Positions 1-64,000 of a stretch of 64,000 nt of DNA are shown in pieces. The notes beneath the pieces are model-generated. The model worked only from the letters and a program-made list of their open reading frames with translations, was not told the origin of the DNA and searched no databases. The DNA lies in assembly GCF_011067135.1 (NCBI RefSeq), contig NZ_JAAMOW010000004.1, positions 186,001 to 250,000 of the forward strand, read 5' to 3'. The position numbers and the translations under genes were made by a program. The stretch comes from Solimonas terrae. Its GTDB lineage: Bacteria > Pseudomonadota > Gammaproteobacteria > Nevskiales > Nevskiaceae. Position 1 is the stretch's first letter; the number at the start of each line of letters is the position of its first letter.

Positions 1-133
1 CGCGTCCGTGCGACCTGGCGTGCGGGAACGCTGATCTGGCAGGCTCTCGAGTGAGGTTTTGCCCGTCATCCGAGTAGACGAAGTATTTCGAGGCGGTATT
101 CTTGAAACTTCAGGCAGGAGCGTGCAGCAAGAT

Positions 134-868
134 ATGCAGATCAGTGGCAAGAAGCAGATGCGGGCCGGCGCACACAGTGCGTCGGCGGCGCGCGTGGGGC
201 GGCCACCGGCGGTGTCGGTGCAGGCCATCGTTGCCGCGGCGATCGAACTCGGCCTCGACACGGTCACCTTCAAGCAGATCGCGGATCGCCTCGGCGTTGC
301 CCAGGCGACGCTGTATCGGCATGTCCACAATCGCGACGAACTGGTGCGGCTCGCGGCGTTCCAGATCACGCTGGCGCGGCGGCTGCCGGACGGCGAACAC
401 GAACACTGGTCGGCCCTGGCCGAGCGTTATGCGGAGAGCCTGTTCGAGGCCTTTGTCGGCGAGCCGCAGCTGATCGCCGAACTCCTGCGCGGCCGGCTCG
501 GTCCGCACGCCGAGGTCGATATCCTCGAACAGTTCGTCGAAGCGCTGGGCGAGCATGGCTTCACGATCAACGAATCCGCTTCGCTGTTCCACTCGCTCGG
601 CATGCTGACGATCGGTGCCGCCAGCGGTGCGATCGGGCTCAATGCCAGCTTGCAGAACGGCGAGCCCTGGCACCGCCTGATGCGCACGACGCTCGCCGAG
701 CGCGACGAGGATGAACTGCCGCATGCGCGCGCGGTGCTGACGAACATTGCCGAGTCGTCGCTGCTGATCGACTGGCGCGGCGCGCTGCGTGCGCTGCTGG
801 CCGGCATCGCCGTCAGTCGTGGCGAGAAGCTGCCGGTGCGCGCGCCGCGTGCGGCGCGCAGCAGCTGA
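134..868 (+). CDS. TetR/AcrR family transcriptional regulator
   Basis: A predicted DNA-binding repressor of 244 residues. The N-terminal helix-turn-helix (about residues 25-70) has the family pattern [19 protein letters not shown]. The C-terminal ligand domain is not specific enough to name an inducer. An in-frame TTG at 59 would add 25 residues, but ATG 134 follows a GGCAGGAG purine run at 113-120 and places the HTH at the usual distance from the N terminus. It lies just upstream of rubredoxin, DUF2505, DUF1329 and SDR genes on the same strand and may control them; this is inferred from position only. Confidence 0.85.
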
Positions 869-914
869 TACAGCGACGCGGCGCCAGCATATCCGCCGCA
901 GATCGGGACCGGCC

Positions 915-1079
915 ATGGAAAAATGGATTTGCGTGATCTGCGGCTTCGTCTACGACGAGGCGCTGGGCATGCCGGATCACGGGATTGCGCCCGGCACGCG
1001 GTTCGGCGATCTGCCTGATGACTGGAGCTGTCCCGAATGTGGTTCGCCGAAGTCGGCATTTGAACAAATGGTCGAATAA
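915..1079 (+). CDS. Rubredoxin
   Basis: A 54-residue rubredoxin, the normal family length. It binds one iron through two CxxCG knuckles: C6-V-I-C9-G and C39-P-E-C42-G. The core pattern FVYDEALG...[18 protein letters not shown] is typical. Such proteins carry electrons from a rubredoxin reductase to alkane hydroxylase or other oxidases in the cytoplasm; no hydroxylase or reductase is present in this window. The ATG at 915 is chosen because upstream in-frame codons do not belong to the family. It is 46 bp downstream of the TetR gene. Confidence 0.95.
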
Positions 1080-1101
1080 CGCGGTCTTCAACGAGAACCC
1101 C

Positions 1102-1575
1102 ATGAAGCACGAAATCAAGGCGCGGTACCCGGCGTCACCCGACATCGTCATGAAGATGTTCGCCGACAAGGCCTTCCACACGCGCAAGCTGGAGATGCTG
1201 GGCATGCCGTACAAGGTGCTGGCGCAGTCCGGCAATGCCAGGCAGTTCAGCATCCGCATCGAACGCAAGGTGCCGGTGCAGATGCCGGGCGTCGGCAAGA
1301 AGGCGGAGACCACCATCGTCAACGAAGAAGTCTGGAACCTTGCCGACAAGACCGGTGTCGTCAAGGTCGACGCGGGCGTCATGCCGCTGGATTGCAGCTG
1401 CACGACGGCGATCACCGCCGACGGTGCCGCCGCGATCGTGACCTATCGATGGGAAGTGAAGTCGAGCGTGCCCCTGCTCGGCGGCAAGATCGAGAAGATG
1501 GCGATCGCCGACATGGAAAGCCGCTCCGATGACGAGACGCGCGTCGCCATCGAGCTGCTGAAGGACTATCGCTGA
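1102..1575 (+). CDS. DUF2505 family protein
   Basis: A 157-residue protein matching the DUF2505 pattern (START/SRPBCC-like fold). It opens with MKHEIKARYPASPDIVMKM and carries a central segment about binding small hydrophobic ligands or lipids in related folds. No signal peptide is seen. The exact function is unknown. It follows rubredoxin by 22 bp on the same strand and is probably co-transcribed. In hydrocarbon- or steroid-using proteobacteria this family is often found near lipid genes; that association is recalled, not shown here. Confidence 0.75.
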   Translation: MKHEIKARYPASPDIVMKMFADKAFHTRKLEMLGMPYKVLAQSGNARQFSIRIERKVPVQMPGVGKKAETTIVNEEVWNLADKTGVVKVDAGVMPLDCSCTTAITADGAAAIVTYRWEVKSSVPLLGGKIEKMAIADMESRSDDETRVAIELLKDYR

Positions 1576-1798
1576 GCGTCTGTCGGCAGCGGAGCCCGCG
1601 TCGGCACGCCCGCAAACGCAGCGCGGATACTTGCTTTGGATGAGGCGGACCGCCGCCCGGCAATTAGGATGGGCGGCGATTGCATGAGAGCGGCGCGTGA
1701 CCGCGCCGGCAGCGCCCGCAACCCGACGGCGCTGCCATGCAGACCGAATGTGCAATAGACGGGGCCGCCGCCAAGGCCCGGTCACTGAGGAGAAGCTG

Positions 1799-3169
1799 AT
1801 GAATTTCAAACTGCTTGTGGCGTCCTGTCTGACGGCGGGTCTGGCCGGCGTCAGTGCCGGCAATGCGTACGCCAAGGTCGACGCCGCGCAGGCCGCCGAA
1901 CTGAACGGCCCGAAGCTGACCTGCATGGGCGCCGAACGGGCCGGCTCCAAGGATGGCGTCGCCGAATACACCGGCAAGTACTTCGGTACCTGGCCAGGGC
2001 TCAAGAAGCCGTACGGCTACGACCCGGGACCTTTTGCCGATGAAAAGCCGCTGTTCACGATCACCGCGCAGAACATGGCGCAGTATCAGGACAAGCTCAC
2101 CGAAGGCGAAAAGGCGCTGCTCAAGCAGTATCCGGATTCGTACCGGATGAACATCTATCCCAGCCACCGCGATTTCCGTTTTGCGGACTGGGTCTGCGAC
2201 ACGGTCAAGAAGAACGCCGTGACCTCGGAAGTGATCCACAACGGCCTCGGCATCACCGGCATCAGCGGCGCGATTCCGTTCCCGTTTCCGAAGAGCGGTC
2301 TGGAAGCGATCTGGAACATCATCAACCCGCATCGCGCCTGGACGGAAAAGGCGGTCTGCGATATCGCCGACGTCTACTCGAACGGCAGCATCGCCTGGGG
2401 CCGCAACAAGTTCATGACCATGAACCCCGGCAACAATCCGAACGAGCGCGGTTCGTTCCAGGACAAGATCAACGCCTATTTCTACACCGGCTATCTGCTG
2501 CCGGAGCGTGACAAGGGTTTTGTCGCCGTCGGTCTGCAGCCGAACGATTTCACCAACGACGCGACGCAGTCCTGGCAGTACCAGCCGGGCATCCGCCGTG
2601 TCCGCCAGGCACCGGAAGTCGGCTTCGACTACCCGGTGCCGCCGGCCGGTCTGCGCACGGTCGACGACGACTACGTCTTCAACGGTTCGCCGGAGCGCTA
2701 CACCTGGAAGCTGGTCGGCAAGAAGGAAATCTACGTTCCTTACGACAACTTCAAGATCAACGATCCGAGCCTGAAGTATTCCGAGCTGATCAAGCCGAAC
2801 GTGATCAATCCGGACTACGAGCGCTACGAGCTGCATCGGGTCTGGATCGTCGAAGGCACGCTCAAGGATGGCGTCCGCCACATCTATCACAAGCGTCGTC
2901 TGTACGCCGACGAGGACACCTGGATGGCGCTGTGGGCCGACAACTACGATGCGCGCGGCCAGCTCTGGCGCGTGGCCTACGTCAACTACTTCTATTCGCA
3001 GGAATCGAAGACCTTCCATCGCGGTGCGTCGCTGTACAACGATCTGACTGCCAAGGCCTACGAGGCCGGCTATCTGGTCAACGAGCGCGGCAGCGACTGG
3101 TGGCGCATCAACATTCCGCTGACACCGGCGATGTTCAGTCCGGGCGCGGCGGCGCGCGGCGGCCACTAG
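1799..3169 (+). CDS. DUF1329 outer-membrane-associated protein
   Basis: A 456-residue exported protein of the DUF1329 family, about the family's usual length. A signal peptide runs over residues 1-25, with probable cleavage after NAYA. The family has a LolB/LolA-like beta fold and is usually encoded with DUF1302 porin-like proteins and RND exporters in clusters for hydrophobic substrates; no DUF1302 partner lies here. The start at ATG 1799 has a GAGGAG ribosome site 7 bases upstream. The 223 bp before it (1576-1798) hold no recognisable gene and probably carry its promoter. Confidence 0.85.
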   Translation: MNFKLLVASCLTAGLAGVSAGNAYAKVDAAQAAELNGPKLTCMGAERAGSKDGVAEYTGKYFGTWPGLKKPYGYDPGPFADEKPLFTITAQNMAQYQDKLTEGEKALLKQYPDSYRMNIYPSHRDFRFADWVCDTVKKNAVTSEVIHNGLGITGISGAIPFPFPKSGLEAIWNIINPHRAWTEKAVCDIADVYSNGSIAWGRNKFMTMNPGNNPNERGSFQDKINAYFYTGYLLPERDKGFVAVGLQPNDFTNDATQSWQYQPGIRRVRQAPEVGFDYPVPPAGLRTVDDDYVFNGSPERYTWKLVGKKEIYVPYDNFKINDPSLKYSELIKPNVINPDYERYELHRVWIVEGTLKDGVRHIYHKRRLYADEDTWMALWADNYDARGQLWRVAYVNYFYSQESKTFHRGASLYNDLTAKAYEAGYLVNERGSDWWRINIPLTPAMFSPGAAARGGH

Positions 3170-3195
3170 CGGAACATTCCCGGCATTTTTCTTCG

Positions 3196-3218
3196 CGGGG
3201 CGGCCACGGGCCGCCCCG
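3196..3218. other. Perfect 10-bp hairpin between DUF1329 and SDR genes
   Basis: Positions 3196-3205 (CGGGGCGGCC) and 3209-3218 are exact reverse complements around a 3-base loop. There is no T-run after it on either strand, so it is not a classical intrinsic terminator. It may stabilise the upstream mRNA end or cause partial read-through. Confidence 0.4.
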
Positions 3219-3237
3219 TACATTTGGGCAGTCATTC

Positions 3238-4104
3238 ATGAAGAACGCTTTCATCACCGGCGCCAACATCGGCCAGGCCAATCTGCTGACCAAGGCGCTT
3301 GCCGAGCGCGGCTGGCGCGTATTCGCCGGTGTGTTGCCGGGCGCGCCGACCGACCTGAAGACCGGCGGCAACATCACCGTCGTCGATCAGGACGTGTCGA
3401 AGGGCGAGTCGGTCAAGGCCAGTGCCGAGTTCGTCACGCAGGCGCTGAATGGCGAGGGACTCGATCTGCTGATGAACGTGGCCGGCGTCGCCAACATCGG
3501 CACCGGCGTGCTGGAAGCGGCCGACTTCACCGCCGTCGAGCGCCTGTTCAACATCAACATGTTTGGCCAGCTGCGTGTGATCCAGGCGTTCCTCCCGTTG
3601 ATCCGCAAGAATGCGCCGGGCTCGCGCATCGCCAACTACAGCTCCGGCGCGATTCTCGCCAATCCGGTCGGTGCCGGCGCGTACAACATGACCAAGCACG
3701 CGATCCACGGCATGACGCTGACGCTGCGTCACGAACTGGCGCCGTTCGGCGTGCAGGTCACGTCGATCATTCCCGGTGGCGTGCTCACGGCGATGTCGGC
3801 GAATTCGCACGCCAACACCAAGAAGACCTGGAACGAACAGCCGGACGCCATCCGCAAGGTCTACGAGCCGCACCTCGGCAAGGTGATGATGCAGGTGCTG
3901 CCGGACATGCTCGAAAAAACCGGTGCCACGCCCGAGCACGCGCTGGCCGGCACGCTGGTGATCCTCGACAAGAAGAAGTGGAAACCGATGGAGTACCTCG
4001 GCAAGGACGTCAAGCCGATGGGCGTGATGCGCCGTCTGCTGTCCGACAGCCAGCTCGAAGCCGTGATGCGCAAGACCTTCAAGGTGCCAGGCTACAAGGC
4101 CTGA
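3238..4104 (+). CDS. Short-chain dehydrogenase/reductase (SDR)
   Basis: A 288-residue NAD(P)-dependent oxidoreductase. The cofactor motif is TGANIGQ (residues 7-13), a variant of TGxxxGIG in which the last Gly is Gln. NVAG (80-83) stands for NNAG, and the catalytic set is S135/S136, Y149 and K153 (YNMTK). The substrate cannot be read from sequence; steroids, retinoid-like alcohols and fatty alcohols are typical for this branch. It lies 68 bp downstream of DUF1329 with a hairpin between them. Confidence 0.9.
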   Translation: MKNAFITGANIGQANLLTKALAERGWRVFAGVLPGAPTDLKTGGNITVVDQDVSKGESVKASAEFVTQALNGEGLDLLMNVAGVANIGTGVLEAADFTAVERLFNINMFGQLRVIQAFLPLIRKNAPGSRIANYSSGAILANPVGAGAYNMTKHAIHGMTLTLRHELAPFGVQVTSIIPGGVLTAMSANSHANTKKTWNEQPDAIRKVYEPHLGKVMMQVLPDMLEKTGATPEHALAGTLVILDKKKWKPMEYLGKDVKPMGVMRRLLSDSQLEAVMRKTFKVPGYKA

Positions 4105-4141
4105 ACGCTGCGGCAGCAGGCGCAGGCCGAGCCGATCGACT

Positions 4142-4147
4142 TAGAAT
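4142..4147 (+). promoter_or_regulatory. -10 element (TAGAAT) abutting the diguanylate cyclase start
   Basis: TAGAAT ends 6 bases before the ATG at 4154, so a transcript starting about 7 bases after it would begin at or next to the start codon. No Shine-Dalgarno sequence is visible before the ATG. This suggests a leaderless mRNA. No clear -35 was found. Confidence 0.35.
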
Positions 4148-4153
4148 CGCGGC

Positions 4154-5134
4154 ATGGAAACGGATGCTGCGGCGGTGCACGGGACAGGCGATTCGCCGGC
4201 GGCGCCGGCTGATTGGGCGCCCGCACACCATGGCGAGCTGCTGCAGAGCGATCCGCAGCGCTATGCGCAGATGGTGAAGAACATCACCGGCTTCGGCGTC
4301 TACCTGATCGATCGCGAAGGGCGCATCGCCAGCTGGAATCAGGGCGCAGCCAAGATCACCGGGTACACCGAGAACGAAGTCGTCGGCCAGCCCTACGGCA
4401 AGCTGTTCTCGAAAAGCGTCGATGGCGAAGGTCTGCCGCAAAGAACACTCAATCACGCGCGCGAAAATCGGCACTGTCGCGACGAGCATCGGCGCCAGCG
4501 CCACTCCGGCGAGGCGTTCTACGCGCAGTGCGCGGTCGACGTGCTGCGCAATCCGGACGGCGAGGTGTCCGGCTATGTCGAGGTGTTTCACGACATCACC
4601 GAACAGAAGCATCGTGAGGACGTGTTGCTGCAGCGCGCGACTCGCGATGCGCTGACCGGGGTCGCCAACCGCGGGTACTTCAATGAAGTGGCGAGCAGCG
4701 AGATCGCGCGTGCGCGACGCTTCGCCGAGCCGTTGTCGGTGATCATGCTCGACATCGATCACTTCAAGAAGATCAACGATACCTACGGGCATGACACCGG
4801 CGATCGTGTCATCACGGCGCTGGCGCGCACCTGTACCGAGACGATGCGCAAGATCGACGTGGTCGGCCGTCTCGGCGGCGAGGAGTTTGCCGTCCTGCTG
4901 CCGCGTGCCAACAAGGAGCCGGCGCTGGAGATCGCCCAGCGGCTGCGGCGGACCGTGGCGGAACTGCGCGTCGCCGACAGCGAGGGCCGCCAGATCAGTT
5001 TCACTGTCAGCGGCGGCGTGGCCGCGCTGCGGCCGCTGACGCGCGATCTCCATGAACTGCTGCGCAATGCCGACAGCGCGCTCTATCAGGCCAAGCGGGA
5101 AGGCCGCAACCAGATCCGCGCCTGGTTCGATTAG
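4154..5134 (+). CDS. PAS domain diguanylate cyclase (GGDEF)
   Basis: A 326-residue soluble enzyme that makes cyclic di-GMP from two GTP. A PAS sensor domain occupies about residues 35-155 and a GGDEF domain about 160-323. The active site reads GGEEF (241-245), an accepted active variant. An RxxD product-inhibition site (R232, D235) lies exactly five residues before it, so feedback inhibition is probably intact. There is no EAL domain and no membrane segment. The gene probably stands alone between the SDR gene and tRNA-Arg. Confidence 0.93.
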   Translation: METDAAAVHGTGDSPAAPADWAPAHHGELLQSDPQRYAQMVKNITGFGVYLIDREGRIASWNQGAAKITGYTENEVVGQPYGKLFSKSVDGEGLPQRTLNHARENRHCRDEHRRQRHSGEAFYAQCAVDVLRNPDGEVSGYVEVFHDITEQKHREDVLLQRATRDALTGVANRGYFNEVASSEIARARRFAEPLSVIMLDIDHFKKINDTYGHDTGDRVITALARTCTETMRKIDVVGRLGGEEFAVLLPRANKEPALEIAQRLRRTVAELRVADSEGRQISFTVSGGVAALRPLTRDLHELLRNADSALYQAKREGRNQIRAWFD

Positions 5135-5199
5135 CCAGGCGGCCGGATGCGCGCGCCAATGGCCTGCGAGCCCTGCGTGCTTTAGAATCCGCCCCTCAC

Positions 5200-5276
5200 G
5201 CGCCCGTAGCTCAGCTGGATAGAGTATTGGTTTCCGAAACCAAGGGTCACAGGTTCGAATCCTGTCGGGCGCACCA
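5200..5276 (+). tRNA. tRNA-Arg (anticodon CCG)
   Basis: A 77-base tRNA with a perfect 7-bp acceptor stem (GCGCCCG/CGGGCGC), D-arm GCTC...GAGT, anticodon stem TTGGT/ACCAA with loop TTCCGAA (anticodon CCG, reads CGG), T-arm ACAGG-TTCGAAT-CCTGT and an encoded 3' CCA. A TAGAAT -10 box lies 11 bases upstream at 5183-5188. Confidence 0.98.
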
Positions 5277-5371
5277 TCTTTGATCCGCGATCGGGCTTGC
5301 GTGCTGCGGTCGTGCGCCGGATGCGGCCAGCGGGCGTGCCGGCGCGGTTGCCGAGGCCCGTCGCTCCCCAG

Positions 5372-6319
5372 ATGACCATCGCGCACGTCGCCATCTTCCG
5401 GAAATCGTCGAGCGCCGTCGCGCGTGCCCTGCTGTTTGCACTGTTGCTCGGCGGTGGCGGTCGTGTGCTGGCCGACGACAGCTGCGACGCCTGCGCCAGG
5501 TGGAACGAACCGGTCGACCCGTTCCGGATTTTCGGCAATACCTACTATGTCGGGGCGCGTGGCATCAGCAGCATCCTGATCACCTCGCCGCAAGGCCACG
5601 TCCTGATCGATGGCGGGCTGCCGGAGTCGGCGCCGCTGATCGCCAACAACATCGTCGCACTCGGCTTCGCACTCGACGACGTCAAGATCATTCTCAATTC
5701 ACACGCGCATTTCGATCACGCCGGCGGCATTGCCGAACTGGCACGCGAGAGCGGGGCGCAGGTGATGATGAGTCCCTGGAGTGCCAATGCCTTGCGTCAC
5801 GGCAACGGCGGCGTGGCCGATCCGCAATATGGAAGTCTGCCGGCATACCCGTCGTTCTCGCACGTGCAGACGGTCGAGGATGGCGAAACGATCAAGCTTG
5901 GCGAGTTGCGGCTGACAGCGCATTTCACGGGCGGCCATACACCCGGCGGCACCTCGTGGACCTGGCAGTCCTGCGAGGACCATCGCTGCGCCGATATCGT
6001 CTACGCCGACAGCCTGACGGCGGTGTCGGCGCCGGACTTCCGCTTCACCGCGGCGACGCGCTATCCGCAGGTGCTGAAGGATTTCGAGCGCAGCTTCCGT
6101 ACGATCGCCGGCCTCGACTGCGACATCCTGCTGACGCCGCATCCGGACGCGTCGGCGTTCTGGCAACGCCGCGAAGCGCAGCAGGACAGCCACGATCCGG
6201 TTGCGTTCGTCGACACTGGCGCCTGCGAGACTTATGTCGAGATCGCCCGCAAGCAATTGCAGGAACGCCTGAACAGCGAGCGGGCACAGTCCGCGGCGGC
6301 GGCTGCCCCCGCGCCCTGA
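5372..6319 (+). CDS. Subclass B3 metallo-beta-lactamase-like hydrolase
   Basis: A 315-residue exported MBL-fold enzyme. The signal peptide is residues 1-34 (ends RVLA). Zinc ligands fit subclass B3: H111-x-H113-x-D115-H116 in [11 protein letters not shown]189 in [10 protein letters not shown] and H257 in LLTPHPDA; a serine in YADSLTA sits where B3 enzymes have Ser221. B3 enzymes hydrolyse beta-lactams in the periplasm, but close relatives include other hydrolases, so resistance is inferred. ATG 5372 is preferred over TTG 5297 because it gives a normal signal peptide. It lies about 95 bp after tRNA-Arg and converges on the DUF1993 gene. Confidence 0.85.
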
Positions 6320-6341
6320 TGCCCGCTGCTCCAGGCTTGCG

Positions 6342-6851
6342 TCAGCTGACGCGGCCGAGAAAATCCATCTTGCCGATCTCGACGCCGTTGTGGCGCAGGA
6401 TGTTGTACGTCGTCGTCACGTGAAAGTAGAAATTCGGCAGAGCGAAATGCAGCAGATAACTCTGTCCGTCGAATTTCAGTTCGCCGCTGCGCAGTGCCAG
6501 CGTGATCGGTCGCGCTTCGCTGCCATCGACCTGTTCCGCTTTCACGGTGTTGAGGAACGCGACGGTCTTGTCGATGCGGGCGAGGATTTCCGGCAGTGTC
6601 TTCTCGGTGTCTTCGAATTTCGGCTGCTCGATCCCGGCGAGCCGGGCGGCACAGCCCTTGGCGGCGTCGGTGGCGATCTGGACCTGCCGCGCCAGCGGGA
6701 ACATGTCGGCGAACAGACGGCTGTCGGCGAGCAGCGTGCCATCGAACTTGCGCGCTTCAGCGTAGGCGCCACCCTTCTCGATCAGGCTGCGCAGATTGCC
6801 AAGCATGCGGACAAAGACCGGAACCGAGGCCTGATACATCGAAAGCGTCAT
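6342..6851 (-). CDS. DUF1993 family protein
   Basis: A 169-residue cytoplasmic protein matching DUF1993, which adopts a DinB-like four-helix bundle. The opening MTLSMYQASVPVFVRML and the HFALPNFYFHVTTTYNILR segment near the C terminus are family hallmarks. The biochemical role is unknown. The start at 6851 has a CTGGAG ribosome site. It is convergent with the metallo-beta-lactamase gene 22 bp away and divergent from the candidate small RNA. Confidence 0.85.
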   Translation of the reverse strand: MTLSMYQASVPVFVRMLGNLRSLIEKGGAYAEARKFDGTLLADSRLFADMFPLARQVQIATDAAKGCAARLAGIEQPKFEDTEKTLPEILARIDKTVAFLNTVKAEQVDGSEARPITLALRSGELKFDGQSYLLHFALPNFYFHVTTTYNILRHNGVEIGKMDFLGRVS

Positions 6852-6974
6852 TGCGAAACTCCAGGGGAAGGGTGGCGGATTGTAAGGCCGGCCCGCGCAG
6901 CATGGCACGGTATCTGCGTTATGTTCTGGAGTTGCAAGGTGTTTCGGCTTCGCAGACCTCGTCCAATCGCATTA

Positions 6975-7003
6975 TTGACTGATTGGTCAGCAAGGTTTAT
7001 AGT
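6975..7003 (+). promoter_or_regulatory. Near-consensus sigma-70 promoter of the candidate small RNA
   Basis: TTGACT (6975-6980) and TATAGT (6998-7003) are separated by exactly 17 bases, five of six matches at each box. The spacer edge holds an inverted repeat CTGA-TTGG-TCAG (6979-6990) that overlaps the -35 box and could be a repressor site. Confidence 0.75.
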
Positions 7004-7009
7004 GCACCG

Positions 7010-7135
7010 CAACATGAGCCAGTAACGAAAAACCCGGTAAGCCGGGTGGCGTTACCGGGTCTGACCGATCTCCTCCAGAAAGGCCAAGCGCCTTTCTCGC
7101 ATTTACCCTCCGACTTATCGGGGGGTTTCTTTTTT
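7010..7135 (+). ncRNA. Candidate trans-acting small RNA (about 126 nt)
   Basis: A transcript starting near 7010 would run into an intrinsic terminator at 7106-7135. It folds into a first stem pairing 7032-7040 with 7052-7060 (9 bp; an alternative 6-bp hairpin uses 7032-7047), a perfect 8-bp second stem (7077-7084 with 7090-7097, loop CAAGC) and the terminator stem. Between the first two stems lies an unpaired CTCCTCC (7070-7076), complementary to Shine-Dalgarno sequences, as in C/U-rich-loop regulatory RNAs. The T-rich terminator tail would suit Hfq. No reading frame here looks genuine. I do not recognise the family; 5' end and targets are inferred. The rest of the gap, 7136-7312, shows no gene. 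Confidence 0.65.
7106..7135 (+). terminator. Intrinsic terminator of the candidate small RNA
   Basis: Stem CCCTCCGA (7106-7113) pairs with TCGGGGGG (7118-7125, one G-T pair) over loop CTTA, followed by TTTCTTTTTT. Confidence 0.85.
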
Positions 7136-7312
7136 GCGAGTGGCGCATCGCGGAACCAGGGCCGCGTAGTGCGTGTCTCCCGGTTCCTGTCTCTCCCCCA
7201 GATAGTCCAGCGGCAAGCGCTGCCGCGGGCCCGAAGCTGGTGTGTGAAGGCTGTGATTGTGTAACAAACCTGACAGCAAACACAAGCCATGGCACCGCGA
7301 CGGTGCGCCGGC

Positions 7313-9034
7313 TCAATTCGGAAGGCGCAGGCCGATCCGCGTCGGGCGGTCACCGTCCACGCTCTTGATCACAAGTTGAATGTCGCCCAGCCGAAGGCGA
7401 TCGCCGATCACCGGATGCGGCAGATGAGTCAGCAGCAATTGTGCGACGGTCTTGTCGTCGGCGCCGTCGGGAACCGCCAGGCCGTAACTTTCGCAAAGCG
7501 CCGCCACCTGCGCTTCGCCGTCGATCGTGAACTCGCCGAAGTAGCGCCGCGTCAGCGGTTCCGAAGGCAATTGCACCGACTCGAAAATGCGGTCCAGCAC
7601 ATCGAGCTGGTTCTGCGCCGCAAGCAGCGACACGTAATCGTGCGACTGCAGTTCACCCCACTCGCGATAGTGCAGCAGGCGGCCGCCCCGGGCGATGCAG
7701 ATGACGCGCGAGACGTCGGGAATCGGCAGGCTCTTCGGCCGCATGCCGATCAGCTGGCTGTGCGATGGCACGCGATAGCTGACCACTTCGTAGCCGCGTT
7801 GTCCGGGCAGATCGATGTCGACGCGGTGCACGCGTGCCGACGATGTCGGTACCCGCAGCCCCAGCAGCTTGGCAACCGGTGCCACGCTCCAGCCTTGCAC
7901 GACCAGCGAGACCAGCACGATGAAAAACGTGATGTTGAAGTAGAGCTGGGCATTGTCGAGCCCGGCCAGCCACGGATAGGTCGCCAGCACGATGGGCACC
8001 GAGCCGCGCAGGCCGACCCAGGCGATATACAACTGTTCTCGCCAGCGGAAGCGGAACGGCGCGAGGCTGACCAGCACGGCGGTCGGCCGCGCGACGAGAA
8101 TCAACACTGCGGAAATCAGCAGGCCGGGAATGACGACGTCGACCAGCTGATGTGGCGAAGCCAGCAAGCCGAGAATCACGAACATGCCGATCTGTGCCAT
8201 CCAGGCGATGCCGTCGTGGAAGCGGCGAATGCTGGCTGCGGCGCGCACCGAGCGATTGCCGAGGAAGATGCCGGCGAGATAGACGGCAAGAAAACCGCTG
8301 CCGCCGACGATCGCCGTGATGCCGAAGATCGTCAGGCCGCCGAACAATGCCAGCAGCGGATACATCGAATCACCGAGCCGCAGCCGGTTGAGGCCACGCA
8401 TCAGCAACCAGCCGCCGGCGAGTCCGAAGCCGGCGCCGGCCAGCATTTGCCAGGCGAGCAGGCGAAATGCATCCGCGAAGCCGAAACTGTCCGGTGCGCG
8501 CAGATAGGCGATCGTCGCCAGCGTCAGGAAGATCGCGAACGGATCATTGGTGCCGGATTCGATTTCCAGCGCCGAGGCGACGCGTTCGTTGAGCGCCGTG
8601 GCGCTGGCACCGAGCAGCGAAAACACGGCGGCGGCATCGGTCGACGCGACGATGGCGCCAATCAGAAAACCTTCGGCAGGGGTCAGCCCGAGCAGCCAGG
8701 TGCAGAAGCCGGCCGTGATCCCGGCCGTGATCAGGACGCCGACACTCGACAGTGCAAGTGCCGGCCGCAAGCCGGTGCGGAAACTGTGGATTCGCGTGCG
8801 CAGGCCGCCGTCGAACAGCACGACGGCGAGCGCTGCCGTCGCGGCGAGATTGGCGGCCGCGTAGTTCTGGAAATGAATGCCGCCCGGACCGTCTTCGCCG
8901 GCGAGCATGCCGACGACCAGAAACACCAGCAGCAGCGGGACGCCGACGCGCGGCGTGACGACGGTCGCCAGAATGCTGACGAGAAACAGCAGTGCGGCGA
9001 GCAGGATCAGGCTGCTGGCGGTATCGAATTCCAT
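7313..9034 (-). CDS. nhaP2: NhaP2/CvrA-type K+(Na+)/H+ antiporter
   Basis: A 573-residue inner-membrane cation/proton antiporter of the CPA1 family. About 12 hydrophobic segments fill residues 1-385, including the ion-site motifs IVASTDAAAVFSLLG and EIESGTNDPFA. A cytoplasmic RCK_C (TrkA-C) domain follows at about 395-480 (VVSYRVPSHSQLIG), then a CorC/HlyC-like tail. It probably exports K+ or Na+ for protons under osmotic or alkaline stress. An upstream TTG at 9043 adds three residues; ATG 9034 is preferred. It is transcribed toward the small RNA region. Confidence 0.92.
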   Translation of the reverse strand: MEFDTASSLILLAALLFLVSILATVVTPRVGVPLLLVFLVVGMLAGEDGPGGIHFQNYAAANLAATAALAVVLFDGGLRTRIHSFRTGLRPALALSSVGVLITAGITAGFCTWLLGLTPAEGFLIGAIVASTDAAAVFSLLGASATALNERVASALEIESGTNDPFAIFLTLATIAYLRAPDSFGFADAFRLLAWQMLAGAGFGLAGGWLLMRGLNRLRLGDSMYPLLALFGGLTIFGITAIVGGSGFLAVYLAGIFLGNRSVRAAASIRRFHDGIAWMAQIGMFVILGLLASPHQLVDVVIPGLLISAVLILVARPTAVLVSLAPFRFRWREQLYIAWVGLRGSVPIVLATYPWLAGLDNAQLYFNITFFIVLVSLVVQGWSVAPVAKLLGLRVPTSSARVHRVDIDLPGQRGYEVVSYRVPSHSQLIGMRPKSLPIPDVSRVICIARGGRLLHYREWGELQSHDYVSLLAAQNQLDVLDRIFESVQLPSEPLTRRYFGEFTIDGEAQVAALCESYGLAVPDGADDKTVAQLLLTHLPHPVIGDRLRLGDIQLVIKSVDGDRPTRIGLRLPN

Positions 9035-9157
9035 GAAGCGCAAGTGTAAGCAGCGGATGTGCCGTCCGGTATGCGTCGCGATGCGTTCGTTGTAGTCGCG
9101 GCTTCGGGCAAGCCGTTATACTGCGCGGCCAAATTCCCGGCCGGTCAGGAGTTGTCA

Positions 9158-9646
9158 GTGGAGCCCAAGAACCACGACCAGGTGTTCTTCATCAATTTCG
9201 GCATGGTGCTCGGCATCCTGGTTGCGATCGCCTTTGTCTGTGCTTTCGCCGCACGTCTGCTTGATTCGGGCAACGAGCATGAGGAGCCGCAGGCGCAGGC
9301 CCGTCTCGAAGATCGCATCAAGCCGGTGGCAACCGTGGTCACCGATCCGTCGGTGCTGGTCAAGCTTGCGGCTGCCGCTCAGGCCGCCCGCCCGGCGATG
9401 ACCGGCGATCAGGTCTACGCGAAAGTCTGCACGGGATGCCATGCAGCCGGCGTGCTCGGCGCGCCGAAGGTCGGCGACAAGGCGGATTGGGGCGCACGAC
9501 TGAAGTCGCAGGGCGGTGTCGACGGGCTGCTCAAGAAGGCCATCAGTGGCATCAACTCGATGCCGCCGCGCGGTGGCGATGCCAGCCTCAGCGACGACGA
9601 GATGAAGGGCGCGATCGAGCACATGCTCAAGCAGACCGGTCTCTAG
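9158..9646 (+). CDS. Membrane-anchored c5-type cytochrome
   Basis: A 162-residue monohaem cytochrome c. Residues 10-33 form an uncleaved membrane anchor; the haem motif CTGCH is at 91-95 and the Met ligand is probably M135 in NSMPPRGG, the c5 pattern. The haem domain would face the periplasm and carry electrons to terminal oxidases or reductases. It starts with GTG at 9158, supported by an AGGAG site 6-10 bases upstream. A TATACT -10 box lies at 9117-9122. An intrinsic terminator follows. Confidence 0.88.
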   Translation: MEPKNHDQVFFINFGMVLGILVAIAFVCAFAARLLDSGNEHEEPQAQARLEDRIKPVATVVTDPSVLVKLAAAAQAARPAMTGDQVYAKVCTGCHAAGVLGAPKVGDKADWGARLKSQGGVDGLLKKAISGINSMPPRGGDASLSDDEMKGAIEHMLKQTGL

Positions 9647-9667
9647 ACGGTTCGGGTCAGCTGCATG

Positions 9668-9693
9668 AAAACGCCGCCTCCGGGCGGCGTTTT
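9668..9693. terminator. Bidirectional-looking intrinsic terminator
   Basis: AAAACGCCGCC (9668-9678) pairs perfectly with GGCGGCGTTTT (9683-9693) over a 4-base loop, ending the cytochrome transcript. Confidence 0.85.
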
Positions 9694-9845
9694 CGTTTGC
9701 GCTCCATTATTGGGCGCGTTGCGACAAGGCTTCCCATTCTGGTGCGCGAGAGGGCCCCGCGGGTTGGCGGAACGATCTGATTTTCGTCGCCGATGCCTCT
9801 GTTTCCGAGTGAAAATCCCGATTGACCGCGGCCGAGAAAGCTGGA

Positions 9846-9860
9846 TGGCATGGGCTTTGC
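9846..9860 (+). promoter_or_regulatory. Sigma-54-type promoter of the TorF porin gene
   Basis: TGGCATG-GGCT-TTGC gives GG and GC exactly 10 bases apart, close to the -24/-12 consensus TGGCACG-N4-TTGC. Transcription would start near 9872, 55 bases before the porin ATG. A TGGTGC half-site, possibly for NtrC, lies at 9740-9745. Confidence 0.6.
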
Positions 9861-9926
9861 GATCAGGCAACGGGGCCGCATGCAACGGTGCACGCGGAAC
9901 ATCTAACCACTTGGGAAGAGAAAATA

Positions 9927-10685
9927 ATGGAATTCAAGCGTTCAGTGTTGGGCGCCGTCCTTGTCGGCGCGGCGGCGTTCTCGGGCAGCGCGATGGCAGG
10001 CGTGACGGGTAACGTCGGTGCGGTCAGTGAGTACATGTTCCGCGGTGTCGGTCAAGGCGCCAGTGGTGGCGAGGCCGCGATCCAGGGCGGCATCGACTAC
10101 TCGCACGACTCTGGCTTCTATGCTGGTCTCTGGGGCTCGAACATCAGCTGGGCGGGTGCAGGCCACGCTGAAACTGACGTCTACGGTGGTTACTCGACCA
10201 AGCTGGGTGACCTCGGCCTGGACGTTGGCTTGATCTACTACTACTACGCTGAATACAAGGAAAGCCCGGCTCTGCCGAAGAGCCCGGACACCCTTGAGGG
10301 TTACGTCAAGCTGTCCTACGGACCGATCGGCCTGCAGTACTACTACAGCCCGCGCTATTTCGGCCTCACTGAAGACGGCACTTCCAGCGGCAGCAATCTG
10401 AAGAATTCGTACATCGCGCTGACGGGCGCGTTCCCGATCTCGGATTCGCTGAGCTTCAACGTCAGCGTCGGCGATACGCTCAGCAGCTCGGAAGCATGGG
10501 CGACGAAGAGCGACGGCACGCTGAAGAAGAGCTACATCGACTACAACCTCGGACTCAGCAAGTCGATTGACGACTCCTTGAGCGCCAGCTTCTCGATCAT
10601 CGGCACCAACCTCAAGGTCGGACCGGATGCGGTCACCGACAAGCCGAAGTTCGTTATCGGCCTGAAGAAGACGTTCGACATCTAA
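9927..10685 (+). CDS. TorF family putative porin
   Basis: A 252-residue outer-membrane beta-barrel protein of the TorF/TIGR02001 type. The signal peptide ends at SAMA (residue 23), followed directly by the family opening VTGNVGAVSEYMFRGVGQ. Alternating aromatic strands and a C-terminal phenylalanine-containing strand (LKKTFDI) fit a barrel. GGGAAGAG precedes the ATG. In many proteobacteria this porin is encoded beside glnK-amtB; here it is about 2 kb away and has its own sigma-54-type promoter, so a role in taking up nitrogen compounds is a fair inference. Confidence 0.88.
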   Translation: MEFKRSVLGAVLVGAAAFSGSAMAGVTGNVGAVSEYMFRGVGQGASGGEAAIQGGIDYSHDSGFYAGLWGSNISWAGAGHAETDVYGGYSTKLGDLGLDVGLIYYYYAEYKESPALPKSPDTLEGYVKLSYGPIGLQYYYSPRYFGLTEDGTSSGSNLKNSYIALTGAFPISDSLSFNVSVGDTLSSSEAWATKSDGTLKKSYIDYNLGLSKSIDDSLSASFSIIGTNLKVGPDAVTDKPKFVIGLKKTFDI

Positions 10686-10707
10686 GTCGATTGTCGACAT
10701 GACTGGA

Positions 10708-10738
10708 GAAGGGTCGCCACGTGCGGCCCTTCTTCGTT
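10708..10738 (+). terminator. Intrinsic terminator after torF
   Basis: GAAGGG (10708-10713) pairs with CCCTTC (10727-10732); the inner bases extend the stem to 10 bp with one G-T pair. TTCGTTT follows. It separates the porin gene from the convergent comM gene. Confidence 0.75.
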
Positions 10739-12244
10739 TCAGTGGTTGCTGGCGGATGATCCGCGGTAACGCAGCGCTTCCGCGACGTGCGCGGACCGCA
10801 CCGGCGCGCTGTCGTCGAGGTCCGCGATCGTGCGTGCGACTTTCATGACGCGATGGCAGGCCCGCGCCGACAGTTGGAGCTTGAGCATGGCCTGCTGCAG
10901 CAGTGCGAGGCCGTCGGCTTCAGGACGCGCGTGACGATCGAGCGCATCTCCGTCGAGGCCCGCGTTGGTACCGGCTTGTCGCTGCATCTGACGATCTCGC
11001 GCCGCCACCACGCGTGCTCTTACAGTCGCGCTCGTTTCGTTGTGACCGCGATCGGCCAGCAGCGGTGCGTGCTCGACGCGTGGCACGAACAGTTGCATGT
11101 CGATGCGATCGAGCAAGGGGCCGGAGATGCGCGCGCGATAGCGGGCAACCTGATCGGGCGTGCATCGACATTGCCCGGCGGCATCGCCGAGATGTCCACA
11201 GGGACAGGGGTTCATCGCTGCGATCAACTGGAAGCGTGCCGGGAAATCGGATTGTCTGGCGGCTCGCGAAATCGTGATCGTGCCGCTTTCCATCGGCTCG
11301 CGCAGCACCTCGAGTACGCGGCGATCGAATTCCGGCAATTCGTCGAGAAACAGCACGCCATGATGGGCGAGCGTGATTTCCCCGGGTCTCGGCTGCGAAC
11401 CGCCACCCACCAGCGCGACGCCGGAGGCCGTATGGTGAGGTGCGCGAAACGGCCGATGACCCCAGCGCGACGGATCGAAGCCGCCGCTGATCGAGGCCAC
11501 GGCCGCAACGTCGAGCGCCTCGGCTTCGCTGAGCGGCGGCAGGATGCCTGGCATGCGGTGCGCGAGCATCGATTTGCCGCCGCCCGGTGGTCCGATCAGC
11601 AACAAAGAGTGACTCCCGGCTGCGGCAATCTCGAGTGCGCGCTTCGCGGCAGCCTGGCCGCGTACATCGGACAGATCATGACTGCTGCCGGGTTCGCCAC
11701 GCGGCAAGGGCGCGGGCTCGGGCGTCGACAACTGTCCCCTGTGCAGTTCCGCGCACAGACTGCCGAGGTCGCGTGCGACATGAAGCCGCGCGTCGCGTGC
11801 GAGGCCGGCTTCGGCGTGGTTGGCCAGAGGCAGCAGCAGGGCGTGACCGGCTGCCGTGGCCTTGATGGCGGCCGGCAAGGCGCCGCGAATCGGTCGAATC
11901 TCGCCGGACAGCGACAGTTCGCCGAGTGTTTCCAGCGCCGACAGGGATTCCATCGGAATCTGCTGCGAGGCGGCGAGAATGCCGAGCGCGATCGCCAGAT
12001 CGAAGCGGGAGCCGTCCTTGGGCAGATCGGCCGGCGCAAGATTGCAGGTGATGCGCTGCAGCGGGAAGCGGTAGCCACTGTTGCTGATCGCGGCGCGCAC
12101 GCGATCCTTGGCTTCACGCACCGATGCTTCCGGCAGACCGACGATGTTGAGGCCCGGTAGTCCGGGCGCCAGATGCACTTCGACCGTGACCGGATCGGCG
12201 GCCAGACCGTTCTGAGCGCGGGCAAATACGGTCGCGAGCGTCAT
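10739..12244 (-). CDS. comM: ComM/YifB AAA+ helicase (Mg-chelatase-like)
   Basis: A 501-residue protein of full family length. An N-terminal Lon-protease-like S5 fold (about 1-170, without the protease site) is followed by an AAA+ domain with Walker A GPPGGGKS, Walker B GVLFLDELPEF and the family's CPCG...CRC cysteine cluster (NPCPCGHLGDAAGQCRC). ComM helps branch migration so that DNA taken up by transformation is recombined into the chromosome. It is encoded 62 bp downstream of ubiK on the same strand. Confidence 0.95.
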   Translation of the reverse strand: MTLATVFARAQNGLAADPVTVEVHLAPGLPGLNIVGLPEASVREAKDRVRAAISNSGYRFPLQRITCNLAPADLPKDGSRFDLAIALGILAASQQIPMESLSALETLGELSLSGEIRPIRGALPAAIKATAAGHALLLPLANHAEAGLARDARLHVARDLGSLCAELHRGQLSTPEPAPLPRGEPGSSHDLSDVRGQAAAKRALEIAAAGSHSLLLIGPPGGGKSMLAHRMPGILPPLSEAEALDVAAVASISGGFDPSRWGHRPFRAPHHTASGVALVGGGSQPRPGEITLAHHGVLFLDELPEFDRRVLEVLREPMESGTITISRAARQSDFPARFQLIAAMNPCPCGHLGDAAGQCRCTPDQVARYRARISGPLLDRIDMQLFVPRVEHAPLLADRGHNETSATVRARVVAARDRQMQRQAGTNAGLDGDALDRHARPEADGLALLQQAMLKLQLSARACHRVMKVARTIADLDDSAPVRSAHVAEALRYRGSSASNH

Positions 12245-12306
12245 GCCCGCATGCTAGGGCGTTCTTCGCGGCAAAGATGTGCGCGCGATCGCACTCGCGA
12301 GCGAAT

Positions 12307-12579
12307 TCAATCCGCGGCGATACCCGTGGCCGAGCCTTCCGTCGGGCGTTGCTCCAGCGCCTTGATGCGCTTCTCCAGCGCCGCGAGTTTCTTCTGGGTG
12401 CGCGCCAGCAGTTCAGCTTGCGTGTCGAAGCGGTCGCGCGACACCAGATCCCACTTTTCCAGATTGGCACGCAGCACCGCACGGAAATTGTCCTCCAGCT
12501 CGCCGCGCAGGCCGCGCAAACCCGGCGGCAGGATGCCGCTCAGCTTTGATGCCAGTTCTTCGATGCGACTCGTTTCCAT
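12307..12579 (-). CDS. ubiK: Ubiquinone biosynthesis accessory factor UbiK (BMFP domain)
   Basis: A 90-residue membrane-fusogenic (BMFP/YqiC) protein. The opening METSRIEELASKLSGILP, the LVSRDRFDTQAELLARTQ core and the C-terminal coiled coil LAALEKRIKALEQR match E. coli UbiK. It binds UbiJ and lipids in the soluble Ubi complex. An in-frame ATG at 12609 would add ten residues, but the internal start aligns with the family. It is divergent from glnK, as in Pseudomonas. Confidence 0.92.
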   Translation of the reverse strand: METSRIEELASKLSGILPPGLRGLRGELEDNFRAVLRANLEKWDLVSRDRFDTQAELLARTQKKLAALEKRIKALEQRPTEGSATGIAAD

Positions 12580-12646
12580 GGAGACGTTCCCATTTGTGAC
12601 GGTAGGCATTATGCCCGCGCCGTTGCCGTCCCTGCGCGGGCACGGC

Positions 12647-12661
12647 GCACCAAAATGGGGC
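12647..12661 (+). promoter_or_regulatory. Candidate NtrC-binding site
   Basis: GCACCAAAATGGGGC resembles the NtrC dyad GCAC-N7-GTGC with one mismatch in the right arm. It lies about 40 bp upstream of the -24 element of glnK. Confidence 0.5.
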
Positions 12662-12701
12662 TTTCGCTGGCCGGCAAGAGCCGAATCCGGCGGTTCCGGC
12701 G

Positions 12702-12716
12702 TGGCACGGTCCATGC
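12702..12716 (+). promoter_or_regulatory. Sigma-54-type promoter of glnK-amtB
   Basis: TGGCACG-GTCC-ATGC has a perfect -24 block and GG-N10-GC spacing. Transcription would start near 12728, giving a leader of about 60 bases before glnK. Sigma-54/NtrC control of glnK-amtB is well known in proteobacteria. Confidence 0.75.
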
Positions 12717-12742
12717 TTTGAAGCCACGGGGCGCCGCGGTGA

Positions 12743-13129
<387 letters not shown>

Positions 13130-13150
13130 GTGACCAGGGGGATACCAGAC

Positions 13151-14602
13151 ATGATGCGCAAATTATTGAGTGCCGCAGTGTTCGCGGCGATGTTCGGTCT
13201 CGCACCGGGCGCCTGGGCACAGGACGCGGCACCGGCACCGGCGGATGCAGCGCCTGCCGCTGCAGCCGAAGCGGCACCTGCTGCTGCCGATACCGAAGCG
13301 GCACCGGCTGCCGAAGCCCCTGCTGCTGCCGAAGCGGCCCCGGCCGAGGCTGCAGCACCGACGCCGACGCTCGACTCGGGCAACACCGCCTGGATGCTGA
13401 CGTCCATGGCGCTCGTGCTGTTCATGACCATTCCGGGCCTGGCCTTGTTCTACGCCGGCATGGTGCGGACCAAGAACGTGCTCAGCGTGATGATGCAGTG
13501 CTTCGCAATCACCTCGCTGGTGACGATCCTGTGGGCTGTCTACGCCTACAGCCTCGCCTTCACGTCGGGCAGCGAGTCGATGAACGCAATCGTCGGCGGC
13601 ACTTCGAAGTTCTTCATGAAGGGCATCGACGTCGCGGCACTGTCCGGCACGATTCCGGAAAGCGTGTTCATGTGCTTCCAGATGACCTTCGCGATCATCA
13701 CGCCGGCGCTGATCGTCGGCGCATTTGCCGAGCGCATGAAGTTCTCGGCGATGATGGTGTTCATGGGCCTCTGGCTGACGGTCTGCTATGCGCCGATCTG
13801 CCACATGGTCTGGGGCGGCGGCTGGCTGCAGGGCAAGGGCATCCTCGACTTCGCCGGCGGCACGGTCGTGCACATCAACGCCGGTATTGCCGGTCTGGTC
13901 TGCGCGCTGGTCCTCGGCAAGCGCAAGGGTCTGGGCGAAACCGCGATGAAGCCGAACAACATCGGCTACACGCTGATCGGCGCCTCGATGCTGTGGGTCG
14001 GCTGGTTCGGCTTCAACGCGGGTTCGGAACTCGCCGCTGACGGCGTTGCCGGTACCGCGATGATGGCGACCCAGATTGCGACCGCTGCGGCGGCACTGGG
14101 CTGGATGTTTGCGGAGTGGGCGATCGGCGGCAAGCCGACCATCCTCGGCATCGCGTCCGGTGCGGTTGCGGGTCTGGTGGCGATCACCCCGGCGTCCGGC
14201 ACGGCCGGCCCGATGGGTGCGATCGTGATCGGCCTGGCGGCCGGTGTGCTCTGCTACCTCGCGGCGACCAAGCTGAAGAACATGCTCGGCTACGACGACT
14301 CGCTCGATGCGTTCGGCGTGCACTGCATCGGCGGCATCGTCGGTGCGCTCCTGACCGGCGTCTTCGCGGCGCCGTCGCTCGGCGGCTTCGGTGCCGTCGG
14401 CACCGAAGGCCACAACGGCTTCGGCGCGCAGTTCACCGTCCAGCTGATCGGTGTGACGACGACGCTGGTCTGGTCGGGCCTCGGCAGCTACATCCTGCTC
14501 AAGATCACGGGTCTGCTCTGCGGCGGTCTGCGCGTCAGCGAAGATGCCGAAGCCGAAGGCCTCGATCTCGCGCTGCACGGCGAACAGGGTTATCACCTGT
14601 AA
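13151..14602 (+). CDS. amtB: Ammonium transporter AmtB
   Basis: A 483-residue trimeric ammonium channel. The signal peptide ends at AWA (residue 23) and 11 membrane helices follow a long linker. Twin-histidine pore motifs are visible in TVVHINAGIAG and FGVHCIGGIVG, and the periplasmic gate in ITPALIVGAFAERMKFSA. The linker, about residues 24-73, is almost entirely Ala, Pro and Glu repeats, longer than the few residues E. coli AmtB has there. AGGGGG lies about 10 bases before ATG 13151. An intrinsic terminator follows. Confidence 0.96.
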   Translation: MMRKLLSAAVFAAMFGLAPGAWAQDAAPAPADAAPAAAAEAAPAAADTEAAPAAEAPAAAEAAPAEAAAPTPTLDSGNTAWMLTSMALVLFMTIPGLALFYAGMVRTKNVLSVMMQCFAITSLVTILWAVYAYSLAFTSGSESMNAIVGGTSKFFMKGIDVAALSGTIPESVFMCFQMTFAIITPALIVGAFAERMKFSAMMVFMGLWLTVCYAPICHMVWGGGWLQGKGILDFAGGTVVHINAGIAGLVCALVLGKRKGLGETAMKPNNIGYTLIGASMLWVGWFGFNAGSELAADGVAGTAMMATQIATAAAALGWMFAEWAIGGKPTILGIASGAVAGLVAITPASGTAGPMGAIVIGLAAGVLCYLAATKLKNMLGYDDSLDAFGVHCIGGIVGALLTGVFAAPSLGGFGAVGTEGHNGFGAQFTVQLIGVTTTLVWSGLGSYILLKITGLLCGGLRVSEDAEAEGLDLALHGEQGYHL

Positions 14603-14632
14603 ATCGCGACAGCGGTACAACTCCGGTGGGTT

Positions 14633-14667
14633 GGGGCGGGTGCTTACGGCACCCGCCCCTTTTCTTT
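14633..14667 (+). terminator. Strong intrinsic terminator after amtB
   Basis: GGGGCGGGTGC (14633-14643) pairs perfectly with 14649-14659 over loop TTACG, then TTTTCTTT. Confidence 0.92.
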
Positions 14668-14732
14668 GGTCACGGGTTCGGGCCGGCGCGACGTGAATGC
14701 TAGACTTGCGGACGACTTTCGGAGCCCTAGCC

Positions 14733-15071
14733 ATGAAAATGCTGATTGCGATCATCAAACCGTTCAAGCTCGATGCCGTGCGCGAGGCGCTGGCAGACAT
14801 CGGCGTGCAGGGCATGACCGTGACGGAAGTCCGCGGATTCGGTCGCCAGAAAGGGCATACCGAGCTGTATCGCGGCGCGGAATACACGGTCGATCTGTTG
14901 CCGAAGGTGAAGCTGGAAATCGCGGTTTCGCCGGAAATGGCCGAGAAGGCAACGGATGCAATCCTCAAGGCCGCCAAGACCGGCCAGATCGGCGACGGCA
15001 AGATTTTCGTTTACGACCTCGGCCAGACGGTCCGCATCCGCACCGGCGAATCAGGTCCCGACGCGGTCTGA
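14733..15071 (+). CDS. glnB: Second P-II protein (GlnB/GlnK paralogue)
   Basis: A 112-residue P-II protein with all signatures: T-loop Y51 in YRGAEYTVDLL, the [14 protein letters not shown] segment and RIRTGE. It differs from the GlnK at 12791 at about 28 of 112 positions, chiefly in residues 65-75. Whether it is GlnB-like or a second GlnK cannot be settled from sequence; the gene next to it is an amt, which favours GlnK. GGAG lies 8 bases before the ATG. A TAGACT -10 box at 14701-14706, after the amtB terminator, suggests its own promoter. Confidence 0.93.
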   Translation: MKMLIAIIKPFKLDAVREALADIGVQGMTVTEVRGFGRQKGHTELYRGAEYTVDLLPKVKLEIAVSPEMAEKATDAILKAAKTGQIGDGKIFVYDLGQTVRIRTGESGPDAV

Positions 15072-15088
15072 TCGCTTCGTTTTTCCGG

Positions 15089-15122
15089 CCCCCGCCTGCA
15101 ACGACGCAGGCGGGGGTTTTTC
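15089..15122 (+). terminator. Strong intrinsic terminator between the second P-II gene and amt2
   Basis: CCCCCGCCTGC (15089-15099) pairs perfectly with 15106-15116 over a 6-base loop, followed by TTTTTC. It ends only 18 bp before the amt2 start codon, so it would uncouple amt2 from glnB unless read through. Confidence 0.9.
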
Positions 15123-15140
15123 ATATCTGCGGCGATTTCG

Positions 15141-16430
15141 ATGAAAAAGTTTCTGTTGCTGCCGGCAATGCTGCCGGCGACCGCCTGGGCCCAGACGCCG
15201 GGCGACAGCGGTGATACGGCCTGGTTGCTGACCGCCACCGCGCTGGTGTTGTTCATGTCGCTCCCCGGCCTGGCGCTGTTCTACGGTGGACTGGTCAGAG
15301 CCAAGAACGTGCTGTCGGTGCTGGTGCAGTGCTTCGCGATTGTCTGCGTCGTCTCCCTGTTGTGGGTGATCGGCGTCTACAGCCTGACGTTCGCGCCGGG
15401 CAATGTCTGGATCGGCGGCCTGTCGCGGGTCATGCTGTCCGGTCTTGGCGACACGTCGATGCACGGGCGGATTCCGGAAACGGTATTCGTGATGTATCAG
15501 TTGACGTTCGCTGCGATCACGCCGGCACTGGTGGTGGGGGGATTCGCCGAGCGCATGAAATTCTCCGCGATCCTGTTGCTGTCTGCCCTGTGGGTGGTGC
15601 TGGTCTACGCACCGGTCTGCCACTGGGTCTGGGCCGAAGGCGGCTGGCTCAACCGGCTCGGCCTGCTCGACTTCGCTGGTGGCACGGTGGTCCACATCAC
15701 GGCCGGTGTCGCGGCGCTGGTCGCAGCGCTGATGCTCGGCCGTCGCGACGGGTTTCCCCACACGCCGATGATGCCGCACAACATGACGATGACCGTCACC
15801 GGCGCCGGCATGCTCTGGGTCGGCTGGTTCGGCTTCAACGGCGGCTCGGCGCTGGCGGCCGACGGCCACGCCGGCATGGCGGTGCTGGTCACGCACGTCT
15901 CCGCCGCGGCTGGCGCGATGAGCTGGACGGCGCTGGAATGGCGCAAGTACCACAAGCCGTCCGCGCTCGGGATCGTCACCGGCATGGTCGCCGGACTCGG
16001 CACGATCACCCCGGCTGCCGGTTATGTCGGGCCGGGTGGTGCCTTGCTGATCGGGCTCATTGCCGGGCTGGTCTGCTTCAACGCCACGCATTATCTGAAG
16101 CGCGTGCTGGCGGTCGACGATTCGCTCGACGTGTTTCCGGTGCATGGCGTCGGCGGCATCCTCGGCACCTTCGCCGCCGGTATTTTTGCGTCGAAGTCGC
16201 TCGGCGTGTTCAGCGGTCGCGGTTATGCCGAGGGCATGACGATGGCGCATCAACTCGCCGTGCAACTGCTCGGCATCGTCAGCGTTGCCCTGTACGCCGG
16301 CGTCGTGACCTGGGTGCTGATGCGGCTGGTCGCGAGGATCACCGGTCTGCGCGTCACGGCCGAGGACGAGACCATGGGCCTGGATACCACGCAGCACAAC
16401 GAACGCGGCTACGACCTGCAGTCCTTGTAG
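15141..16430 (+). CDS. Second ammonium transporter (Amt family)
   Basis: A 429-residue Amt channel. A short signal peptide (residues 1-17, ending TAWA) leads straight into TM1, without the long linker of the first AmtB. Motifs LPGLALFYGGLVRAKN, ITPALVVGGFAERMKFSA, TVVHITAGVAAL (first pore His) and FPVHGVGGILG (second pore His) are intact. No good ribosome site precedes ATG 15141. It lies just after a strong terminator that follows the second P-II gene, so its expression may depend on read-through or an unseen promoter. Confidence 0.95.
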   Translation: MKKFLLLPAMLPATAWAQTPGDSGDTAWLLTATALVLFMSLPGLALFYGGLVRAKNVLSVLVQCFAIVCVVSLLWVIGVYSLTFAPGNVWIGGLSRVMLSGLGDTSMHGRIPETVFVMYQLTFAAITPALVVGGFAERMKFSAILLLSALWVVLVYAPVCHWVWAEGGWLNRLGLLDFAGGTVVHITAGVAALVAALMLGRRDGFPHTPMMPHNMTMTVTGAGMLWVGWFGFNGGSALAADGHAGMAVLVTHVSAAAGAMSWTALEWRKYHKPSALGIVTGMVAGLGTITPAAGYVGPGGALLIGLIAGLVCFNATHYLKRVLAVDDSLDVFPVHGVGGILGTFAAGIFASKSLGVFSGRGYAEGMTMAHQLAVQLLGIVSVALYAGVVTWVLMRLVARITGLRVTAEDETMGLDTTQHNERGYDLQSL

Positions 16431-16510
16431 TCGCAGCGTCGGTCGGATCGATATTTTTTGGCCCGGCAAAAGCGACTAGACTCGGCGTTCTGCATTGCCA
16501 AGAGACAGCG

Positions 16511-16942
16511 ATGGGCACGATGAAGTGGCGGATTGCCGCGGTGCTGGCCGGCCTGATCAGCGTTCCGGCGCTGGCCGGTGGCGTCTACAAATGGGTCGAT
16601 GCGCAGGGGCATTTCCATTTCAGCGATACCGCTCAGCCGGGCTGGCGCCGCGTCGACGTCAATCCGACAGTCGTGGATGCCGGCCCGATTCCGACCACGG
16701 ATACGGCGGCGGCCGGCAAGCGCGCGGCCGAATGCCAGCAGAAGCGCGATGCGCTGGTCGGCTACAAGGCTTCGGCGCGTATCGTCGAGCGCAACAGTCT
16801 CGGCGTCGAGCACGAGTACACGCCGGAAGAGAAACAGAAGCTGATCGCGCTCACCGAACAGCAGCTGGCAGGCTGCCCGCCCGGCACCCCGGCGGCGGAT
16901 GCGAATGACGGCAACGACGGCGGTGACTCGGCGCCGCAGTAG
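16511..16942 (+). CDS. DUF4124 domain-containing exported protein
   Basis: A 143-residue secreted protein. The signal peptide ends at PALA (about residue 22) and is followed at once by the DUF4124 core GGVYKWVDAQGHFHFSDTA. The rest is low complexity with two cysteines (in AAECQQK and LAGCPPG) that may form a disulfide. The function is unknown; such proteins are common small periplasmic proteins of gammaproteobacteria. A TAGACT -10 box lies 29 bp upstream. It is convergent with speE. Confidence 0.85.
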   Translation: MGTMKWRIAAVLAGLISVPALAGGVYKWVDAQGHFHFSDTAQPGWRRVDVNPTVVDAGPIPTTDTAAAGKRAAECQQKRDALVGYKASARIVERNSLGVEHEYTPEEKQKLIALTEQQLAGCPPGTPAADANDGNDGGDSAPQ

Positions 16943-16960
16943 CGCCGACGCAGCGATCGT

Positions 16961-17815
16961 TCAAGCTCTTGCGAGCGCCTGCCGCACGTAGGTCGGCAGC
17001 GCAAACGCGCCGCGATGGGTGTCGGCGTTGTAGTACTTGCAGTCGAGCGCGGCGATCGCCTGCTCATCCAGCCGTGACGCCAATGCGCCGGCTTTTTTGC
17101 AGGCAATCGAGCCCGACCACCAGCCGGACGGATAGATGACCTGCGGAAAGTGCAGCAAGTGCGTTTCGGCAAAACCGGCTTCGCGCATCGCTGCGTGCAT
17201 TTCCTGGATCAGCGACAGATGCAGCAGCGGCGATTCCGACTGCTGGACCAGCATGCCGTCCGGCTTCAGCGCCTTGATGCAATCGAGATAGAAGCGCTTG
17301 CCGAACAGTCCTTCGGCCGGGCCGACCGGATCGGTCGAATCGATGACGATCATGTCGATCGAGCCGGGCGCCGCATCCTTCATCCACTGGATGCCGTCGC
17401 CGAAGAACAGCGTCGCGCGCGGATCGTCGTTCCTGTCGCAGAGTTCCGGGAAATACTGTTCGGACAGGCGCGTGACGCGTTCGTCGATCTCGACCTGGGT
17501 GGCCGACTTCACTTGCGGATGCTTGAGCACCTCGCGCAGCGTCCCGCAGTCGCCACCACCGACGATCACCACGGTCTGCGGGTCCGGGTGCGAGTTGAGC
17601 GCCGGGTGCGACATCATCTCGTGGTAGAGAAAATTGTCGCGTGTCGACACCATCGTGCAGCCGTCGATCGTCATCAGCCAGCCGAAGCTTTCCGTTTTCC
17701 AGATTTCGATCTTCTGGTACGGCGTCTGCTCCTCGTGCACTTTTTCGCCCTTCAGCGAAAAAGCCGTGCCCGTGCTTTCCATCGGTTCGGTGAACCAGCT
17801 GCGATCCAGCGTCAT
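16961..17815 (-). CDS. speE: Spermidine synthase (polyamine aminopropyltransferase)
   Basis: A 284-residue cytoplasmic enzyme moving the aminopropyl group of decarboxylated S-adenosylmethionine to putrescine. The binding motif VVIVGGGDCGTLREVLKH and the acidic IDMIVIDSTDPVGPA, with the catalytic aspartate in IVIDSTD, are intact, and the length is normal. GAGG lies six bases before the ATG. It is divergent from speA with 126 bp between, giving arginine-to-spermidine genes back to back; no speB or aguA is in the window. Confidence 0.96.
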   Translation of the reverse strand: MTLDRSWFTEPMESTGTAFSLKGEKVHEEQTPYQKIEIWKTESFGWLMTIDGCTMVSTRDNFLYHEMMSHPALNSHPDPQTVVIVGGGDCGTLREVLKHPQVKSATQVEIDERVTRLSEQYFPELCDRNDDPRATLFFGDGIQWMKDAAPGSIDMIVIDSTDPVGPAEGLFGKRFYLDCIKALKPDGMLVQQSESPLLHLSLIQEMHAAMREAGFAETHLLHFPQVIYPSGWWSGSIACKKAGALASRLDEQAIAALDCKYYNADTHRGAFALPTYVRQALARA

Positions 17816-17941
17816 GACAACCTCATAAAATGCGAAAAATTCTGGAATCCGCGGCGCCACGAGGCCCGCGGACGCAACGCAGCACTCTACAATCGCCGCC
17901 TCGCGCCTGAGGCCGGCGAGTATATCGGGTGAAAACACGAA

Positions 17942-19843
17942 ATGAATGACGATACGGTGGCAGCAAAGGCCTGGGATTTCGCCCAGGCGCGCGAGCTGTA
18001 CAACGTTCCGCAGTGGGGCGAGGGCTACTTCGATGTCGGCGCCGACGGCCACGTGCGCGTGCTGCCGTTTCGCGAAAAATCGGAAGTCGCGATCGACCTC
18101 TACGAGCTGGCCCGGCGCCTGCCTGCGGAAGGCCTGCAGCTGCCGGTGCTGGTGCGTTTCGTCAACATCCTGCACGACCGCGTTGACCAGCTGACTGGCG
18201 CGTTCGCCGCCGTGATCGACGAACTGGGCTACCAGGGTCGCTATACCGCGGTCTACCCGATCAAGGTCAACCAGCAGGGCGATGTCGTCGAGGAAATCAT
18301 CCGCCACGGCGGGGAGCGGGTCGGCATCGAAGCGGGCAGCAAGCCGGAGCTCGCCGCGGTGCTCGGCCTGGCACGCCCCGGCAGCGTGATCGTCTGCAAT
18401 GGCTACAAGGACCGCGCCTACATCCGCCGCGCCTTGATCGGCAGCAAGCTGGGTCATCAGGTCTACATCGTCGTCGAGAAGCTTTCCGAGCTGCCGCTGG
18501 TGATCGAAGAGGCCGGGAACCTCGACGTTGCACCGCTGATCGGCCTGCGCGTACGCCTGTCGGCCAACTTCACGAGCACGCAGCAGAACACCGGCGGCGA
18601 GAAGGCCAAGTTCGGGCTGACTTCACCACAGATCCTCGAAGCGCTGGAGATGCTGCGTGCCGCCGGCCGGCTCGATGCCGTGCAGATGATCCATTTCCAC
18701 CTCGGCTCGCAGGTCGCCAATGTGCAGGACGTCGCCCGTGGCCTGCGCGAGGCAGCGCGTTTCTACGTGGAATTGCGCCGGCTCGGTGCGCCGATCAACG
18801 TTGTCGATGTCGGCGGCGGGCTTGGCGTCGACTACGAAGGCACGCGGTCGCGTTCGTTCTGCTCGATGAACTATTCGCTGCGCGAATACGCGCGCAATAT
18901 CCTGCGCACCCTGCAGGAGGTCTGTCTTGCCGAAGACCTGCCGCAGCCGAACGTGATTTCCGAGTCCGGGCGCGCGCTGACGGCGCACCACGCCGTGTTG
19001 ATCGCCGACGTCGTCGATCGTGACGAAGTGCCGTCGCAGACGATCGAGGTGCCGACTGCCGATGCTCCATCGGTGCTGCAGGATCTGCATGCGCTGTTCC
19101 GCGAGATCGATGTCCAGGGGCCGATCGAATCCCTGCACGATGCCGCACAATTCTTTTCCGACGCGCAGGCGCAGTACGCAATGGGTCTGCTCGATCTGCC
19201 GCAGCGTGCCTACGCCGAGCGTGCGTACTACGCGCTGGCGCACGCCGTGCTGCCCAGACTCGATCTCGGCATTCGCGCGCAGCGCGACGCGCATGACGAG
19301 CTGCGCGAGAAACTGTCGGCAAAATATTTCTGCAATTTCTCGGTGTTTCAATCGGTGCCCGATGCCTGGGCGATCGATCAGGTATTTCCGATCATGCCGA
19401 TCCACCGGCTCGACGAGTGTCCGGACGTGCGGGCGAGACTTTGCGATCTGACCTGCGATTCCGACGGTCGGCTCGATCAGTACGTCGATCGTGAAGGCCT
19501 GATGCCGACGCTGGCGCTGCATCAACTGAAGTCGGACGAGCCGTATCTGATCGGCTTCTTCATGGTCGGTGCCTACCAGGAAATCCTCGGCGACATGCAC
19601 AACCTGTTCGGCGACACCAACGCCGTCAACGTGGTTCTCGACGGTCAGGGCGGCTGGCAGCTCGCCGGCGCCGAAGCCGGCGATCGCACCGACGAGTTGT
19701 TGCGCTACGTGCATCTCGAACCGGAAAAGCTGGCCGCATCCTATCGGCAGAAACTCGACGCACTCGGTCTGGGTGCCGCGCAGCGTGATGCGCTTTACAA
19801 GGAACTGGAAGCCGGTTTGAGCGGTTATACCTACTTGTCCTGA
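17942..19843 (+). CDS. speA: Biosynthetic arginine decarboxylase
   Basis: A 633-residue PLP enzyme converting arginine to agmatine, the first step of putrescine synthesis by this route. The fold III barrel carries the PLP lysine in YPIKVNQQGDVVEEI, substrate region HFHLGSQ and the glycine-rich phosphate site VDVGGGLGVDYEG. The length and the ending SGYTYLS match E. coli SpeA. It is divergent from speE and followed by 170 bp without a recognisable gene. Confidence 0.97.
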   Translation: MNDDTVAAKAWDFAQARELYNVPQWGEGYFDVGADGHVRVLPFREKSEVAIDLYELARRLPAEGLQLPVLVRFVNILHDRVDQLTGAFAAVIDELGYQGRYTAVYPIKVNQQGDVVEEIIRHGGERVGIEAGSKPELAAVLGLARPGSVIVCNGYKDRAYIRRALIGSKLGHQVYIVVEKLSELPLVIEEAGNLDVAPLIGLRVRLSANFTSTQQNTGGEKAKFGLTSPQILEALEMLRAAGRLDAVQMIHFHLGSQVANVQDVARGLREAARFYVELRRLGAPINVVDVGGGLGVDYEGTRSRSFCSMNYSLREYARNILRTLQEVCLAEDLPQPNVISESGRALTAHHAVLIADVVDRDEVPSQTIEVPTADAPSVLQDLHALFREIDVQGPIESLHDAAQFFSDAQAQYAMGLLDLPQRAYAERAYYALAHAVLPRLDLGIRAQRDAHDELREKLSAKYFCNFSVFQSVPDAWAIDQVFPIMPIHRLDECPDVRARLCDLTCDSDGRLDQYVDREGLMPTLALHQLKSDEPYLIGFFMVGAYQEILGDMHNLFGDTNAVNVVLDGQGGWQLAGAEAGDRTDELLRYVHLEPEKLAASYRQKLDALGLGAAQRDALYKELEAGLSGYTYLS

Positions 19844-20013
19844 CGCGCCGGCGTCGCGGGCGAGGGGCCGGGCTGCAGGGGGCTCGGTGGGTCCGCCGGC
19901 GCGTTTCAAGCGCGTCGCGATTCAGCGAAGCGTCGGTTCGCGTGTGCTGTAGTTCGCGGCGCGCCGCGGCCGTTTCGCGGACACTTCCCCGACTGCCACC
20001 GCGCGTGCCTGCC

Positions 20014-20463
20014 GTGATCACGATCCGTTGCCGCATCTTTCTGTGCCAGGCCCCCGACGAGGTATTCGCCTTCGCGGCCGATTACCGCAACGATCCCTTG
20101 TGGCGCAAAGGCGTGATCGCGACGCGCTGCGAACCCGATGGCGCACCGGCGCTGGGGACGCGCATGCATGAAACCCTGCAGATGTTCGGAGTGCGAGCCG
20201 AGACTTTGTCGGAAGTCATTGCCTGGGAGCCGGGTCGACGCACGGCCTTCCGCGTGCTGAGCGGGCCGGTGCCCTGCGAGGGGCGGCGTCTGTTCGAAGC
20301 GGAAGGCAACGGCACCTGTCTGAGTTACGTGCTGCACTTGCAGCCCCCCGGTCATCGCCGCTTGCTCGGCCCGCTGCTCGCTCTGCTGTTCCGCTGGCAG
20401 GTCGGCAACGATCTCAAGCGCCTGCGGCGCACCCTTGCCGCGCCCGGCCTGCAGGTCGCCTAG
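20014..20463 (+). CDS. SRPBCC (polyketide cyclase/dehydrase-like) family protein
   Basis: A 149-residue START-like protein. ITIRCRIFLCQAPDEVFAF and the following YRNDPLWRKGV pattern match the SRPBCC opening, where the fold binds small hydrophobic ligands. No catalytic function can be assigned. Starts at GTG 20005 and GTG 20014 are both possible; neither has a good ribosome site, and an open frame reaches back to 19942. A 210-codon frame on the opposite strand was rejected as a shadow. Confidence 0.65.
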   Translation: MITIRCRIFLCQAPDEVFAFAADYRNDPLWRKGVIATRCEPDGAPALGTRMHETLQMFGVRAETLSEVIAWEPGRRTAFRVLSGPVPCEGRRLFEAEGNGTCLSYVLHLQPPGHRRLLGPLLALLFRWQVGNDLKRLRRTLAAPGLQVA

Positions 20464-20721
20464 GGCCTGTTGACCCTCAGCCCTCGCCGTGGCCGAGTCC
20501 GCTCTGCCGGAGCGCAAGGAACGAGGAGTGAGGTGCACGAGGCGGACATGAGCGACGAGAGACGTCGCGATGTGGCAAAACGGACCGGCCCGTTCGGGGA
20601 GGCGCGTGGCGAGCCGCCATGCGGCGCTGCGAACCGCTGCCTGCGGATCGCGTCTTGCGCCTTGCCAGACACCACGACAGCCACGCCGTTTGCGGGAACA
20701 GATCCCGGGACAAACGAAGCC
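20464..20721. other. 258-bp interval without a recognisable gene
   Basis: Between the SRPBCC gene and argH (convergent) there is no frame with a family match. The stretch looks compositionally different from coding DNA and resembles the decayed or dispersed intergenic repeats of some gammaproteobacteria, but only one copy is in the window, so this is a weak guess. Confidence 0.3.
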
Positions 20722-22107
20722 TCAAGGCGTGCGCGTTGCGCGCGCCCGGGCAATCGCCGCGCGCACCTGCGCCGGACTGGTCGCCCCGTAGTGGTTGCGG
20801 GCCGCGAGCGAGCCTTCAAGCGTGATCTTCGCGTAGACGTCCGTGTCGATCATCGGCGAGAACTTGCGCAATTCATCGAGCGACAGTTGGGCAATGTCGC
20901 AGCCCTTCTGCTGTGCGTAAGCGACCGTGCTGCCGACCACGTGATGCGCATCGCGGAACGGCAGCCCCCTGTTGACGAGGTAGTCGGCCAGATCGGTCGC
21001 CGTCGAAAAGCCCCTGGCGGCGGCGGCGCGGCAGTTGTCGCGACGCACTTCGATCGCCGGAATCATGTCGGCGTAGACCGCAAGGCAGGCCGACACCGTG
21101 TCGACGGTATCGAACAGTGGCGGCTTGTCTTCCTGATTGTCGCGGTTGTACGCAAGCGGCTGGCCCTTCATCAGCACCAGCAGGGCATTGAGGTTGCCGA
21201 TCACGCGGCCGGTCTTGCCGCGCACCAGTTCCGGCACATCCGGATTCTTCTTCTGCGGCATGATCGAGCTGCCGGTGCAGAAGCGGTCGGGCAGGTTGAC
21301 GAAGCCGAACATCGGCGTCGACCACAGGATCAGTTCCTCGCTCCAGCGTGACAGGTGCACGAGGATCAGGCTCGCTGCGCTGCAGAATTCGATCGCGAAA
21401 TCGCGATCGGAGACGGTGTCGAGCGAGTTCTCGGTCACGCCGTCGAAGCCAAGCTGCGCGGCAACGTCGTGGCGGTCGATCGGGTAGACCGTGCCGGCCA
21501 GCGCCGCTGCGCCGAGCGGCAGCAGGTTCATGCGGCGACGGCAATCGACGAGGCGCGAACGATCACGCAGCATCTGCTCGCGCCATGCCAGCATGTGGTG
21601 GCCGAAGGTCACCGGCTGGGCAATCTGCAGATGCGTGAAGCCGGGCATCACGCTGTCGGCTTCACGTTCGGCCAGATCGAGCAGGCCGTCGGCGACGCGA
21701 TCGATCAGCGGCAGCAGGCCGTCGATCACGTCGCGCACGTACAAGCGCAGATCGGTGGCGACCTGATCGTTGCGTGAGCGCCCGGTGTGCAGGCGCTTGC
21801 CGGCATCACCGATACGCTCGGTGAGCCGTGCCTCGATGTTCATGTGAACGTCTTCGAGTTTTTCGCTCCACTCGAAACGGCCGGCCTCGATTTCGGCGAG
21901 GATTGCATCGAGGCCGCCGACGATCCTTTCGACATCGTCTGCTGCCAGCACGCCGACCTTGCCCAGCATGCGTGCATGCGCCTTGCTGCCGGCGATGTCC
22001 TGGCGGTACAGGCGTGCGTCGAAACTCACCGACTCGGAGAATTTCTCGACGAGGGCGGAGGTGGATTCGGCGAAGCGGCCGCCCCAGAGTTTCTGGTTTC
22101 CGGACAT
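20722..22107 (-). CDS. argH: Argininosuccinate lyase
   Basis: A 461-residue cytoplasmic enzyme of the fumarase/aspartase superfamily that splits argininosuccinate into arginine and fumarate, the last step of arginine synthesis. The signature [11 protein letters not shown], the motif [13 protein letters not shown] and the catalytic segment [16 protein letters not shown] are present. The start at 22107 gives [12 protein letters not shown], the family N terminus. It is divergent from algZ, as in Pseudomonas aeruginosa. Confidence 0.97.
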
Positions 22108-22318
22108 GGATGGACAGGTGTTGGCAGAAGGCCGCCGATTATAGGCGCGTGGCGTCGAGGCGGCGGCTGGAGACCGCGTGGCCGCCGCCGGTGATCGACA
22201 GGGCGGGTCCGGCAGCCTGTCGAGGCCGTCCGGCCATTCCGGGGACTGGCTTGCTGCCGGCGGCAACGACGCGGCAAAGTGGCGAGGCCGGAGCGTTCCG
22301 GTTCCTCGCGCAGGCTTC

Positions 22319-23413
22319 GTGAAGCAGATCGACCCATCGCCGCGGCATCGCCTCGACCTGATCCCGAATTTCTGCGAGGCGCGGCCGGTGTTGTCGCTGG
22401 CGTTCATCATGGCGGTCGTCGCGGCGGTGCTGACCCTGTCGAGTGCCGCGGTCGGCAAGGGCGCGCTGCAACGCTGGCTGCTGATCACGATCTACCTGCA
22501 GTGGATCGGGATCTGTTCGGCGGCGACCCTGTGCTGGGCCCGGCGCTGGCTGCGCTACGCGCGACCCGGCGTCGTGTTTTTCGTTTGCTGGGGTCTGCTG
22601 GTCGTGATCGTCACGGTGATCTCGGATCTGGCCTATCGCTTCAGCACCTACATGCACTGGGACTTCGCGCTCGGCAACCAGGGCAGGATCACCTTCATCC
22701 TGCGCCACATGCTGATCGCGGCGCTGGTCGCGTTGTTGCTGTTGCGCTACTTCTGGGTCCGCCATCAGTGGACCATGCAGGTGCGCGCCGAGGGCGAGGC
22801 GCGCTATCAGGCGCTCAATGCACGCATCCGCCCCCACTTCCTGTTCAACTCGCTGAACAGTCTCGCCGCGCTGATCCAGGTGCGGCCGAACGAAGCGGAA
22901 ATGATGGTCGAGGATCTCGCCGACCTGTTCCGCGCGAGCCTCGGCAAGGGCCTGCAGGTCGCCAAACTGCTCGAGGAGATCGGCCTGTGTCATGCCTATC
23001 TGCGCATCGAGAAACTGCGCCTGGGCGAACGGCTGGTGGTCGAGTGGGATGTGCCGGAGGACGTGCTGGAATGGCCGGTGCCGAAGCTGATCCTGCAGCC
23101 GGTGATCGAGAACGCCGTCCATCACGGCATCTCGCGCCTGGCGCAGAGTGGCGTCGTTCGCATCGCGGCGCGCGAGATCTTCGGCCGGCTGGTCATCGAA
23201 GTCAGCAATCCGATTCCGCCGCAGAGCGAACCGACCGTGCACGGCAACCGCGTCGCCACCGACAACATTGCCCAACGCCTCAAGCTGATTTACGGTGGCG
23301 GGGCGCGGCTCGAACTGGGTCGTGACCTGCGCCTGGAAGGCGGGGTGTTTCGGGCGCGACTGGTGCTGCCGCGCATGGAAATACCCGAAACGGCGTCGAC
23401 GGAACAAGACTAA
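22319..23413 (+). CDS. algZ: AlgZ/FimS-type sensor histidine kinase (LytS family)
   Basis: A 364-residue membrane sensor. Several hydrophobic helices lie in residues 22-147; the His-kinase dimerisation motif [19 protein letters not shown] carries the phospho-acceptor H173, followed by an HATPase domain ([11 protein letters not shown]-box). The start is uncertain: GTG 22319 is chosen because translation further upstream (frame open from 22178) overlaps the argH leader and has no membrane or family features. It pairs with algR 15 bp downstream. In Pseudomonas the pair controls alginate and type IV pili; whether that holds here is unknown. Confidence 0.88.
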
Positions 23414-23428
23414 CGAGGAGACGAAGAC

Positions 23429-24169
23429 ATGCGCGTCGTGATCGTGGATGACGAGCCGCTGGCGCGCGAGCGCATGAAGCGTCTCCTGCAGGAATTTCCG
23501 GGCTACGAAGTGGTCGGTGAAGCCGACAACGGCGAAACCGCGCTCGACGTGATCGACGACGAAGAGCCCGATCTGGTGCTGCTCGACATTCGCATGGGCG
23601 GAATCGACGGTCTGCAGGTCGGGCGTCAGCTGGCCGAGATGGACGTGCCACCGGCGATCATTTTCACGACCGCCTATTCCGAGCATGCGCTGTCGGCCTT
23701 CGACGCCAATGCCCAGGCCTACCTGCTCAAGCCGATTCGCATCGAGAAGCTGCGCGATGCTCTGCAGCGTGTACGCAAACCGACGCGTGCACACAAGCCG
23801 CAGAGCGCCGGCGGCGAGGCGCAAGCGCTCAAGCGCGAGTTCATCCTGGCGTCGACGCGCGACGGCCTGATCCGCGTGCCGACCCAGGAGGTCGTCTACT
23901 TCCTCGCCGACCAGAAATACACGACCGTCGCCCACATGCACGGCGAGGTTCTGATCGAAGAATCGCTGAAGACGCTGGAAGACGATCTGCAGCCGCAATT
24001 CCTGCGCATACATCGCAAGGCGCTGGTCAACACCAACTTCATCGCCAGCCTCGAGCGCGACCGGCATGGCGAACAGCACCACTGGCTGAAGATGAAGCAC
24101 GCGACGCAGGCGCTGCCGGTGTCGCGCCGACGCCTTGCCGAAGTCCGACGCTTCCTGACCGAGGCCTGA
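23429..24169 (+). CDS. algR: AlgR-type response regulator (REC + LytTR)
   Basis: A 246-residue DNA-binding regulator. The receiver domain (1-120) has D7/D8, phospho-acceptor D53 in LVLLDIRMGG and the conserved lysine in YLLKPIR. The LytTR domain (about 140-245) includes EVVYFLADQKYTTVAHM and the RIHRKALVN segment. A purine-rich AACGAGGAGA lies just upstream of ATG 23429. It follows algZ in an operon and precedes hemC, the arrangement of Pseudomonas. Confidence 0.95.
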   Translation: MRVVIVDDEPLARERMKRLLQEFPGYEVVGEADNGETALDVIDDEEPDLVLLDIRMGGIDGLQVGRQLAEMDVPPAIIFTTAYSEHALSAFDANAQAYLLKPIRIEKLRDALQRVRKPTRAHKPQSAGGEAQALKREFILASTRDGLIRVPTQEVVYFLADQKYTTVAHMHGEVLIEESLKTLEDDLQPQFLRIHRKALVNTNFIASLERDRHGEQHHWLKMKHATQALPVSRRRLAEVRRFLTEA

Positions 24170-24177
24170 CGTCGCTG

Positions 24178-24189
24178 CCGACCGGTCGG
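24178..24189. promoter_or_regulatory. 12-bp perfect palindrome in the hemC leader
   Basis: CCGACCGGTCGG lies between algR and hemC. A GACAAT -10-like box is at 24201-24206, and the palindrome would cover the matching -35 region, so a regulator bound here could control hem transcription. Confidence 0.35.
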
Positions 24190-24242
24190 TCTGAATCTGG
24201 GACAATGCACCACACGCAGGCATACCCGGGATTTCAGCACCG

Positions 24243-25169
24243 ATGAAGTTACGCATCGCAACGCGCGAATCGCCATTGGCGATATGGCAGGCCGAGCACG
24301 TCAAGGCCCGGCTCGAGGCCGCGCACAGCGGACTGGTGGTCGAGCTGCTGCCGATGACGACGCGCGGCGACCAGCTGCTGAGCAGCCCGCTGGCCGCGGT
24401 TGGCGGCAAGGGCCTGTTCGTCAAGGAGCTGGAACAGGCGATGCTCGAGTTGCGTGCCGACATCGCGGTGCACTCGATGAAAGACGTGCCGGCGCGGCAG
24501 CCCGACGGTCTGACACTCGCCGTTTTTCTCGATGGCGAAGACCCGCGCGACGCCTTCGTCTCGAACCGCTTCGCCGGCCTCGCCGAGTTGCCGGCCGGCG
24601 CCATTGTCGGCACCTCCAGCCTGCGCCGGCAGGCGCAGTTGCGCGCGGCGCGACCGGATCTGGTCGTTCGCGATCTGCGCGGCAATGTCGGCAGTCGCCT
24701 GCGCAAGCTCGACGAAGACCAGTACGACGCCATCCTCCTTGCGCATGCAGGCCTGGTCCGGCTCGGGCTCGGCGCACGCATCCGCGAGAGCTTCGATCCG
24801 CAGCGCTTTCTGCCGGCGATCGGTCAGGGCATCGTCGGCATCGAATGCCGAAGCGACGATCGCCAGACGCTGAACATGCTCGCACCGCTCGCCGACCCGG
24901 TGTCGGCCGTCCGGCTGTCCGCCGAGCGCGCCATGAATGCCAAGCTCGGCGGCGCCTGTCAGGTGCCCGTCGCCGGGCACGCGGTACTGGACGGTTCGCG
25001 CCTGCGCCTCGACGGTCTGGTCGCCGCACCAGATGGCTCGCAACTGATTCGTGACCATATCGAAGGGGAGATCGCGGACGCGGCGGCACTGGGACGAACC
25101 CTGGCCGATCGCCTGCTGGCCCAGGGCGCCGGTGCCATTCTGACTGCGCTCGGCATCACGCTGACGTGA
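24243..25169 (+). CDS. hemC: Hydroxymethylbilane synthase (porphobilinogen deaminase)
   Basis: A 308-residue cytoplasmic enzyme joining four porphobilinogens into hydroxymethylbilane for haem and sirohaem. The dipyrromethane cofactor cysteine is C239 (LGGACQVP) and the catalytic aspartate D81 (HSMKDVP); the arginine-rich SSLRRQAQL is intact. Length matches E. coli. It overlaps hemD by 4 bp (GTGA), starting the hemCDXY operon. Confidence 0.97.
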
Positions 25170-25945
25170 ACGACGGCGCGTCGCTGCAGGGTCTGCGTGT
25201 GCTGGTCACGCGTCCGGCGGCACAGGCCGACGCGCTCTGCCATTTGCTTGAAGCACGCGGTGCGACGGCACTGCGTCTGCCGCTGCAAAGCATCGAACCG
25301 GTGCGCCAGACGGCGACTGCCGCGCGTGCGCTGGCGCAGGCGCGCGCCGCCGAAGCCTGGATTTTCACGAGCGCCAATGCCGTCAGGCAGGCGCGGCGAA
25401 TCGACAGCGGGGTGTGGCCGCGCAGCATTGCGCTTGGTGCGGCGACGGCGGCAGTGCTGCGTCAGCTCGGCTGCGAGGTCGATCTTCCGGACGGCGCCTA
25501 CTCGAGCGAAGCGGTCCTGGCACTGCCGGCACTGCAGGATGTCGGCGGTCGGCGCATTGTCATCGTGACCGGCGAAGGCGGCCGCGATGCGCTGGAGTCG
25601 GCACTGATGGCGCGCGGCGCCGAGCTCGAGGTGATTGCCGTTTACCGGCGCGTGAACCTGCCGCACGACCCGCAGAGCGCGGCACGGATGGTCGAGCAGG
25701 CCGATGTCGCCGTCATCACCAACGGCGAAGCCCTGGCGCGGCTGATGGCGCTGATGCCGGTCGGACGCGAGGACCGCTTGCGGCGGCTGCCGCTGGTTGT
25801 GCCGAGTCACCGTGTGGTAGAACAGGCCCAGCGCTTGGGCTTCCTGTCCACGCCGCGGGTACCGGAACAGGTGACCGATGCCGCCTACCTCCACTGCCTG
25901 GAATGCTGGCGCGCCGAAACAGATCGCGATGACAGAACAAGCTGA
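25166..25945 (+). CDS. hemD: Uroporphyrinogen-III synthase
   Basis: A 259-residue enzyme that closes and inverts ring D of hydroxymethylbilane to give uroporphyrinogen III. The family is poorly conserved; [15 protein letters not shown] at the start, the [10 protein letters not shown] loop and [13 protein letters not shown] fit. The GTG start overlaps the hemC stop by 4 bp, a coupling arrangement. The gene overlaps hemX by 17 bp. The position between hemC and hemX makes the call secure. Confidence 0.93.
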
Positions 25946-26987
25946 AGTATCGACTCCTGCGCCTTTCCCCGCAGGGCCCGGCGCCGAACCCCCGAGCGGC
26001 GCGCTGCGCTGGCTTTTCGGCCTGATGCTGGTCGCTGCCGTGGCCGGCGGTGGCGCCTGGCTGTACACGCGCATCAGCGGCATCTACCGCGCGCAGACCG
26101 AGGCGCTGCAGGGCATGACGCGCGACATCAATGCGCTCGAAGTGCAGGGTGACCGGCTCGAGTCGCGGCAGAGCGACATGGCCGGGGCCGCGCAGCGCAA
26201 TGCCAATGAGCTGGCTGAACTCGGCAGCCGCATCGATACCCATGATCAGATCGTCGGACAATTGAAGGAAGAGCTCGCCGGCGGCCGCGCACATTTCGAA
26301 CTGGCGGCGATCGAGCAGTTGCTGATGCTGGCCAACGACCGTCTGCAGCTCGCCCGCGACGTGCCGTCGGCGATCGTTGCGATCAACGAGGCCGACACGC
26401 GTCTGGTTGCGCTCAAGGAGCCGCGCCTGTTCCCGGTGCGACAGGCCCTGGCCAAGGAGAAGGCGGCACTGCAGGCAGTGCCCCTGCCGGACTACGTCGG
26501 CGCCGCGCTGACGCTGTCGAGCCTGATTGATCGCGCGCCGCGCCTGCCGCTGCTGGCGCGCGTCCCGTCGCGGTTCACCGCAGTCGCCGAACGCGTGCCG
26601 ATGGCCGACGACGCACGCTGGTACCAGCGTGTCGGCGCGTCGGTCCGCGAGGCTTTGTCGAGCATCTTCACCGTGCGTCGCGACAGCGGCCCGTCGCCGC
26701 GCCTGCTCGACGCCGAGCAGGAGGCACTGGTGGTGCAGGTGCTCGCGCTCAAGCTCGAAGGTGCGCGCATCGCGCTGTTGCGCGGGGATACGACGACCTT
26801 CCGCGATCTCTGCGAGTCGGCCTCGACCTGGCTCGACACCTATTTCCAGAAGGACGATCCGGGCGTCGCTGCGGCGCACGCCGAACTCGAACGCCTGCAG
26901 CCTCTGGAATTGTCGCCACCCTTGCCGGACATCAGTCGCAGTCTCGGACTGCTGCGCGCGTTCATGCAGCCTGACGAAAAGCCATGA
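25929..26987 (+). CDS. hemX: HemX-like membrane protein
   Basis: A 352-residue single-pass inner-membrane protein. A Pro/Ala-rich cytoplasmic N terminus (1-24) leads to one helix (about 28-47) and a mainly helical, coiled-coil periplasmic part, with the family segment HFELAAIEQLLMLANDRLQL. The role is unproven; it was once called a uroporphyrinogen methylase but has no SAM site. It overlaps both neighbours (hemD by 17 bp, hemY by 4 bp). Confidence 0.92.
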   Translation: MTEQAEVSTPAPFPAGPGAEPPSGALRWLFGLMLVAAVAGGGAWLYTRISGIYRAQTEALQGMTRDINALEVQGDRLESRQSDMAGAAQRNANELAELGSRIDTHDQIVGQLKEELAGGRAHFELAAIEQLLMLANDRLQLARDVPSAIVAINEADTRLVALKEPRLFPVRQALAKEKAALQAVPLPDYVGAALTLSSLIDRAPRLPLLARVPSRFTAVAERVPMADDARWYQRVGASVREALSSIFTVRRDSGPSPRLLDAEQEALVVQVLALKLEGARIALLRGDTTTFRDLCESASTWLDTYFQKDDPGVAAAHAELERLQPLELSPPLPDISRSLGLLRAFMQPDEKP

Positions 26988-28174
26988 TCCGCCTGCTGAT
27001 CACCGCGCTCGTGGTGCTGGCCTGCGGCGCGGCCGTGGCGTTCTACCTGCGCAGCGAAACCGGCTATGTGCTGATCAGTTTTCATCACTGGATCGTCGAG
27101 ACATCGCTGCTCGGCCTGATCGTTGCGATCGCCGTCGTGCTGTTCGGTGGCTATGCGCTGCTGAAGCTGCTGGTCGCCGGTGTGCGCCTGCCGGCAACCT
27201 TGCAGCGCCTGCTCGCGCAACGTCGCGCCGACAAGGCCCAGGAATCGTTCGAGACCGGCCTGCTGCGCTTGCTCGAAGGCAACTGGAAACGCGCCGAGAT
27301 CGAACTCGTGCGGCGCGCTGCGGATCATCACGCCGGTCACCTGAACTACCTGGCGGCCGCGCGCGCCGCGCAGCGTCTTGGTGCCGGCGAGCGTCGCGAT
27401 CACTATCTGCGGCTGGCCAGCGAGATTGCCCCGGAAATGGAATTCGCGACGCTGCTCACGCAGACCGAACTGCAGATCGAGCGCGGCGAGTACACGGCGG
27501 CACGCGATACCGCCTTGCGCCTGCGCGGGATCAATCCCCAGCATCCGTACGCCGTCGAGATGCTCGCCGCCAGCTACGAAGGGCTCAAGGCCTGGGAATC
27601 CCTGCGCCAGCTGCTGCTCGACGACAACAGCCGCAGCGCGCTCAGCGACGAGCGTTACCGCGAGTTGCTGACGCAGACCCTGGTCGAATGCCTGCAGGAA
27701 GCGCAGCGTCTTGCGCGGCTCGATCGCCTCAAGACGGTCTGGGACGCCGCGCCGCGCGACTTCCGGCGCATCGCCGCCGTGCGCAACGAGTACGTGCGCG
27801 GCCTGGCCCGGCTCAACGCGCATGCCGAAGCGCTGGCATTCGTCAGCGACGTTCTGAAGAAGGACTGGGATGCCGAGCTCGCGTCGCTGTACGGCGAGTT
27901 GCACGCCGATGATCCACTCACGCAGCTGGCCGCCATCGAGAACTGGCTGAATCAGTATGGCGAGCGTCCGGAGCTGCTGATCACGGCCGGCCGCGTCTGT
28001 CTGCGCAACAAGCTCTGGGGCAAGGCGCGCAGTTATCTCGATGCCGTGCTGCGCGTTGCGCCGTCACCGGCCGCCTATCTCGAGCTCGCGCGGCTCAGCG
28101 AAATGACGCAGAACAGCGACGACGCACAGCGCTTCTACCGGCAGGGGCTGGAGTTCGTCGGCCAGGCGCTGTGA
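26984..28174 (+). CDS. hemY: HemY, TPR-repeat inner membrane protein
   Basis: A 396-residue protein with two N-terminal membrane helices (about 1-20 and 40-64) and TPR-like repeats from about 90 to the end. It matches gammaproteobacterial HemY, which is not the Bacillus protoporphyrinogen oxidase of the same name. It is thought to help haem synthesis at the membrane. The ATGA overlap with hemX suggests translational coupling, and a GTGA overlap links it to the next gene. Confidence 0.93.
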   Translation: MIRLLITALVVLACGAAVAFYLRSETGYVLISFHHWIVETSLLGLIVAIAVVLFGGYALLKLLVAGVRLPATLQRLLAQRRADKAQESFETGLLRLLEGNWKRAEIELVRRAADHHAGHLNYLAAARAAQRLGAGERRDHYLRLASEIAPEMEFATLLTQTELQIERGEYTAARDTALRLRGINPQHPYAVEMLAASYEGLKAWESLRQLLLDDNSRSALSDERYRELLTQTLVECLQEAQRLARLDRLKTVWDAAPRDFRRIAAVRNEYVRGLARLNAHAEALAFVSDVLKKDWDAELASLYGELHADDPLTQLAAIENWLNQYGERPELLITAGRVCLRNKLWGKARSYLDAVLRVAPSPAAYLELARLSEMTQNSDDAQRFYRQGLEFVGQAL

Positions 28175-29121
28175 ATATGTCCGCCCGTATTGGGTACCGA
28201 CGCTTGGTGGCAATCATCCTAGGCTGCGCGTTGTCGGCTCAAGTACCTTCTGCAAGCGCGCAAATGCCCGATCCGGCGGTCAAACCATTGACCATCGAAG
28301 ATGTCGCGACGCTTCTTGATACCACACAGGCTGCCGAATCGCGGCAGTCGGCGCTTCAGGTGGTGACGAAAAGTGCCGAATCGAAAAATGCGGATGCTCT
28401 GTATTTGCTCGGCGTATTGTATGCGTGGGGACGTGAGCACCCTGCTGCGATTGTCGATGTCGACCTGGAGCAAGCCGAGCGCTTGCTTAGCAACGCCGCC
28501 GTACTTGGGGTGCTGGATGCAATTCCTCGTTTGACAGAGGTGGAAATCGCACTGAAAAAGCCGGAAGCGGCGGCGGTCTGGGCGGCGACTTACCTCCACT
28601 ATCAGTTAATCGCTGAGCGTGACGAATACAAGGGGCCCACTCTTGGCCCTCCTTCAAATATGGGGGCGGCGTTTGGCAAATTCCTGTTCGCTCGGACTGT
28701 CGCGGCCGTAGGTGATTCGTACGATGCTGCCGCGACAGCGGCCGACGCCAACGCACTGATTGAAAGGTATGGACAAAACTTCGAAAAGTATTTTGGATCC
28801 GCCAAGCTTGGCTCGCACTTGTTCTCGGAGCTCAATCCGGACCGAAAACCCGCCCAGTTCGATATGCGACACAGTGCGGAGCCCCGTTTTCCGGATGAAG
28901 CATACAAAGACGACGCGCCGCCGATCTGGCGTCGATGGGCGATCGCGCTGCTGCAGCCGGACGGGAAGCAGCAGGCGCTGTTTTTCTTCGACGCCTATCC
29001 TGCCGAAAGCGTGAAGTATCAGGTTCGTTTCAGTGGATTTCGGTTTGAGCCCGCGAATAGCGACTCCGCAAGGCGTATCGCGCTCATTTCGGCCACATGG
29101 GTTAACGCGGACGCGTTCTAG
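28171..29121 (+). CDS. Exported hypothetical protein with SEL1/TPR-like segment
   Basis: A 316-residue protein I do not recognise. A signal peptide ends near SASA (residue 30), then a helical, SEL1-like stretch (about 55-125, NADALYLLGVLYAWGR) and a C-terminal beta-rich part (RWAIALLQPDGKQQALFFF) that recalls TonB C-terminal domains but is not a clear match. The GTG start overlaps hemY by 4 bp; ATG 28177 is an alternative. Its codons are visibly richer in A/T than the hem genes, so it may be a later addition to the operon. Confidence 0.7.
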   Translation: MNMSARIGYRRLVAIILGCALSAQVPSASAQMPDPAVKPLTIEDVATLLDTTQAAESRQSALQVVTKSAESKNADALYLLGVLYAWGREHPAAIVDVDLEQAERLLSNAAVLGVLDAIPRLTEVEIALKKPEAAAVWAATYLHYQLIAERDEYKGPTLGPPSNMGAAFGKFLFARTVAAVGDSYDAAATAADANALIERYGQNFEKYFGSAKLGSHLFSELNPDRKPAQFDMRHSAEPRFPDEAYKDDAPPIWRRWAIALLQPDGKQQALFFFDAYPAESVKYQVRFSGFRFEPANSDSARRIALISATWVNADAF

Positions 29122-29131
29122 CCGATTCGCG

Positions 29132-30151
29132 TTACCCCAGTGCCGGCCAGGTTTCGAACGCGTAATCGAACGAGTCGTAGTAGAGATGATCGGCGTCGAC
29201 GCCGGCGCGTATGCAGGCGTCCTTGCCGGCACGCACCATCACCGGCGGGCCGGACAGGTAGGCCTCGAAGCCATCGAGCGAAGGGTGTGCCTGCAGCAAT
29301 GCCTCATGCACGAGGCCGCGTGCGCCGCGCCAGTCGGCGTCGGGTTCGGACAGCACCGGCGTGTAGCGGAAATGCGGATGCGTCGTCGCCCACTCGCGCA
29401 GCCGCGCATCGAGATACAGGTCGCGCAGACTGCGCACGCCCCACAGCAGATGCACGTTGCGCCCGGTGCCGCGTGTCAGCAGCTCCTCGAGCATCGCGTG
29501 GATCGGCGCGATTCCGGTGCCACCGGCCACCATCACGATCGGTCGCGCTGAATCCTCGCGCAGATAGAACGCGCCGAGCGGACCTTCGAGGCGCAGGATG
29601 GCGCGCTCCGGCATTTCGTTCGCCGCCCAGTTCGCGAAACGGCCGCTCGGCGTCACGCGCACGTGCAGTTCCAGGGTCTCGCCGTTCGGACGATTGGCCA
29701 GCGAAAAGCTGCGGCGCCGGCCGTCTTCGATCAGCAGGTCGATGTACTGACCCGGCAGATACTGGAAGCCGTCGCCTTTCGGCAGTTTCAGCGTCAGGCC
29801 GAGCACGTCGTGCGCCAGCCACTGCTTGCCGGCCGCGCGCACCGGCAACTGCCTGGGGCGCAGGCTTTCGATCTGCGCTGGCTGATGCAGGGCAATCGTG
29901 AGATCGCTGCGCGCGCGCGCAAGGCACATCAGCACGTAGCCGGCCTCGCGTTCCGCGGCCGACAGCGCCGGTGGCTCGAACGGATAGTCGATCTCGCCGG
30001 ACACCAGACGCACGCGGCAGGAGCCGCAGCCACCGGACTGGCAGCCGAACGGCATCGCCAGGCCATGGCGCAAACCGGCGGCGAGCAGGGTCTCGCCGTC
30101 GTCTACACTGAAACGCTGCGGCCGGTCGGCCAAGTAAACTTGTCGGGTCAT
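29132..30151 (-). CDS. 2Fe-2S ferredoxin:NAD(P)H reductase (CDP-6-deoxy-glucoseen reductase-like)
   Basis: A 339-residue flavin reductase. An N-terminal plant-type ferredoxin domain has C37, C42, C45 and C76 (FGCQSGGCGSC...LMCLA). Then come an FAD-binding barrel with RRSFSLANRP and an NAD-binding domain starting VMVAGGTGIAPIHAM. This architecture occurs in AscD/RfbI, oxygenase reductases and a ubiquinone-pathway-linked reductase. No partner oxygenase is nearby, so the electron acceptor is unknown. Its ATG shares two bases with the divergent SDR gene's ATG. Confidence 0.88.
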   Translation of the reverse strand: MTRQVYLADRPQRFSVDDGETLLAAGLRHGLAMPFGCQSGGCGSCRVRLVSGEIDYPFEPPALSAAEREAGYVLMCLARARSDLTIALHQPAQIESLRPRQLPVRAAGKQWLAHDVLGLTLKLPKGDGFQYLPGQYIDLLIEDGRRRSFSLANRPNGETLELHVRVTPSGRFANWAANEMPERAILRLEGPLGAFYLREDSARPIVMVAGGTGIAPIHAMLEELLTRGTGRNVHLLWGVRSLRDLYLDARLREWATTHPHFRYTPVLSEPDADWRGARGLVHEALLQAHPSLDGFEAYLSGPPVMVRAGKDACIRAGVDADHLYYDSFDYAFETWPALG

Positions 30152-31070
30152 GAAGATTCCGGACGAAGATCTGCGCGCGGCACTGCCGTCATCGGCCCTG
30201 ATCGCCGGTTGCGGCGACATCGGCCTGCGCGTCGCGGCGCGTCTGCGCGCCATGGGCCGCGAGGTTACGGCAATCGTCCGCGACCGGCAAAAGAGCGGCG
30301 CGCTCGAGCGACTCGGTGCCAGCGTGCGGATCGAGGATCTCGATCAGCCGCAGGACGCAGGCGATTGGCCTTTTCTGTTCTGGTTCGCGCCGCCGCCGAA
30401 GTCGGGCACCCGCGACGATCGCCTGCGCGGCTGGCTGGCGGCACAGCAGGGCCGCATCGCACGCATCGTGTACATCTCGACCTCGGCCGTCTACGGCGAT
30501 TGCGAGGGGCGCTGGATCGACGAAGACGCGCCCTTGCGGCCGCAGAGCGAGCGGGGTGTGCGGCGGGTCGATGCCGAGCAGGCCCTGCGGCAATGGCGGA
30601 CCGAGCGTGACGGCGAAACCGTGATCCTGCGTGTGCCCGGCATCTACGGCCCCGGCCGCATGCCGCTGGAACGCTTGCGCAAGCGCCTGCCGGTGGTGCG
30701 CGCCGAACAGTCGCCCTTCACCAACCGCATTCACGCCGACGATCTGGCGACGGCCGCGCTGCATGCTGCCGTCTTCGGCCGCGACGGCCGCGCCTACAAC
30801 GTCGCCGATGGCGAACCGACGACGATGGCCGACTATTTCCTGCGTTGCGCGCAGCTGCTCGGCCTGCCGCCGCCGCCACAGGTGACGATGGACGAGGCGC
30901 GCGCGGCGCTGACACCGGCGATGATGTCGTTCATCGACGAGTCGAAACGCCTGCGGACGCAGCGTCTGCGCGAGGAGTTGCGGTTCACGCCGCAGTATCC
31001 GAATCTGGCCGCCGGTCTGCCGAGTTGTGTGTTGCCCCGAACGTCCCTGCAAGAAGGAGTCGCAACATGA
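30150..31070 (+). CDS. NAD(P)-dependent epimerase/dehydratase-like protein (YeeZ-type atypical SDR)
   Basis: A 306-residue extended SDR-like protein. The Rossmann motif is [13 protein letters not shown] (GxGxxG). [15 protein letters not shown] holds the serine and tyrosine region, but the lysine of YxxxK is not in place, as in the atypical YeeZ group. It may bind NADP without normal dehydrogenase activity. No upstream in-frame alternative exists, so the start at 30150 is firm. The 4-bp overlap with mscL suggests co-translation. Confidence 0.82.
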
Positions 31071-31483
31071 GCATGATGAAAGAGTTCAAGGAATTCGCGA
31101 TGCGCGGCAACGTCATCGACCTCGCGGTCGGTGTCGTGATCGGCGGTGCCTTCGGCAAGATCGTCTCGTCGCTGGTCGGAGATCTGATCATGCCGGTGCT
31201 GGGTCTGCTGACCGGCGGCATCAATTTCACGAACATGGCGATCACCCTCAAGCCGGCCGTCGGCGACGCGCCGGCGGTGCTGTTCGCCTACGGCAAGTTC
31301 ACGCAGAACGTGTTCGATTTTGTGATCGTCGCATTTGCGATCTTTCTGGTCGTGCGCCTGATCAATCGCCTGCAGCGACGCAAGCAGGCCGAGCAGGTGA
31401 CTGCACCGCCGCCCCCGCCCGAGCCGAGTGCCGAGCAGAAGCTGCTGACGGAAATCCGCGATCTGCTGAAGCAGAAGGGCTGA
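31067..31483 (+). CDS. mscL: Large-conductance mechanosensitive channel MscL
   Basis: A 138-residue inner-membrane channel that opens under extreme membrane tension to release osmolytes. The N-terminal [22 protein letters not shown]1 with the glycine-rich gate and TM2 ([16 protein letters not shown]) are intact; a Pro run and the cytoplasmic [10 protein letters not shown] helix close it. AAGGAG lies 7-8 bases before ATG 31067. Convergent with the patatin gene 10 bp away. Confidence 0.97.
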
Positions 31484-31493
31484 GGCCGGCGGC

Positions 31494-32987
31494 TCAGCGC
31501 ACGGCGCGCAGCGGCTTGTGCGCGCGTGGATCGCCGGCGTGCACGCGTTCGTGCTCGCGCCGTTTCAGCAGGCGAATGCAGTCTTCGAAGGTGCGCGAGA
31601 TCTGCGTCTGCAGGCGGATGCGCTCGATGCGGGGCCAGGTCGCGCGTTCGCCTTCGCGGATATAGGTCTGGATGTCGTCTGACGACGGGTTGGCGAACAG
31701 GCCGAGCATGCGGCGATGCGACGGGACCGGGAAGATGTTGATGTCGCCCGAGTAGCGCTGGCGCACGATGTTGTCGATCTTGCCGAGCAGGCGGCCGCCG
31801 CCGTGGGGATCGAGATGCTTGCGCGCCAGTCGCAACGCACCGCTGCCGCCCTGTTTCACCAGTTCCCTGGCCAACGGTGCAAGGCCGCGGCGTTCGCGCT
31901 CGGCTGCGGCGATCAAGGGCACGATGTGCGGATTGGTCTGGCTGACGACGTAGTGATTGACGTTGTGCAGGCGCGCGAGTCGCAGCATCGGCAGGTCCGA
32001 TGACAGGGTGCCATCGATCCAGCGCTGGCTCGGCAGATAGGGTACGGTCTGTTTCGCGTAGTTGCGCGCTTCGAGTTGCACCGGCGCGAAGATGCCGGGA
32101 ACCGCACAGGAGGCGAGCACAGCCTTGCGCATCAGCACGTGCGGCGCCGTCAGGTAATTCAGCAGACGGCCCTGCTGGTGCGTTTCGGCCGGCGATACCG
32201 TGATGCTGACGATGCGGTGCGTGCGATCGAAGGCTTCGACGAAGGTCAGGTCGCCGATGTTCGCTTCCAGACAGCGTTCCAGCTGGCCGCTGTCCATCAC
32301 TGCGCCGCCGCGGATGATCTCGCGCCAGCCGAGCGACTGGAACGCGTCGAGATTGAGGCCCCCCGGTTCGAACATCGCGTCGATTTCATCGTCGCTGCGC
32401 ACCGCCACGGCGCTGGCGATGATCGAGCCGGCGGAGGCGCCGGACAGCACGCGCGGCAGCAGCTTCTGCGTGTGCAGGGCCTTGATCACGCCGAGGTGGA
32501 ACATGCCGAGCGTGCCGCCGCCCGACAGCATCAGCGCGGAACGGCCGAAGCTGGTCGCGGTGCGTTTGAAGAACTGGATCTTTTCCTCGAAGCCGAAGTC
32601 GGCAAAGTCGCCGGCGCAGATGAAATCCAGGCAGCGCGAGACTTCGTGGATGTAATCGGCGACCAGACGCTTGGTGCCGACGCGCGCGACGGCATACAGC
32701 GCCGGATTCGAGATGTTGCCCAGATTGCCGTGCAGGCCTTCATACAGCTCGAACGCCAGCTGGCGCACGTCGGCCTTCTGTCGCAGCGCGCGAATGCGCT
32801 GCAGGCGTTCCTGGATCAGCAGGTAATCGAAGTCTTCGCTGGTGTCGTCCTGAGTCCAGCCGTCGGCGCCTTCAAGACGATCGAGTTCGATGGCGATCTC
32901 GCGCCAGCCCTGGTAGGTCTGTGCATGGCCGAGTTCACGCAGGCGCTCGCGAACGACGCGCGAGGCGAAACGGGGCGGGTTTCTCAT
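31494..32987 (-). CDS. DUF3336 + patatin-like phospholipase
   Basis: A 497-residue lipase-like protein. An N-terminal DUF3336 domain (about 15-150) precedes the patatin domain, where GGGTLG (156-161) is the oxyanion loop, GASAG holds nucleophile S185 and WIDGTLSSD gives the dyad aspartate. This architecture is shared with yeast and bacterial triacylglycerol lipases/acyltransferases. No signal peptide. The start at 32987 gives the family N terminus. It is divergent from the DUF456 gene. Confidence 0.9.
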   Translation of the reverse strand: MRNPPRFASRVVRERLRELGHAQTYQGWREIAIELDRLEGADGWTQDDTSEDFDYLLIQERLQRIRALRQKADVRQLAFELYEGLHGNLGNISNPALYAVARVGTKRLVADYIHEVSRCLDFICAGDFADFGFEEKIQFFKRTATSFGRSALMLSGGGTLGMFHLGVIKALHTQKLLPRVLSGASAGSIIASAVAVRSDDEIDAMFEPGGLNLDAFQSLGWREIIRGGAVMDSGQLERCLEANIGDLTFVEAFDRTHRIVSITVSPAETHQQGRLLNYLTAPHVLMRKAVLASCAVPGIFAPVQLEARNYAKQTVPYLPSQRWIDGTLSSDLPMLRLARLHNVNHYVVSQTNPHIVPLIAAAERERRGLAPLARELVKQGGSGALRLARKHLDPHGGGRLLGKIDNIVRQRYSGDINIFPVPSHRRMLGLFANPSSDDIQTYIREGERATWPRIERIRLQTQISRTFEDCIRLLKRREHERVHAGDPRAHKPLRAVR

Positions 32988-33051
32988 GCTTTCGAGTGTA
33001 GGGGCTATGCTGCCGGTCGTGAATGGCCGTTCGGATGGGAAAATCGTACCG

Positions 33052-33543
33052 ATGAACAGTCTCTGGCCCGTGCTCTCCACCCTGATCGCGATCGCCCTGA
33101 TCGTCGCCGGTCTGCTCGGCACGCTGTTGCCGATCATTCCCGGCGCGCCGCTGGTGTTCTTCGGCCTGTGGCTGATAGCGCTCACCGACCATTACCGGCA
33201 TGTCGGCTGGCCGACGCTGACCTTGCTGGGGGCGGTCGTGATCGTCACCGTGATCGTAGACTTCGTCGCGTCGGCGCTCGGTGCGAAGAAGGTCGGCGCC
33301 AGTCCGCAGGCAGTCACCGGCGCGCTGCTCGGCAGCATCGTCGGTGCGTTCCTCGGCATTCCCGGGCTGCTGCTCGGTCCGTTCGTCGGTGCCGTGGTCG
33401 GCGAGCTGGTCGCGCAGCGCCGCGTCGAGCGTGCAGCGACCGTGGGTCTGGCGACCTGGCTCGGCCTGCTGGCCGGCAGCATCGCCAAGCTCGCACTGTG
33501 CCTGACGATGCTGCTGATCTTTGCCTTCGCGTGGTGGCTGTAG
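33052..33543 (+). CDS. DUF456 family membrane protein
   Basis: A 163-residue protein with about five hydrophobic helices, matching DUF456: LLGTLLPIIPGAPLVFFGLWL near the start and a glycine-rich GALLGSIVGAFLGIPGLLLGPFVG core that resembles glycine-zipper segments. Location is the inner membrane; function unknown. ATG 33052 is chosen so that TM1 begins at once; the frame is open further upstream without family similarity. Confidence 0.88.
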   Translation: MNSLWPVLSTLIAIALIVAGLLGTLLPIIPGAPLVFFGLWLIALTDHYRHVGWPTLTLLGAVVIVTVIVDFVASALGAKKVGASPQAVTGALLGSIVGAFLGIPGLLLGPFVGAVVGELVAQRRVERAATVGLATWLGLLAGSIAKLALCLTMLLIFAFAWWL

Positions 33544-33603
33544 CGAGACCACGCCGCCGCGACGATCCCGGAACCCGCCACGCGCAACGCCAGCGGGCGG
33601 GCG

Positions 33604-35310
33604 TCAGCTGTCGAGCGGGACCTTGAGCCGCTGGCCGATGCGCAGCGTCGTCGTCTTCAGGTGGTTGGCGCTGCGCAGGTCGGAGACGCTGACGTTGTAA
33701 AGATGCGCGATGCCGCTGAGTGTCTGACCGCGTTCCACCTTGTGCGTGCGAAAGCGTGGCCGGCTGTGGCCCTTGGTCCGGGCAGCATCGTTGTCGCGCT
33801 GCACCTTGCGGGCTTCGTCGAGGCGCTGCTGCACCGTCTGCTCCGGCTTCGATTCGCCGATCGCAACGGTGATCGGCCCCGGCCGCGCCTCGGTCTTCGG
33901 CGGGATCTTGATGATCTGGCCGATCCGCAGCATGTTCGCCGAGCGCAGCTCGTTGGCGCTCATCAGCACCTGCTGGCTGACGCCATGGTGGCGCGCGATG
34001 GCGCCCAGATTGTCGCCGCGCTGCACCTTGTACAACTCGTAGTACGCGCGCTGGCTGTCGAAACGTTCGTGCGCGCCGAGCTTGGAATAGCCGACTTCGA
34101 ATGCGCGCGCGCTGCCGTACGGGACCCGGATCAGATGGCCCGGCGGCACGTACAGCTTGCCTTCGATCACTTCCGGTCGATACGCGGGGTTGAGCCGCTG
34201 AAAGGCCTCGTCGCTGGCGCCGCAGAGGCGACGCAGCGTGTCGTACGGTACGTAGTTCTTGGTTTCGACGACTTCGAATTCCAGCGGCTTGGCCGACCGT
34301 GCCGCGCCGGCGCGTTCGCGATAGTCGTGCTCCACGTCGACCGCGGCGAGGAACTCGGCGTAGTAGTTTTTCGACGCGAAGCCGAACCGTTTGCCGTCGA
34401 AACGATCGATCAGGTCCATCAGCGTCTTGCCGCCGACCGCATCGAGCGCGCGGGCGATGCCGTTGCGGCCGTGGTTGTAGGCGGTGATCGCCAGCGGCCA
34501 GTCGCCGAGCATCGAGTAGTCGTCACGCAGATGACGTGCGGCAGCGTCGGTCGAGGTCCAGGGGTCGCGACGATCGTCGACGACATTGTCGAGGCGCATG
34601 TAGACGCGCGCCGACGACGGAATGAACTGCCAGATGCCGGCGGCGCCCGATTTCGAATAGGCGTCGAGGTCGAAGCTCGATTCGACCAGCGGCAGCCGCG
34701 TCAGCTTGATCGGCAGCCCGTAGTCGCTGAAGGTCTGTTCCATGCTCGGCAGATAGCGGTCCGAGACCTCCAGCGCGTTCTGCGTGCGCTCGCGCAGGCC
34801 GCGCTGCACGCGGGCTGTGCCGATCATGTCCTTGAACTTGTCGGCGCCACCGGGCACGTCGGCGAACATGTCGTAGATGCGCCGCTCTTCGGCGGACATC
34901 GTCGCCGGCGCGTATTGCTTGGCCTGCACGCGCTTGAACAGATCGTCGACGTGATCCTCGGCGGCCTGTTCGGCGTCGTGACGGCGATGCGCCAGCGCCG
35001 CGTCGCTCATGGTCGTCGCGTCGCCGCGGAAATCGAGAACCGTGAACACCTTGTCCGGATACAGCGACGAATGCACGACGCTCTGCAACTCCGAATACTG
35101 GCTGAAGACGCGCGTCCAGAACGACACGGCCGGCTTGAGCTCGCCGTAACGCGGAAAGTTCTGATCCGGGACGCTGGCCGCCAGAGCGGGCGCGACGTTG
35201 GCGGCTGGCGTGGTGGGGGCGGTATCCGGCGTCGTCTGCGCGACCCCATTGCCGATCTGGCATGCGCCGAGCAGACCCACTGCCCAGCCGACCTGTCTGA
35301 ATCTCTGCAC
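33604..35310 (-). CDS. mltD: Membrane-bound lytic murein transglycosylase D-like lipoprotein
   Basis: A 568-residue cell-wall enzyme that cleaves peptidoglycan to anhydromuropeptides. The lipobox LLGAC makes C17 the lipidated residue. The SLT domain has catalytic E210 (LPLVESSFD) and the AAGIWQFIPSSAR signature. Two clear LysM peptidoglycan-binding domains lie at about 430-475 (YKVQRGDNLGAIARHH) and 523-566 (HKVERGQTLSGIAHLY), with a degenerate one near 340-390. The GTG start at 35310 has GGGAG six bases upstream. Divergent from the aminopeptidase gene. Confidence 0.93.
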   Translation of the reverse strand: MQRFRQVGWAVGLLGACQIGNGVAQTTPDTAPTTPAANVAPALAASVPDQNFPRYGELKPAVSFWTRVFSQYSELQSVVHSSLYPDKVFTVLDFRGDATTMSDAALAHRRHDAEQAAEDHVDDLFKRVQAKQYAPATMSAEERRIYDMFADVPGGADKFKDMIGTARVQRGLRERTQNALEVSDRYLPSMEQTFSDYGLPIKLTRLPLVESSFDLDAYSKSGAAGIWQFIPSSARVYMRLDNVVDDRRDPWTSTDAAARHLRDDYSMLGDWPLAITAYNHGRNGIARALDAVGGKTLMDLIDRFDGKRFGFASKNYYAEFLAAVDVEHDYRERAGAARSAKPLEFEVVETKNYVPYDTLRRLCGASDEAFQRLNPAYRPEVIEGKLYVPPGHLIRVPYGSARAFEVGYSKLGAHERFDSQRAYYELYKVQRGDNLGAIARHHGVSQQVLMSANELRSANMLRIGQIIKIPPKTEARPGPITVAIGESKPEQTVQQRLDEARKVQRDNDAARTKGHSRPRFRTHKVERGQTLSGIAHLYNVSVSDLRSANHLKTTTLRIGQRLKVPLDS

Positions 35311-35445
35311 CCGCGCTCCCGCGAACCGCAATAGTGGACGGTGCCGCTCGCACGACGATCTTAAGACCGGCCGTGAGAGGCGGCAATCGGCGGACACGTT
35401 AAGCTACAAGCCTCCATCCGTCATCCGATAAAAAGCGCCATCGCC

Positions 35446-36393
35446 ATGCCGCAGCCGTATCCGCCGATCGAGCCGTACCAGACCCACCGCCTGCGTGTTT
35501 CCGAACTGCACGAGTTGTACGTCGAGGAAAGCGGCAACCCGGAAGGCGTTCCGGTGGTGTTTGTCCACGGCGGCCCCGGCGGCGGCACCGAGCCCTGGCA
35601 CCGGCAGTTCTTCAATCCGCAGAAATACCGCATCGTGCTGTTCGACCAGCGCGGGTGCGGCAAGTCGACGCCGCACGCCGAGCTGCGCGAGAACACGACC
35701 TGGGATCTGGTCGCCGACATGGAGCGCATTCGCGAACTGCTGCATATCCGGCAGTGGGTCGTGTTCGGCGGTTCCTGGGGTTCGACGCTGGGCCTGAGCT
35801 ATGCGCAGGCGCATCCGCAGGCCTGTCTGGCGCTGGTGCTGCGTGGCATCTTCCTGCTGCGCAAGGCCGAGATCGACTGGTTCTACCAGCAGGGTGCGAG
35901 CTGGATCTATCCCGATGCCTGGGAAGCCTACGAGGCGGCGATCCCGGCCGACGAACGCGGCGACTATGTCGGCGCCTACTACCAGCGCCTGACCAGCAAG
36001 GACGCCGCCACGCGAGCGGTCGCGGCCAAGGCCTGGAGCATCTGGGAGGGTTCGACCAGCAAGCTGTTTCCGAACCTCGACATGGTGACGCGCTTCGGCG
36101 AAAGCCAGTTCGCGGAAGCCTTTGCGCGCATCGAATGCCACTATTTCACGAACAAGGGTTTTTTCGAGCGCGACGATCAGTTGCTGGCCAACATCGACGC
36201 CGTGCGCCATATCCCGGCCGTGATCATCCAGGGTCGCTACGACGTGGTCTGCCCGATGCGCTCGGCCTGGGATCTGCACCGCGCGTGGCCGGAAGCGGCG
36301 TTCGAAGTGGTCGGTGATGCCGGCCATGCGGCAAGCGAGCCGGGCATTCTCGCCAAGCTCGTCGAATGGACGGATCGTTTCGCCAACGCTTGA
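35446..36393 (+). CDS. pip: Prolyl aminopeptidase (proline iminopeptidase)
   Basis: A 315-residue cytoplasmic alpha/beta hydrolase, clan SC family S33, removing N-terminal proline from peptides. HGGPGGG is the oxyanion motif, GGSWGSTLG carries the nucleophile serine, GRYDVVCP the aspartate and DAGHAASEP the histidine. FDQRGCGKSTPHAE is a family hallmark. Length is normal. Convergent with emrB. Confidence 0.95.
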   Translation: MPQPYPPIEPYQTHRLRVSELHELYVEESGNPEGVPVVFVHGGPGGGTEPWHRQFFNPQKYRIVLFDQRGCGKSTPHAELRENTTWDLVADMERIRELLHIRQWVVFGGSWGSTLGLSYAQAHPQACLALVLRGIFLLRKAEIDWFYQQGASWIYPDAWEAYEAAIPADERGDYVGAYYQRLTSKDAATRAVAAKAWSIWEGSTSKLFPNLDMVTRFGESQFAEAFARIECHYFTNKGFFERDDQLLANIDAVRHIPAVIIQGRYDVVCPMRSAWDLHRAWPEAAFEVVGDAGHAASEPGILAKLVEWTDRFANA

Positions 36394-36405
36394 GCGTGTC
36401 GCGCT

Positions 36406-37935
36406 TCAATCCATCACGACATGGTCGAATTCGTCCGGATCGCCGGGTTTTGCCGGTTTGATGCGGAACAGCAGCAGCAGCGGCAGTGCGAGCAGTACGC
36501 CCCAGGCCATCAGCTTGAAGTCGTCGATCAGCGCGATCATGCCGGCCTGACGCTGCACCTCGCTGACGATGCCGGCCAGCCCCATTGCCGAGTCGAGCCC
36601 GCCGCTGGCATTGATGTATTCGCGCAGCGCCGGGTTGTAGGCGTTGACGTGCTCGGTCAGGTACGCGTGATTGACCGAGGTCATGTGCGCCTCGTACGCG
36701 AACGCCAGTGCGATGCCGATGCTGCTGCCGACGTTGCGAAACAGACTGAACAACGAGGTGCCGTAACCGCGGTCGTGCGGCGCCAGCGTCGCGAAGGTGA
36801 CGGTCGACAGCGGGACGAAGGTCGTGCCGATGCCGAAACCCTGCAGCATGCCGGCAAAGATGATGTCCGACATCGGCTCGTCGAGCGTGAAGCCGGCCAT
36901 CCAGTACAGCGACACGGTGGTGCTGGACATGCCGATCAGCATCACCAGACGCGGATCGAGGTGGCGGCTCAGGCGGCCGACGCCGCGCATCGCGATCATG
37001 GTGCCGATGCCGCGCGGCGCGACCACCAGACCTGTCGTCAGCACTGGATAGTCGAGCAGGTTCTGCAGGAACGGCGGCAGCAGCGCCGAGGTCGCGAACA
37101 GAACGACGCCGACGATGCCGATCATCACCAGCCCGGCCGCAAAATTGCGATCGATGAACAGATGCAGCGGCAGAAAGGGTCTGGGCGTGGTCAGCTGATG
37201 GACGAGGAACAGGTAGAACGAGAACAGGGCGACGCCGGCCTCGATCACAATCTCCGGCGAGCCGAACCAGCCCTTGGTTTCCCCACGATCGAGCAGCAGC
37301 TGCAACGCGAACAACGCCACGCTCAGCAGCGCGAAGCCCAGCATGTCGAATCGGGTTTTCTTGATGCCGCTGTCAGGTACCAGCGACGTGCTCAAACCGA
37401 TGAACGTGAGAATCGCGACCGGCAGATTGATGAAGAACACCCAGCGCCAGTTGTAGACTTCGGTCAGCCAGCCGCCGAGCGTGGGACCGAGAATCGGACC
37501 CAGCGTCACCCCCATGCCCCATAACGCCATCGCCGATGCGTGTTCTTCGGGCGGATAGGTATCGAGCAGCACGGTTTGCGACAACGGCACCAGCGCGGCG
37601 CCGAACAAACCCTGCATCAGACGGAACGCCACCATTTCCGGCAGCGTCGTCGACAGGCCGCACAGCACCGATGCGATCGCAAATCCGGCAACCGAAATCA
37701 GGAACAGCCGTTTCATGCCGATGCGATCGGCAATCCAGCCGGTCGGCGTCATCGCGATCGCCGCCGCGATCGTGTACGAGGTCAGCACCCACGAGATCTG
37801 ATCCGGCGTGGCGCCGAGCGCGCCCTGCATGTGCGGCAGGGCGACGTTGGCGATCGTCGCATCGAGCGTCTGCATCAGGGTTGCGGCCATCACCGATGCG
37901 GTGATCAGGCCGCGCGCGGCAAGCTTGCTGCTCAC
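36406..37935 (-). CDS. emrB: EmrB-type MFS multidrug exporter (DHA2 family)
   Basis: A 509-residue inner-membrane proton-driven exporter with 14 predicted helices. Motif D1/A regions LDATIANVALPHMQGALG and GWIADRIGMKRLF and motif C GVTLGPILGPTLGGWL are intact. With the EmrA adaptor and a TolC-like channel (not in this window) it would pump hydrophobic compounds across both membranes. The GTG start overlaps the emrA stop by 3 bp, indicating coupling. Confidence 0.95.
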   Translation of the reverse strand: MSSKLAARGLITASVMAATLMQTLDATIANVALPHMQGALGATPDQISWVLTSYTIAAAIAMTPTGWIADRIGMKRLFLISVAGFAIASVLCGLSTTLPEMVAFRLMQGLFGAALVPLSQTVLLDTYPPEEHASAMALWGMGVTLGPILGPTLGGWLTEVYNWRWVFFINLPVAILTFIGLSTSLVPDSGIKKTRFDMLGFALLSVALFALQLLLDRGETKGWFGSPEIVIEAGVALFSFYLFLVHQLTTPRPFLPLHLFIDRNFAAGLVMIGIVGVVLFATSALLPPFLQNLLDYPVLTTGLVVAPRGIGTMIAMRGVGRLSRHLDPRLVMLIGMSSTTVSLYWMAGFTLDEPMSDIIFAGMLQGFGIGTTFVPLSTVTFATLAPHDRGYGTSLFSLFRNVGSSIGIALAFAYEAHMTSVNHAYLTEHVNAYNPALREYINASGGLDSAMGLAGIVSEVQRQAGMIALIDDFKLMAWGVLLALPLLLLFRIKPAKPGDPDEFDHVVMD

Positions 37936-39026
37936 TCCGCCGCCTGCGCGTCTTCCAGGCCGATCCACGACAGCATGCGATGCACGCCCCTGGCACGTGC
38001 CGCGCCGGTGTCGATGCTGATGTCCGCGCTCATGCCGGAGCGCAACGGCGGTTCGCCGTTCTGGTGATCGATGCGGATGCGCACCGGCACGCGCTGCACG
38101 ACCTTCACCCAGTTGCCGCTGGCGTTCTGCGGTGGCAGCAGCGAGAACTCGGCGCCGGTAGCCTGACCGATGCTGTCGACCACGCCCTGCCACCTGGTGT
38201 GCGAATAGGCATCGACGTCGATCTCGACCTTCTGGCCGGGCCGCACGCGCTCCAGCTGCGATTCCTTCAGGTTGGCCTCGACCCAGGGGCTTTCGGCGTC
38301 GACCACGCTCATCACCGGCAGGCCGGGCAGCACATAGCCGCCGACATCCGGCACCTTGCTGGCGACGCCATCGATCGGCGTGTGCACCGCGGTGCGCGCA
38401 AGATCGAGCCGGGCCTTGTCGAGCGTGGCCAGCGCGGCCTTGTAGGTCGGGTGGTCCTTGGTCGCGATCTCCGGATCGCCGCCGAGCTGCGCGCGGACTT
38501 CACCGACCTCGTGCCGGGCTGCATTGATGTCGCTGCGCGCCACGTCGAGCGCGTTCCTGGCGGCGTCGAGCGTCGATTTCGAACTGGCGCCGACCGCCTG
38601 CAGCGCCTTGGCGCGCCGGTAGTCGGTCTCGCGGAACGTCAGGTCTGCCTGTGCCGACCACAGCGCGGCCTGCTTCTGCGCATAAGTCGCCTTCAATGAT
38701 TCGACCTGCGCGCTGGCCTGCAGCAGTGCTGCCTCGGCCTGCTGCACGGCGACCTGATACGGCGCCGGATCGATGCGGAACAGTACATCGCCCGCCTTCA
38801 CGTGCTGATTCTCGCTGACGTCGATCTCCGCGACCTTGCCGTCGACATCGGCGCTGACATTGACCATGTTCGCCTTCACGTAGGCGTTGTCTGTCGAGAC
38901 ATAGCGGCCGCCGAAGATGTAGACGTACAGCACCGCTGCGATCGCCACGGCGAAGCCGGCGACGAACAGGATGCGACGCACGCGTTGCCGTTGGGGGGAG
39001 ACGGCGGACTCGGACTGTTCTGACAT
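37932..39026 (-). CDS. emrA: EmrA-type membrane fusion protein (HlyD family)
   Basis: A 364-residue periplasmic adaptor. One N-terminal membrane helix (about 20-42) is followed by GGRYVSTDNAYVKANMVNVSA, the family opening, then lipoyl half-motifs flanking a long coiled-coil hairpin (about 95-200) and a beta-barrel domain. It joins EmrB to an outer-membrane channel. It starts 4 bp after the marR stop. A TTG at 39062 would overlap marR and is less likely. Confidence 0.93.
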   Translation of the reverse strand: MSEQSESAVSPQRQRVRRILFVAGFAVAIAAVLYVYIFGGRYVSTDNAYVKANMVNVSADVDGKVAEIDVSENQHVKAGDVLFRIDPAPYQVAVQQAEAALLQASAQVESLKATYAQKQAALWSAQADLTFRETDYRRAKALQAVGASSKSTLDAARNALDVARSDINAARHEVGEVRAQLGGDPEIATKDHPTYKAALATLDKARLDLARTAVHTPIDGVASKVPDVGGYVLPGLPVMSVVDAESPWVEANLKESQLERVRPGQKVEIDVDAYSHTRWQGVVDSIGQATGAEFSLLPPQNASGNWVKVVQRVPVRIRIDHQNGEPPLRSGMSADISIDTGAARARGVHRMLSWIGLEDAQAAE

Positions 39027-39030
39027 CGGA

Positions 39031-39483
39031 CTATCCACGGCCGGAACTGCAGTCGCCGGCAAGATTCAGTTTCATGCGGGTCAAGAGGCTGTCGAGCTGG
39101 TCGCGCTCTGCTTTCGACAAGCCGCTCAGTGCGTGCTCGCGGGCCTGTGCGGCGATCTTCCAGACCTCGGACAGGATCGGATCGGCCTTGTCGGTCAGGA
39201 ACAGGCGGAACGCGCGCCGGTCGTCCTCGTGCACTTCGCGCCGGACCCAACCCGCGCGCTGCAGGCGGTCGATCAGCTGGGTCACGGTGACCGGATGGAC
39301 CTCGAGCATCTCGGCCAGCGCAACCTGCGAAATGCCCGGTTGCTTGGAGAGGCGTGCAAGCGCGCTCATCTGCGCCTGCGTCAGCTTGAGATGTTCGGCA
39401 CGGCGGCCGAAATCGGCGCGCAGCAGGCGGCCGACTTCCATCAGCAGCGAGCTCGTGGTGGTGGGCGGCGGGGGTGTCTTCAT
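39031..39483 (-). CDS. MarR family regulator of the emrAB operon
   Basis: A 150-residue winged-helix repressor. The HTH segment (GISQVALAEMLEVHPVTVTQLIDRL) and wing (VRREVHEDDRRAFRLFLT) are typical. As first gene of marR-emrA-emrB it probably represses its own operon until a drug-like ligand binds, as EmrR does. A palindromic AGTATACT lies directly upstream. Confidence 0.92.
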   Translation of the reverse strand: MKTPPPPTTTSSLLMEVGRLLRADFGRRAEHLKLTQAQMSALARLSKQPGISQVALAEMLEVHPVTVTQLIDRLQRAGWVRREVHEDDRRAFRLFLTDKADPILSEVWKIAAQAREHALSGLSKAERDQLDSLLTRMKLNLAGDCSSGRG

Positions 39484-39512
39484 TTAATAAGTATACTAAC
39501 TATTAGGCCGCA
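39484..39512 (-). promoter_or_regulatory. marR promoter/operator with -10 box next to the start codon
   Basis: On the minus strand a TATACT -10 box (39490-39495) ends 6 bases before the ATG, so the mRNA would be leaderless or nearly so; no Shine-Dalgarno is seen. The box is half of the palindrome AGTATACT (39490-39497) in an unusually A/T-rich patch, a likely MarR site for autorepression. Confidence 0.45.
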
Positions 39513-39531
39513 AATGAAGTCCCGCTTTCGA

Positions 39532-39999
39532 TCAGGGCAGGCGCACCCCTTCGTCCTTCTTGACCGCTTCGAGCACCAGGCTGGAACGCACATCCTTGAC
39601 GCCCGGCAAACCGATCAGCACCTTCATCGAGAACTCGGCGAAGGCCTGCAGGTCGGCGACGGCGACGTGCAGCAGATAGTCGAGGTCGCCGGTCATCACG
39701 TAGCAGGCGCGGACCTGCGCGAGTTTCTGCACCGCATCCTGGAACGCGACCGTGGTTTCCTTGGACTGGCGTTCGATGCTGACGCGCACGAAAGCCTCGA
39801 CCTGCTGGCCGAGCGCCTGCGGATCGAGCAGCGCCGCGTAGCGCGCAATCACCCCGCTGTCTTCGAGCTTCTTGACCCGTCGCTGGCAGGCGGTTGCCGA
39901 CAAGGCAACGCGATTGGCGAGCTCGACGATCGCGAGGCGGCCGTCCTTCTGCAGTTCGCGAAGGATGCGCAGATCGGTGCGATCGAGATCGTTCATCAT
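39532..39999 (-). CDS. Lrp/AsnC family transcriptional regulator
   Basis: A 155-residue regulator with an N-terminal HTH (RLAIVELANRVALSATACQRRVKKL) and a C-terminal RAM ligand domain. GGAGG lies 4 bases before ATG 39999 and 7 bases before a second ATG at 39996, which may be the true start. It is divergent from phhA with 130 bp between, so it probably senses an amino acid and controls the phenylalanine/tyrosine operon; regulation of phh-hmg genes by Lrp-type or PhhR proteins is known elsewhere, but this link is inferred. Confidence 0.92.
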   Translation of the reverse strand: MMNDLDRTDLRILRELQKDGRLAIVELANRVALSATACQRRVKKLEDSGVIARYAALLDPQALGQQVEAFVRVSIERQSKETTVAFQDAVQKLAQVRACYVMTGDLDYLLHVAVADLQAFAEFSMKVLIGLPGVKDVRSSLVLEAVKKDEGVRLP

Positions 40000-40129
40000 G
40001 AATCCTCCAATTATTCGTTGTTCAGTAGTGATTATCATCACCATGAGCCGAAAGTACGACAATAAATGCAGCCATTCTCCGCTTCCGACGGCGTAAAGTG
40101 CAGCAAAGGCCGTGAGCCGAGGAGATTCC

Positions 40130-40987
40130 ATGTACGGCGCCCATACCGACAACAGCCTGCGCGGCGACTACAGCCGCGCGAAAGCCGACTTCACCGTCGA
40201 TCAGCGGGACCACGCCTACAGCGAGGCCGACCATGCGCTGTGGCGGCGGCTGTACACGCGACAGGCGCAATTGCTGCAGTCCTGCGCCTGTCGCGAATTC
40301 CGCGACGGGCTCGCGCGGATGGACGCCGCCGACGGCGTGCCGGAGCTGGAGTCCGTCAACGCGCGTCTGGAGCCGGTCAGCGGTTGGCGTCTGGTCGCCG
40401 TGCCCGGCTTCATTCCGGACGAACAGTTTTTCCGTCATCTTGCCGCGCGCCGCTTCCCGGTCACGGTGTGGTTGCGCAAGCCCGAAGAGTTCGACTACCT
40501 GGTCGAGCCCGACATCTTTCACGACTTCTTCGGCCACGTGCCGATGTTTTTCGATTCGCGTTTCGCCGATTACGCGCAGCGTTACGGCGAACAGGCGCTG
40601 CGCCTGCTCGAGCGCGGCGCACTGCCGCTGCTGGCGCGGCTGTACTGGTACACGGTGGAGTTCGGCCTGATCGACGGCGATGAAGGTTTGCGGGTCTACG
40701 GCGCCGGCATCCTGTCGTCCGGTGGCGAGACGCCGTACGCGATCGAGAGCGCCGACCCGGTACGGCCGCGCTTCGAACTCGCACGCTGCATGCGTACCGA
40801 ATACCGCATCGACAGCTTCCAGAAGACCTATTTCGTCGTGCGCTCGCTGGATGAACTGGCCGACGTCATGACGCGTGACCTGTCATCGCTGGTCGATATC
40901 CTGCAGGCGCAGCCGACACTCGCCGCCGGGCGCCTGTACGCCGGTGACGAAGCGGTGCCGCCGCGCAGCGGGCAGCTGGCCGCATAA
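40130..40987 (+). CDS. phhA: Phenylalanine 4-monooxygenase
   Basis: A 285-residue iron- and tetrahydropterin-dependent enzyme converting phenylalanine to tyrosine. The 2-His-1-Glu iron site is H131 and H136 (FHDFFGHVP) and E177 (YTVEFGL). Length is that of bacterial PhhA. GAGGAG precedes ATG 40130. It opens a catabolic operon. The pterin-recycling partner phhB is not in the window. Confidence 0.96.
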   Translation: MYGAHTDNSLRGDYSRAKADFTVDQRDHAYSEADHALWRRLYTRQAQLLQSCACREFRDGLARMDAADGVPELESVNARLEPVSGWRLVAVPGFIPDEQFFRHLAARRFPVTVWLRKPEEFDYLVEPDIFHDFFGHVPMFFDSRFADYAQRYGEQALRLLERGALPLLARLYWYTVEFGLIDGDEGLRVYGAGILSSGGETPYAIESADPVRPRFELARCMRTEYRIDSFQKTYFVVRSLDELADVMTRDLSSLVDILQAQPTLAAGRLYAGDEAVPPRSGQLAA

Positions 40988-41071
40988 AGACGCAATTCGC
41001 CATTTTCGCGTGCGCGCGGGAATCCAGCCGGCCGTCTACGGTCGGAGTTTCAAGCTGACGAGGACGCTGCA

Positions 41072-42166
41072 ATGAACAAGGACATCACCCACAATCCGCT
41101 GGCCACCGACGGTTTCGAATTCGTCGAATTCACCGCGCCCGGCGCCGAAGGCATCGCGCAACTGCACCGTCTGTTCGAGATGATGGGCTTCACGGCCGTC
41201 GCCCGGCATCGCCGCAAGGATGTCACGCTGTTTCGCCAGAACGACATCAACTTTCTGGTCAACGCGACGCCGTACACGCATTTCCAGCAGTTCGCGCACA
41301 CCCACGGGCCGTCGGCCTGCGCGATGGGCTGGCGCGTGGCCGATGCGCCGGCGGCGCACGCCTATGCGATCGCGCAGGGTGCGGTCGCGTTCGACACCAG
41401 GCCGGGCTTCATGGAACTGAACCTGCCGGCCGTCTACGGCATCGGCAACAGCGTGCTCTATTTCGTCGATCGCTACGACCGCACTGCCGGTGCGCAGGCC
41501 GGCGCCGAACATTCGATCTATGACGTCGACTTCCGTTTCTTCGACGGTGTCGAGCACCGGCCGGCCGGCGTTGGTCTCGACGTCATCGATCACCTGACGC
41601 ACAACGTGTCGCGCGGCAACATGCAGACCTGGGGCGGCTTCTACGAGCGCATCGCCAATTTCCGCGAGATCCGCTACTTCGATATCGAAGGCAAGCAGAC
41701 CGGCCTGGTGTCGCGGGCGATGACCTCGCCGTGCGGCAAGATCCGCATCCCGATCAACGAGTCCTCGGACGACAAGTCGCAGATCGAGGAATTCATCCGC
41801 GAGTACCGTGGCGAAGGCATCCAGCACATTGCACTGTCGACCCGCGATATCTACACGACGGTCGAAGCCCTGCGCGCGCGTGGCGTGCAGTTCATGGACA
41901 CGCCGGAAACCTACTATGCGCGCGTCGATGCCCGCGTGCCGGATCACGGCGAGCCGCTCGCGCGACTGCAGGAGCTGAGCATCCTGATCGACGGCGCCCC
42001 GGTGGAAGGCATCCTGCTGCAGATCTTCACGAGCACCGTGATCGGTCCGATCTTCTTCGAGATCATCCAACGCAAGGGCAACGAAGGTTTCGGCGAGGGC
42101 AACTTCAAGGCCTTGTTCGAGAGCATCGAAGAAGACCAGATCCGTCGCGGCGTGCTCGCCGCATAA
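41072..42166 (+). CDS. hppD: 4-hydroxyphenylpyruvate dioxygenase
   Basis: A 364-residue Fe(II) enzyme turning 4-hydroxyphenylpyruvate into homogentisate. The iron ligands are H174 (IDHLTHNV), H252 (GIQHIAL) and E330 (FFEIIQRKG), and the C-terminal GFGEGNFKALFESIE is the family ending. GAGG lies about 9 bases before the ATG. It is 84 bp after phhA and 9 bp before hmgA. Confidence 0.97.
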   Translation: MNKDITHNPLATDGFEFVEFTAPGAEGIAQLHRLFEMMGFTAVARHRRKDVTLFRQNDINFLVNATPYTHFQQFAHTHGPSACAMGWRVADAPAAHAYAIAQGAVAFDTRPGFMELNLPAVYGIGNSVLYFVDRYDRTAGAQAGAEHSIYDVDFRFFDGVEHRPAGVGLDVIDHLTHNVSRGNMQTWGGFYERIANFREIRYFDIEGKQTGLVSRAMTSPCGKIRIPINESSDDKSQIEEFIREYRGEGIQHIALSTRDIYTTVEALRARGVQFMDTPETYYARVDARVPDHGEPLARLQELSILIDGAPVEGILLQIFTSTVIGPIFFEIIQRKGNEGFGEGNFKALFESIEEDQIRRGVLAA

Positions 42167-42175
42167 GGACACGCG

Positions 42176-43315
42176 ATGTCGCACAAGTGGATATACCGGC
42201 CGGTCGTCGAAGGTCTGGCCTCGCGACAGGCGCACGCCGACCTGCCGGCCGGCCACGTCGAACGCGAACTCGGCAAGGAGGGCTTTTTCGGCCCGGCCAC
42301 GCACATGATCCATCCGCGTCCGCCGACCGGCTGGACGAACTGGGAAGGCCCGCTGCGGCCGCGCGCCTTCGACCTCGCAAGACTGGGCGCGTCCGACTCG
42401 CCCTGGGATGCGCACGACATTCTCCACAACGACAAGCTGCGTACGCGCTGGTGGGTCTGCGCGCGGTCGATGGAGGCCCTGGTGCGCAACGCCGACGGTG
42501 ACGAGCTGCTATTCGTGCACGCCGGCAGCGCCGAACTGTTCTGCGACTACGGGCATCTGACGATCGCGGCCGGCGACTATGTGATGCTGCCGCGCGGCAC
42601 GATGTGGCGGATCGAGGTGGCGGCGTCGGTCGCGCTGCTGTTGATCGAGGCGACGGGTTCGCACTATCAGTTGCCGGACAAGGGCATGGTCGGCGAGCAC
42701 GCGATCTTCGATCCGGCGATGCTCGACTATCCGCGTCTCGACGATGCGTTTCGCGCGCAGGCAGCGACCGGCGGCGAATGGCGCGTGCGAATCAAGCGCC
42801 GGCAGCAGATCTCGACGGTGACGTATCCATACAACCCGCTCGACGCAGTCGGCTGGCACGGCACGCTGCTGCCGGTGCGCATCAACGTCAGGGACATTCG
42901 CCCGCTGATGTCGCATCGCTACCATCTGCCGCCGAGCGCGCACACGACCTTCGTGTCGCAGCGCTTCGTCGTCTGCACTTTCGTGCCGCGACCGTTCGAG
43001 ACCGATCCGGGTGCGATCAAGGTTCCGTTCTTTCACAACAACGACGATTTCGACGAAGTGATCTTCTATCACGCCGGCGACTTCTTCTCGCGCGACAACA
43101 TCCATCCGGGCATGGTCACGTTGCATCCCTGCGGATTCACGCACGGTCCGCATCCGAAGGCACTCGGCAAGATGCTGACACAGACCAGGGCGGCGACCGA
43201 TGAGTACGCGGTGATGATCGATGCACGCGACGCGCTCGATGTCGGCGCCGATGCGTCAGGTGTCGAGTGGGCCGACTATCACCGTTCCTGGAACAGCACC
43301 GAGACGCCGGCATGA
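42176..43315 (+). CDS. hmgA: Homogentisate 1,2-dioxygenase (short form)
   Basis: A 379-residue cupin enzyme opening the homogentisate ring to maleylacetoacetate. The iron region contains FDEVIFYHAGDFFSR and HPCGFTHGPHP. It is about 50 residues shorter than the human and Pseudomonas forms and belongs to the shorter bacterial branch; no key motif looks missing. AAGGA lies 8 bases before ATG 42176. The stop overlaps fahA by 4 bp. Confidence 0.95.
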   Translation: MSHKWIYRPVVEGLASRQAHADLPAGHVERELGKEGFFGPATHMIHPRPPTGWTNWEGPLRPRAFDLARLGASDSPWDAHDILHNDKLRTRWWVCARSMEALVRNADGDELLFVHAGSAELFCDYGHLTIAAGDYVMLPRGTMWRIEVAASVALLLIEATGSHYQLPDKGMVGEHAIFDPAMLDYPRLDDAFRAQAATGGEWRVRIKRRQQISTVTYPYNPLDAVGWHGTLLPVRINVRDIRPLMSHRYHLPPSAHTTFVSQRFVVCTFVPRPFETDPGAIKVPFFHNNDDFDEVIFYHAGDFFSRDNIHPGMVTLHPCGFTHGPHPKALGKMLTQTRAATDEYAVMIDARDALDVGADASGVEWADYHRSWNSTETPA

Positions 43316-44331
43316 AGCTCGCGACACTGAAGGACGGCACGCGCGACGGTGCACTGGTCGTTGTCTCCCGCGATCTCGGGCGCTGCATCAAGGTGCCGCA
43401 GCTCGCGCGCAACCTGCAGGGCGCGCTCGATCGTTGGCGGCACGTCGCGCCCGGTCTGGCCGAAATCAGCGACGCCCTGAATCTCGGCAGCCTCGATGCC
43501 GAGGCGCAGGCATTCGACGCCGGACAATGCCATTCGCCATTGCCGCGCGCCTACCAGTGGGCGGACGGCTCGGCCTACGTGAATCACGTCGAACTGGTGC
43601 GCAAGGCGCGTGGCGCGGAAATGCCGGCGAGCTTCTGGACCGATCCGCTGATGTATCAGGGCGGCAGCGACAGCTTTCTCGATCCCTGCGGCGACATCGT
43701 CGCGGTCAGCGAGGAACACGGCATCGACTTCGAGGCCGAGATCGCGGTCATCACCGACGACGTGCCGATGGCGGTTTCCAGTGAAATCGCAGGCGATCAC
43801 ATCCGCCTGCTGCTGCTGGTCAACGATGTCTCGCTGCGCAATCTGATCCCGAACGAGCTGGCGAAGGGCTTCGGTTTTTTCCAGGCCAAGCCCTCGTCGG
43901 CATTTTCGCCGTGCGCGATCACGCCCGACGAACTCGGCGATGCCTGGCAGTCGGCGCGCGTGCATCGGCCGCTGCTTTCGTTCGTCAACGGCGAGGCTTT
44001 CGGCAAGCCGGACGCCGGCGTCGACATGACCTTCGATTTCGGCCAGCTCGTCGCGCATGCGGCGCGGACGCGACCGCTGGTCGCCGGCAGCATCATCGGC
44101 TCCGGCACGGTCTCGAATCGCGGCGCCGACGGTGGTCCCGGCAAGGCCATACGCGATGGCGGCCTCGGCTATTCCTGCCTGGCCGAAATGCGCACGGTCG
44201 AGACCATCGTCGATGGCAAGCCGCGCAGCCCGTTTCTGAAGTTCGGTGATCGCGTGCGCATCGAGATGCGCGATGCCGGCAACCAATCCCTGTTCGGCGC
44301 GATCGATCAGATCGTGCGGCCGCTGCGCTAA
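43312..44331 (+). CDS. fahA: Fumarylacetoacetate hydrolase (fumarylacetoacetase)
   Basis: A 339-residue metal-dependent hydrolase splitting fumarylacetoacetate into fumarate and acetoacetate. The metal site is in the segment GIDFEAEIAVITDDVP, and GSGTVSNRGADGGPGKA resembles the FAH C-terminal loop. It overlaps hmgA by 4 bp (ATGA), so translation is coupled. Confidence 0.95.
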   Translation: MKLATLKDGTRDGALVVVSRDLGRCIKVPQLARNLQGALDRWRHVAPGLAEISDALNLGSLDAEAQAFDAGQCHSPLPRAYQWADGSAYVNHVELVRKARGAEMPASFWTDPLMYQGGSDSFLDPCGDIVAVSEEHGIDFEAEIAVITDDVPMAVSSEIAGDHIRLLLLVNDVSLRNLIPNELAKGFGFFQAKPSSAFSPCAITPDELGDAWQSARVHRPLLSFVNGEAFGKPDAGVDMTFDFGQLVAHAARTRPLVAGSIIGSGTVSNRGADGGPGKAIRDGGLGYSCLAEMRTVETIVDGKPRSPFLKFGDRVRIEMRDAGNQSLFGAIDQIVRPLR

Positions 44332-44364
44332 GCTGCGACGCCCACAAGCGCGGGAGCGAGCGGC

Positions 44365-45009
44365 ATGCTGACCCTTTACTCGTACTGGCGTTCCTCGGCC
44401 AGCTATCGCGTGCGCATCGCACTGAACCTGAAAGGGCTCGACTACCGGACGGTACCGGTTCACCTCGTTCGGGACGGCGGGCAGCAGTTTGCCGAGCCGT
44501 ACCGCTCGCTCAATCCGCAGCGTCGCGTGCCCTTGCTGGTCGATGGCGAGTTTCGCGTCGCGCAGTCGCTGGCGATCATCGAATATCTGGATGCACTGCA
44601 GGCGTCGCCGCGCCTGCTGCCGCTCGATGCGCAGCTGCGCGCGCGCGTGCAGGCGTTTTCAATGGCGATCGCCGCCGATGTCCAGCCGATGCAGAACACC
44701 GGCACGCTGAACTACCTGCGCGATGTCGTCGGCCTCGACGAAGCCGGCCGTGCGCAATGGCTGCGGCATTTTCTCGAGCAGGGATTGTCGGCGCTGGAAG
44801 CCGAAGCAGCGACGCGACCGCCGACGCCGTTCGTGTTCGGTGACGCGCCGACCATGGCGGACTGCGTGCTCGTGCCGCAGATCTTCGCCGCCCGCCGTTT
44901 CGCCTGCGACATGAGCAAGCTGCCACGACTCGCCGCGATCGCTGCGCACTGCGACACGCTGCCGGCTTTCCAGCGCGCGCATCCGGCGCAGCAGCCGGAC
45001 GCCGAGTGA
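44365..45009 (+). CDS. maiA: Maleylacetoacetate isomerase (zeta-class GST)
   Basis: A 214-residue glutathione-dependent isomerase converting maleylacetoacetate to fumarylacetoacetate. The zeta motif reads RSSASYRVRIALNLKGL; the cysteine of the eukaryotic SSCS motif is Ala, as in many bacterial members. It is the last gene of the operon, so the pathway runs phenylalanine to fumarate and acetoacetate except for the tyrosine transaminase. GGGAG precedes ATG 44365. The next 163 bp hold nothing recognisable. Confidence 0.95.
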   Translation: MLTLYSYWRSSASYRVRIALNLKGLDYRTVPVHLVRDGGQQFAEPYRSLNPQRRVPLLVDGEFRVAQSLAIIEYLDALQASPRLLPLDAQLRARVQAFSMAIAADVQPMQNTGTLNYLRDVVGLDEAGRAQWLRHFLEQGLSALEAEAATRPPTPFVFGDAPTMADCVLVPQIFAARRFACDMSKLPRLAAIAAHCDTLPAFQRAHPAQQPDAE

Positions 45010-45172
45010 GGCCGGCCGCGGCGTCGGCGTTGGCAAGCGCGCGCGAACGCCCGCCGGAGCAGCGCCAGCCAGCCGCGATGCTCTGATCTCCTTCGACCGC
45101 CGGCAGCGCCGCGGCTCGCGCCGCTCCTGCAAGGGCGGCTGGGCGTCGTCGTGAAGCGGTGGGCGACAAGCG

Positions 45173-46714
45173 CTAGGGCACGCTGCTCTGCTCTGCCGCG
45201 GTCTCGATCAGCGTGGCGTCCTCGTCAAGCAGGAAGCCCTTGTCCACCGCGTCCTGCGCGGCGCTGCGCACGGCCGCGACGTAGTGGTCGTGATCGGCAT
45301 ACAGCGACTGCAGCGTTGCCGTGTCGAACAGGGCGGTCTTGCCGACGAGGAAGCAGATGCCGCCGTCGTCCTGCGTGCTGCTGTTCTCGCCGGACAGCAC
45401 AGCCGTCGGCACATCGAGGTACGGGCTGCGGATGCCGCCCAGCGCATTGCCGTTTGCATCGCGCAGTACGCCGTCGCCGGCGGCATTGACCTGCATGCGC
45501 GGCGCCTTCGGCGGGGCGATGCCGTCGACCAGCCAGGCATTGAGCGCGCGCATCGCGGCCTGCGCGACGAAGTGGTGCTGTGGCGCGCTGTTGATCGGTT
45601 CCGGACAGGAACCGACAGGTCCGGGCTTTTTGGTCTCGTAGACCTGCGCGGTTGCCACGTCGCCGCCCTCGTCCGTGAATCCGTCGTTCGTCAGATAGGT
45701 GTCGGCATGCGCCGCACCCGGCACTTCCCAGAGACGGAAGTAGCGGCTGTCGGCCTGGCGGCTCGAATACGCACCGAGCACGAACAGATCGGTCTCGGTC
45801 TGGAAGTCCATCACCGGGCGCGCCAGGTCGGTGCGGAATCGCACGACGTCCGGCGTTGTGATGTCCGCCTGCGGAGTCTGTGACAGCGGTGCCGAAGCGC
45901 CGCCGAAATCCGGAATGAAGCCGAGGCGGCTGTGGATGAAATAGCCGTCGAACAGATCGGTGCGCGGACCGAAAGCGTTGATGAAGGTCGTCAGCCGCGT
46001 CGCCGATTGTGATTCGCCGGTCGCGATCAGCCGCTGCAACTGCAGCCCGCCGAGCGGCGAGACACCTTGTGGATGGCGAAGGGCCTGCGCGCCCTGCGCG
46101 TAGATGTCGTACGAAAAGCTGTCGCCCGGATGCGACAGGCTGGCGTAGCGCAGGGGATTGATGAGCTTCAGCGGAATCGCGATCGGCAGCGGCGACGCCG
46201 GCGGGATGCCGCCGTCGATGCCGATCTTCTGTGCGGAAATACCGACCCAGACATAGCCGCCGCGGATGAGTTCGTTGTGCAGCATCACCCAGTCGGCGGC
46301 GGTATCGACGCCGCCGCTGTCGTTCAGCCATTCGAGAATGACCGTGCCGTTGAAGCGCGTCGCATCGCTGGGTTGATAAACCAGCATGCGTGTCTTGTAG
46401 CTGGCGCTGTCCGCCGGCGACACCTGCCAGTTGCCGTCCGGATCCAGCGGGGCATCGTTGACGTAGGAGCGCGCCGTGCCGGAATAGAAGTATTCATGTC
46501 GTTCGTAGCCGACATCGGCCAGCGGGAAGGTGGTGCCGGCGACGAAAGGATCGTCGAGACCCTGAACCTTCTCGACGACCGGATCGGGATACGTGATCGC
46601 CTCACCGGCGCTGGTGCCGCCGCCGACACCGGGGGCTTCGCTGCTGCCGCAGCCCGCGAGCAGAGCCAAGGCCGGCACGCACAGCAGGAGCCTGAGGCTC
46701 GCATTTCGATTCAT
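45173..46714 (-). CDS. Alpha/beta hydrolase domain lipoprotein
   Basis: A 513-residue predicted lipoprotein: the lipobox LLAGC makes C22 the lipidated residue. The body matches the large alpha/beta hydrolase-domain family (Abhydrolase_10) with nucleophile motif ATGESQSATR (S235) and a likely histidine in WEVPGAAHADTY. The substrate is unknown; secreted esterase activity is plausible. GGGAGG lies 8 bases before the ATG. It is 128 bp from the thioesterase gene, so it may have its own promoter. Confidence 0.85.
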   Translation of the reverse strand: MNRNASLRLLLCVPALALLAGCGSSEAPGVGGGTSAGEAITYPDPVVEKVQGLDDPFVAGTTFPLADVGYERHEYFYSGTARSYVNDAPLDPDGNWQVSPADSASYKTRMLVYQPSDATRFNGTVILEWLNDSGGVDTAADWVMLHNELIRGGYVWVGISAQKIGIDGGIPPASPLPIAIPLKLINPLRYASLSHPGDSFSYDIYAQGAQALRHPQGVSPLGGLQLQRLIATGESQSATRLTTFINAFGPRTDLFDGYFIHSRLGFIPDFGGASAPLSQTPQADITTPDVVRFRTDLARPVMDFQTETDLFVLGAYSSRQADSRYFRLWEVPGAAHADTYLTNDGFTDEGGDVATAQVYETKKPGPVGSCPEPINSAPQHHFVAQAAMRALNAWLVDGIAPPKAPRMQVNAAGDGVLRDANGNALGGIRSPYLDVPTAVLSGENSSTQDDGGICFLVGKTALFDTATLQSLYADHDHYVAAVRSAAQDAVDKGFLLDEDATLIETAAEQSSVP

Positions 46715-46842
46715 GACCGTTTCCTCCCCGTCTGACTCTGTGCCGGATGCTCCGGTCTTTCTTGACTGTCACTGCATCGCCACTTGCCTGACGTCGCGCC
46801 GCTCTGGGGGCGGGCCTTGCCTGCGCTGCGCAGCGACGCCGG

Positions 46843-47385
46843 CTAGCGCGCGGTGTCCGGCACCTGCGCAGCAGGACGACCGCCGCGCAGCTTCTTGAGC
46901 GCTTCGGCATGCGACAGCCGCAGTTCACGCCGCAGCTGCGCCTCCTCGTAGCGGAAGCGGTCGATCTCGGTTTCCGGCTGCAGCGGCGGTACCGCGCGCG
47001 GCTTGCCGTCGCTGTCGACCGCAACGAAGGTCATGTAGGCCGACAGGATATGGCGTCGCATCGCGCCATCGTAGCTGCGGGCATCGACCTTCACGCCGAT
47101 TTCCATCGACGTATGCCAGGCGCGGTTCACGGCGGCGTTGAAGATCAGCACGTCGCCACGTCGCGCCGGGGCGATGAAATGCACGGCATCGACGCTGGCG
47201 GTGACGCAGACGCCGCCGGCATGGCGATCGGCGACGACTGCGGCGAAGCGGTCCATCTGCGCCATGATCAGGCCGCCGAACACGGTGTCGTTGGAGTTCA
47301 GGTCATTCGGGAACACCATGTAGACCTGTTCGCGTACTGCGGAAACCGAAACCGCTTGCGGCGGCAGCGTCTTGCGCTTGGCCAT
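46843..47385 (-). CDS. Hotdog-fold acyl-CoA thioesterase
   Basis: A 180-residue cytoplasmic thioesterase of the YciA/BFIT type. The catalytic segment is FPNDLNSNDTVFGGLIMAQMD, where the Asn/Asp and GG are conserved, followed by the second strand set VTASVDAVHFIAPARRGD. It hydrolyses acyl-CoA to free acid. It begins 4 bp after the AhpD-like gene, completing a three-gene set with WS/DGAT. Confidence 0.9.
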   Translation of the reverse strand: MAKRKTLPPQAVSVSAVREQVYMVFPNDLNSNDTVFGGLIMAQMDRFAAVVADRHAGGVCVTASVDAVHFIAPARRGDVLIFNAAVNRAWHTSMEIGVKVDARSYDGAMRRHILSAYMTFVAVDSDGKPRAVPPLQPETEIDRFRYEEAQLRRELRLSHAEALKKLRGGRPAAQVPDTAR

Positions 47386-47389
47386 GGTC

Positions 47390-47737
47390 TCAGGCCGTCG
47401 CCGCGGGGTCGTCGCCGTACAGTTTCATCGCCATCGCGCCGTGCGTGGCGGCCGCCCCGGCGCGCAGCGCGGCGGCGATGAACGAGGTCTCGGCGAGTTC
47501 GATCGCGCTGGCGCCGGCGCGCTTGGCAGCGCGTGTGTGCACCTCGATGCAGTACGGGCACTGCGTGGTCAGTGCCACCGCGATCGCCATCAGTTCGCGG
47601 TATTTCTGCGGGATCGCACCGTCGCTGCGGCCGACGATCTTGTCGAGATTGAGCCAGGCTTCGAATTCGGTCGGCGCGAGCTCGTGCATGCGCTTGAGCT
47701 GGGCGAGATCGCCCGGATCGTGGTAGTGGCTGCTCAT
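47390..47737 (-). CDS. Carboxymuconolactone decarboxylase/AhpD-like protein
   Basis: A 115-residue small helical protein with the redox motif C60-P-Y-C63 and H67 (QCPYCIEVHTRAAK), the AhpD pattern, so alkylhydroperoxidase or disulfide activity is likely. The ATG overlaps the WS/DGAT stop by 4 bp and the gene is followed 4 bp later by the thioesterase. Confidence 0.9.
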   Translation of the reverse strand: MSSHYHDPGDLAQLKRMHELAPTEFEAWLNLDKIVGRSDGAIPQKYRELMAIAVALTTQCPYCIEVHTRAAKRAGASAIELAETSFIAAALRAGAAATHGAMAMKLYGDDPAATA

Positions 47738-49167
47738 GCGGTTTTCCTTGTGCGTTTGCGGGGAGCGGGTTTGGCAACGACGGGTTCGACCGGCATCGTC
47801 GCCGGGTCGGCGGGCGGCTCCAGTTCGGCCAGGCCCTGTTCGAAATAGTCGAGCAGGCGTTGCACGCGCGGCAAGGCGCGCGGACAGGCGATGACGCCGA
47901 ATTCCAGCTTGTCGACATAGCTGGTCAGCGTGATGTTCAGTGCCAGACCGCTGGTGATGATCGAGACCGGATACATGCCGTCGAGCCGCGCGCCGTTCCA
48001 GTGCAGCGGCCGTTTCGGACCGGGTACGTTGGAGATGATGACGTTGAACGATTGCCAGCGTGGCGCGATGCCGGTCGCGATGTTGATGCCGGCCGGCGCC
48101 ATGACGGTCGCCACGTAATTGACGGTCGCGGTCGGTCCCATGCGGGCGCAACGCGAACGTGCGTCCTCGACCGAGCGTTGCACCTGCGCCAGACGTTTGA
48201 CCGGATCGGCGAGGTCGGTGCCGAGATTGGCGAGGATCATCGCCACCTGATTGCCTTCGTCGGAATCGTCGCGGCGCAGCGACAGCGGCACCATCGCGAT
48301 CAGCGGCCTGGCCGGCAGCGCGTCGAGTTCGAGCAGGTAACGGCGCAGGGCCGAGCCGCACATCGCCAGCACGATGGTGTTGACCGTGACGCGGTGTGCC
48401 TTGGCGATCGTGCGGATACGCAACAGTCCGTAGGACTGCGCGGCGAAGCGACGCGCCGACGAGATGCGTTGATTGAGGATGCTGCGCGGCGCCTGGAATG
48501 CCGAGACGTGATCCGGATTGTCGCGGCCTTCGCGGATGGTGCGATACAGCTCGCGCGACACCGCCGGCAGGCTTGCCGCCTGCTCGCGCAGACTGGCCAT
48601 CAGCAGCGCGGTGTTCGACAGCGCGCCTTGCGGCGGCGCATCGCCGGCAGTGGCGCGCCTTGCGTTCATCCATGGCGGTGGCGTGTCGACACCTGCGTCT
48701 TCGCTGAGCGCCTTGCGCAACAGGCGCATCGCCGCGATGCCGTCGACCATCGCGTGGTGGATCTTCGCGTAGATCGCGAAGCGGCCGTCCTCCAGGCCGT
48801 CGATGACGTGGAACTCCCACAGCGGTCGCGCACGATCCAGCGGCACGGCGTGCAGCTCGGAAACCAGTGCCAGCAGTTCGCGGATGCGGCCCGGTGGCGG
48901 CAAGGCGTGATGATGCAGGTGGGCGCCGAGATCGAAGCGCGTGTCCTCGACCCAGTACCAGCTGCCGAGCTTGCGCTGCAGGCGCTGATTGAACGGCGCC
49001 TTCGGCTGGGTGGCTTCGTGCAGGCGTTCGACCTGCCGGCCGAGCCAGCCGGCCCTGGCGCCTTTCGGCAGCGTCAGCAATTCCAGGCCACCGACATGCA
49101 TGGGCTGCGTGCGACGTTCGAGCAGGAGGAACATCTGGTCCAGCGGACTCAGCGGCTTCAGCGACAT
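47734..49167 (-). CDS. Wax ester synthase/acyl-CoA:diacylglycerol acyltransferase (WS/DGAT)
   Basis: A 477-residue acyltransferase making wax esters or triacylglycerol storage lipid from acyl-CoA. The N terminus MSLKPLSPLDQMFLLLE is typical, the active-site motif HHxxxDG is intact (H137-H138-A-M-V-D142-G143), and the NVPGP motif follows. A basic tail PAPRKRTRK closes it. The operon partners are AhpD-like and thioesterase genes. It supports a lipid-storing lifestyle. Confidence 0.94.
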   Translation of the reverse strand: MSLKPLSPLDQMFLLLERRTQPMHVGGLELLTLPKGARAGWLGRQVERLHEATQPKAPFNQRLQRKLGSWYWVEDTRFDLGAHLHHHALPPPGRIRELLALVSELHAVPLDRARPLWEFHVIDGLEDGRFAIYAKIHHAMVDGIAAMRLLRKALSEDAGVDTPPPWMNARRATAGDAPPQGALSNTALLMASLREQAASLPAVSRELYRTIREGRDNPDHVSAFQAPRSILNQRISSARRFAAQSYGLLRIRTIAKAHRVTVNTIVLAMCGSALRRYLLELDALPARPLIAMVPLSLRRDDSDEGNQVAMILANLGTDLADPVKRLAQVQRSVEDARSRCARMGPTATVNYVATVMAPAGINIATGIAPRWQSFNVIISNVPGPKRPLHWNGARLDGMYPVSIITSGLALNITLTSYVDKLEFGVIACPRALPRVQRLLDYFEQGLAELEPPADPATMPVEPVVAKPAPRKRTRKTA

Positions 49168-49590
49168 GAGGGCTCCAGACAGCGGCCGGACGGGGGCGAT
49201 CCGGCAACGGCGGTCACTGTAAGCGCACGATGAAGACGAGGCAAAGCCCGCAAGCTCCGGCGCCTGCTTCGCCGCGCTTGTGCCGGTGCGGATCGCGGCG
49301 GGGCCGCGATCCGTACGCGGTGCGGGCCCTGCCGTCGAGATCGCGCATCGCGAGGCGTGCCGCCTGCAGGGCTGGCTGCGCTGTGCGCGCGCCAGCTGGC
49401 GGCCGAACGCTGTCGCGAATTCCTAATCGCGCGGCGGGCTTCATCAAGACCGTCAGCCCGGGCGTCCGGACAATCAGGACAACGGCACCTGTTGCGGTGA
49501 CGGCAGTCGGGGGACTCCGGCGCCGCAACGGGATGCCGTGCCGGCTGGCGCCGATTCACACACGCCGCCGCTTCCCACGCCAGACAGGCT
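49168..49590. other. 423-bp gap with an 11-bp hairpin
   Basis: The stretch between WS/DGAT and arfB has no frame with a family match. It holds a perfect hairpin: 49289-49299 (CGGATCGCGGC) pairs with 49303-49313 over a GGG loop, without a T-run. Promoter elements for WS/DGAT must lie at its left end, but none was clear. Confidence 0.4.
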
Positions 49591-50025
49591 TCAATCGTCG
49601 ATCGACGCGCGCAGCGTCTTGATCCGCCCGCGTCGCGTTTTCTCGTCGGTACGGCGGCGCTTGGCGGCCTTGCTCGGTCTGGTGGCGCGTCGTACGCGCG
49701 GGGCCGGTTCGGCGGCGGCAATCAGCAACCGCAAGCGTTCCAGCGCCGCATCGAGATTCTGCTCCTGACGACGATGCTGCTGCGCCTTGATGACGATCAC
49801 GCCATCGGCGCTGATGCGCCGGTCGCTGCGCTCCAGCAGGCGTGCCTTCACGTCCTCGGGCAGCGACGAGGCACCGACATCGAATCGCAGCTGCACCGCG
49901 GACGAGGTCTTGTTGACCTTCTGGCCGCCGGCGCCCTGCGCGCGGATCGCGGTCAATTCGATTTCGCCGAGCGCCAACCTCAGTTGCGGCGAGATGATCA
50001 GATGGGTGGGGGCAATGAACGGCAT
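49591..50025 (-). CDS. arfB: Alternative ribosome-rescue factor ArfB (YaeJ)
   Basis: A 144-residue peptidyl-tRNA hydrolase that frees stalled ribosomes lacking a stop codon. The catalytic GGQ is at 33-35 (RAQGAGGQKVNKT), and the basic C-terminal tail (RATRPSKAAKRRR) that enters the mRNA channel is present. ATG 50046 would add seven residues; 50025 matches the family better. It is divergent from mscS. Confidence 0.94.
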   Translation of the reverse strand: MPFIAPTHLIISPQLRLALGEIELTAIRAQGAGGQKVNKTSSAVQLRFDVGASSLPEDVKARLLERSDRRISADGVIVIKAQQHRRQEQNLDAALERLRLLIAAAEPAPRVRRATRPSKAAKRRRTDEKTRRGRIKTLRASIDD

Positions 50026-50146
50026 CCGCACATGATGACCGATCATGGCGCGCCGGACAGCACGCGAACGCAGCGCCGATTCCGTGAGCACGTCGGCCGC
50101 AGTGACTACACTGTCGGCGCATTTTCCGAAGACACAGGAGATTTTC

Positions 50147-51004
50147 GTGGACGCTGTGCTCGATAAATTGTCGAATGTCGACACCTTGATCGCGCTGGTT
50201 CTGCCGGCAGCTTGGCGCGTGGTGGCCGCCCTGCTCACCTTCCTGATCGGTCGCTGGCTGGCGAAGCTGGCGATCGGCCTGCTGCGCCGCGTGCTGACGC
50301 GCAGGAACTCCGATCCGATGCTGGTCAACTTCGTCTGCAATGTCCTGTACGGGCTGGCGCTGGCGCTGATCGTCATCTCGACGCTGGCGCAGCTCGGTGT
50401 CGACACGACCTCGGCGGCCGCGGTGCTCGGCGGCATGGCGATCGCGGTCGGCATGGCGCTGCAGGGGCAGTTGTCGTCGTTCGCGTCCGGCGTGCTGCTG
50501 ATCGTGTTCCGGCCGTTCCGTGCCGGCGACTTCGTGCAGATCGGCGGCACGATGGGCACCGTCGAGCAGCTCAAGATCGTGATCACGGTGCTCAAATCGC
50601 CGGACGGGCAGGAAGTGACGCTGCCCAACTCCAGCGTCTGGGGCAACACCATCACCAATTTCAGCATTCGCCCGGTGCGGCGTGTCGACCTCGCAGTCGG
50701 CATCGGCTACGGCGCCGATCTGCGCAAGGCCAAGGCGATCCTCGAAACCCTGCTCGCCGAAGAACCGCGTTTCGTCGACGAGCCGGCGCGGACCGTGCAC
50801 TGCACCAACCTCGGCGAAAGCTCGGTCGACTTCGCGGTGCGCGGCTGGACCAAGGGCGGCGACTGGTGGGACACGCGCTGCGCGATGATCGAGAAGATCA
50901 AGCTGCGCTTCGACGAGGAAGGCATCGAAATTCCGTTCCCGCAGATGGACCTGCATGTGCGCGATCTGCCGCCGGAAACCTCGCCGGAGCGCCGCGCCGC
51001 CTGA
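50147..51004 (+). CDS. mscS: Small-conductance mechanosensitive channel (MscS)
   Basis: A 285-residue inner-membrane channel with three N-terminal helices. TM3 has the glycine/alanine pattern AAAVLGGMAIAVGMALQGQLSS, then the beta domain FRPFRAGDFVQIGG and the segment VTLPNSSVWGNTITNFS. It releases solutes under hypo-osmotic stress. The GTG start at 50147 has CAGGAG about 6 bases upstream. With mscL at 31 kb, both main channel types are in the window. Confidence 0.95.
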   Translation: MDAVLDKLSNVDTLIALVLPAAWRVVAALLTFLIGRWLAKLAIGLLRRVLTRRNSDPMLVNFVCNVLYGLALALIVISTLAQLGVDTTSAAAVLGGMAIAVGMALQGQLSSFASGVLLIVFRPFRAGDFVQIGGTMGTVEQLKIVITVLKSPDGQEVTLPNSSVWGNTITNFSIRPVRRVDLAVGIGYGADLRKAKAILETLLAEEPRFVDEPARTVHCTNLGESSVDFAVRGWTKGGDWWDTRCAMIEKIKLRFDEEGIEIPFPQMDLHVRDLPPETSPERRAA

Positions 51005-51137
51005 TCGCGTGCGGGTGGTGCCGAAGCTGGCACCGTAATTGCCGCATTTTCCGTCAGGCGAGGTCACGGCGCCGCCGTCGACGCCGAGCGGGGAATCTGG
51101 CAATGAGCGGATGCAGCCGAGTTGCGGAGTACCGCGC

Positions 51138-52361
51138 GTGAGCGCGCCGGGGTCGATGACCGGGCTGGTGCTGACCGCCGGTGGCGCGCGCGGCGCCTAC
51201 CAGGCGGGCGTGATCCGGCGCATCAGCGAGCTGCCGTCCTTGCGCAAGGGGCCATCGCCGTTCCGCATCATCGCCGGCGCATCGGCCGGCGCGATCAACG
51301 GTGCCGCACTGGCCGCCTCGAACTCGGATTTCGCCGAGGGTTCGGCACTGCTCGCACGGCTGTGGTCGCAGCTCACGTTCAAGGACGTGTTCCGCACCGA
51401 CAGCCGTGCGCTGGCGAAGACCGGCGGCCTGATCGCGCTCGATTTCGCGCTCGGCGGCCTGATCGGCGGCGGCCGTCTGGAAGCGCTGGTCGACACGGCA
51501 CCGCTGAAGGCGTTTCTCGGCGCCCATCTGCGCCTGGAAGGCATCGCCGAGGCGATTGCCAGGAACGATCTGTATGCAGTCGCCGTCACCGCCACCGGCT
51601 ACCACTCCGGCAAGGCCTTCACCTTCGTGCAGGGCCAGCCCGGCCACCCGGTCTGGAACAAGAGCCGGCGCGTCGCACTGCCGACGGCACTGACGCTCGA
51701 TCACATCCGCGCGTCCTCGTCGATCCCGATCGTGTTTCCGCCGGTTGCGCTGGCCGCCGCCGGCTCCACGGCCTATTTCGGCGACGGCGCCCTGCGCCTG
51801 ACGACCCCCCTGTCGCCGGCGATCCGCCTCGGCGCCGATCGCATCTTCGCGATCGGTGTGCGCTGCCAGGAGTCCGCCGACAGCCTGCTGCGATCGGAAC
51901 TGTCCAGCGACGATGAGCTGGTCGCCAAACTGCAGCGACCGCCGCTGTCGCAGATCTGCGGCGTGTTCCTCAATGCGATCTTTCTCGACCATCTCGACGC
52001 CGACGTCGATCATCTCAAGCGCATGAACGAGCTGGTCGCCGGGTTTCAGCCGGCGGCGCGCAGCAAGGCGGCCAGGGCCAGCGAACCGATGCGCATCGTC
52101 ACGCCGCTGGTGCTCTCGCCATCGGCGGATCTGGCGATCATTGCCAAGACGCTGGCGCACCGCATGCCGCGCACCTTGCGCTACGTGATGGATGGCCTCG
52201 GCACGCCGGACGCGCAGAGCGCCGATCTGACCAGCTACCTGCTGTTCGACAAGGCGTTCACCAGCGAGCTGATCCAGCTCGGTTATCGCGACGCCGCGCA
52301 GCGCATCGACGAGATCGAGGAGTTTCTCGCGCCGCGCACACGGACTCGCGGTCGACGCTGA
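51138..52361 (+). CDS. Patatin-like phospholipase
   Basis: A 407-residue lipid acyl hydrolase. The oxyanion motif TAGGARGAYQAG, nucleophile S49 in GASAGAING and the dyad aspartate in YFGDGALRLTTP are intact. There is no DUF3336 domain or signal peptide. The GTG start at 51138 has GGAG 9 bases upstream; the frame is open to 51039 without family similarity. Unlike the first patatin it is followed by the convergent darP gene. Confidence 0.88.
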   Translation: MSAPGSMTGLVLTAGGARGAYQAGVIRRISELPSLRKGPSPFRIIAGASAGAINGAALAASNSDFAEGSALLARLWSQLTFKDVFRTDSRALAKTGGLIALDFALGGLIGGGRLEALVDTAPLKAFLGAHLRLEGIAEAIARNDLYAVAVTATGYHSGKAFTFVQGQPGHPVWNKSRRVALPTALTLDHIRASSSIPIVFPPVALAAAGSTAYFGDGALRLTTPLSPAIRLGADRIFAIGVRCQESADSLLRSELSSDDELVAKLQRPPLSQICGVFLNAIFLDHLDADVDHLKRMNELVAGFQPAARSKAARASEPMRIVTPLVLSPSADLAIIAKTLAHRMPRTLRYVMDGLGTPDAQSADLTSYLLFDKAFTSELIQLGYRDAAQRIDEIEEFLAPRTRTRGRR

Positions 52362-52367
52362 GGCCGT

Positions 52368-52928
52368 CTATTCGTCCTTTGCTTTCGCGGCGTCGTGCAA
52401 GGTCGTTCGCACGGCGATCAGCAGCTCGCGGAAATACGGCGAGGTGTTCTTTGCCGGCGCGGCGTCGGGATGCTCCGCGGCCGCCGCTTCGATTGCCGCA
52501 CGTTCGCGCCGCGCATTGCGGATCAGTGTGCGCAGCGGCTGGATGACGACCTGCGGATGCAGCGCGATCCATTCGGTGACGGCGGCATCGTCGGCGAGCA
52601 GGCGATCGCGCCAGCGCTCGGCATCCTGCTGGGCGCGTTCGCGCGAGCGCCAGTATGCGGCGATCGCGACGCGCAGTGCCTCCGGATCGGACTCGCGCAG
52701 GATCTTGCCGACGTACTGACCCTGGCGGCGCCGCGCTTCGTGCGAGCTGATCTTTCGCCAGGTGCGCAGGCCGTCGCGCAGGCGCTCGTCCATGTCGATG
52801 ATGTCGAGCTGGGCATCGGGCAAGGCGAGCAGATCGTTGCCGATCGTCAGCAACTCCTGCGCTTCGCGCTTGAGATGCGACTTGCTCGGCCCGTCGAATT
52901 CGAATTCCAGCGGCGGTGGCTTGGCCAT
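52368..52928 (-). CDS. darP: Ribosome biogenesis factor DarP (YjgA, DUF615)
   Basis: A 186-residue protein that binds the late 50S subunit. The hallmark SKSHLKREAQELLTIGNDL and RRQGQYVGKILRES segments match E. coli YjgA. Its ATG overlaps the DUF1415 stop by one base (TGATG), giving a coupled pair. Confidence 0.94.
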   Translation of the reverse strand: MAKPPPLEFEFDGPSKSHLKREAQELLTIGNDLLALPDAQLDIIDMDERLRDGLRTWRKISSHEARRRQGQYVGKILRESDPEALRVAIAAYWRSRERAQQDAERWRDRLLADDAAVTEWIALHPQVVIQPLRTLIRNARRERAAIEAAAAEHPDAAPAKNTSPYFRELLIAVRTTLHDAAKAKDE

Positions 52929-53497
52929 CAGCGATTGTCCTCGCGCTTCAGATACGCGAACAGCCGCGCGCGCGTCGCGGCATCCATCTCGCGCATCCTG
53001 CGGATATTGTTCTCGGGGATCGCATCGACGTCCGGGTGGCTGTCGACGGCCGCTTCGACGCTGTCCTCGCGCAGCAGATGCAGCAGCGGATACGGCGCGC
53101 GGTTCGTCAGGTTCTCGGGATCGTCCGGCTCGGTATCGGCGAACTGATAGTCCGGATGAAAGCTCGCCACCTGATAGATACCGCTCCATTCGAACTGGTC
53201 GAGCATGCCGTCGACCTGATCGAGAAAGTCGTTGTAGTCGGCAAATTCCGCGAACAGCCGCGGCACCGCGATCAGCGTCGTCTCGATCTGCGCCGGCGTG
53301 CTGTCGTCGAGCAGCGCCAGCTCGATCTGCAGCTCCGCCAGCAGCGCCACCTCGTTCTGCGCCTCGCTGACCACCACTCGCACCCGCCCGCTGCGCGCGG
53401 GATGCGCCGCGAACGGGCACAGGTTCAGGCCGATGACGACCTCGTCCAGCCAGCGGCGGACTTCGGTTTCGATCGGGTGGATGGGTTCATTCGGCAT
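52928..53497 (-). CDS. DUF1415 family protein
   Basis: A 189-residue cytoplasmic protein. The family opening (RWLDEVVIGLNLCPFA) and the central SFHPDYQFADTEPDDPENL segment are clear. Function is unknown. It is translated just ahead of darP. Its upstream region (53498-53580) ends at the left end of an IS630-type element, so its promoter may have been disturbed. Confidence 0.9.
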   Translation of the reverse strand: MPNEPIHPIETEVRRWLDEVVIGLNLCPFAAHPARSGRVRVVVSEAQNEVALLAELQIELALLDDSTPAQIETTLIAVPRLFAEFADYNDFLDQVDGMLDQFEWSGIYQVASFHPDYQFADTEPDDPENLTNRAPYPLLHLLREDSVEAAVDSHPDVDAIPENNIRRMREMDAATRARLFAYLKREDNR

Positions 53498-53580
53498 GGC
53501 GGGAATCTCGGCAGGCGCGTAGCGTAAATGCTTTCATGCCATGCCGTCCGGTATGGTCGGGGAGGAGTCGCTATCAGCCC

Positions 53581-53602
53581 TATTGAGCCGGCCGCATGAA
53601 GT
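53581..53602 (+). repeat. Left inverted repeat of the IS630 element
   Basis: Begins TATTGAGCCGG and matches the reverse complement of the right end with four mismatches. Confidence 0.85.
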
Positions 53603-53636
53603 ATGAACTTCTTGAGGCCGACGGAGTCAGAGTGTC

Positions 53637-54683
53637 ATGGAAAAAGAAGACGCTCGATTTCAGAAGTTGGAGCAATTGCACGAGAGGCGTAAGCAGGTCG
53701 TGCGATTGCATCTGCGGGGTACCGGCGTGATGGAGATCGTCGCGCTGACAGGGTTGAGCTACCCGGCGGTGCGCGGGGCGATCGACTTGTTCGCCCGAGG
53801 CGGCTGGTCGGCCATCAAGCCGGCCTGCCGGGGACGTGACAAGGGCGACGGGCGATTGCTCAACGCCGAGCAGGAGGCGTCGGTGCGACGCACGATCTGC
53901 GACAAGCGGCCCGAGCAGTTGAAGATGGAATTCGCGCTGTGGACCCGCGGCGCGGTCATGCAGTTCATCGAACGCGAATTCGGCGTGCGGCTGTCCATCC
54001 GCGCCACCGGCGAGTACCTGCGTCGATGGGGCTTCACGCCGCAGAAGCCGATCAAGCGCGCCTACGAGCAGCGCCCCGAAGCGGTCAAGCAGTGGATCGA
54101 CAACGAGTACCCGGCCATCGCGCGTCGCGCCAAAGACGAGGGCGGCGAGATTCACTGGGGCGACGAGACCGCACTGGTCAACACCGACGTGCGCGGTCGC
54201 AGCTATGCGCCTCGCGGCAAGACGCCGGTGACCTTGGCGGTGGGCGGGACGCGCGAGAAGCTGTCGATGATCTCCACCGTCACCAACCAAGGCTGCGCCA
54301 GCTGGATGATCATCGACGGGGCGTTCAACCACGAGCGGCTCATCGAGTTTCTGCAGGCGCTGGTGCGCGACGGCAGGCGCAGGCGCAAGAAGGTCTTCCT
54401 CATCCTGGACAACCTGGGCGTGCATCACTGCAAGCCCGTGAAGGCCTGGCTGGCCGATCACCGGCGCGACATCGAGGTGTTCTTCCTCCCCAGTTACAGC
54501 CCCGAACTCAACCCGGACGAGCGACTCAACGCCGACCTCAAGCAGACCATCGGCAGCAAGGTGCCGGTTCGCACCAAAGCCAAGTTGCGCGCCGCTGCCG
54601 ATGAACACATGCAATTCATCGCCGCCAATCGCAAACGAGTTCGGGCCTATTTCCAAGACCCCATCGTCAAGTACGCGGCGTGA
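53637..54683 (+). CDS. IS630 family transposase (DDE)
   Basis: A 348-residue transposase. A helix-turn-helix N-terminal half (GVMEIVALTGLSYPAVRGA) is followed by a DDE domain with D176 (WGDETALV), D258 (LILDNLGVHH) and E295 (PELNPDERLN). There is no frameshift, so the element could be active. It is fully inside the inverted repeats. Confidence 0.96.
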   Translation: MEKEDARFQKLEQLHERRKQVVRLHLRGTGVMEIVALTGLSYPAVRGAIDLFARGGWSAIKPACRGRDKGDGRLLNAEQEASVRRTICDKRPEQLKMEFALWTRGAVMQFIEREFGVRLSIRATGEYLRRWGFTPQKPIKRAYEQRPEAVKQWIDNEYPAIARRAKDEGGEIHWGDETALVNTDVRGRSYAPRGKTPVTLAVGGTREKLSMISTVTNQGCASWMIIDGAFNHERLIEFLQALVRDGRRRRKKVFLILDNLGVHHCKPVKAWLADHRRDIEVFFLPSYSPELNPDERLNADLKQTIGSKVPVRTKAKLRAAADEHMQFIAANRKRVRAYFQDPIVKYAA

Positions 54684-54685
54684 AG

Positions 54686-54707
54686 ACTTCATCGTGCCGG
54701 ATCAATA
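54686..54707 (-). repeat. Right inverted repeat of the IS630 element
   Basis: Read on the minus strand it begins TATTGATCCGG; it pairs with the left end over 22 positions and ends in the TA duplication. Confidence 0.85.
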
Positions 54708-54906
54708 AGTGGCCATTTGCTAGGTGAGCGCAACCAAGCTGCCGTTGGAGGAGAGCGACCGCTAGAGCCACTTAAAGTCGGAGGGTGTGCCGCTACTGGC
54801 CTGCCAAGGCGCAAGCTGCCGGAAGTTGCACAGGAACCGACTTCGCTTATCGTTTCTCGATCGGTAAGTTTCGAAAAGTTGGTGTCGGTAGCCGGGGCTC
54901 CACTAA
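54708..54906. other. 199-bp interval between the IS and the methyltransferase gene
   Basis: No gene is recognisable. It contains an 8-bp inverted repeat TAAGTGGC (54706-54713) / GCCACTTA (54767-54774), whose left arm shares two bases with the IS end. The interval probably carries the methyltransferase promoter. Confidence 0.35.
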
Positions 54907-56625
54907 ATGCATAATGCGCCATCAAAGAAGGGGCGGACTCGGCTGAATCGACGTATGACCACGAAACCGAAGGGGAAAAGCTTGCGTGCTATCGACCTGT
55001 ATTCAGGCGTCGGTGGCTGGTCGCTGGGCCTCCGTCTCGCTGGGATCGAGGTTGTCGCATCGTACGAGCGCTGGGGCATTGCCAACGAGACGAACTTCAA
55101 GAACAACCATCACCAGGCTCAAACTGTCGACATCCGCCGGCTCGAGCTGGACGACCTTCCTGCGGACATCGACATCGTCGTTGGCAGCCCTCCGTGTACC
55201 CAGTTCTCTTTCTCCAACCGCGGGGGTAGCGGCGACCTGAAAGACGGACTCAAGGACGTGATCAAGTTCCTCGAGATCGTTGAGCACGTCCGGCCAAAGG
55301 TCTGGGCCATGGAGAACGTGCCGCGCATGGCCATGATCATTGAGAAGGAATCGAGGAAGCGAGGCGCCCTCCACAGATTCCAGTCGCTGGGGATCAACAG
55401 CCGCGTCCTCAACCTGGCCGAGTTCGGCGTGCCCCAGCGAAGGATGCGTTGCATCGCCGGCAATTTCAATTTCGACCTGCTGGACCGTTATCGTGAGACC
55501 ACACCAAGGTTAACCTTGGGTCAGATCATCGAGGCCTTGCGGGAAAAGAAACTCGTGGACCCAATCTTCGGCGTCGAAATTGCGGCCAATGAGCTGACAG
55601 ATCACGTCCCTGAGGAGCCGCTCAACGACGAGGAGGTCCGTATCAACCGTGCGGCCAAGACGACGCACACCGTCTACAACGCCATGTCGTTCCCCGACCG
55701 GAAGGATCGGCCTGTGCGGACCATCACTGCCACCTGTACCCGCGTGTCGCGGGAGAGCATCGTGATTGATTGTCCGGAACAGCCCGGGAAATACCGCCGG
55801 CTGACCGTGAGGGAGCGGGCGAGCCTGCAAGGTTTCCCGCTGAGTTTCCAGTTCTATGCTGAGAGCTATTCGCACAAGCTCCGGATGATCGGGAACGCGA
55901 TCCCGCCGGCCTTCACCTATCACCTCGCCCACGCATTGGTCGGGACACAGGCGGAGAAGGTCCGTGCTCTGAAAGTGGTGGGGACGGAGTTCAAGCACGC
56001 CGTTCCACTCGCCAAGAGTGCTCCTCTCGAGCGGGCGGGCGCGCGCTTCCCCCTGAAACGGCGTTTCAAGTTCGCCATCCCGAGCTTGCAGCTCAAGAGC
56101 GGCGTGCGTTTCGAGGTCTCCAACCGGGTCGACGTGGAGCCAGTGGCCTGGGGTGTCGATTTCTACTTCGGAACGTCGAAGTCGATCGTTAGCTTGAGGC
56201 TTGATGACCATCTGCAGGCGCGGTTGCTCAAACGGATGTCCCGCGATCTTAGGACGGGAGTCGACAGCACACTGGAAGCCCTCGTGGGCTTCCTTTCAGG
56301 CGCGTCGTTCGGTGACATGCAGCGGATTTGGTCCCACCGGGGCCCCGGAGCGACGACGCCGTTCATGCTTCTCGATCAGCTCGACCAGGCGGGCGCCGCC
56401 CTGGCGCTTATTTTCACGAAGCACGAGAGATACACGCTCGCGGCATTACATGACGCGATCCAAGAGGAGCATGGTGCAGGCTACGCCGATCACCTGCCGG
56501 GGGTGAACAAGCTGACTCGCAACTCGGCGCTGATCGTCGCTGGTCTTCTCGTCGGTTCCACAGCGAACCTTCACCTCGAAGGGAACGGTATCCAGAGAAC
56601 GCGACGTATCAAATCGGCCGCCTGA
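54907..56625 (+). CDS. C5-cytosine DNA methyltransferase with C-terminal extension
   Basis: A 572-residue enzyme that methylates cytosine C5 in DNA. Motif I AIDLYSGVGGWSLGL (28-42), motif IV GSPPCTQFS with catalytic C97, motif VI ENVPR (136-140), motif VIII QRRMR (177-181), motif IX RLTVRERASLQGFP and motif X MIGNAIPPAFTYHLA (to 341) are all in the standard order. After motif X about 230 residues remain; most dcm-type enzymes stop near there, so this is an extra domain I cannot identify. An inner ATG at 54955 is a possible start. It is convergent, 18 bp apart, with the DUF3883 operon. Confidence 0.93.
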   Translation: MHNAPSKKGRTRLNRRMTTKPKGKSLRAIDLYSGVGGWSLGLRLAGIEVVASYERWGIANETNFKNNHHQAQTVDIRRLELDDLPADIDIVVGSPPCTQFSFSNRGGSGDLKDGLKDVIKFLEIVEHVRPKVWAMENVPRMAMIIEKESRKRGALHRFQSLGINSRVLNLAEFGVPQRRMRCIAGNFNFDLLDRYRETTPRLTLGQIIEALREKKLVDPIFGVEIAANELTDHVPEEPLNDEEVRINRAAKTTHTVYNAMSFPDRKDRPVRTITATCTRVSRESIVIDCPEQPGKYRRLTVRERASLQGFPLSFQFYAESYSHKLRMIGNAIPPAFTYHLAHALVGTQAEKVRALKVVGTEFKHAVPLAKSAPLERAGARFPLKRRFKFAIPSLQLKSGVRFEVSNRVDVEPVAWGVDFYFGTSKSIVSLRLDDHLQARLLKRMSRDLRTGVDSTLEALVGFLSGASFGDMQRIWSHRGPGATTPFMLLDQLDQAGAALALIFTKHERYTLAALHDAIQEEHGAGYADHLPGVNKLTRNSALIVAGLLVGSTANLHLEGNGIQRTRRIKSAA

Positions 56626-56643
56626 TCCTTGCTATCGCGGTAC

Positions 56644-57606
56644 TCAGCCCCTGATCTCGTAACCATCCGCGCTGATCTGCCAGCCTGGCAGACCGGTGAG
56701 GAAGAACGCCGAGTGAGGGCCTCTGATGGCGAGGGCCGTGTACCCCTCGGTGGCCATCAAGTCGCGGTCGACAAGGTGCAGGCTGTATTGCTCCCCCAGC
56801 TCCTCGGCGACCTCCAGCTCGTTCCTGCTCCAGAAGAAGCGCCGCTCGCCACTGTAGGATTTCACCTCGATGTGCAGGTCGTGCCGCAATGAACTCAGGG
56901 AGGCGAAGGACAGGATGTCGAAACCGGCTGACACGTCCTCGTCAGATATGCGTCGGACCTGATCAAGCAGCGGATGGCCATGCAGTCGCTCCCTCTCCCT
57001 CGCCAGCACCCACTCCTCAGCGAGCAGCCCGTTCTCTAGGTCTCGCGCGCGCCTCGCCTCGAGTTGCTTGGTACTCACCCGCCGCCTGGAGTGTTGGACA
57101 TTCGCCTCGCGTGCGGCATCGAGGAAGATCGATTCGAAGTTGTCGGCCACCCGCCACAATCGGCTCGTGGCCCGCTCGCGGGCGGCCACGCCAAACTCGG
57201 CGACCCAGAGGGACACGCCATCATGTGATCCAGGCAGCGACAGTGAATCCAGCCACAGCCCGTTGCCGTTTGCGCCCGATTGCAGGCACCCAGCGGGGCC
57301 ACGGGTCGCCAAACGGGCACCGATCTCGATCGCCGTCATCCGGCCGATCTCCGCGCGCCATCTGGATGCGGGCCAGCCCTGTCCGACGCGGAGCCTGGCC
57401 TCGCCATCGACGATCTGGAGGGCATTGAACCTGCCAAGCATCCGCAAGGTGTTCAATGTCCTCGCGATCGATGCCGAGTTCGCGACCCGCATTTCGTGCG
57501 CGAGCCTGTCCGGGGTCGGCTGGCTCGACGATCCACCAATCAGGTTCAAGAGCGCATGGACCTGCTCGGCATCGAGCAGCCCGTCAGACTCCCTTGCGAC
57601 GCTCAT
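56644..57606 (-). CDS. DUF3883 (NOV_C) nuclease-like protein
   Basis: A 320-residue protein. The C-terminal half (about 190-310) matches DUF3883/NOV_C: EEWVLARERERL, then GFDILSF and LHIEVKSYSGE, giving a PD-(D/E)XK-like set D230, E247 and K249, and FFWSRNELEVAEELGEQYSLH. This is a common putative restriction nuclease domain. The N-terminal half (1-180) is unrecognised; residues 10-75 look like a winged-helix. The start at 57606 overlaps the helicase gene by 23 bp; ATG 57642 would add 12 residues. It is last in a three-gene operon. Confidence 0.8.
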   Translation of the reverse strand: MSVARESDGLLDAEQVHALLNLIGGSSSQPTPDRLAHEMRVANSASIARTLNTLRMLGRFNALQIVDGEARLRVGQGWPASRWRAEIGRMTAIEIGARLATRGPAGCLQSGANGNGLWLDSLSLPGSHDGVSLWVAEFGVAARERATSRLWRVADNFESIFLDAAREANVQHSRRRVSTKQLEARRARDLENGLLAEEWVLARERERLHGHPLLDQVRRISDEDVSAGFDILSFASLSSLRHDLHIEVKSYSGERRFFWSRNELEVAEELGEQYSLHLVDRDLMATEGYTALAIRGPHSAFFLTGLPGWQISADGYEIRG

Positions 57607-59548
57607 AAGCCTCGAGCACGGCGCGGATGTCGTCGTCGTCATCGCCGGACGCGGTGAGGAGCGGTATGTCCTCCGAATCGACGAGGTCGATGAGCCGTCG
57701 CTCCTTCATCTGAAGCCGCTGGTCGATATCGTCATCCACCGTGTCGCTACTCCCCAGGTAAAAGTAAGACACCAGACCGCCGCCGGCCGGGTTGTAGCGG
57801 TGGATTCGGTCCTTTGACTGGATGAAGCGGCCGGCGTTGAAGTCCCGGTCGTAGTAGATCGCCGTCCTGCACGCCTTGTGCAGCGAGATCGACTCGCCGA
57901 CCGCCTGCGGGTTGGCGACCAGGACGGCAGGGCCGGGAGTGGAATGGAAACGGTCGATGATCTCCTCGCGCGTGCCAAGCAGCTGCGCGTCATCGTCACC
58001 ACCGCCGACCGGCGTCACGCCGGTCAACTTCTCGAGGAAAGGCACACTCCCCCGGAACAGCCGCATTAGCCTGTCCAGGTTCCCAAGGAAGTAGGACCAG
58101 ATGAGCACCTTGCCGCCGGAATCCAGCGTCGTTCTGGCGAGCCTCTCGCAGATTTTCAGGCGCTCGAGGTCTCGTTCGACGTTGAACGCCCTCACCAGCT
58201 CGACCACCTCCTGCTCAGTCACCGAGTAGTCGGCGGCGATCCCGGCATCGAATAGTGCATCCCTTTCGATTGGCAGCAGTAGAAGTTCAGGGTTCACCGC
58301 GGCCTGCCGCAGCCGGATCAGCCTAGCCCTGACCCTCATCGGAACATTGGCGCTCGCCAAGTCCCGCCGGAACTGCGGAACGATCTTGGTCTCCAGCAGC
58401 CGGTAAATCCGCTCCTGCGCGGCGCCCATGGGAACCGGGACGCGATGCTCCTCGAAGGGCGGGAGGCCGAGATCCGATTTCCTGATCCTGGTGAAGAACG
58501 GCTTGATGCGCTCCTTCAGCTGGGGGACGGCCCGCTCCATGGACCCATCGGACATCGCCCGGAGGGTCGAGCTTGGGAATCCGACAACATCCCGCATCGG
58601 ATAGATGAACCGGAACAGGTTGACCAAATCCTCGTACCCGTTCGGGGCAGGGGTGCCCGTAAGCACCACGCGGCAGGAGGCGAGGCGAGCCAACCGCAAC
58701 GCTGCTGCCGCCCAGAAGCCATCCTCGTTCTTAATGTAGTGCGCTTCATCCAGAACCATCATTGTCGAGGGCCCGAACCTACGCAGGAAGGCCGTGAATC
58801 CCTCCTCTGAGTTGGCCAGGGTCTGGTATGAGGTTAACGTCAGTTCAACACCTCGCGCCTCAGGTGTGATGCCCTTCAGGTAGTCGTTCCGGTCCTCCGC
58901 CGGCGTGGCGCCAGAGATTCGCCGCGTAATCGGGGTCCTGTTGAAGATCGCGCGGTATTCGTCCTCCCAAGCTTTGAAGGACGACAGGGGGCCGACGATC
59001 AACAGTCGGTCGATCGCCTTCCCGTCCACCGCCGGTGACGCCTTCAGGTAGGCATATGCCGCGTAGACGATTGATGTCTTGCCCGCGCCAGGCACCGAGA
59101 AGTTGCAGGCGTTATGGGCGAAGGCAAGGTGGAACGCCGACAGAAGCTGCTTCCGATAGAAGGTGCGGCCGACGCACGCAGCCTCGACCGCGGCGACAAA
59201 TCTCCGGAACTCTTCCGTATCGAGGTTGCGACCCCAAATCTCGGCTGCAAGGGCGCTGAATCTGGCGAACTCCTCCGACTCCTCTCTGACGGCGTCGAGA
59301 GCCGATGAGATGCCACGCTCGAGATCAAACCCGACGCCAGCGTTCTGGAGCAGCTTCTCGATGGTCCGGAACTGCTGGGACAGGCTCTTCGTTCCGGTCG
59401 GGAGACGGAGTGTCCCATCCGGTCCAGTCTGTCCTCCTTCCTTGCAGAAGTGCGCGGCGAACATCGGGCTGCGCAACAGCCGCGGCCCGGCTCCGGTGAT
59501 CGTCACCGCCTTCTCGGCCTCCAGGTATCCGAGCTGGACCTTGTCCAT
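57584..59548 (-). CDS. SNF2-type DEAD/DEAH box helicase/translocase
   Basis: A 654-residue superfamily 2 ATPase. About 125 N-terminal residues of unknown role precede the motor: Walker A VPGAGKTS (152-159), motif Ia IVGPLSSFKAWEDEY, DEAH box VLDEAHYIKN (267-270) and motif III VLTGTPAPNG. The second lobe has ANPQAVGESISLHKACRT and SKDRIHRYN, the SNF2 motif V/VI region. A run of aspartates lies near the end. It probably moves along DNA for the DUF3883 protein. It starts 12 bp after the ParB-like gene. Confidence 0.92.
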   Translation of the reverse strand: MDKVQLGYLEAEKAVTITGAGPRLLRSPMFAAHFCKEGGQTGPDGTLRLPTGTKSLSQQFRTIEKLLQNAGVGFDLERGISSALDAVREESEEFARFSALAAEIWGRNLDTEEFRRFVAAVEAACVGRTFYRKQLLSAFHLAFAHNACNFSVPGAGKTSIVYAAYAYLKASPAVDGKAIDRLLIVGPLSSFKAWEDEYRAIFNRTPITRRISGATPAEDRNDYLKGITPEARGVELTLTSYQTLANSEEGFTAFLRRFGPSTMMVLDEAHYIKNEDGFWAAAALRLARLASCRVVLTGTPAPNGYEDLVNLFRFIYPMRDVVGFPSSTLRAMSDGSMERAVPQLKERIKPFFTRIRKSDLGLPPFEEHRVPVPMGAAQERIYRLLETKIVPQFRRDLASANVPMRVRARLIRLRQAAVNPELLLLPIERDALFDAGIAADYSVTEQEVVELVRAFNVERDLERLKICERLARTTLDSGGKVLIWSYFLGNLDRLMRLFRGSVPFLEKLTGVTPVGGGDDDAQLLGTREEIIDRFHSTPGPAVLVANPQAVGESISLHKACRTAIYYDRDFNAGRFIQSKDRIHRYNPAGGGLVSYFYLGSSDTVDDDIDQRLQMKERRLIDLVDSEDIPLLTASGDDDDDIRAVLEAYERRKGV

Positions 59549-59560
59549 GATCCGGTCCGA

Positions 59561-60859
59561 TCAGCCCCGCCGCTCGAAGCGTTTCTTCATCTCGTACGTC
59601 AGCTGATTCAATTCGCGGACCAGAGTCAGATTGTCAGGGTCGGCGATCAGGCTATCGTCCTCGATGTCGATCTTCTCCAATGCGAGCTTCGCCTTGACCA
59701 GCAATTCCCGCGGCTTCAAGACCTCCATCCGGTAGTACAGCTTGTCCCCGGCGGTGCCGAAGTTCCTCTTCATCGCGGAATCGACGGTATCCCGCCACTC
59801 ACGGTCGCGTGCAATCGCCGCCTCGGTCTTCGTCCCGTGATGCGGATTCTTGGCTATGTACGTCTCAAGGTCATCCGCAGTCGCGGTGATGGGATCCACC
59901 ACCTTGCCGTGTTCCCCCGCGAACTCCCTCCAAATGTCCTCGTGGCAGTAGAAGTTCTTGCTGTTGCCCTGATGGGAGATGGCGCGGTACGACTTCTTCG
60001 CGTCGGCGAATTCCCCGAAACGTATGTAATCGAACTGGATGGTGCGCAGGCGGAGCTGGTCGAACTCGTCCTGGACCCAGGGGACCTTGGCGTTCTTCCC
60101 CTCGATCCGCTTCAGGTCACTATAGAGGTCAACGAACATCCCCTCCTTGGTCCCATCAGCATCCTTCAGCATCGTGTAGAGCCGAGGACAGCCAATGTGA
60201 TCGAGGTAGGCGTCCATCAGCTGCATGATTGCAAGAAGCCGGGCGGCGTATCCCTTTTCCCTGCCCATGAGCGAGTCGATCTCTTCCTCTTTGATATCGA
60301 GATCGACACGCAACCTCCTAGCATGGAGGTACTTCTGGATCGGCCCATATTCGACCTTGGCGTCCTCGCCGAGCTGGTACTGCGTCTCGAGCCGGACGAT
60401 CTCCTTCTCATTATCGGCATAGGCATCCGGCAGGATGATCGCCTCGAGGTACTGCGGCTGATGCTCTTGGATTCCCAGACGCTCCAACAGCATCGCGCGA
60501 CGGTTGCCATCGATGATCACGCCATCCAGGCTGACGATGCCTGGCCGCTGCTGTTGCTTCTTTTTGAGGTCAGCGAGGGTTGCCTCATTCCTTCCCTCGT
60601 TGAGTTCCCACAGCAGCGACTTGATCTTGTCGTGCTTTTCCTGAGTGTACGCCGTGGGGGCCTGATGCTCCTGCATCCAAGTGAGCATCTCGGCTTCGAT
60701 ACGGCCGTTGTGCTCATTGAAGATCAGCAAGTCCAGGCTGATCCGGTGGACGGGAAAGGTCTGCGCTCGACCCTTGTAGAAGAGCTTCTGCGTTCCTTCA
60801 GGCTTCGACTTCAGAAGCTCGGAGAGCTTCTCCTTACGGACGGATGCCGAGACGACCAT
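59561..60859 (-). CDS. ParB-like protein with DGNRR motif
   Basis: A 432-residue protein. The segment around residues 34-125 (FPVHRISLDLLIFNEHNGR ... VIIDGNRRAMLLERLG, DGNRR at 117-121) matches the ParB/Srx-like nucleotide-binding core and recalls the DGQHR proteins of DNA phosphorothioation clusters. The remaining 300 residues are mostly helical and unrecognised. It is first in the operon with the helicase and DUF3883 genes, so a regulatory or DNA-binding role in the same system is inferred. AGGGG lies about 6 bases before the ATG. Confidence 0.78.
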   Translation of the reverse strand: MVVSASVRKEKLSELLKSKPEGTQKLFYKGRAQTFPVHRISLDLLIFNEHNGRIEAEMLTWMQEHQAPTAYTQEKHDKIKSLLWELNEGRNEATLADLKKKQQQRPGIVSLDGVIIDGNRRAMLLERLGIQEHQPQYLEAIILPDAYADNEKEIVRLETQYQLGEDAKVEYGPIQKYLHARRLRVDLDIKEEEIDSLMGREKGYAARLLAIMQLMDAYLDHIGCPRLYTMLKDADGTKEGMFVDLYSDLKRIEGKNAKVPWVQDEFDQLRLRTIQFDYIRFGEFADAKKSYRAISHQGNSKNFYCHEDIWREFAGEHGKVVDPITATADDLETYIAKNPHHGTKTEAAIARDREWRDTVDSAMKRNFGTAGDKLYYRMEVLKPRELLVKAKLALEKIDIEDDSLIADPDNLTLVRELNQLTYEMKKRFERRG

Positions 60860-60942
60860 ATTTTCCCCTGCTCGTTTTGATTATTGAACACGCCACAGAC
60901 CTCGCTTGGCGGCGCACCAGCGCTTCGTCAACCAAAAGAACT

Positions 60943-61312
60943 CTAGCCCAGAAACGCCCTCAGCTTCCCGGCCCACCGATCCAGATCGCTCACCTCGCAT
61001 TCCCAGACTGTAAGCATTTGGTAGCCCATCTTCTCGAGCTTCGCCGAGCCCCTGCGTGACGAGCCTTGTTGGCGGTGAATTTACCTTCCCAGAACGCGGT
61101 CCGCGACTTTGGAATTCTGGCTAGCGGGCAAAAGGCATGCGCGCGCCAGACGCACCCGTGGACAAAGATGGCCTTCCGCCTTTTCCTGAAGATCAAATCC
61201 GGCCTGCCTAGGAGGCGGGAAGCGTGGAGACGGTATCGCGATATCCCATGGCGTGCACGAGTCACCGGGCGGCCATCTCCGGGCGCGTATCCCGCGCTTT
61301 GATCCGGCTCAT
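60943..61312 (-). pseudogene. vsr: Frameshifted very-short-patch-repair endonuclease (vsr) remnant
   Basis: Read on the minus strand from ATG 61312, the N terminus MSRIKARDTRPEMAAR is followed by a stop, then LVHAMGYR in the same frame. The gene continues in another frame with YRLHASRLLGRPDLIF, KRRKAIFVHGCVW, IPKSRTAFWEGKF. A second shift restores KLEKMGYQMLTVWECE and ends at a stop at 60943-60945. Together these cover a whole Vsr, the T:G mismatch nicking enzyme that partners C5 methyltransferases. One internal stop and at least two frameshifts make it non-functional unless they are sequencing errors. Confidence 0.85.
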
Positions 61313-61448
61313 GGTCTCCTAACAGCACCGCTTCGATACCGTATCCAAGTCCGTTCGCTGCTGGGTGGTGGCGTACGGATAATGCTGGCCGCTGCACCTG
61401 CCTAGCACCTATAGGATCGGAGCACTCACACGCTGTTGTGGCGCCGCT

Positions 61449-62732
61449 TCAGCCCACGCTCTCAATCAACGCCACGCTCCCCTGCCCACCATCGGCACAG
61501 ATGCTGACAATCGCGCGCGTGCCGGCGGGCATCGCGGCGAGTTCCTTCACGGACTGGCTGAGGATGCGGGCGCCGGTGGCGCCGAAGGGATGGCCGATGG
61601 CGACGCTGCCGCCGTTGGGGTTGACGCGCTCGCGCGGGAAGGCGCCGAACTCGAAGTTCACGCCGGCGCGATCGCGCAGGAACGCCTTGTCTTCGAGCGC
61701 CTTGATGTGGAACAGCAGCTGCGCGGAGAACGCCTCGTGGATTTCCCAGAGCGCGATGTCTTCGTACTTCAGGCCGTGGCGCGCGAGCAGGCGCGGGATC
61801 GCGAACGCGGGCGCCATCAGCAGGCCTTCGTGGCGGAAGTCGATCGAGGCGATTTCCCAGTCGACGAGCTTCACGCGCGGCGTGTTCGCCGACAGCCTGG
61901 CGAGGCCGGCTTGCGTGCCGACCCAGATCGCGGCGGCGCCGTCGGTCAGCGGCGATGAGTTGCCGGCGGACAGCGTGCCCTGGCCGCTCTTGCGGTCGAA
62001 GGCCGGCGGCAGCTTGCCGAGTTTTTCGAGCGAGGTGTCCTTGCGCGGAATGCCGTCGCGCTTGACGTCGCCGACCGGCACGACCAGATCGTCGAAGAAG
62101 CCGCGTTCCCAGGCCGCCACCGAATTCTGGTGGCTGGCGAGGGCCGAGGCGTCCTGCGCGTCGCGCGGGATCTGCCATTCCTTGGCGGTGATCTCGGTGT
62201 GCTCGCCCATCGACAGGCCGGTCGTGCGGTTGGTGACGGCCGGGATGTAGAGCTTCACATCGCCGAGCTTGAGATCGCGGATCGCCGCGAACTTGTCGCC
62301 GACCGACTTCGCCTTCTGGAACTTGCGCAGCCAGTCGCTGAGCGTCTGCGTCAGGCCGACCTGCACGCGGCTCATGCTTTCGACGCCGCCGACGAGCGCG
62401 AGCTGCCGGCTCGAATCGTTGAGCATGCCGGCCGCCTCGAACGCGCCGATCATGCTCGTCGAGCAGGCCATGATCGTCGAGAACGCGGTGATCGTCGGCG
62501 GCGCGCCGGCCTCCATCAGGATCTCGCGGGCGATGTTGCTCCAGGTCAGGTTCGGCACGACGCTGCCCCAGACCGCGAAGTCCGGCGTCGCGCCCTTGGC
62601 GAGCATGGCCTGCACGACCGGCACGGACAGCGCGATCGCATCGTGCTGCGCCAGTGCGCCGTCGACCTTGGTGAACGGCGTACGCACGCCGCAGGCCAGC
62701 CAGATTTCGGGATGCGCAGCGGTCGTGACCAT
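61449..62732 (-). CDS. Acetyl-CoA C-acyltransferase (thiolase, FadI-like)
   Basis: A 427-residue thiolase of fatty-acid beta-oxidation or acetoacetyl-CoA metabolism. The nucleophile is C90 (TIMACSTSM), the His motif is WEIHEAFS, NPNGGSVAIGHPFGATGAR is the catalytic His loop of the FadI-type branch, and the second Cys lies in SICADGGQG. Length fits FadI. No hydratase/dehydrogenase gene lies beside it. The 136 bp between it and the vsr remnant show no gene. Confidence 0.94.
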   Translation of the reverse strand: MVTTAAHPEIWLACGVRTPFTKVDGALAQHDAIALSVPVVQAMLAKGATPDFAVWGSVVPNLTWSNIAREILMEAGAPPTITAFSTIMACSTSMIGAFEAAGMLNDSSRQLALVGGVESMSRVQVGLTQTLSDWLRKFQKAKSVGDKFAAIRDLKLGDVKLYIPAVTNRTTGLSMGEHTEITAKEWQIPRDAQDASALASHQNSVAAWERGFFDDLVVPVGDVKRDGIPRKDTSLEKLGKLPPAFDRKSGQGTLSAGNSSPLTDGAAAIWVGTQAGLARLSANTPRVKLVDWEIASIDFRHEGLLMAPAFAIPRLLARHGLKYEDIALWEIHEAFSAQLLFHIKALEDKAFLRDRAGVNFEFGAFPRERVNPNGGSVAIGHPFGATGARILSQSVKELAAMPAGTRAIVSICADGGQGSVALIESVG

Positions 62733-62909
62733 GCGAGTACTCCGTCAGCGTAAGGGTGTCCGGATTCTAGACCTGTGCGCCCGGGCATCGGGGACACGCC
62801 GGCGATCGGCGCGCACGGCAGCGGCGGTGCCCTGTCTTTTCGCGCCGGGACATGGTGCATGTTGTCGCAGCTCCGATACAGTGCTTCGCCTATCAGGAGG
62901 AGACCGGGC

Positions 62910-63425
62910 ATGACCGCGCTGTTCTCTGTTCGACAGATCGTCCCTTGCGTCCTTGGGCTGTCCATGCTGGCCGCGGCGCCCGCGCACGCCGCGCCGCCGC
63001 CGCTCGACGCCGCCGCCTTGCACGTTTGCGCCAGCCAGGTCGGCCAGTTGCGCAGCGAGGCGGCGCGGCTGCTTGCGAATGGCGCGCGGCTCGATGCACG
63101 TCGCAGCGCGCTCGATCAGCGCTCGGCGGCCTTGCAGGCGGAGGCGGCAGGGCTGGATCGCAGCGACCTGCGAGCGACGCTCGATCTGCAACAGCGGCGC
63201 CAGCAGCACAACGATGAGCTGCAGGCATTCAATGCCGACATCGCCCGGCATCGGCAGGCGATCGATGCGATCAATCGGGTGAAGCAGACCTACGCGCGGG
63301 ATTGCGCCGACCGCGCGTATCGCCGTGCGGACTTCCGGCGTCTGCCGGCCGAAGAGCAGGCCGCAATGCGCGCCGGCCTCGATGACATCGAAGTGCCGTA
63401 CCTCGATCCGGCCGCGAATCCTTGA
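62910..63425 (+). CDS. Small exported coiled-coil hypothetical protein
   Basis: A 171-residue protein. A signal peptide ends at PAHA (about residue 27). Residues 35-125 are charged and Ala/Arg/Gln-rich and probably form a coiled coil; three cysteines lie in the mature part. AGGAGGAG precedes the ATG by about 7 bases. I do not recognise a family. It is convergent with the sigma-factor gene 7 bp away. Confidence 0.75.
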   Translation: MTALFSVRQIVPCVLGLSMLAAAPAHAAPPPLDAAALHVCASQVGQLRSEAARLLANGARLDARRSALDQRSAALQAEAAGLDRSDLRATLDLQQRRQQHNDELQAFNADIARHRQAIDAINRVKQTYARDCADRAYRRADFRRLPAEEQAAMRAGLDDIEVPYLDPAANP

Positions 63426-63432
63426 GCTGCCT

Positions 63433-64000
63433 TCAGTGCCGTGCGCAGTCGGCGGCGCGCTGCCGCAACATGGCCTGCTCGCGTGCATTCTGCGTCAGGC
63501 TCGCGGCCCGCTCGAACTCGGTCCGCGCGTCTTCGTAGCGGCCCAGTCTGGCGAGCAGATCGGCGCGCACGCTGGGCAGCAGATGGTAGTGGCGCAGTGA
63601 TGCTTCGCTGCGCAGCGCGTCGACGATGAGCAGCCCCGCGGCCGGACCTTCGGCCATGGCCACCGCGACCGCGCGATTGAGTTCGATGACCGGCGACGGC
63701 GTGCGTTCGGCCAGCGTGGCGTACAGCGCCGCGATCTGCGCCCAATCCGTGTCCGCGGCGCTGCGCGCACGGGCATGGCAGGCGGCGATTGCAGCCTGCA
63801 GTGCGTACGGGCCAAGCGCGCCGTCGAGGGCGACGGCCCGCGTCAGCGCCGCAAGTCCGCGCCCGATCGCGCGCCGATCCCAGCGCGCGCGGTTCTGGTC
63901 CAGCAGCAGCACCGGCACGCCGTCGGCGTCGACACGGGCCGCCGCGCGCGACGCCTGGATTTCCATGAGCGCGACAAGGCCGTGGACTTCGGCTTCGTTC
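63433..64000 (-). CDS. ECF42-type RNA polymerase sigma factor, C-terminal part (runs off the window)
   Basis: Only the C-terminal part of the gene is visible; the frame is open to the right edge (reads NEAEVHGLVALM before an internal ATG at 63966). The segments LLDQNRARWDRRAI, GPYALQAAIAACHA, TDWAQIAALYATL and VIELNRAVAVAMAEGPAAGL are hallmarks of the TPR-like C-terminal extension (DUF6596) of ECF42 sigma factors, which are usually encoded with YCII/DGPF proteins. The sigma2 and sigma4 domains lie outside the window. Confidence 0.9.
   Translation of the reverse strand, partial: NEAEVHGLVALMEIQASRAAARVDADGVPVLLLDQNRARWDRRAIGRGLAALTRAVALDGALGPYALQAAIAACHARARSAADTDWAQIAALYATLAERTPSPVIELNRAVAVAMAEGPAAGLLIVDALRSEASLRHYHLLPSVRADLLARLGRYEDARTEFERAASLTQNAREQAMLRQRAADCARH

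Follow-up and report, generated by a model that had tools for sequence, protein, structure and literature searches.

The window analysed here, a 64,000-nucleotide stretch of a Solimonas terrae contig, carries a cassette of four intact genes (54907-60859). A C5-cytosine DNA methyltransferase is encoded on the plus strand, the genes for a ParB-like protein, an Snf2-family ATPase and a DUF3883 protein form a tight operon on the minus strand, and a decayed vsr gene lies beyond (Table 1). A preliminary description of this DNA had reported a 12-bp gap and a 23-bp overlap within the operon, and both values are correct (59549-59560 and 57584-57606). The vsr remnant that it had noted was confirmed as Vsr similarity split over three reading frames, one of them with an internal stop, and scores 57.4 bits against TIGR00632 (cut-off 97.85). 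The IS element placed beside the cassette corresponds to an IS630-like transposase gene, which is a neighbour of the cassette outside the system; inverted repeats at the IS ends were weak only. The claim that codon use is less GC-rich than in the flanks stands, modestly, since third-position GC is 0.76-0.80 in the four cassette genes versus 0.80-0.92 in eight neighbouring reading frames including the transposase. In a genome of the same genus (G003), the two flanking genes lie 2.36 kb apart, against 7.95 kb in the window, and no DNA similarity to the cassette was found in the stretch between them.

Table 1. Features at and next to the cassette, with coordinates in the window.
Feature	Coordinates	Strand	Length	Evidence
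IS630-like (DDE_3) transposase	53637-54683	+		PF13358 9.6e-33, PF13592 1.1e-23
C5-cytosine DNA methyltransferase	54907-56625	+	572 aa	PF00145 1.7e-43
DUF3883 (NOV_C) nuclease, predicted	56644-57606	-	320 aa	PF13020 1.5e-11 (obtained with a longer start at 57642)
Snf2-family ATPase/translocase	57584-59548	-	654 aa	PF00176 2.3e-23
ParB-like protein	59561-60859	-	432 aa	ParB/Srx N-domain, DNA-binding region, helical C-terminal part
vsr pseudogene (very-short-patch repair endonuclease remnant)	about 60943-61312	-		Vsr similarity, three frames

In the methyltransferase, the C5 domain (residues about 27-344) is followed by a C-terminal extension of ~220 aa in which no family was recognised. Among 25 aligned long methyltransferases, S94, P95, C97, E136, N137, V138, R179 and R181 are identical in all sequences and P96 in 24. 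The extension was also considered as a fused restriction endonuclease and rejected: hhalign found no similarity to the DpnII-like family, and no catalytic or nuclease motif was evident. That the methyltransferase is the self-marker of the cassette, as proposed earlier, is likely, the role being predicted. The Snf2 protein contains a Walker A motif (SVPGAGKT), DEAH, LTGTP and QSxDRIHR. Across 12 aligned proteins the motif letters are invariant except for A155, A269 and H583, the last being nearly so. Pfam adds a weak ResIII-domain match, and a PHROGs search linked the Snf2 protein to helicase families while returning no match for the ParB-like and DUF3883 proteins.

The predicted model of the DUF3883 protein (pLDDT 93.5) combines an N-terminal winged helix (about 12-75) with a C-terminal PD-(D/E)XK-like domain (about 183-320). 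VIA-align gave Z 10.0 to a winged helix, and for residues 183-320 modest similarity to SPARDA (entry 9qcc, chain Y, presumably the nuclease; Z 9.4, 113 aligned) and to Hjc (Z 8.7, 102 aligned). Foldseek found no match for this model at E 0.001, and neither this sequence nor that of the ParB-like protein had a meaningful match among solved structures. Residues E197, E204, D230, E247, K249 and E263 are identical in all 59 aligned rows, and D230, E247 and K249 form the D...ExK triad. Judged on predicted fold and conserved triad, the protein is a probable PD-(D/E)XK-like nuclease. A 2023 survey lists DUF3883 as a presumed type II restriction endonuclease group (PMC10609329). Orthodox type II restriction-modification pairs a methyltransferase with a cognate stand-alone restriction endonuclease. 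A Pfam scan of the window cassette found no classical restriction endonuclease family, and DUF3883 could itself be the restriction endonuclease.

The ParB-like protein matched no Pfam family at E 0.1. Its predicted model (pLDDT 92.4) retrieved Noc by Foldseek (7nfu, 3.5e-4), and VIA-align ranked it close to KorB (Z 10.8, 197 aligned, rmsd 4.9), pNOB8 ParB (Z 9.7) and Noc (Z 9.6, 203 aligned, rmsd 4.4). The N-domain and DNA-binding fold of the ParB/Noc/KorB clamps are thus both seen in the model, and of the earlier label "ParB/DGQHR-like" it is the ParB half that stood. Over its N-terminal ~300 residues the protein is predicted to fold as these clamps do, and it retains the RR of GERR as well as the first Glu of ENLQR; it differs from them in carrying GNRR in place of GERR (N119, R120 and R121, 61/61, within a DGNRR motif) and in having an Snf2 protein and a nuclease as partners. 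N51, R53, Q103, G113, E158, Q162 and Y171 are likewise identical in all 61 aligned sequences. In Bacillus subtilis ParB, according to PMC8494293, CTP hydrolysis requires both glutamates.

Genome loci were chosen by the Snf2 protein alone, as the best 80 matches (79 usable). These are the loci nearest to the window's Snf2, so the shares given for them hold within that range. One locus with a split Snf2 gene (L069) was excluded from the counts and contains a MutH-like gene, a C5 methyltransferase, ParB and DUF3883; another (L116), also split, was scored as present. The ParB-like gene lies directly upstream of Snf2 at 72 of the 74 testable loci, and the two others (L068, L090) have just 526 and 616 bases before Snf2. 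DUF3883 directly follows Snf2 at 65/76 testable loci, and where 4 kb were available on either side (46 loci), a DNA methyltransferase was never missing. In the viral collection, a ParB alignment query succeeded in finding loci, and Snf2 was next door on all 16 of the ParB-chosen contigs with room; the single window Snf2 protein as query confirmed no close relative there. Rank correlations of distances within the trio of ParB, Snf2 and DUF3883 are 0.76-0.86 (0.84 for ParB-Snf2), while those between the trio and the methyltransferase are 0.46-0.49, where pairs are non-independent and methyltransferases of two lengths share one alignment. The preliminary description had held that the helicase, DUF3883 and ParB-like genes probably act together, and their recurrence as a unit supports this. 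It would be an extremely improbable coincidence if the ParB-like protein served a mobile element in partition or transcription and stood beside a restriction system by chance: some plasmids do annotate it as a ParB/RepB/Spo0J partition protein, but its adjacency to Snf2 in both collections and the distance correlation argue against this, as does the absence of a parS-like palindrome from the three short gaps scanned in the window.

By record titles, the best 80 loci span Pseudomonadota, Bacillota, Bacteroidota, Chloroflexota, candidate phyla and an archaeon. Within one sampled phylum, the ParB profiles A1 and A3 matched 8 and 5 of 398 genomes, respectively, with three extra A1 matches being weak. 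The distribution is patchy, with 145 other relatives lacking any ParB-like match, and it extends to mobile DNA: Snf2 matches occur in 134 plasmid records (some perhaps of other families), ParB matches in 68, and the gene set is also present in a prophage record. One could therefore suppose a selfish or addiction module, in which loss of the methyltransferase would lead to cutting of the host chromosome and thereby keep the plasmid, prophage or island, with phage defence being secondary. We consider this improbable. Plasmid location is common to ordinary defence systems and does not discriminate between addiction and defence, and chromosomal loci exist as well (e.g. L015, L036, L044, L080).

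What changes between loci is the company of the ParB-Snf2 pair. This pair is constant, while different methyltransferases and different nucleases can be exchanged around it. The partner may be a C5, D12 or N6/N4 methyltransferase or type III genes; the D12 and N6/N4 labels, given by profiles trained on four genes from the same loci, were confirmed by Pfam at 12 of 15 loci (all but L089, L090 and L092). One archaeal partner methyltransferase (L079) carries DUF1156, which is named as a BR-MTase domain in PMC12839542. Unrelated folds occupy the nuclease position, namely DUF3883, a PLD domain fused to Snf2 (PF13091 2.3e-8, one protein) or an HNH-like domain fused to ParB (sub-threshold Pfam matches, three proteins), and no nuclease was recognised at three D12 loci. 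Some loci depart further from this plan. Two of three Enterococcus plasmid loci (L005, L013) pair ParB-Snf2 with a sigma-like HTH protein and have no recognised methyltransferase within about 8 kb, a Streptomyces plasmid locus has the trio and lacks a recognised methyltransferase, and L131 is a ParB-only match with both Snf2 and methyltransferase absent. HYP280, a protein of alphaproteobacterial plasmids, belongs to no Pfam family (one member scanned).

The rival that above all has to be weighed follows from these partners: the trio may be a sequence-blind add-on to ordinary restriction-modification, which follows the cut of a partner restriction endonuclease or stands in for that enzyme when it is blocked. 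A separate type II restriction endonuclease gene is present at 17 of the 46 loci (14 DpnII-like, 1 BglII-like and 2 MutH-like, the DpnII-like assignment falling below the Pfam cut-off at 20.1 vs 23 bits in the one protein scanned). Up to four more loci have a gene with Mrr_cat nearby, found among 79 neighbouring genes of 24 loci without these families (AspBHI-like in L061 and L083, another in L076, and a fourth that could not be assigned to a locus). A second nuclease is therefore common. Type III mod-res genes precede ParB-Snf2 on Lactobacillales plasmids and on three contigs of the viral collection, and the methyltransferases are swapped relative to the trio, as seen in the distance correlations and in a tree of the loci (a quick FastTree of 106 rows, with 5 loci skipped). 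Against an add-on, 24/46 loci have a methyltransferase and the trio without the three profiled type II families. The scan of their 79 neighbouring genes, which also returned one NOV_C gene in L077, covers the 25 most frequent among 122 Pfam families, and these loci may contain further restriction endonucleases. In the m6A branch, moreover, the operons are compact, and at six loci (L077, L078, L082, L085, L087, L089) they consist of ParB-Snf2-DUF3883-methyltransferase with nothing more recognised by profiles. On balance we regard the add-on role as rather unlikely, though it is the foremost rival.

A type IV-like role was also considered, where the ParB-like domain would sense foreign modified bases, as is thought for DUF262 in GmrSD, and steer the nuclease to modified phage DNA. 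DGNRR is reminiscent of (I/V)DGQQR, a motif given for DUF262 in PMC10952713, and an AspBHI-like gene, whose family PADLOC labels as methyl-directed, lies just downstream at two loci (L061, L083). The fold search, however, puts Noc, ParB and KorB first. The modification-dependent mode that the preliminary description had called plausible found nothing in its favour, because a methyltransferase accompanies all 46 loci with room, and we judge the role very improbable.

The recurrence of the trio across very distant microbes with changing methylation partners points to a kind of restriction system that has no name yet. We therefore read the cassette as a putative ATP-dependent restriction-modification-like defence system built on a ParB-type clamp, at a probability of roughly 0.58. 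This reading is based on which genes are present and in what order, on the conservation of active-site residues, on predicted folds, and on how the genes co-vary and exchange partners. From these we infer every biochemical step, including the use of a nucleotide by the ParB-like protein, the choice of subunit that reads the site, and the restriction of phage. The methyltransferase would mark the cell's own DNA, and the ParB-like protein, probably a nucleotide-gated dimeric clamp, would load on unmarked DNA and recruit or anchor the Snf2 motor. The motor would then travel along the DNA, which the DUF3883 nuclease, with its winged helix and PD-(D/E)XK domain, would cut. ParB-Snf2 would be the constant engine, and the methyltransferase and nuclease its exchangeable modules. 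More tentatively, and with the odds against it, we propose for the licensing part a ParB-type sliding clamp that closes in a nucleotide-dependent manner, spreads from unmethylated sites and offers a platform for Snf2 and an interchangeable nuclease; it would stay closed because its first catalytic Glu is Asn.

If the defence reading is correct, the cassette represents a widespread defence operon that neither PADLOC (2023) nor NCBIfam (2026) names, in which a ParB nucleotide clamp and an Snf2 translocase are united in one enzyme system. It would account for genes whose current labels are partition protein, SNF2 helicase and DUF3883 protein, and would make it testable how one restriction engine serves unrelated methyltransferases. 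Should the clamp proposal hold too, a chromosome-partition clamp would have been re-used as a restriction engine that pairs with C5, m6A and type III modification.

The preliminary description could not match the set to BREX, DISARM, Dnd, Druantia or a standard type I-III restriction system, and in agreement with this, scans of PADLOC-DB 2.0.0 (2023) and NCBIfam 20.0 (2026) assigned the cassette to no named system. The same description had stated beforehand what would refute it, a set that does not recur in other genomes or that fully matches a system already named; the test was run, and neither outcome was found. Its overall interpretation thus keeps the recurring unit, the self-marking methyltransferase and the lack of a named match, and loses the modification-dependent mode. 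No description of the operon was found in the open-licence PMC literature; a name may exist in subscription papers, preprints or REBASE.

Among the known systems, DISARM shares an Snf2 ATPase and a C5 methyltransferase with the cassette; its DrmD is an Snf2 helicase and its DrmMII a C5 methyltransferase, and it is defined together with DrmA, DrmB and DrmC. In PADLOC, the Snf2 protein matches DrmD weakly (1.8e-9), and the methyltransferase matches DrmMII at 1.1e-29 and type II methyltransferase models better, at 1.7e-52. A DrmD-type helicase was rejected on NCBIfam scores of 22.2 and 19.8 bits, where the models demand 610 and 950. DrmA, DrmB and DrmC were absent from the PADLOC matches of five cassette proteins (the best 25 for two of them) and of seven flanking proteins within 50-64 kb (E 1e-10). 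Zorya type I, which combines a ZorD-type helicase with ZorA and ZorB, was rejected likewise, with ZorD at 40.9 bits against a cut-off of 1500 and ZorA and ZorB absent among the PADLOC matches listed. Type III restriction-modification was rejected too, with Mod and Res subunits absent from the cassette in Pfam.

The BREX-related (Hma/DUF499) systems, according to PMC12839542, also have an Snf2-family helicase, a methyltransferase and a nuclease in one operon; a DUF499 AAA+ ATPase together with an N6 methyltransferase is what defines them. The present loci differ in having a ParB-like protein and mostly C5 methyltransferases; in the cassette itself, DUF499 is absent from the Pfam results and the methyltransferase is C5, not N6. 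The MORC/paraMORC neighbourhoods (Iyer 2008) conserve an Snf2 helicase, a cytosine methyltransferase and Vsr (PMC2292703). Their defining GHKL ATPase is missing from the cassette by Pfam and, with a two-sequence profile, from all 46 loci; two alphaproteobacterial plasmids have a GHKL ATPase near the locus. CglI and NgoAVII resemble the cassette in having a DNA methyltransferase and, as separate proteins, a helicase-like ATPase and a nuclease; their cutting requires NTP hydrolysis according to the abstracts of PMC4267653 and PMC5737866. The opening lines of these abstracts name two restriction proteins and no ParB-like protein, whereas in the cassette a ParB-like protein is present.

The methylation-linked, defence-like cassette proposed in the preliminary description consists of a C5 DNA methyltransferase (MTase) and a trio of a ParB-like protein, an Snf2 ATPase and a DUF3883 (NOV_C) protein. 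The 12-bp gap and 23-bp overlap claimed there agree exactly with the gene coordinates, vsr is indeed broken, and the IS element is represented by an IS630-like transposase gene next to the MTase gene, around which no clear IS ends were found. Codon use was likewise confirmed to be less GC-rich than in the flanks (GC3 of 0.76-0.80 in the four genes versus 0.80-0.92 in eight neighbouring reading frames). A short tandem repeat (62451-62497; 18 bp x 2.6 copies) is located within the neighbouring thiolase-like gene.

Features of the cassette and its border (window coordinates)
Feature	Position	Strand	Remarks
IS630-like transposase	53637-54683		Between chromosomal flank and cassette, adjoining the MTase
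C5 methyltransferase	54907-56625	+	Convergent with the minus-strand operon
DUF3883 protein	56644-57606	-	Operon member
Snf2 ATPase	57584-59548	-	Operon member
ParB-like protein	59561-60859	-	Operon member
vsr remnant	~60943-61312		Upstream of the ParB-like gene; spread over three frames, one internal stop

The catalytic residues of the MTase, which carries a C-terminal extension, and the ATPase motifs of Snf2 are intact. For the predicted ParB-like model (pLDDT 92.4), the top Foldseek matches were Noc, pNOB8 ParB and Myxococcus ParB, and VIA structure comparison gave KorB (Z 10.8), pNOB8 ParB (9.7) and Noc (9.6). Unlike in ParB, GERR is changed to GNRR (N119-R121, 61/61), while the first Glu of ENLQR is retained (E158, 61/61). 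According to passages of PMC8494293, CTP hydrolysis by B. subtilis ParB requires both Glu residues, and Gln at either one still permits clamp closure. Together with the invariant Asn, these data suggest, from motif position, a clamp that would bind nucleotide and hydrolyse it slowly or differently.

The predicted DUF3883 model (pLDDT 93.5) has an N-terminal winged helix (Z 10.0) and a nuclease-like region (residues 183-320), nearest to chain Y of 9qcc from the SPARDA filament (Z 9.4, 113 aligned, rmsd 4.1) and also similar to the Holliday-junction resolvase Hjc (Z 8.7, 102 aligned, rmsd 2.8); Foldseek alone gave no significant match for this protein. These Z values are modest, and the conserved residues are the stronger evidence: all 59 of 59 rows share D230, E247 and K249, whether their loci have another restriction endonuclease (REase) or not, which suggests that nuclease activity has been maintained.

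L-numbers below denote other loci, with locus-internal coordinates. In the genome collection, loci were chosen by Snf2 alignment alone, and reading frames were called and profile-searched in the best 80 of at least 546 confirmed, except L069, whose Snf2 is split. Among these best 80, whose record titles cover many phyla, the ParB-like gene was directly upstream of Snf2 in 72 of the 74 loci that could be tested (the two exceptions lie near a contig end), DUF3883 was directly downstream in 65 of 76 (67 with a wider profile), and all 46 loci flanked by 4 kb or more on each side contained a DNA MTase (35 C5, 9 D12, 2 N6/N4), with Vsr in 15. Of 100 genomes from the window's phylum, 56 encode any C5 MTase, mostly one to few each and eight at most, so the estimated chance that a random stretch of this length contains one is well below 5%. 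In the viral collection, ParB selected 18 contigs, in two of which the contig edge cuts the locus; Snf2, split once, adjoined ParB in the 16 with room. The co-occurrence pointed out in the preliminary description recurs in other genomes and is more than chance.

Plasmids of Mesorhizobium, Azospirillum and Rhizobium carry the trio with C5 MTase and Vsr nearby; a Kozakia plasmid carries it with no MTase recognised within the fetched stretch. On Exiguobacterium and Priestia plasmids, which also have dcm genes close by, the Snf2 protein next to ParB is longer; in Priestia (L008, the one scanned) it is fused to a PLD domain. One plasmid each of E. faecium, Lactococcus and Lactiplantibacillus has type III mod-res followed by ParB-Snf2, and DpnII-like, ParB, Snf2, DUF3883 and C5 MTase genes are adjacent in a Streptococcus equi prophage record (Javan191). 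There are counter-examples: two Enterococcus plasmids (L005, L013) combine ParB-Snf2 and a sigma-like HTH protein with no MTase recognised within about 8 kb, and a Streptomyces plasmid has the trio with none recognised in 14.6 kb. The Enterococcus protein preceding ParB-Snf2 has 864-869 aa (L005:3847-6456, L013:3864-6458); that of L005, the only one scanned, matched sigma-70 region 4 and, weakly, helix-hairpin-helix.

Partners were counted in the 46 loci flanked by 4 kb or more on each side, from the best 80 of at least 546. Eighteen combine a C5 MTase with DUF3883 and lack DpnII-, BglII- and MutH-like genes; a DpnII-like REase is additional to this pair in 14, a BglII-like gene occurs in one, and a MutH/Sau3AI-like gene in two, one without DUF3883. 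Four D12 and two N6/N4 loci combine MTase and trio, and five D12 loci lack DUF3883, two with an HNH-like domain fused to ParB. The frequency of a second restriction gene in this census is in keeping with the main rival reading, in which the trio would be an add-on to partner REases; at most 24/46 loci, compact m6A operons included, have no recognised partner REase, which argues against this as the general role. That number is an upper bound for the trio nuclease standing alone, because among 79 neighbour genes scanned at the 24 loci with the trio and without the three REase families, four contained Mrr_cat (three placed, at L061, L083 and L076, the last as an Mrr-type gene just downstream), and at L077 the scan showed an additional NOV_C gene. 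The genes just downstream of the cassette at L061:13090-14349 and L083:13226-14485 are AspBHI-like (PF18062 3.2e-76 and 1.9e-54, with Mrr_cat), methyl-directed by PADLOC label and puzzling next to a C5 MTase.

When the eleven partner labels are placed on a tree of 106 Snf2 proteins, 20 changes are required (minimum 10, shuffled mean 57), so partners are inherited yet have been exchanged several times. At 48 loci with all four genes, pairwise-distance correlations were 0.84 (ParB-Snf2), 0.86 (Snf2-DUF3883) and 0.76 (ParB-DUF3883) versus 0.46-0.49 between each trio member and the C5 MTase; thus, the trio moves as a unit, and its MTase has been exchanged. Three unrelated folds (DUF3883, PLD, HNH-like) occupy the position of the nuclease, as expected if the shared function is cutting.

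Several neighbours stand apart. An archaeal (Thermoplasmata) trio is paired with a 707-aa N6/N4 MTase (L079:12800-14920) carrying DUF1156, described for BREX-related MTases in part of PMC12839542; this partner MTase was possibly borrowed from another defence system. A PNP_UDP_1 phosphorylase-family gene, possibly a nucleotide-targeting effector, lies directly upstream of ParB-Snf2-D12 MTase without DUF3883 (L088:7670-8440), with a same-length gene at the matching position in L091. An AbiEii-like nucleotidyltransferase gene (L093:6953-8002; PF08843 2.1e-21) directly precedes ParB-Snf2-MTase, and an AAA ATPase with a PRTase-CE domain (L017:15753-19328; PF24390 2.1e-36), perhaps a second defence gene, adjoins the cassette MTase and Vsr.

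Most likely, the MTase would mark self DNA, and the ParB-like clamp would load onto unmarked DNA and recruit Snf2, which would translocate before the nuclease cuts. Since the trio serves MTases of differing chemistry, either the MTase would be the site reader or the trio would be sequence-blind and dependent on its partner. In type I and III enzymes the MTase itself reads the site.

The ParB-like protein has one copy in the window's own genome and was absent from 145 other relatives searched. The two genes that flank the cassette lie 7.95 kb apart in the window; in a genome of the same genus 2.36 kb separates them, and the DNA in between shows no similarity to the cassette. This difference fits a mobile cassette. 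A wide ParB profile matched 5/398 genomes of the phylum, the window's own included, and the first profile 8/398, its three extra matches weak; in this phylum, the only one sampled, the system is thus rare (about 1%). Two wide-profile loci (L132, L133) have the trio and MTase genes, and L134 is cut by the contig end. L131:8460-10028 encodes a ParB-like homologue of 522 aa; profiles detected neither Snf2 nor DUF3883 nor an MTase in the 18 kb around it, and the ParB family might thus work without these partners as well.

PADLOC 2.0.0 gave generic type II MTase and Vsr matches, weak ZorD, DpdE and DrmD matches for Snf2, weak PDC-S36, PD-T4-1 and TmtA matches for DUF3883 and none for the ParB-like protein; scores against NCBIfam helicase models were far under cut-off. 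No description of the operon was found in the open-licence PMC literature searched, and it may have a name in other sources. DUF3883 is called a novel REase domain in part of PMC3710099 and listed among presumed type II REase groups in part of PMC10609329. The DUF499/Hma systems (PMC12839542), MORC neighbourhoods (PMC2292703) and CglI/NgoAVII, as portrayed in parts of their sources, are relatives in logic. Taken together, these comparisons point to a restriction-modification-like, ATP-dependent system, predicted from its genes, with an unusual ParB-type core.
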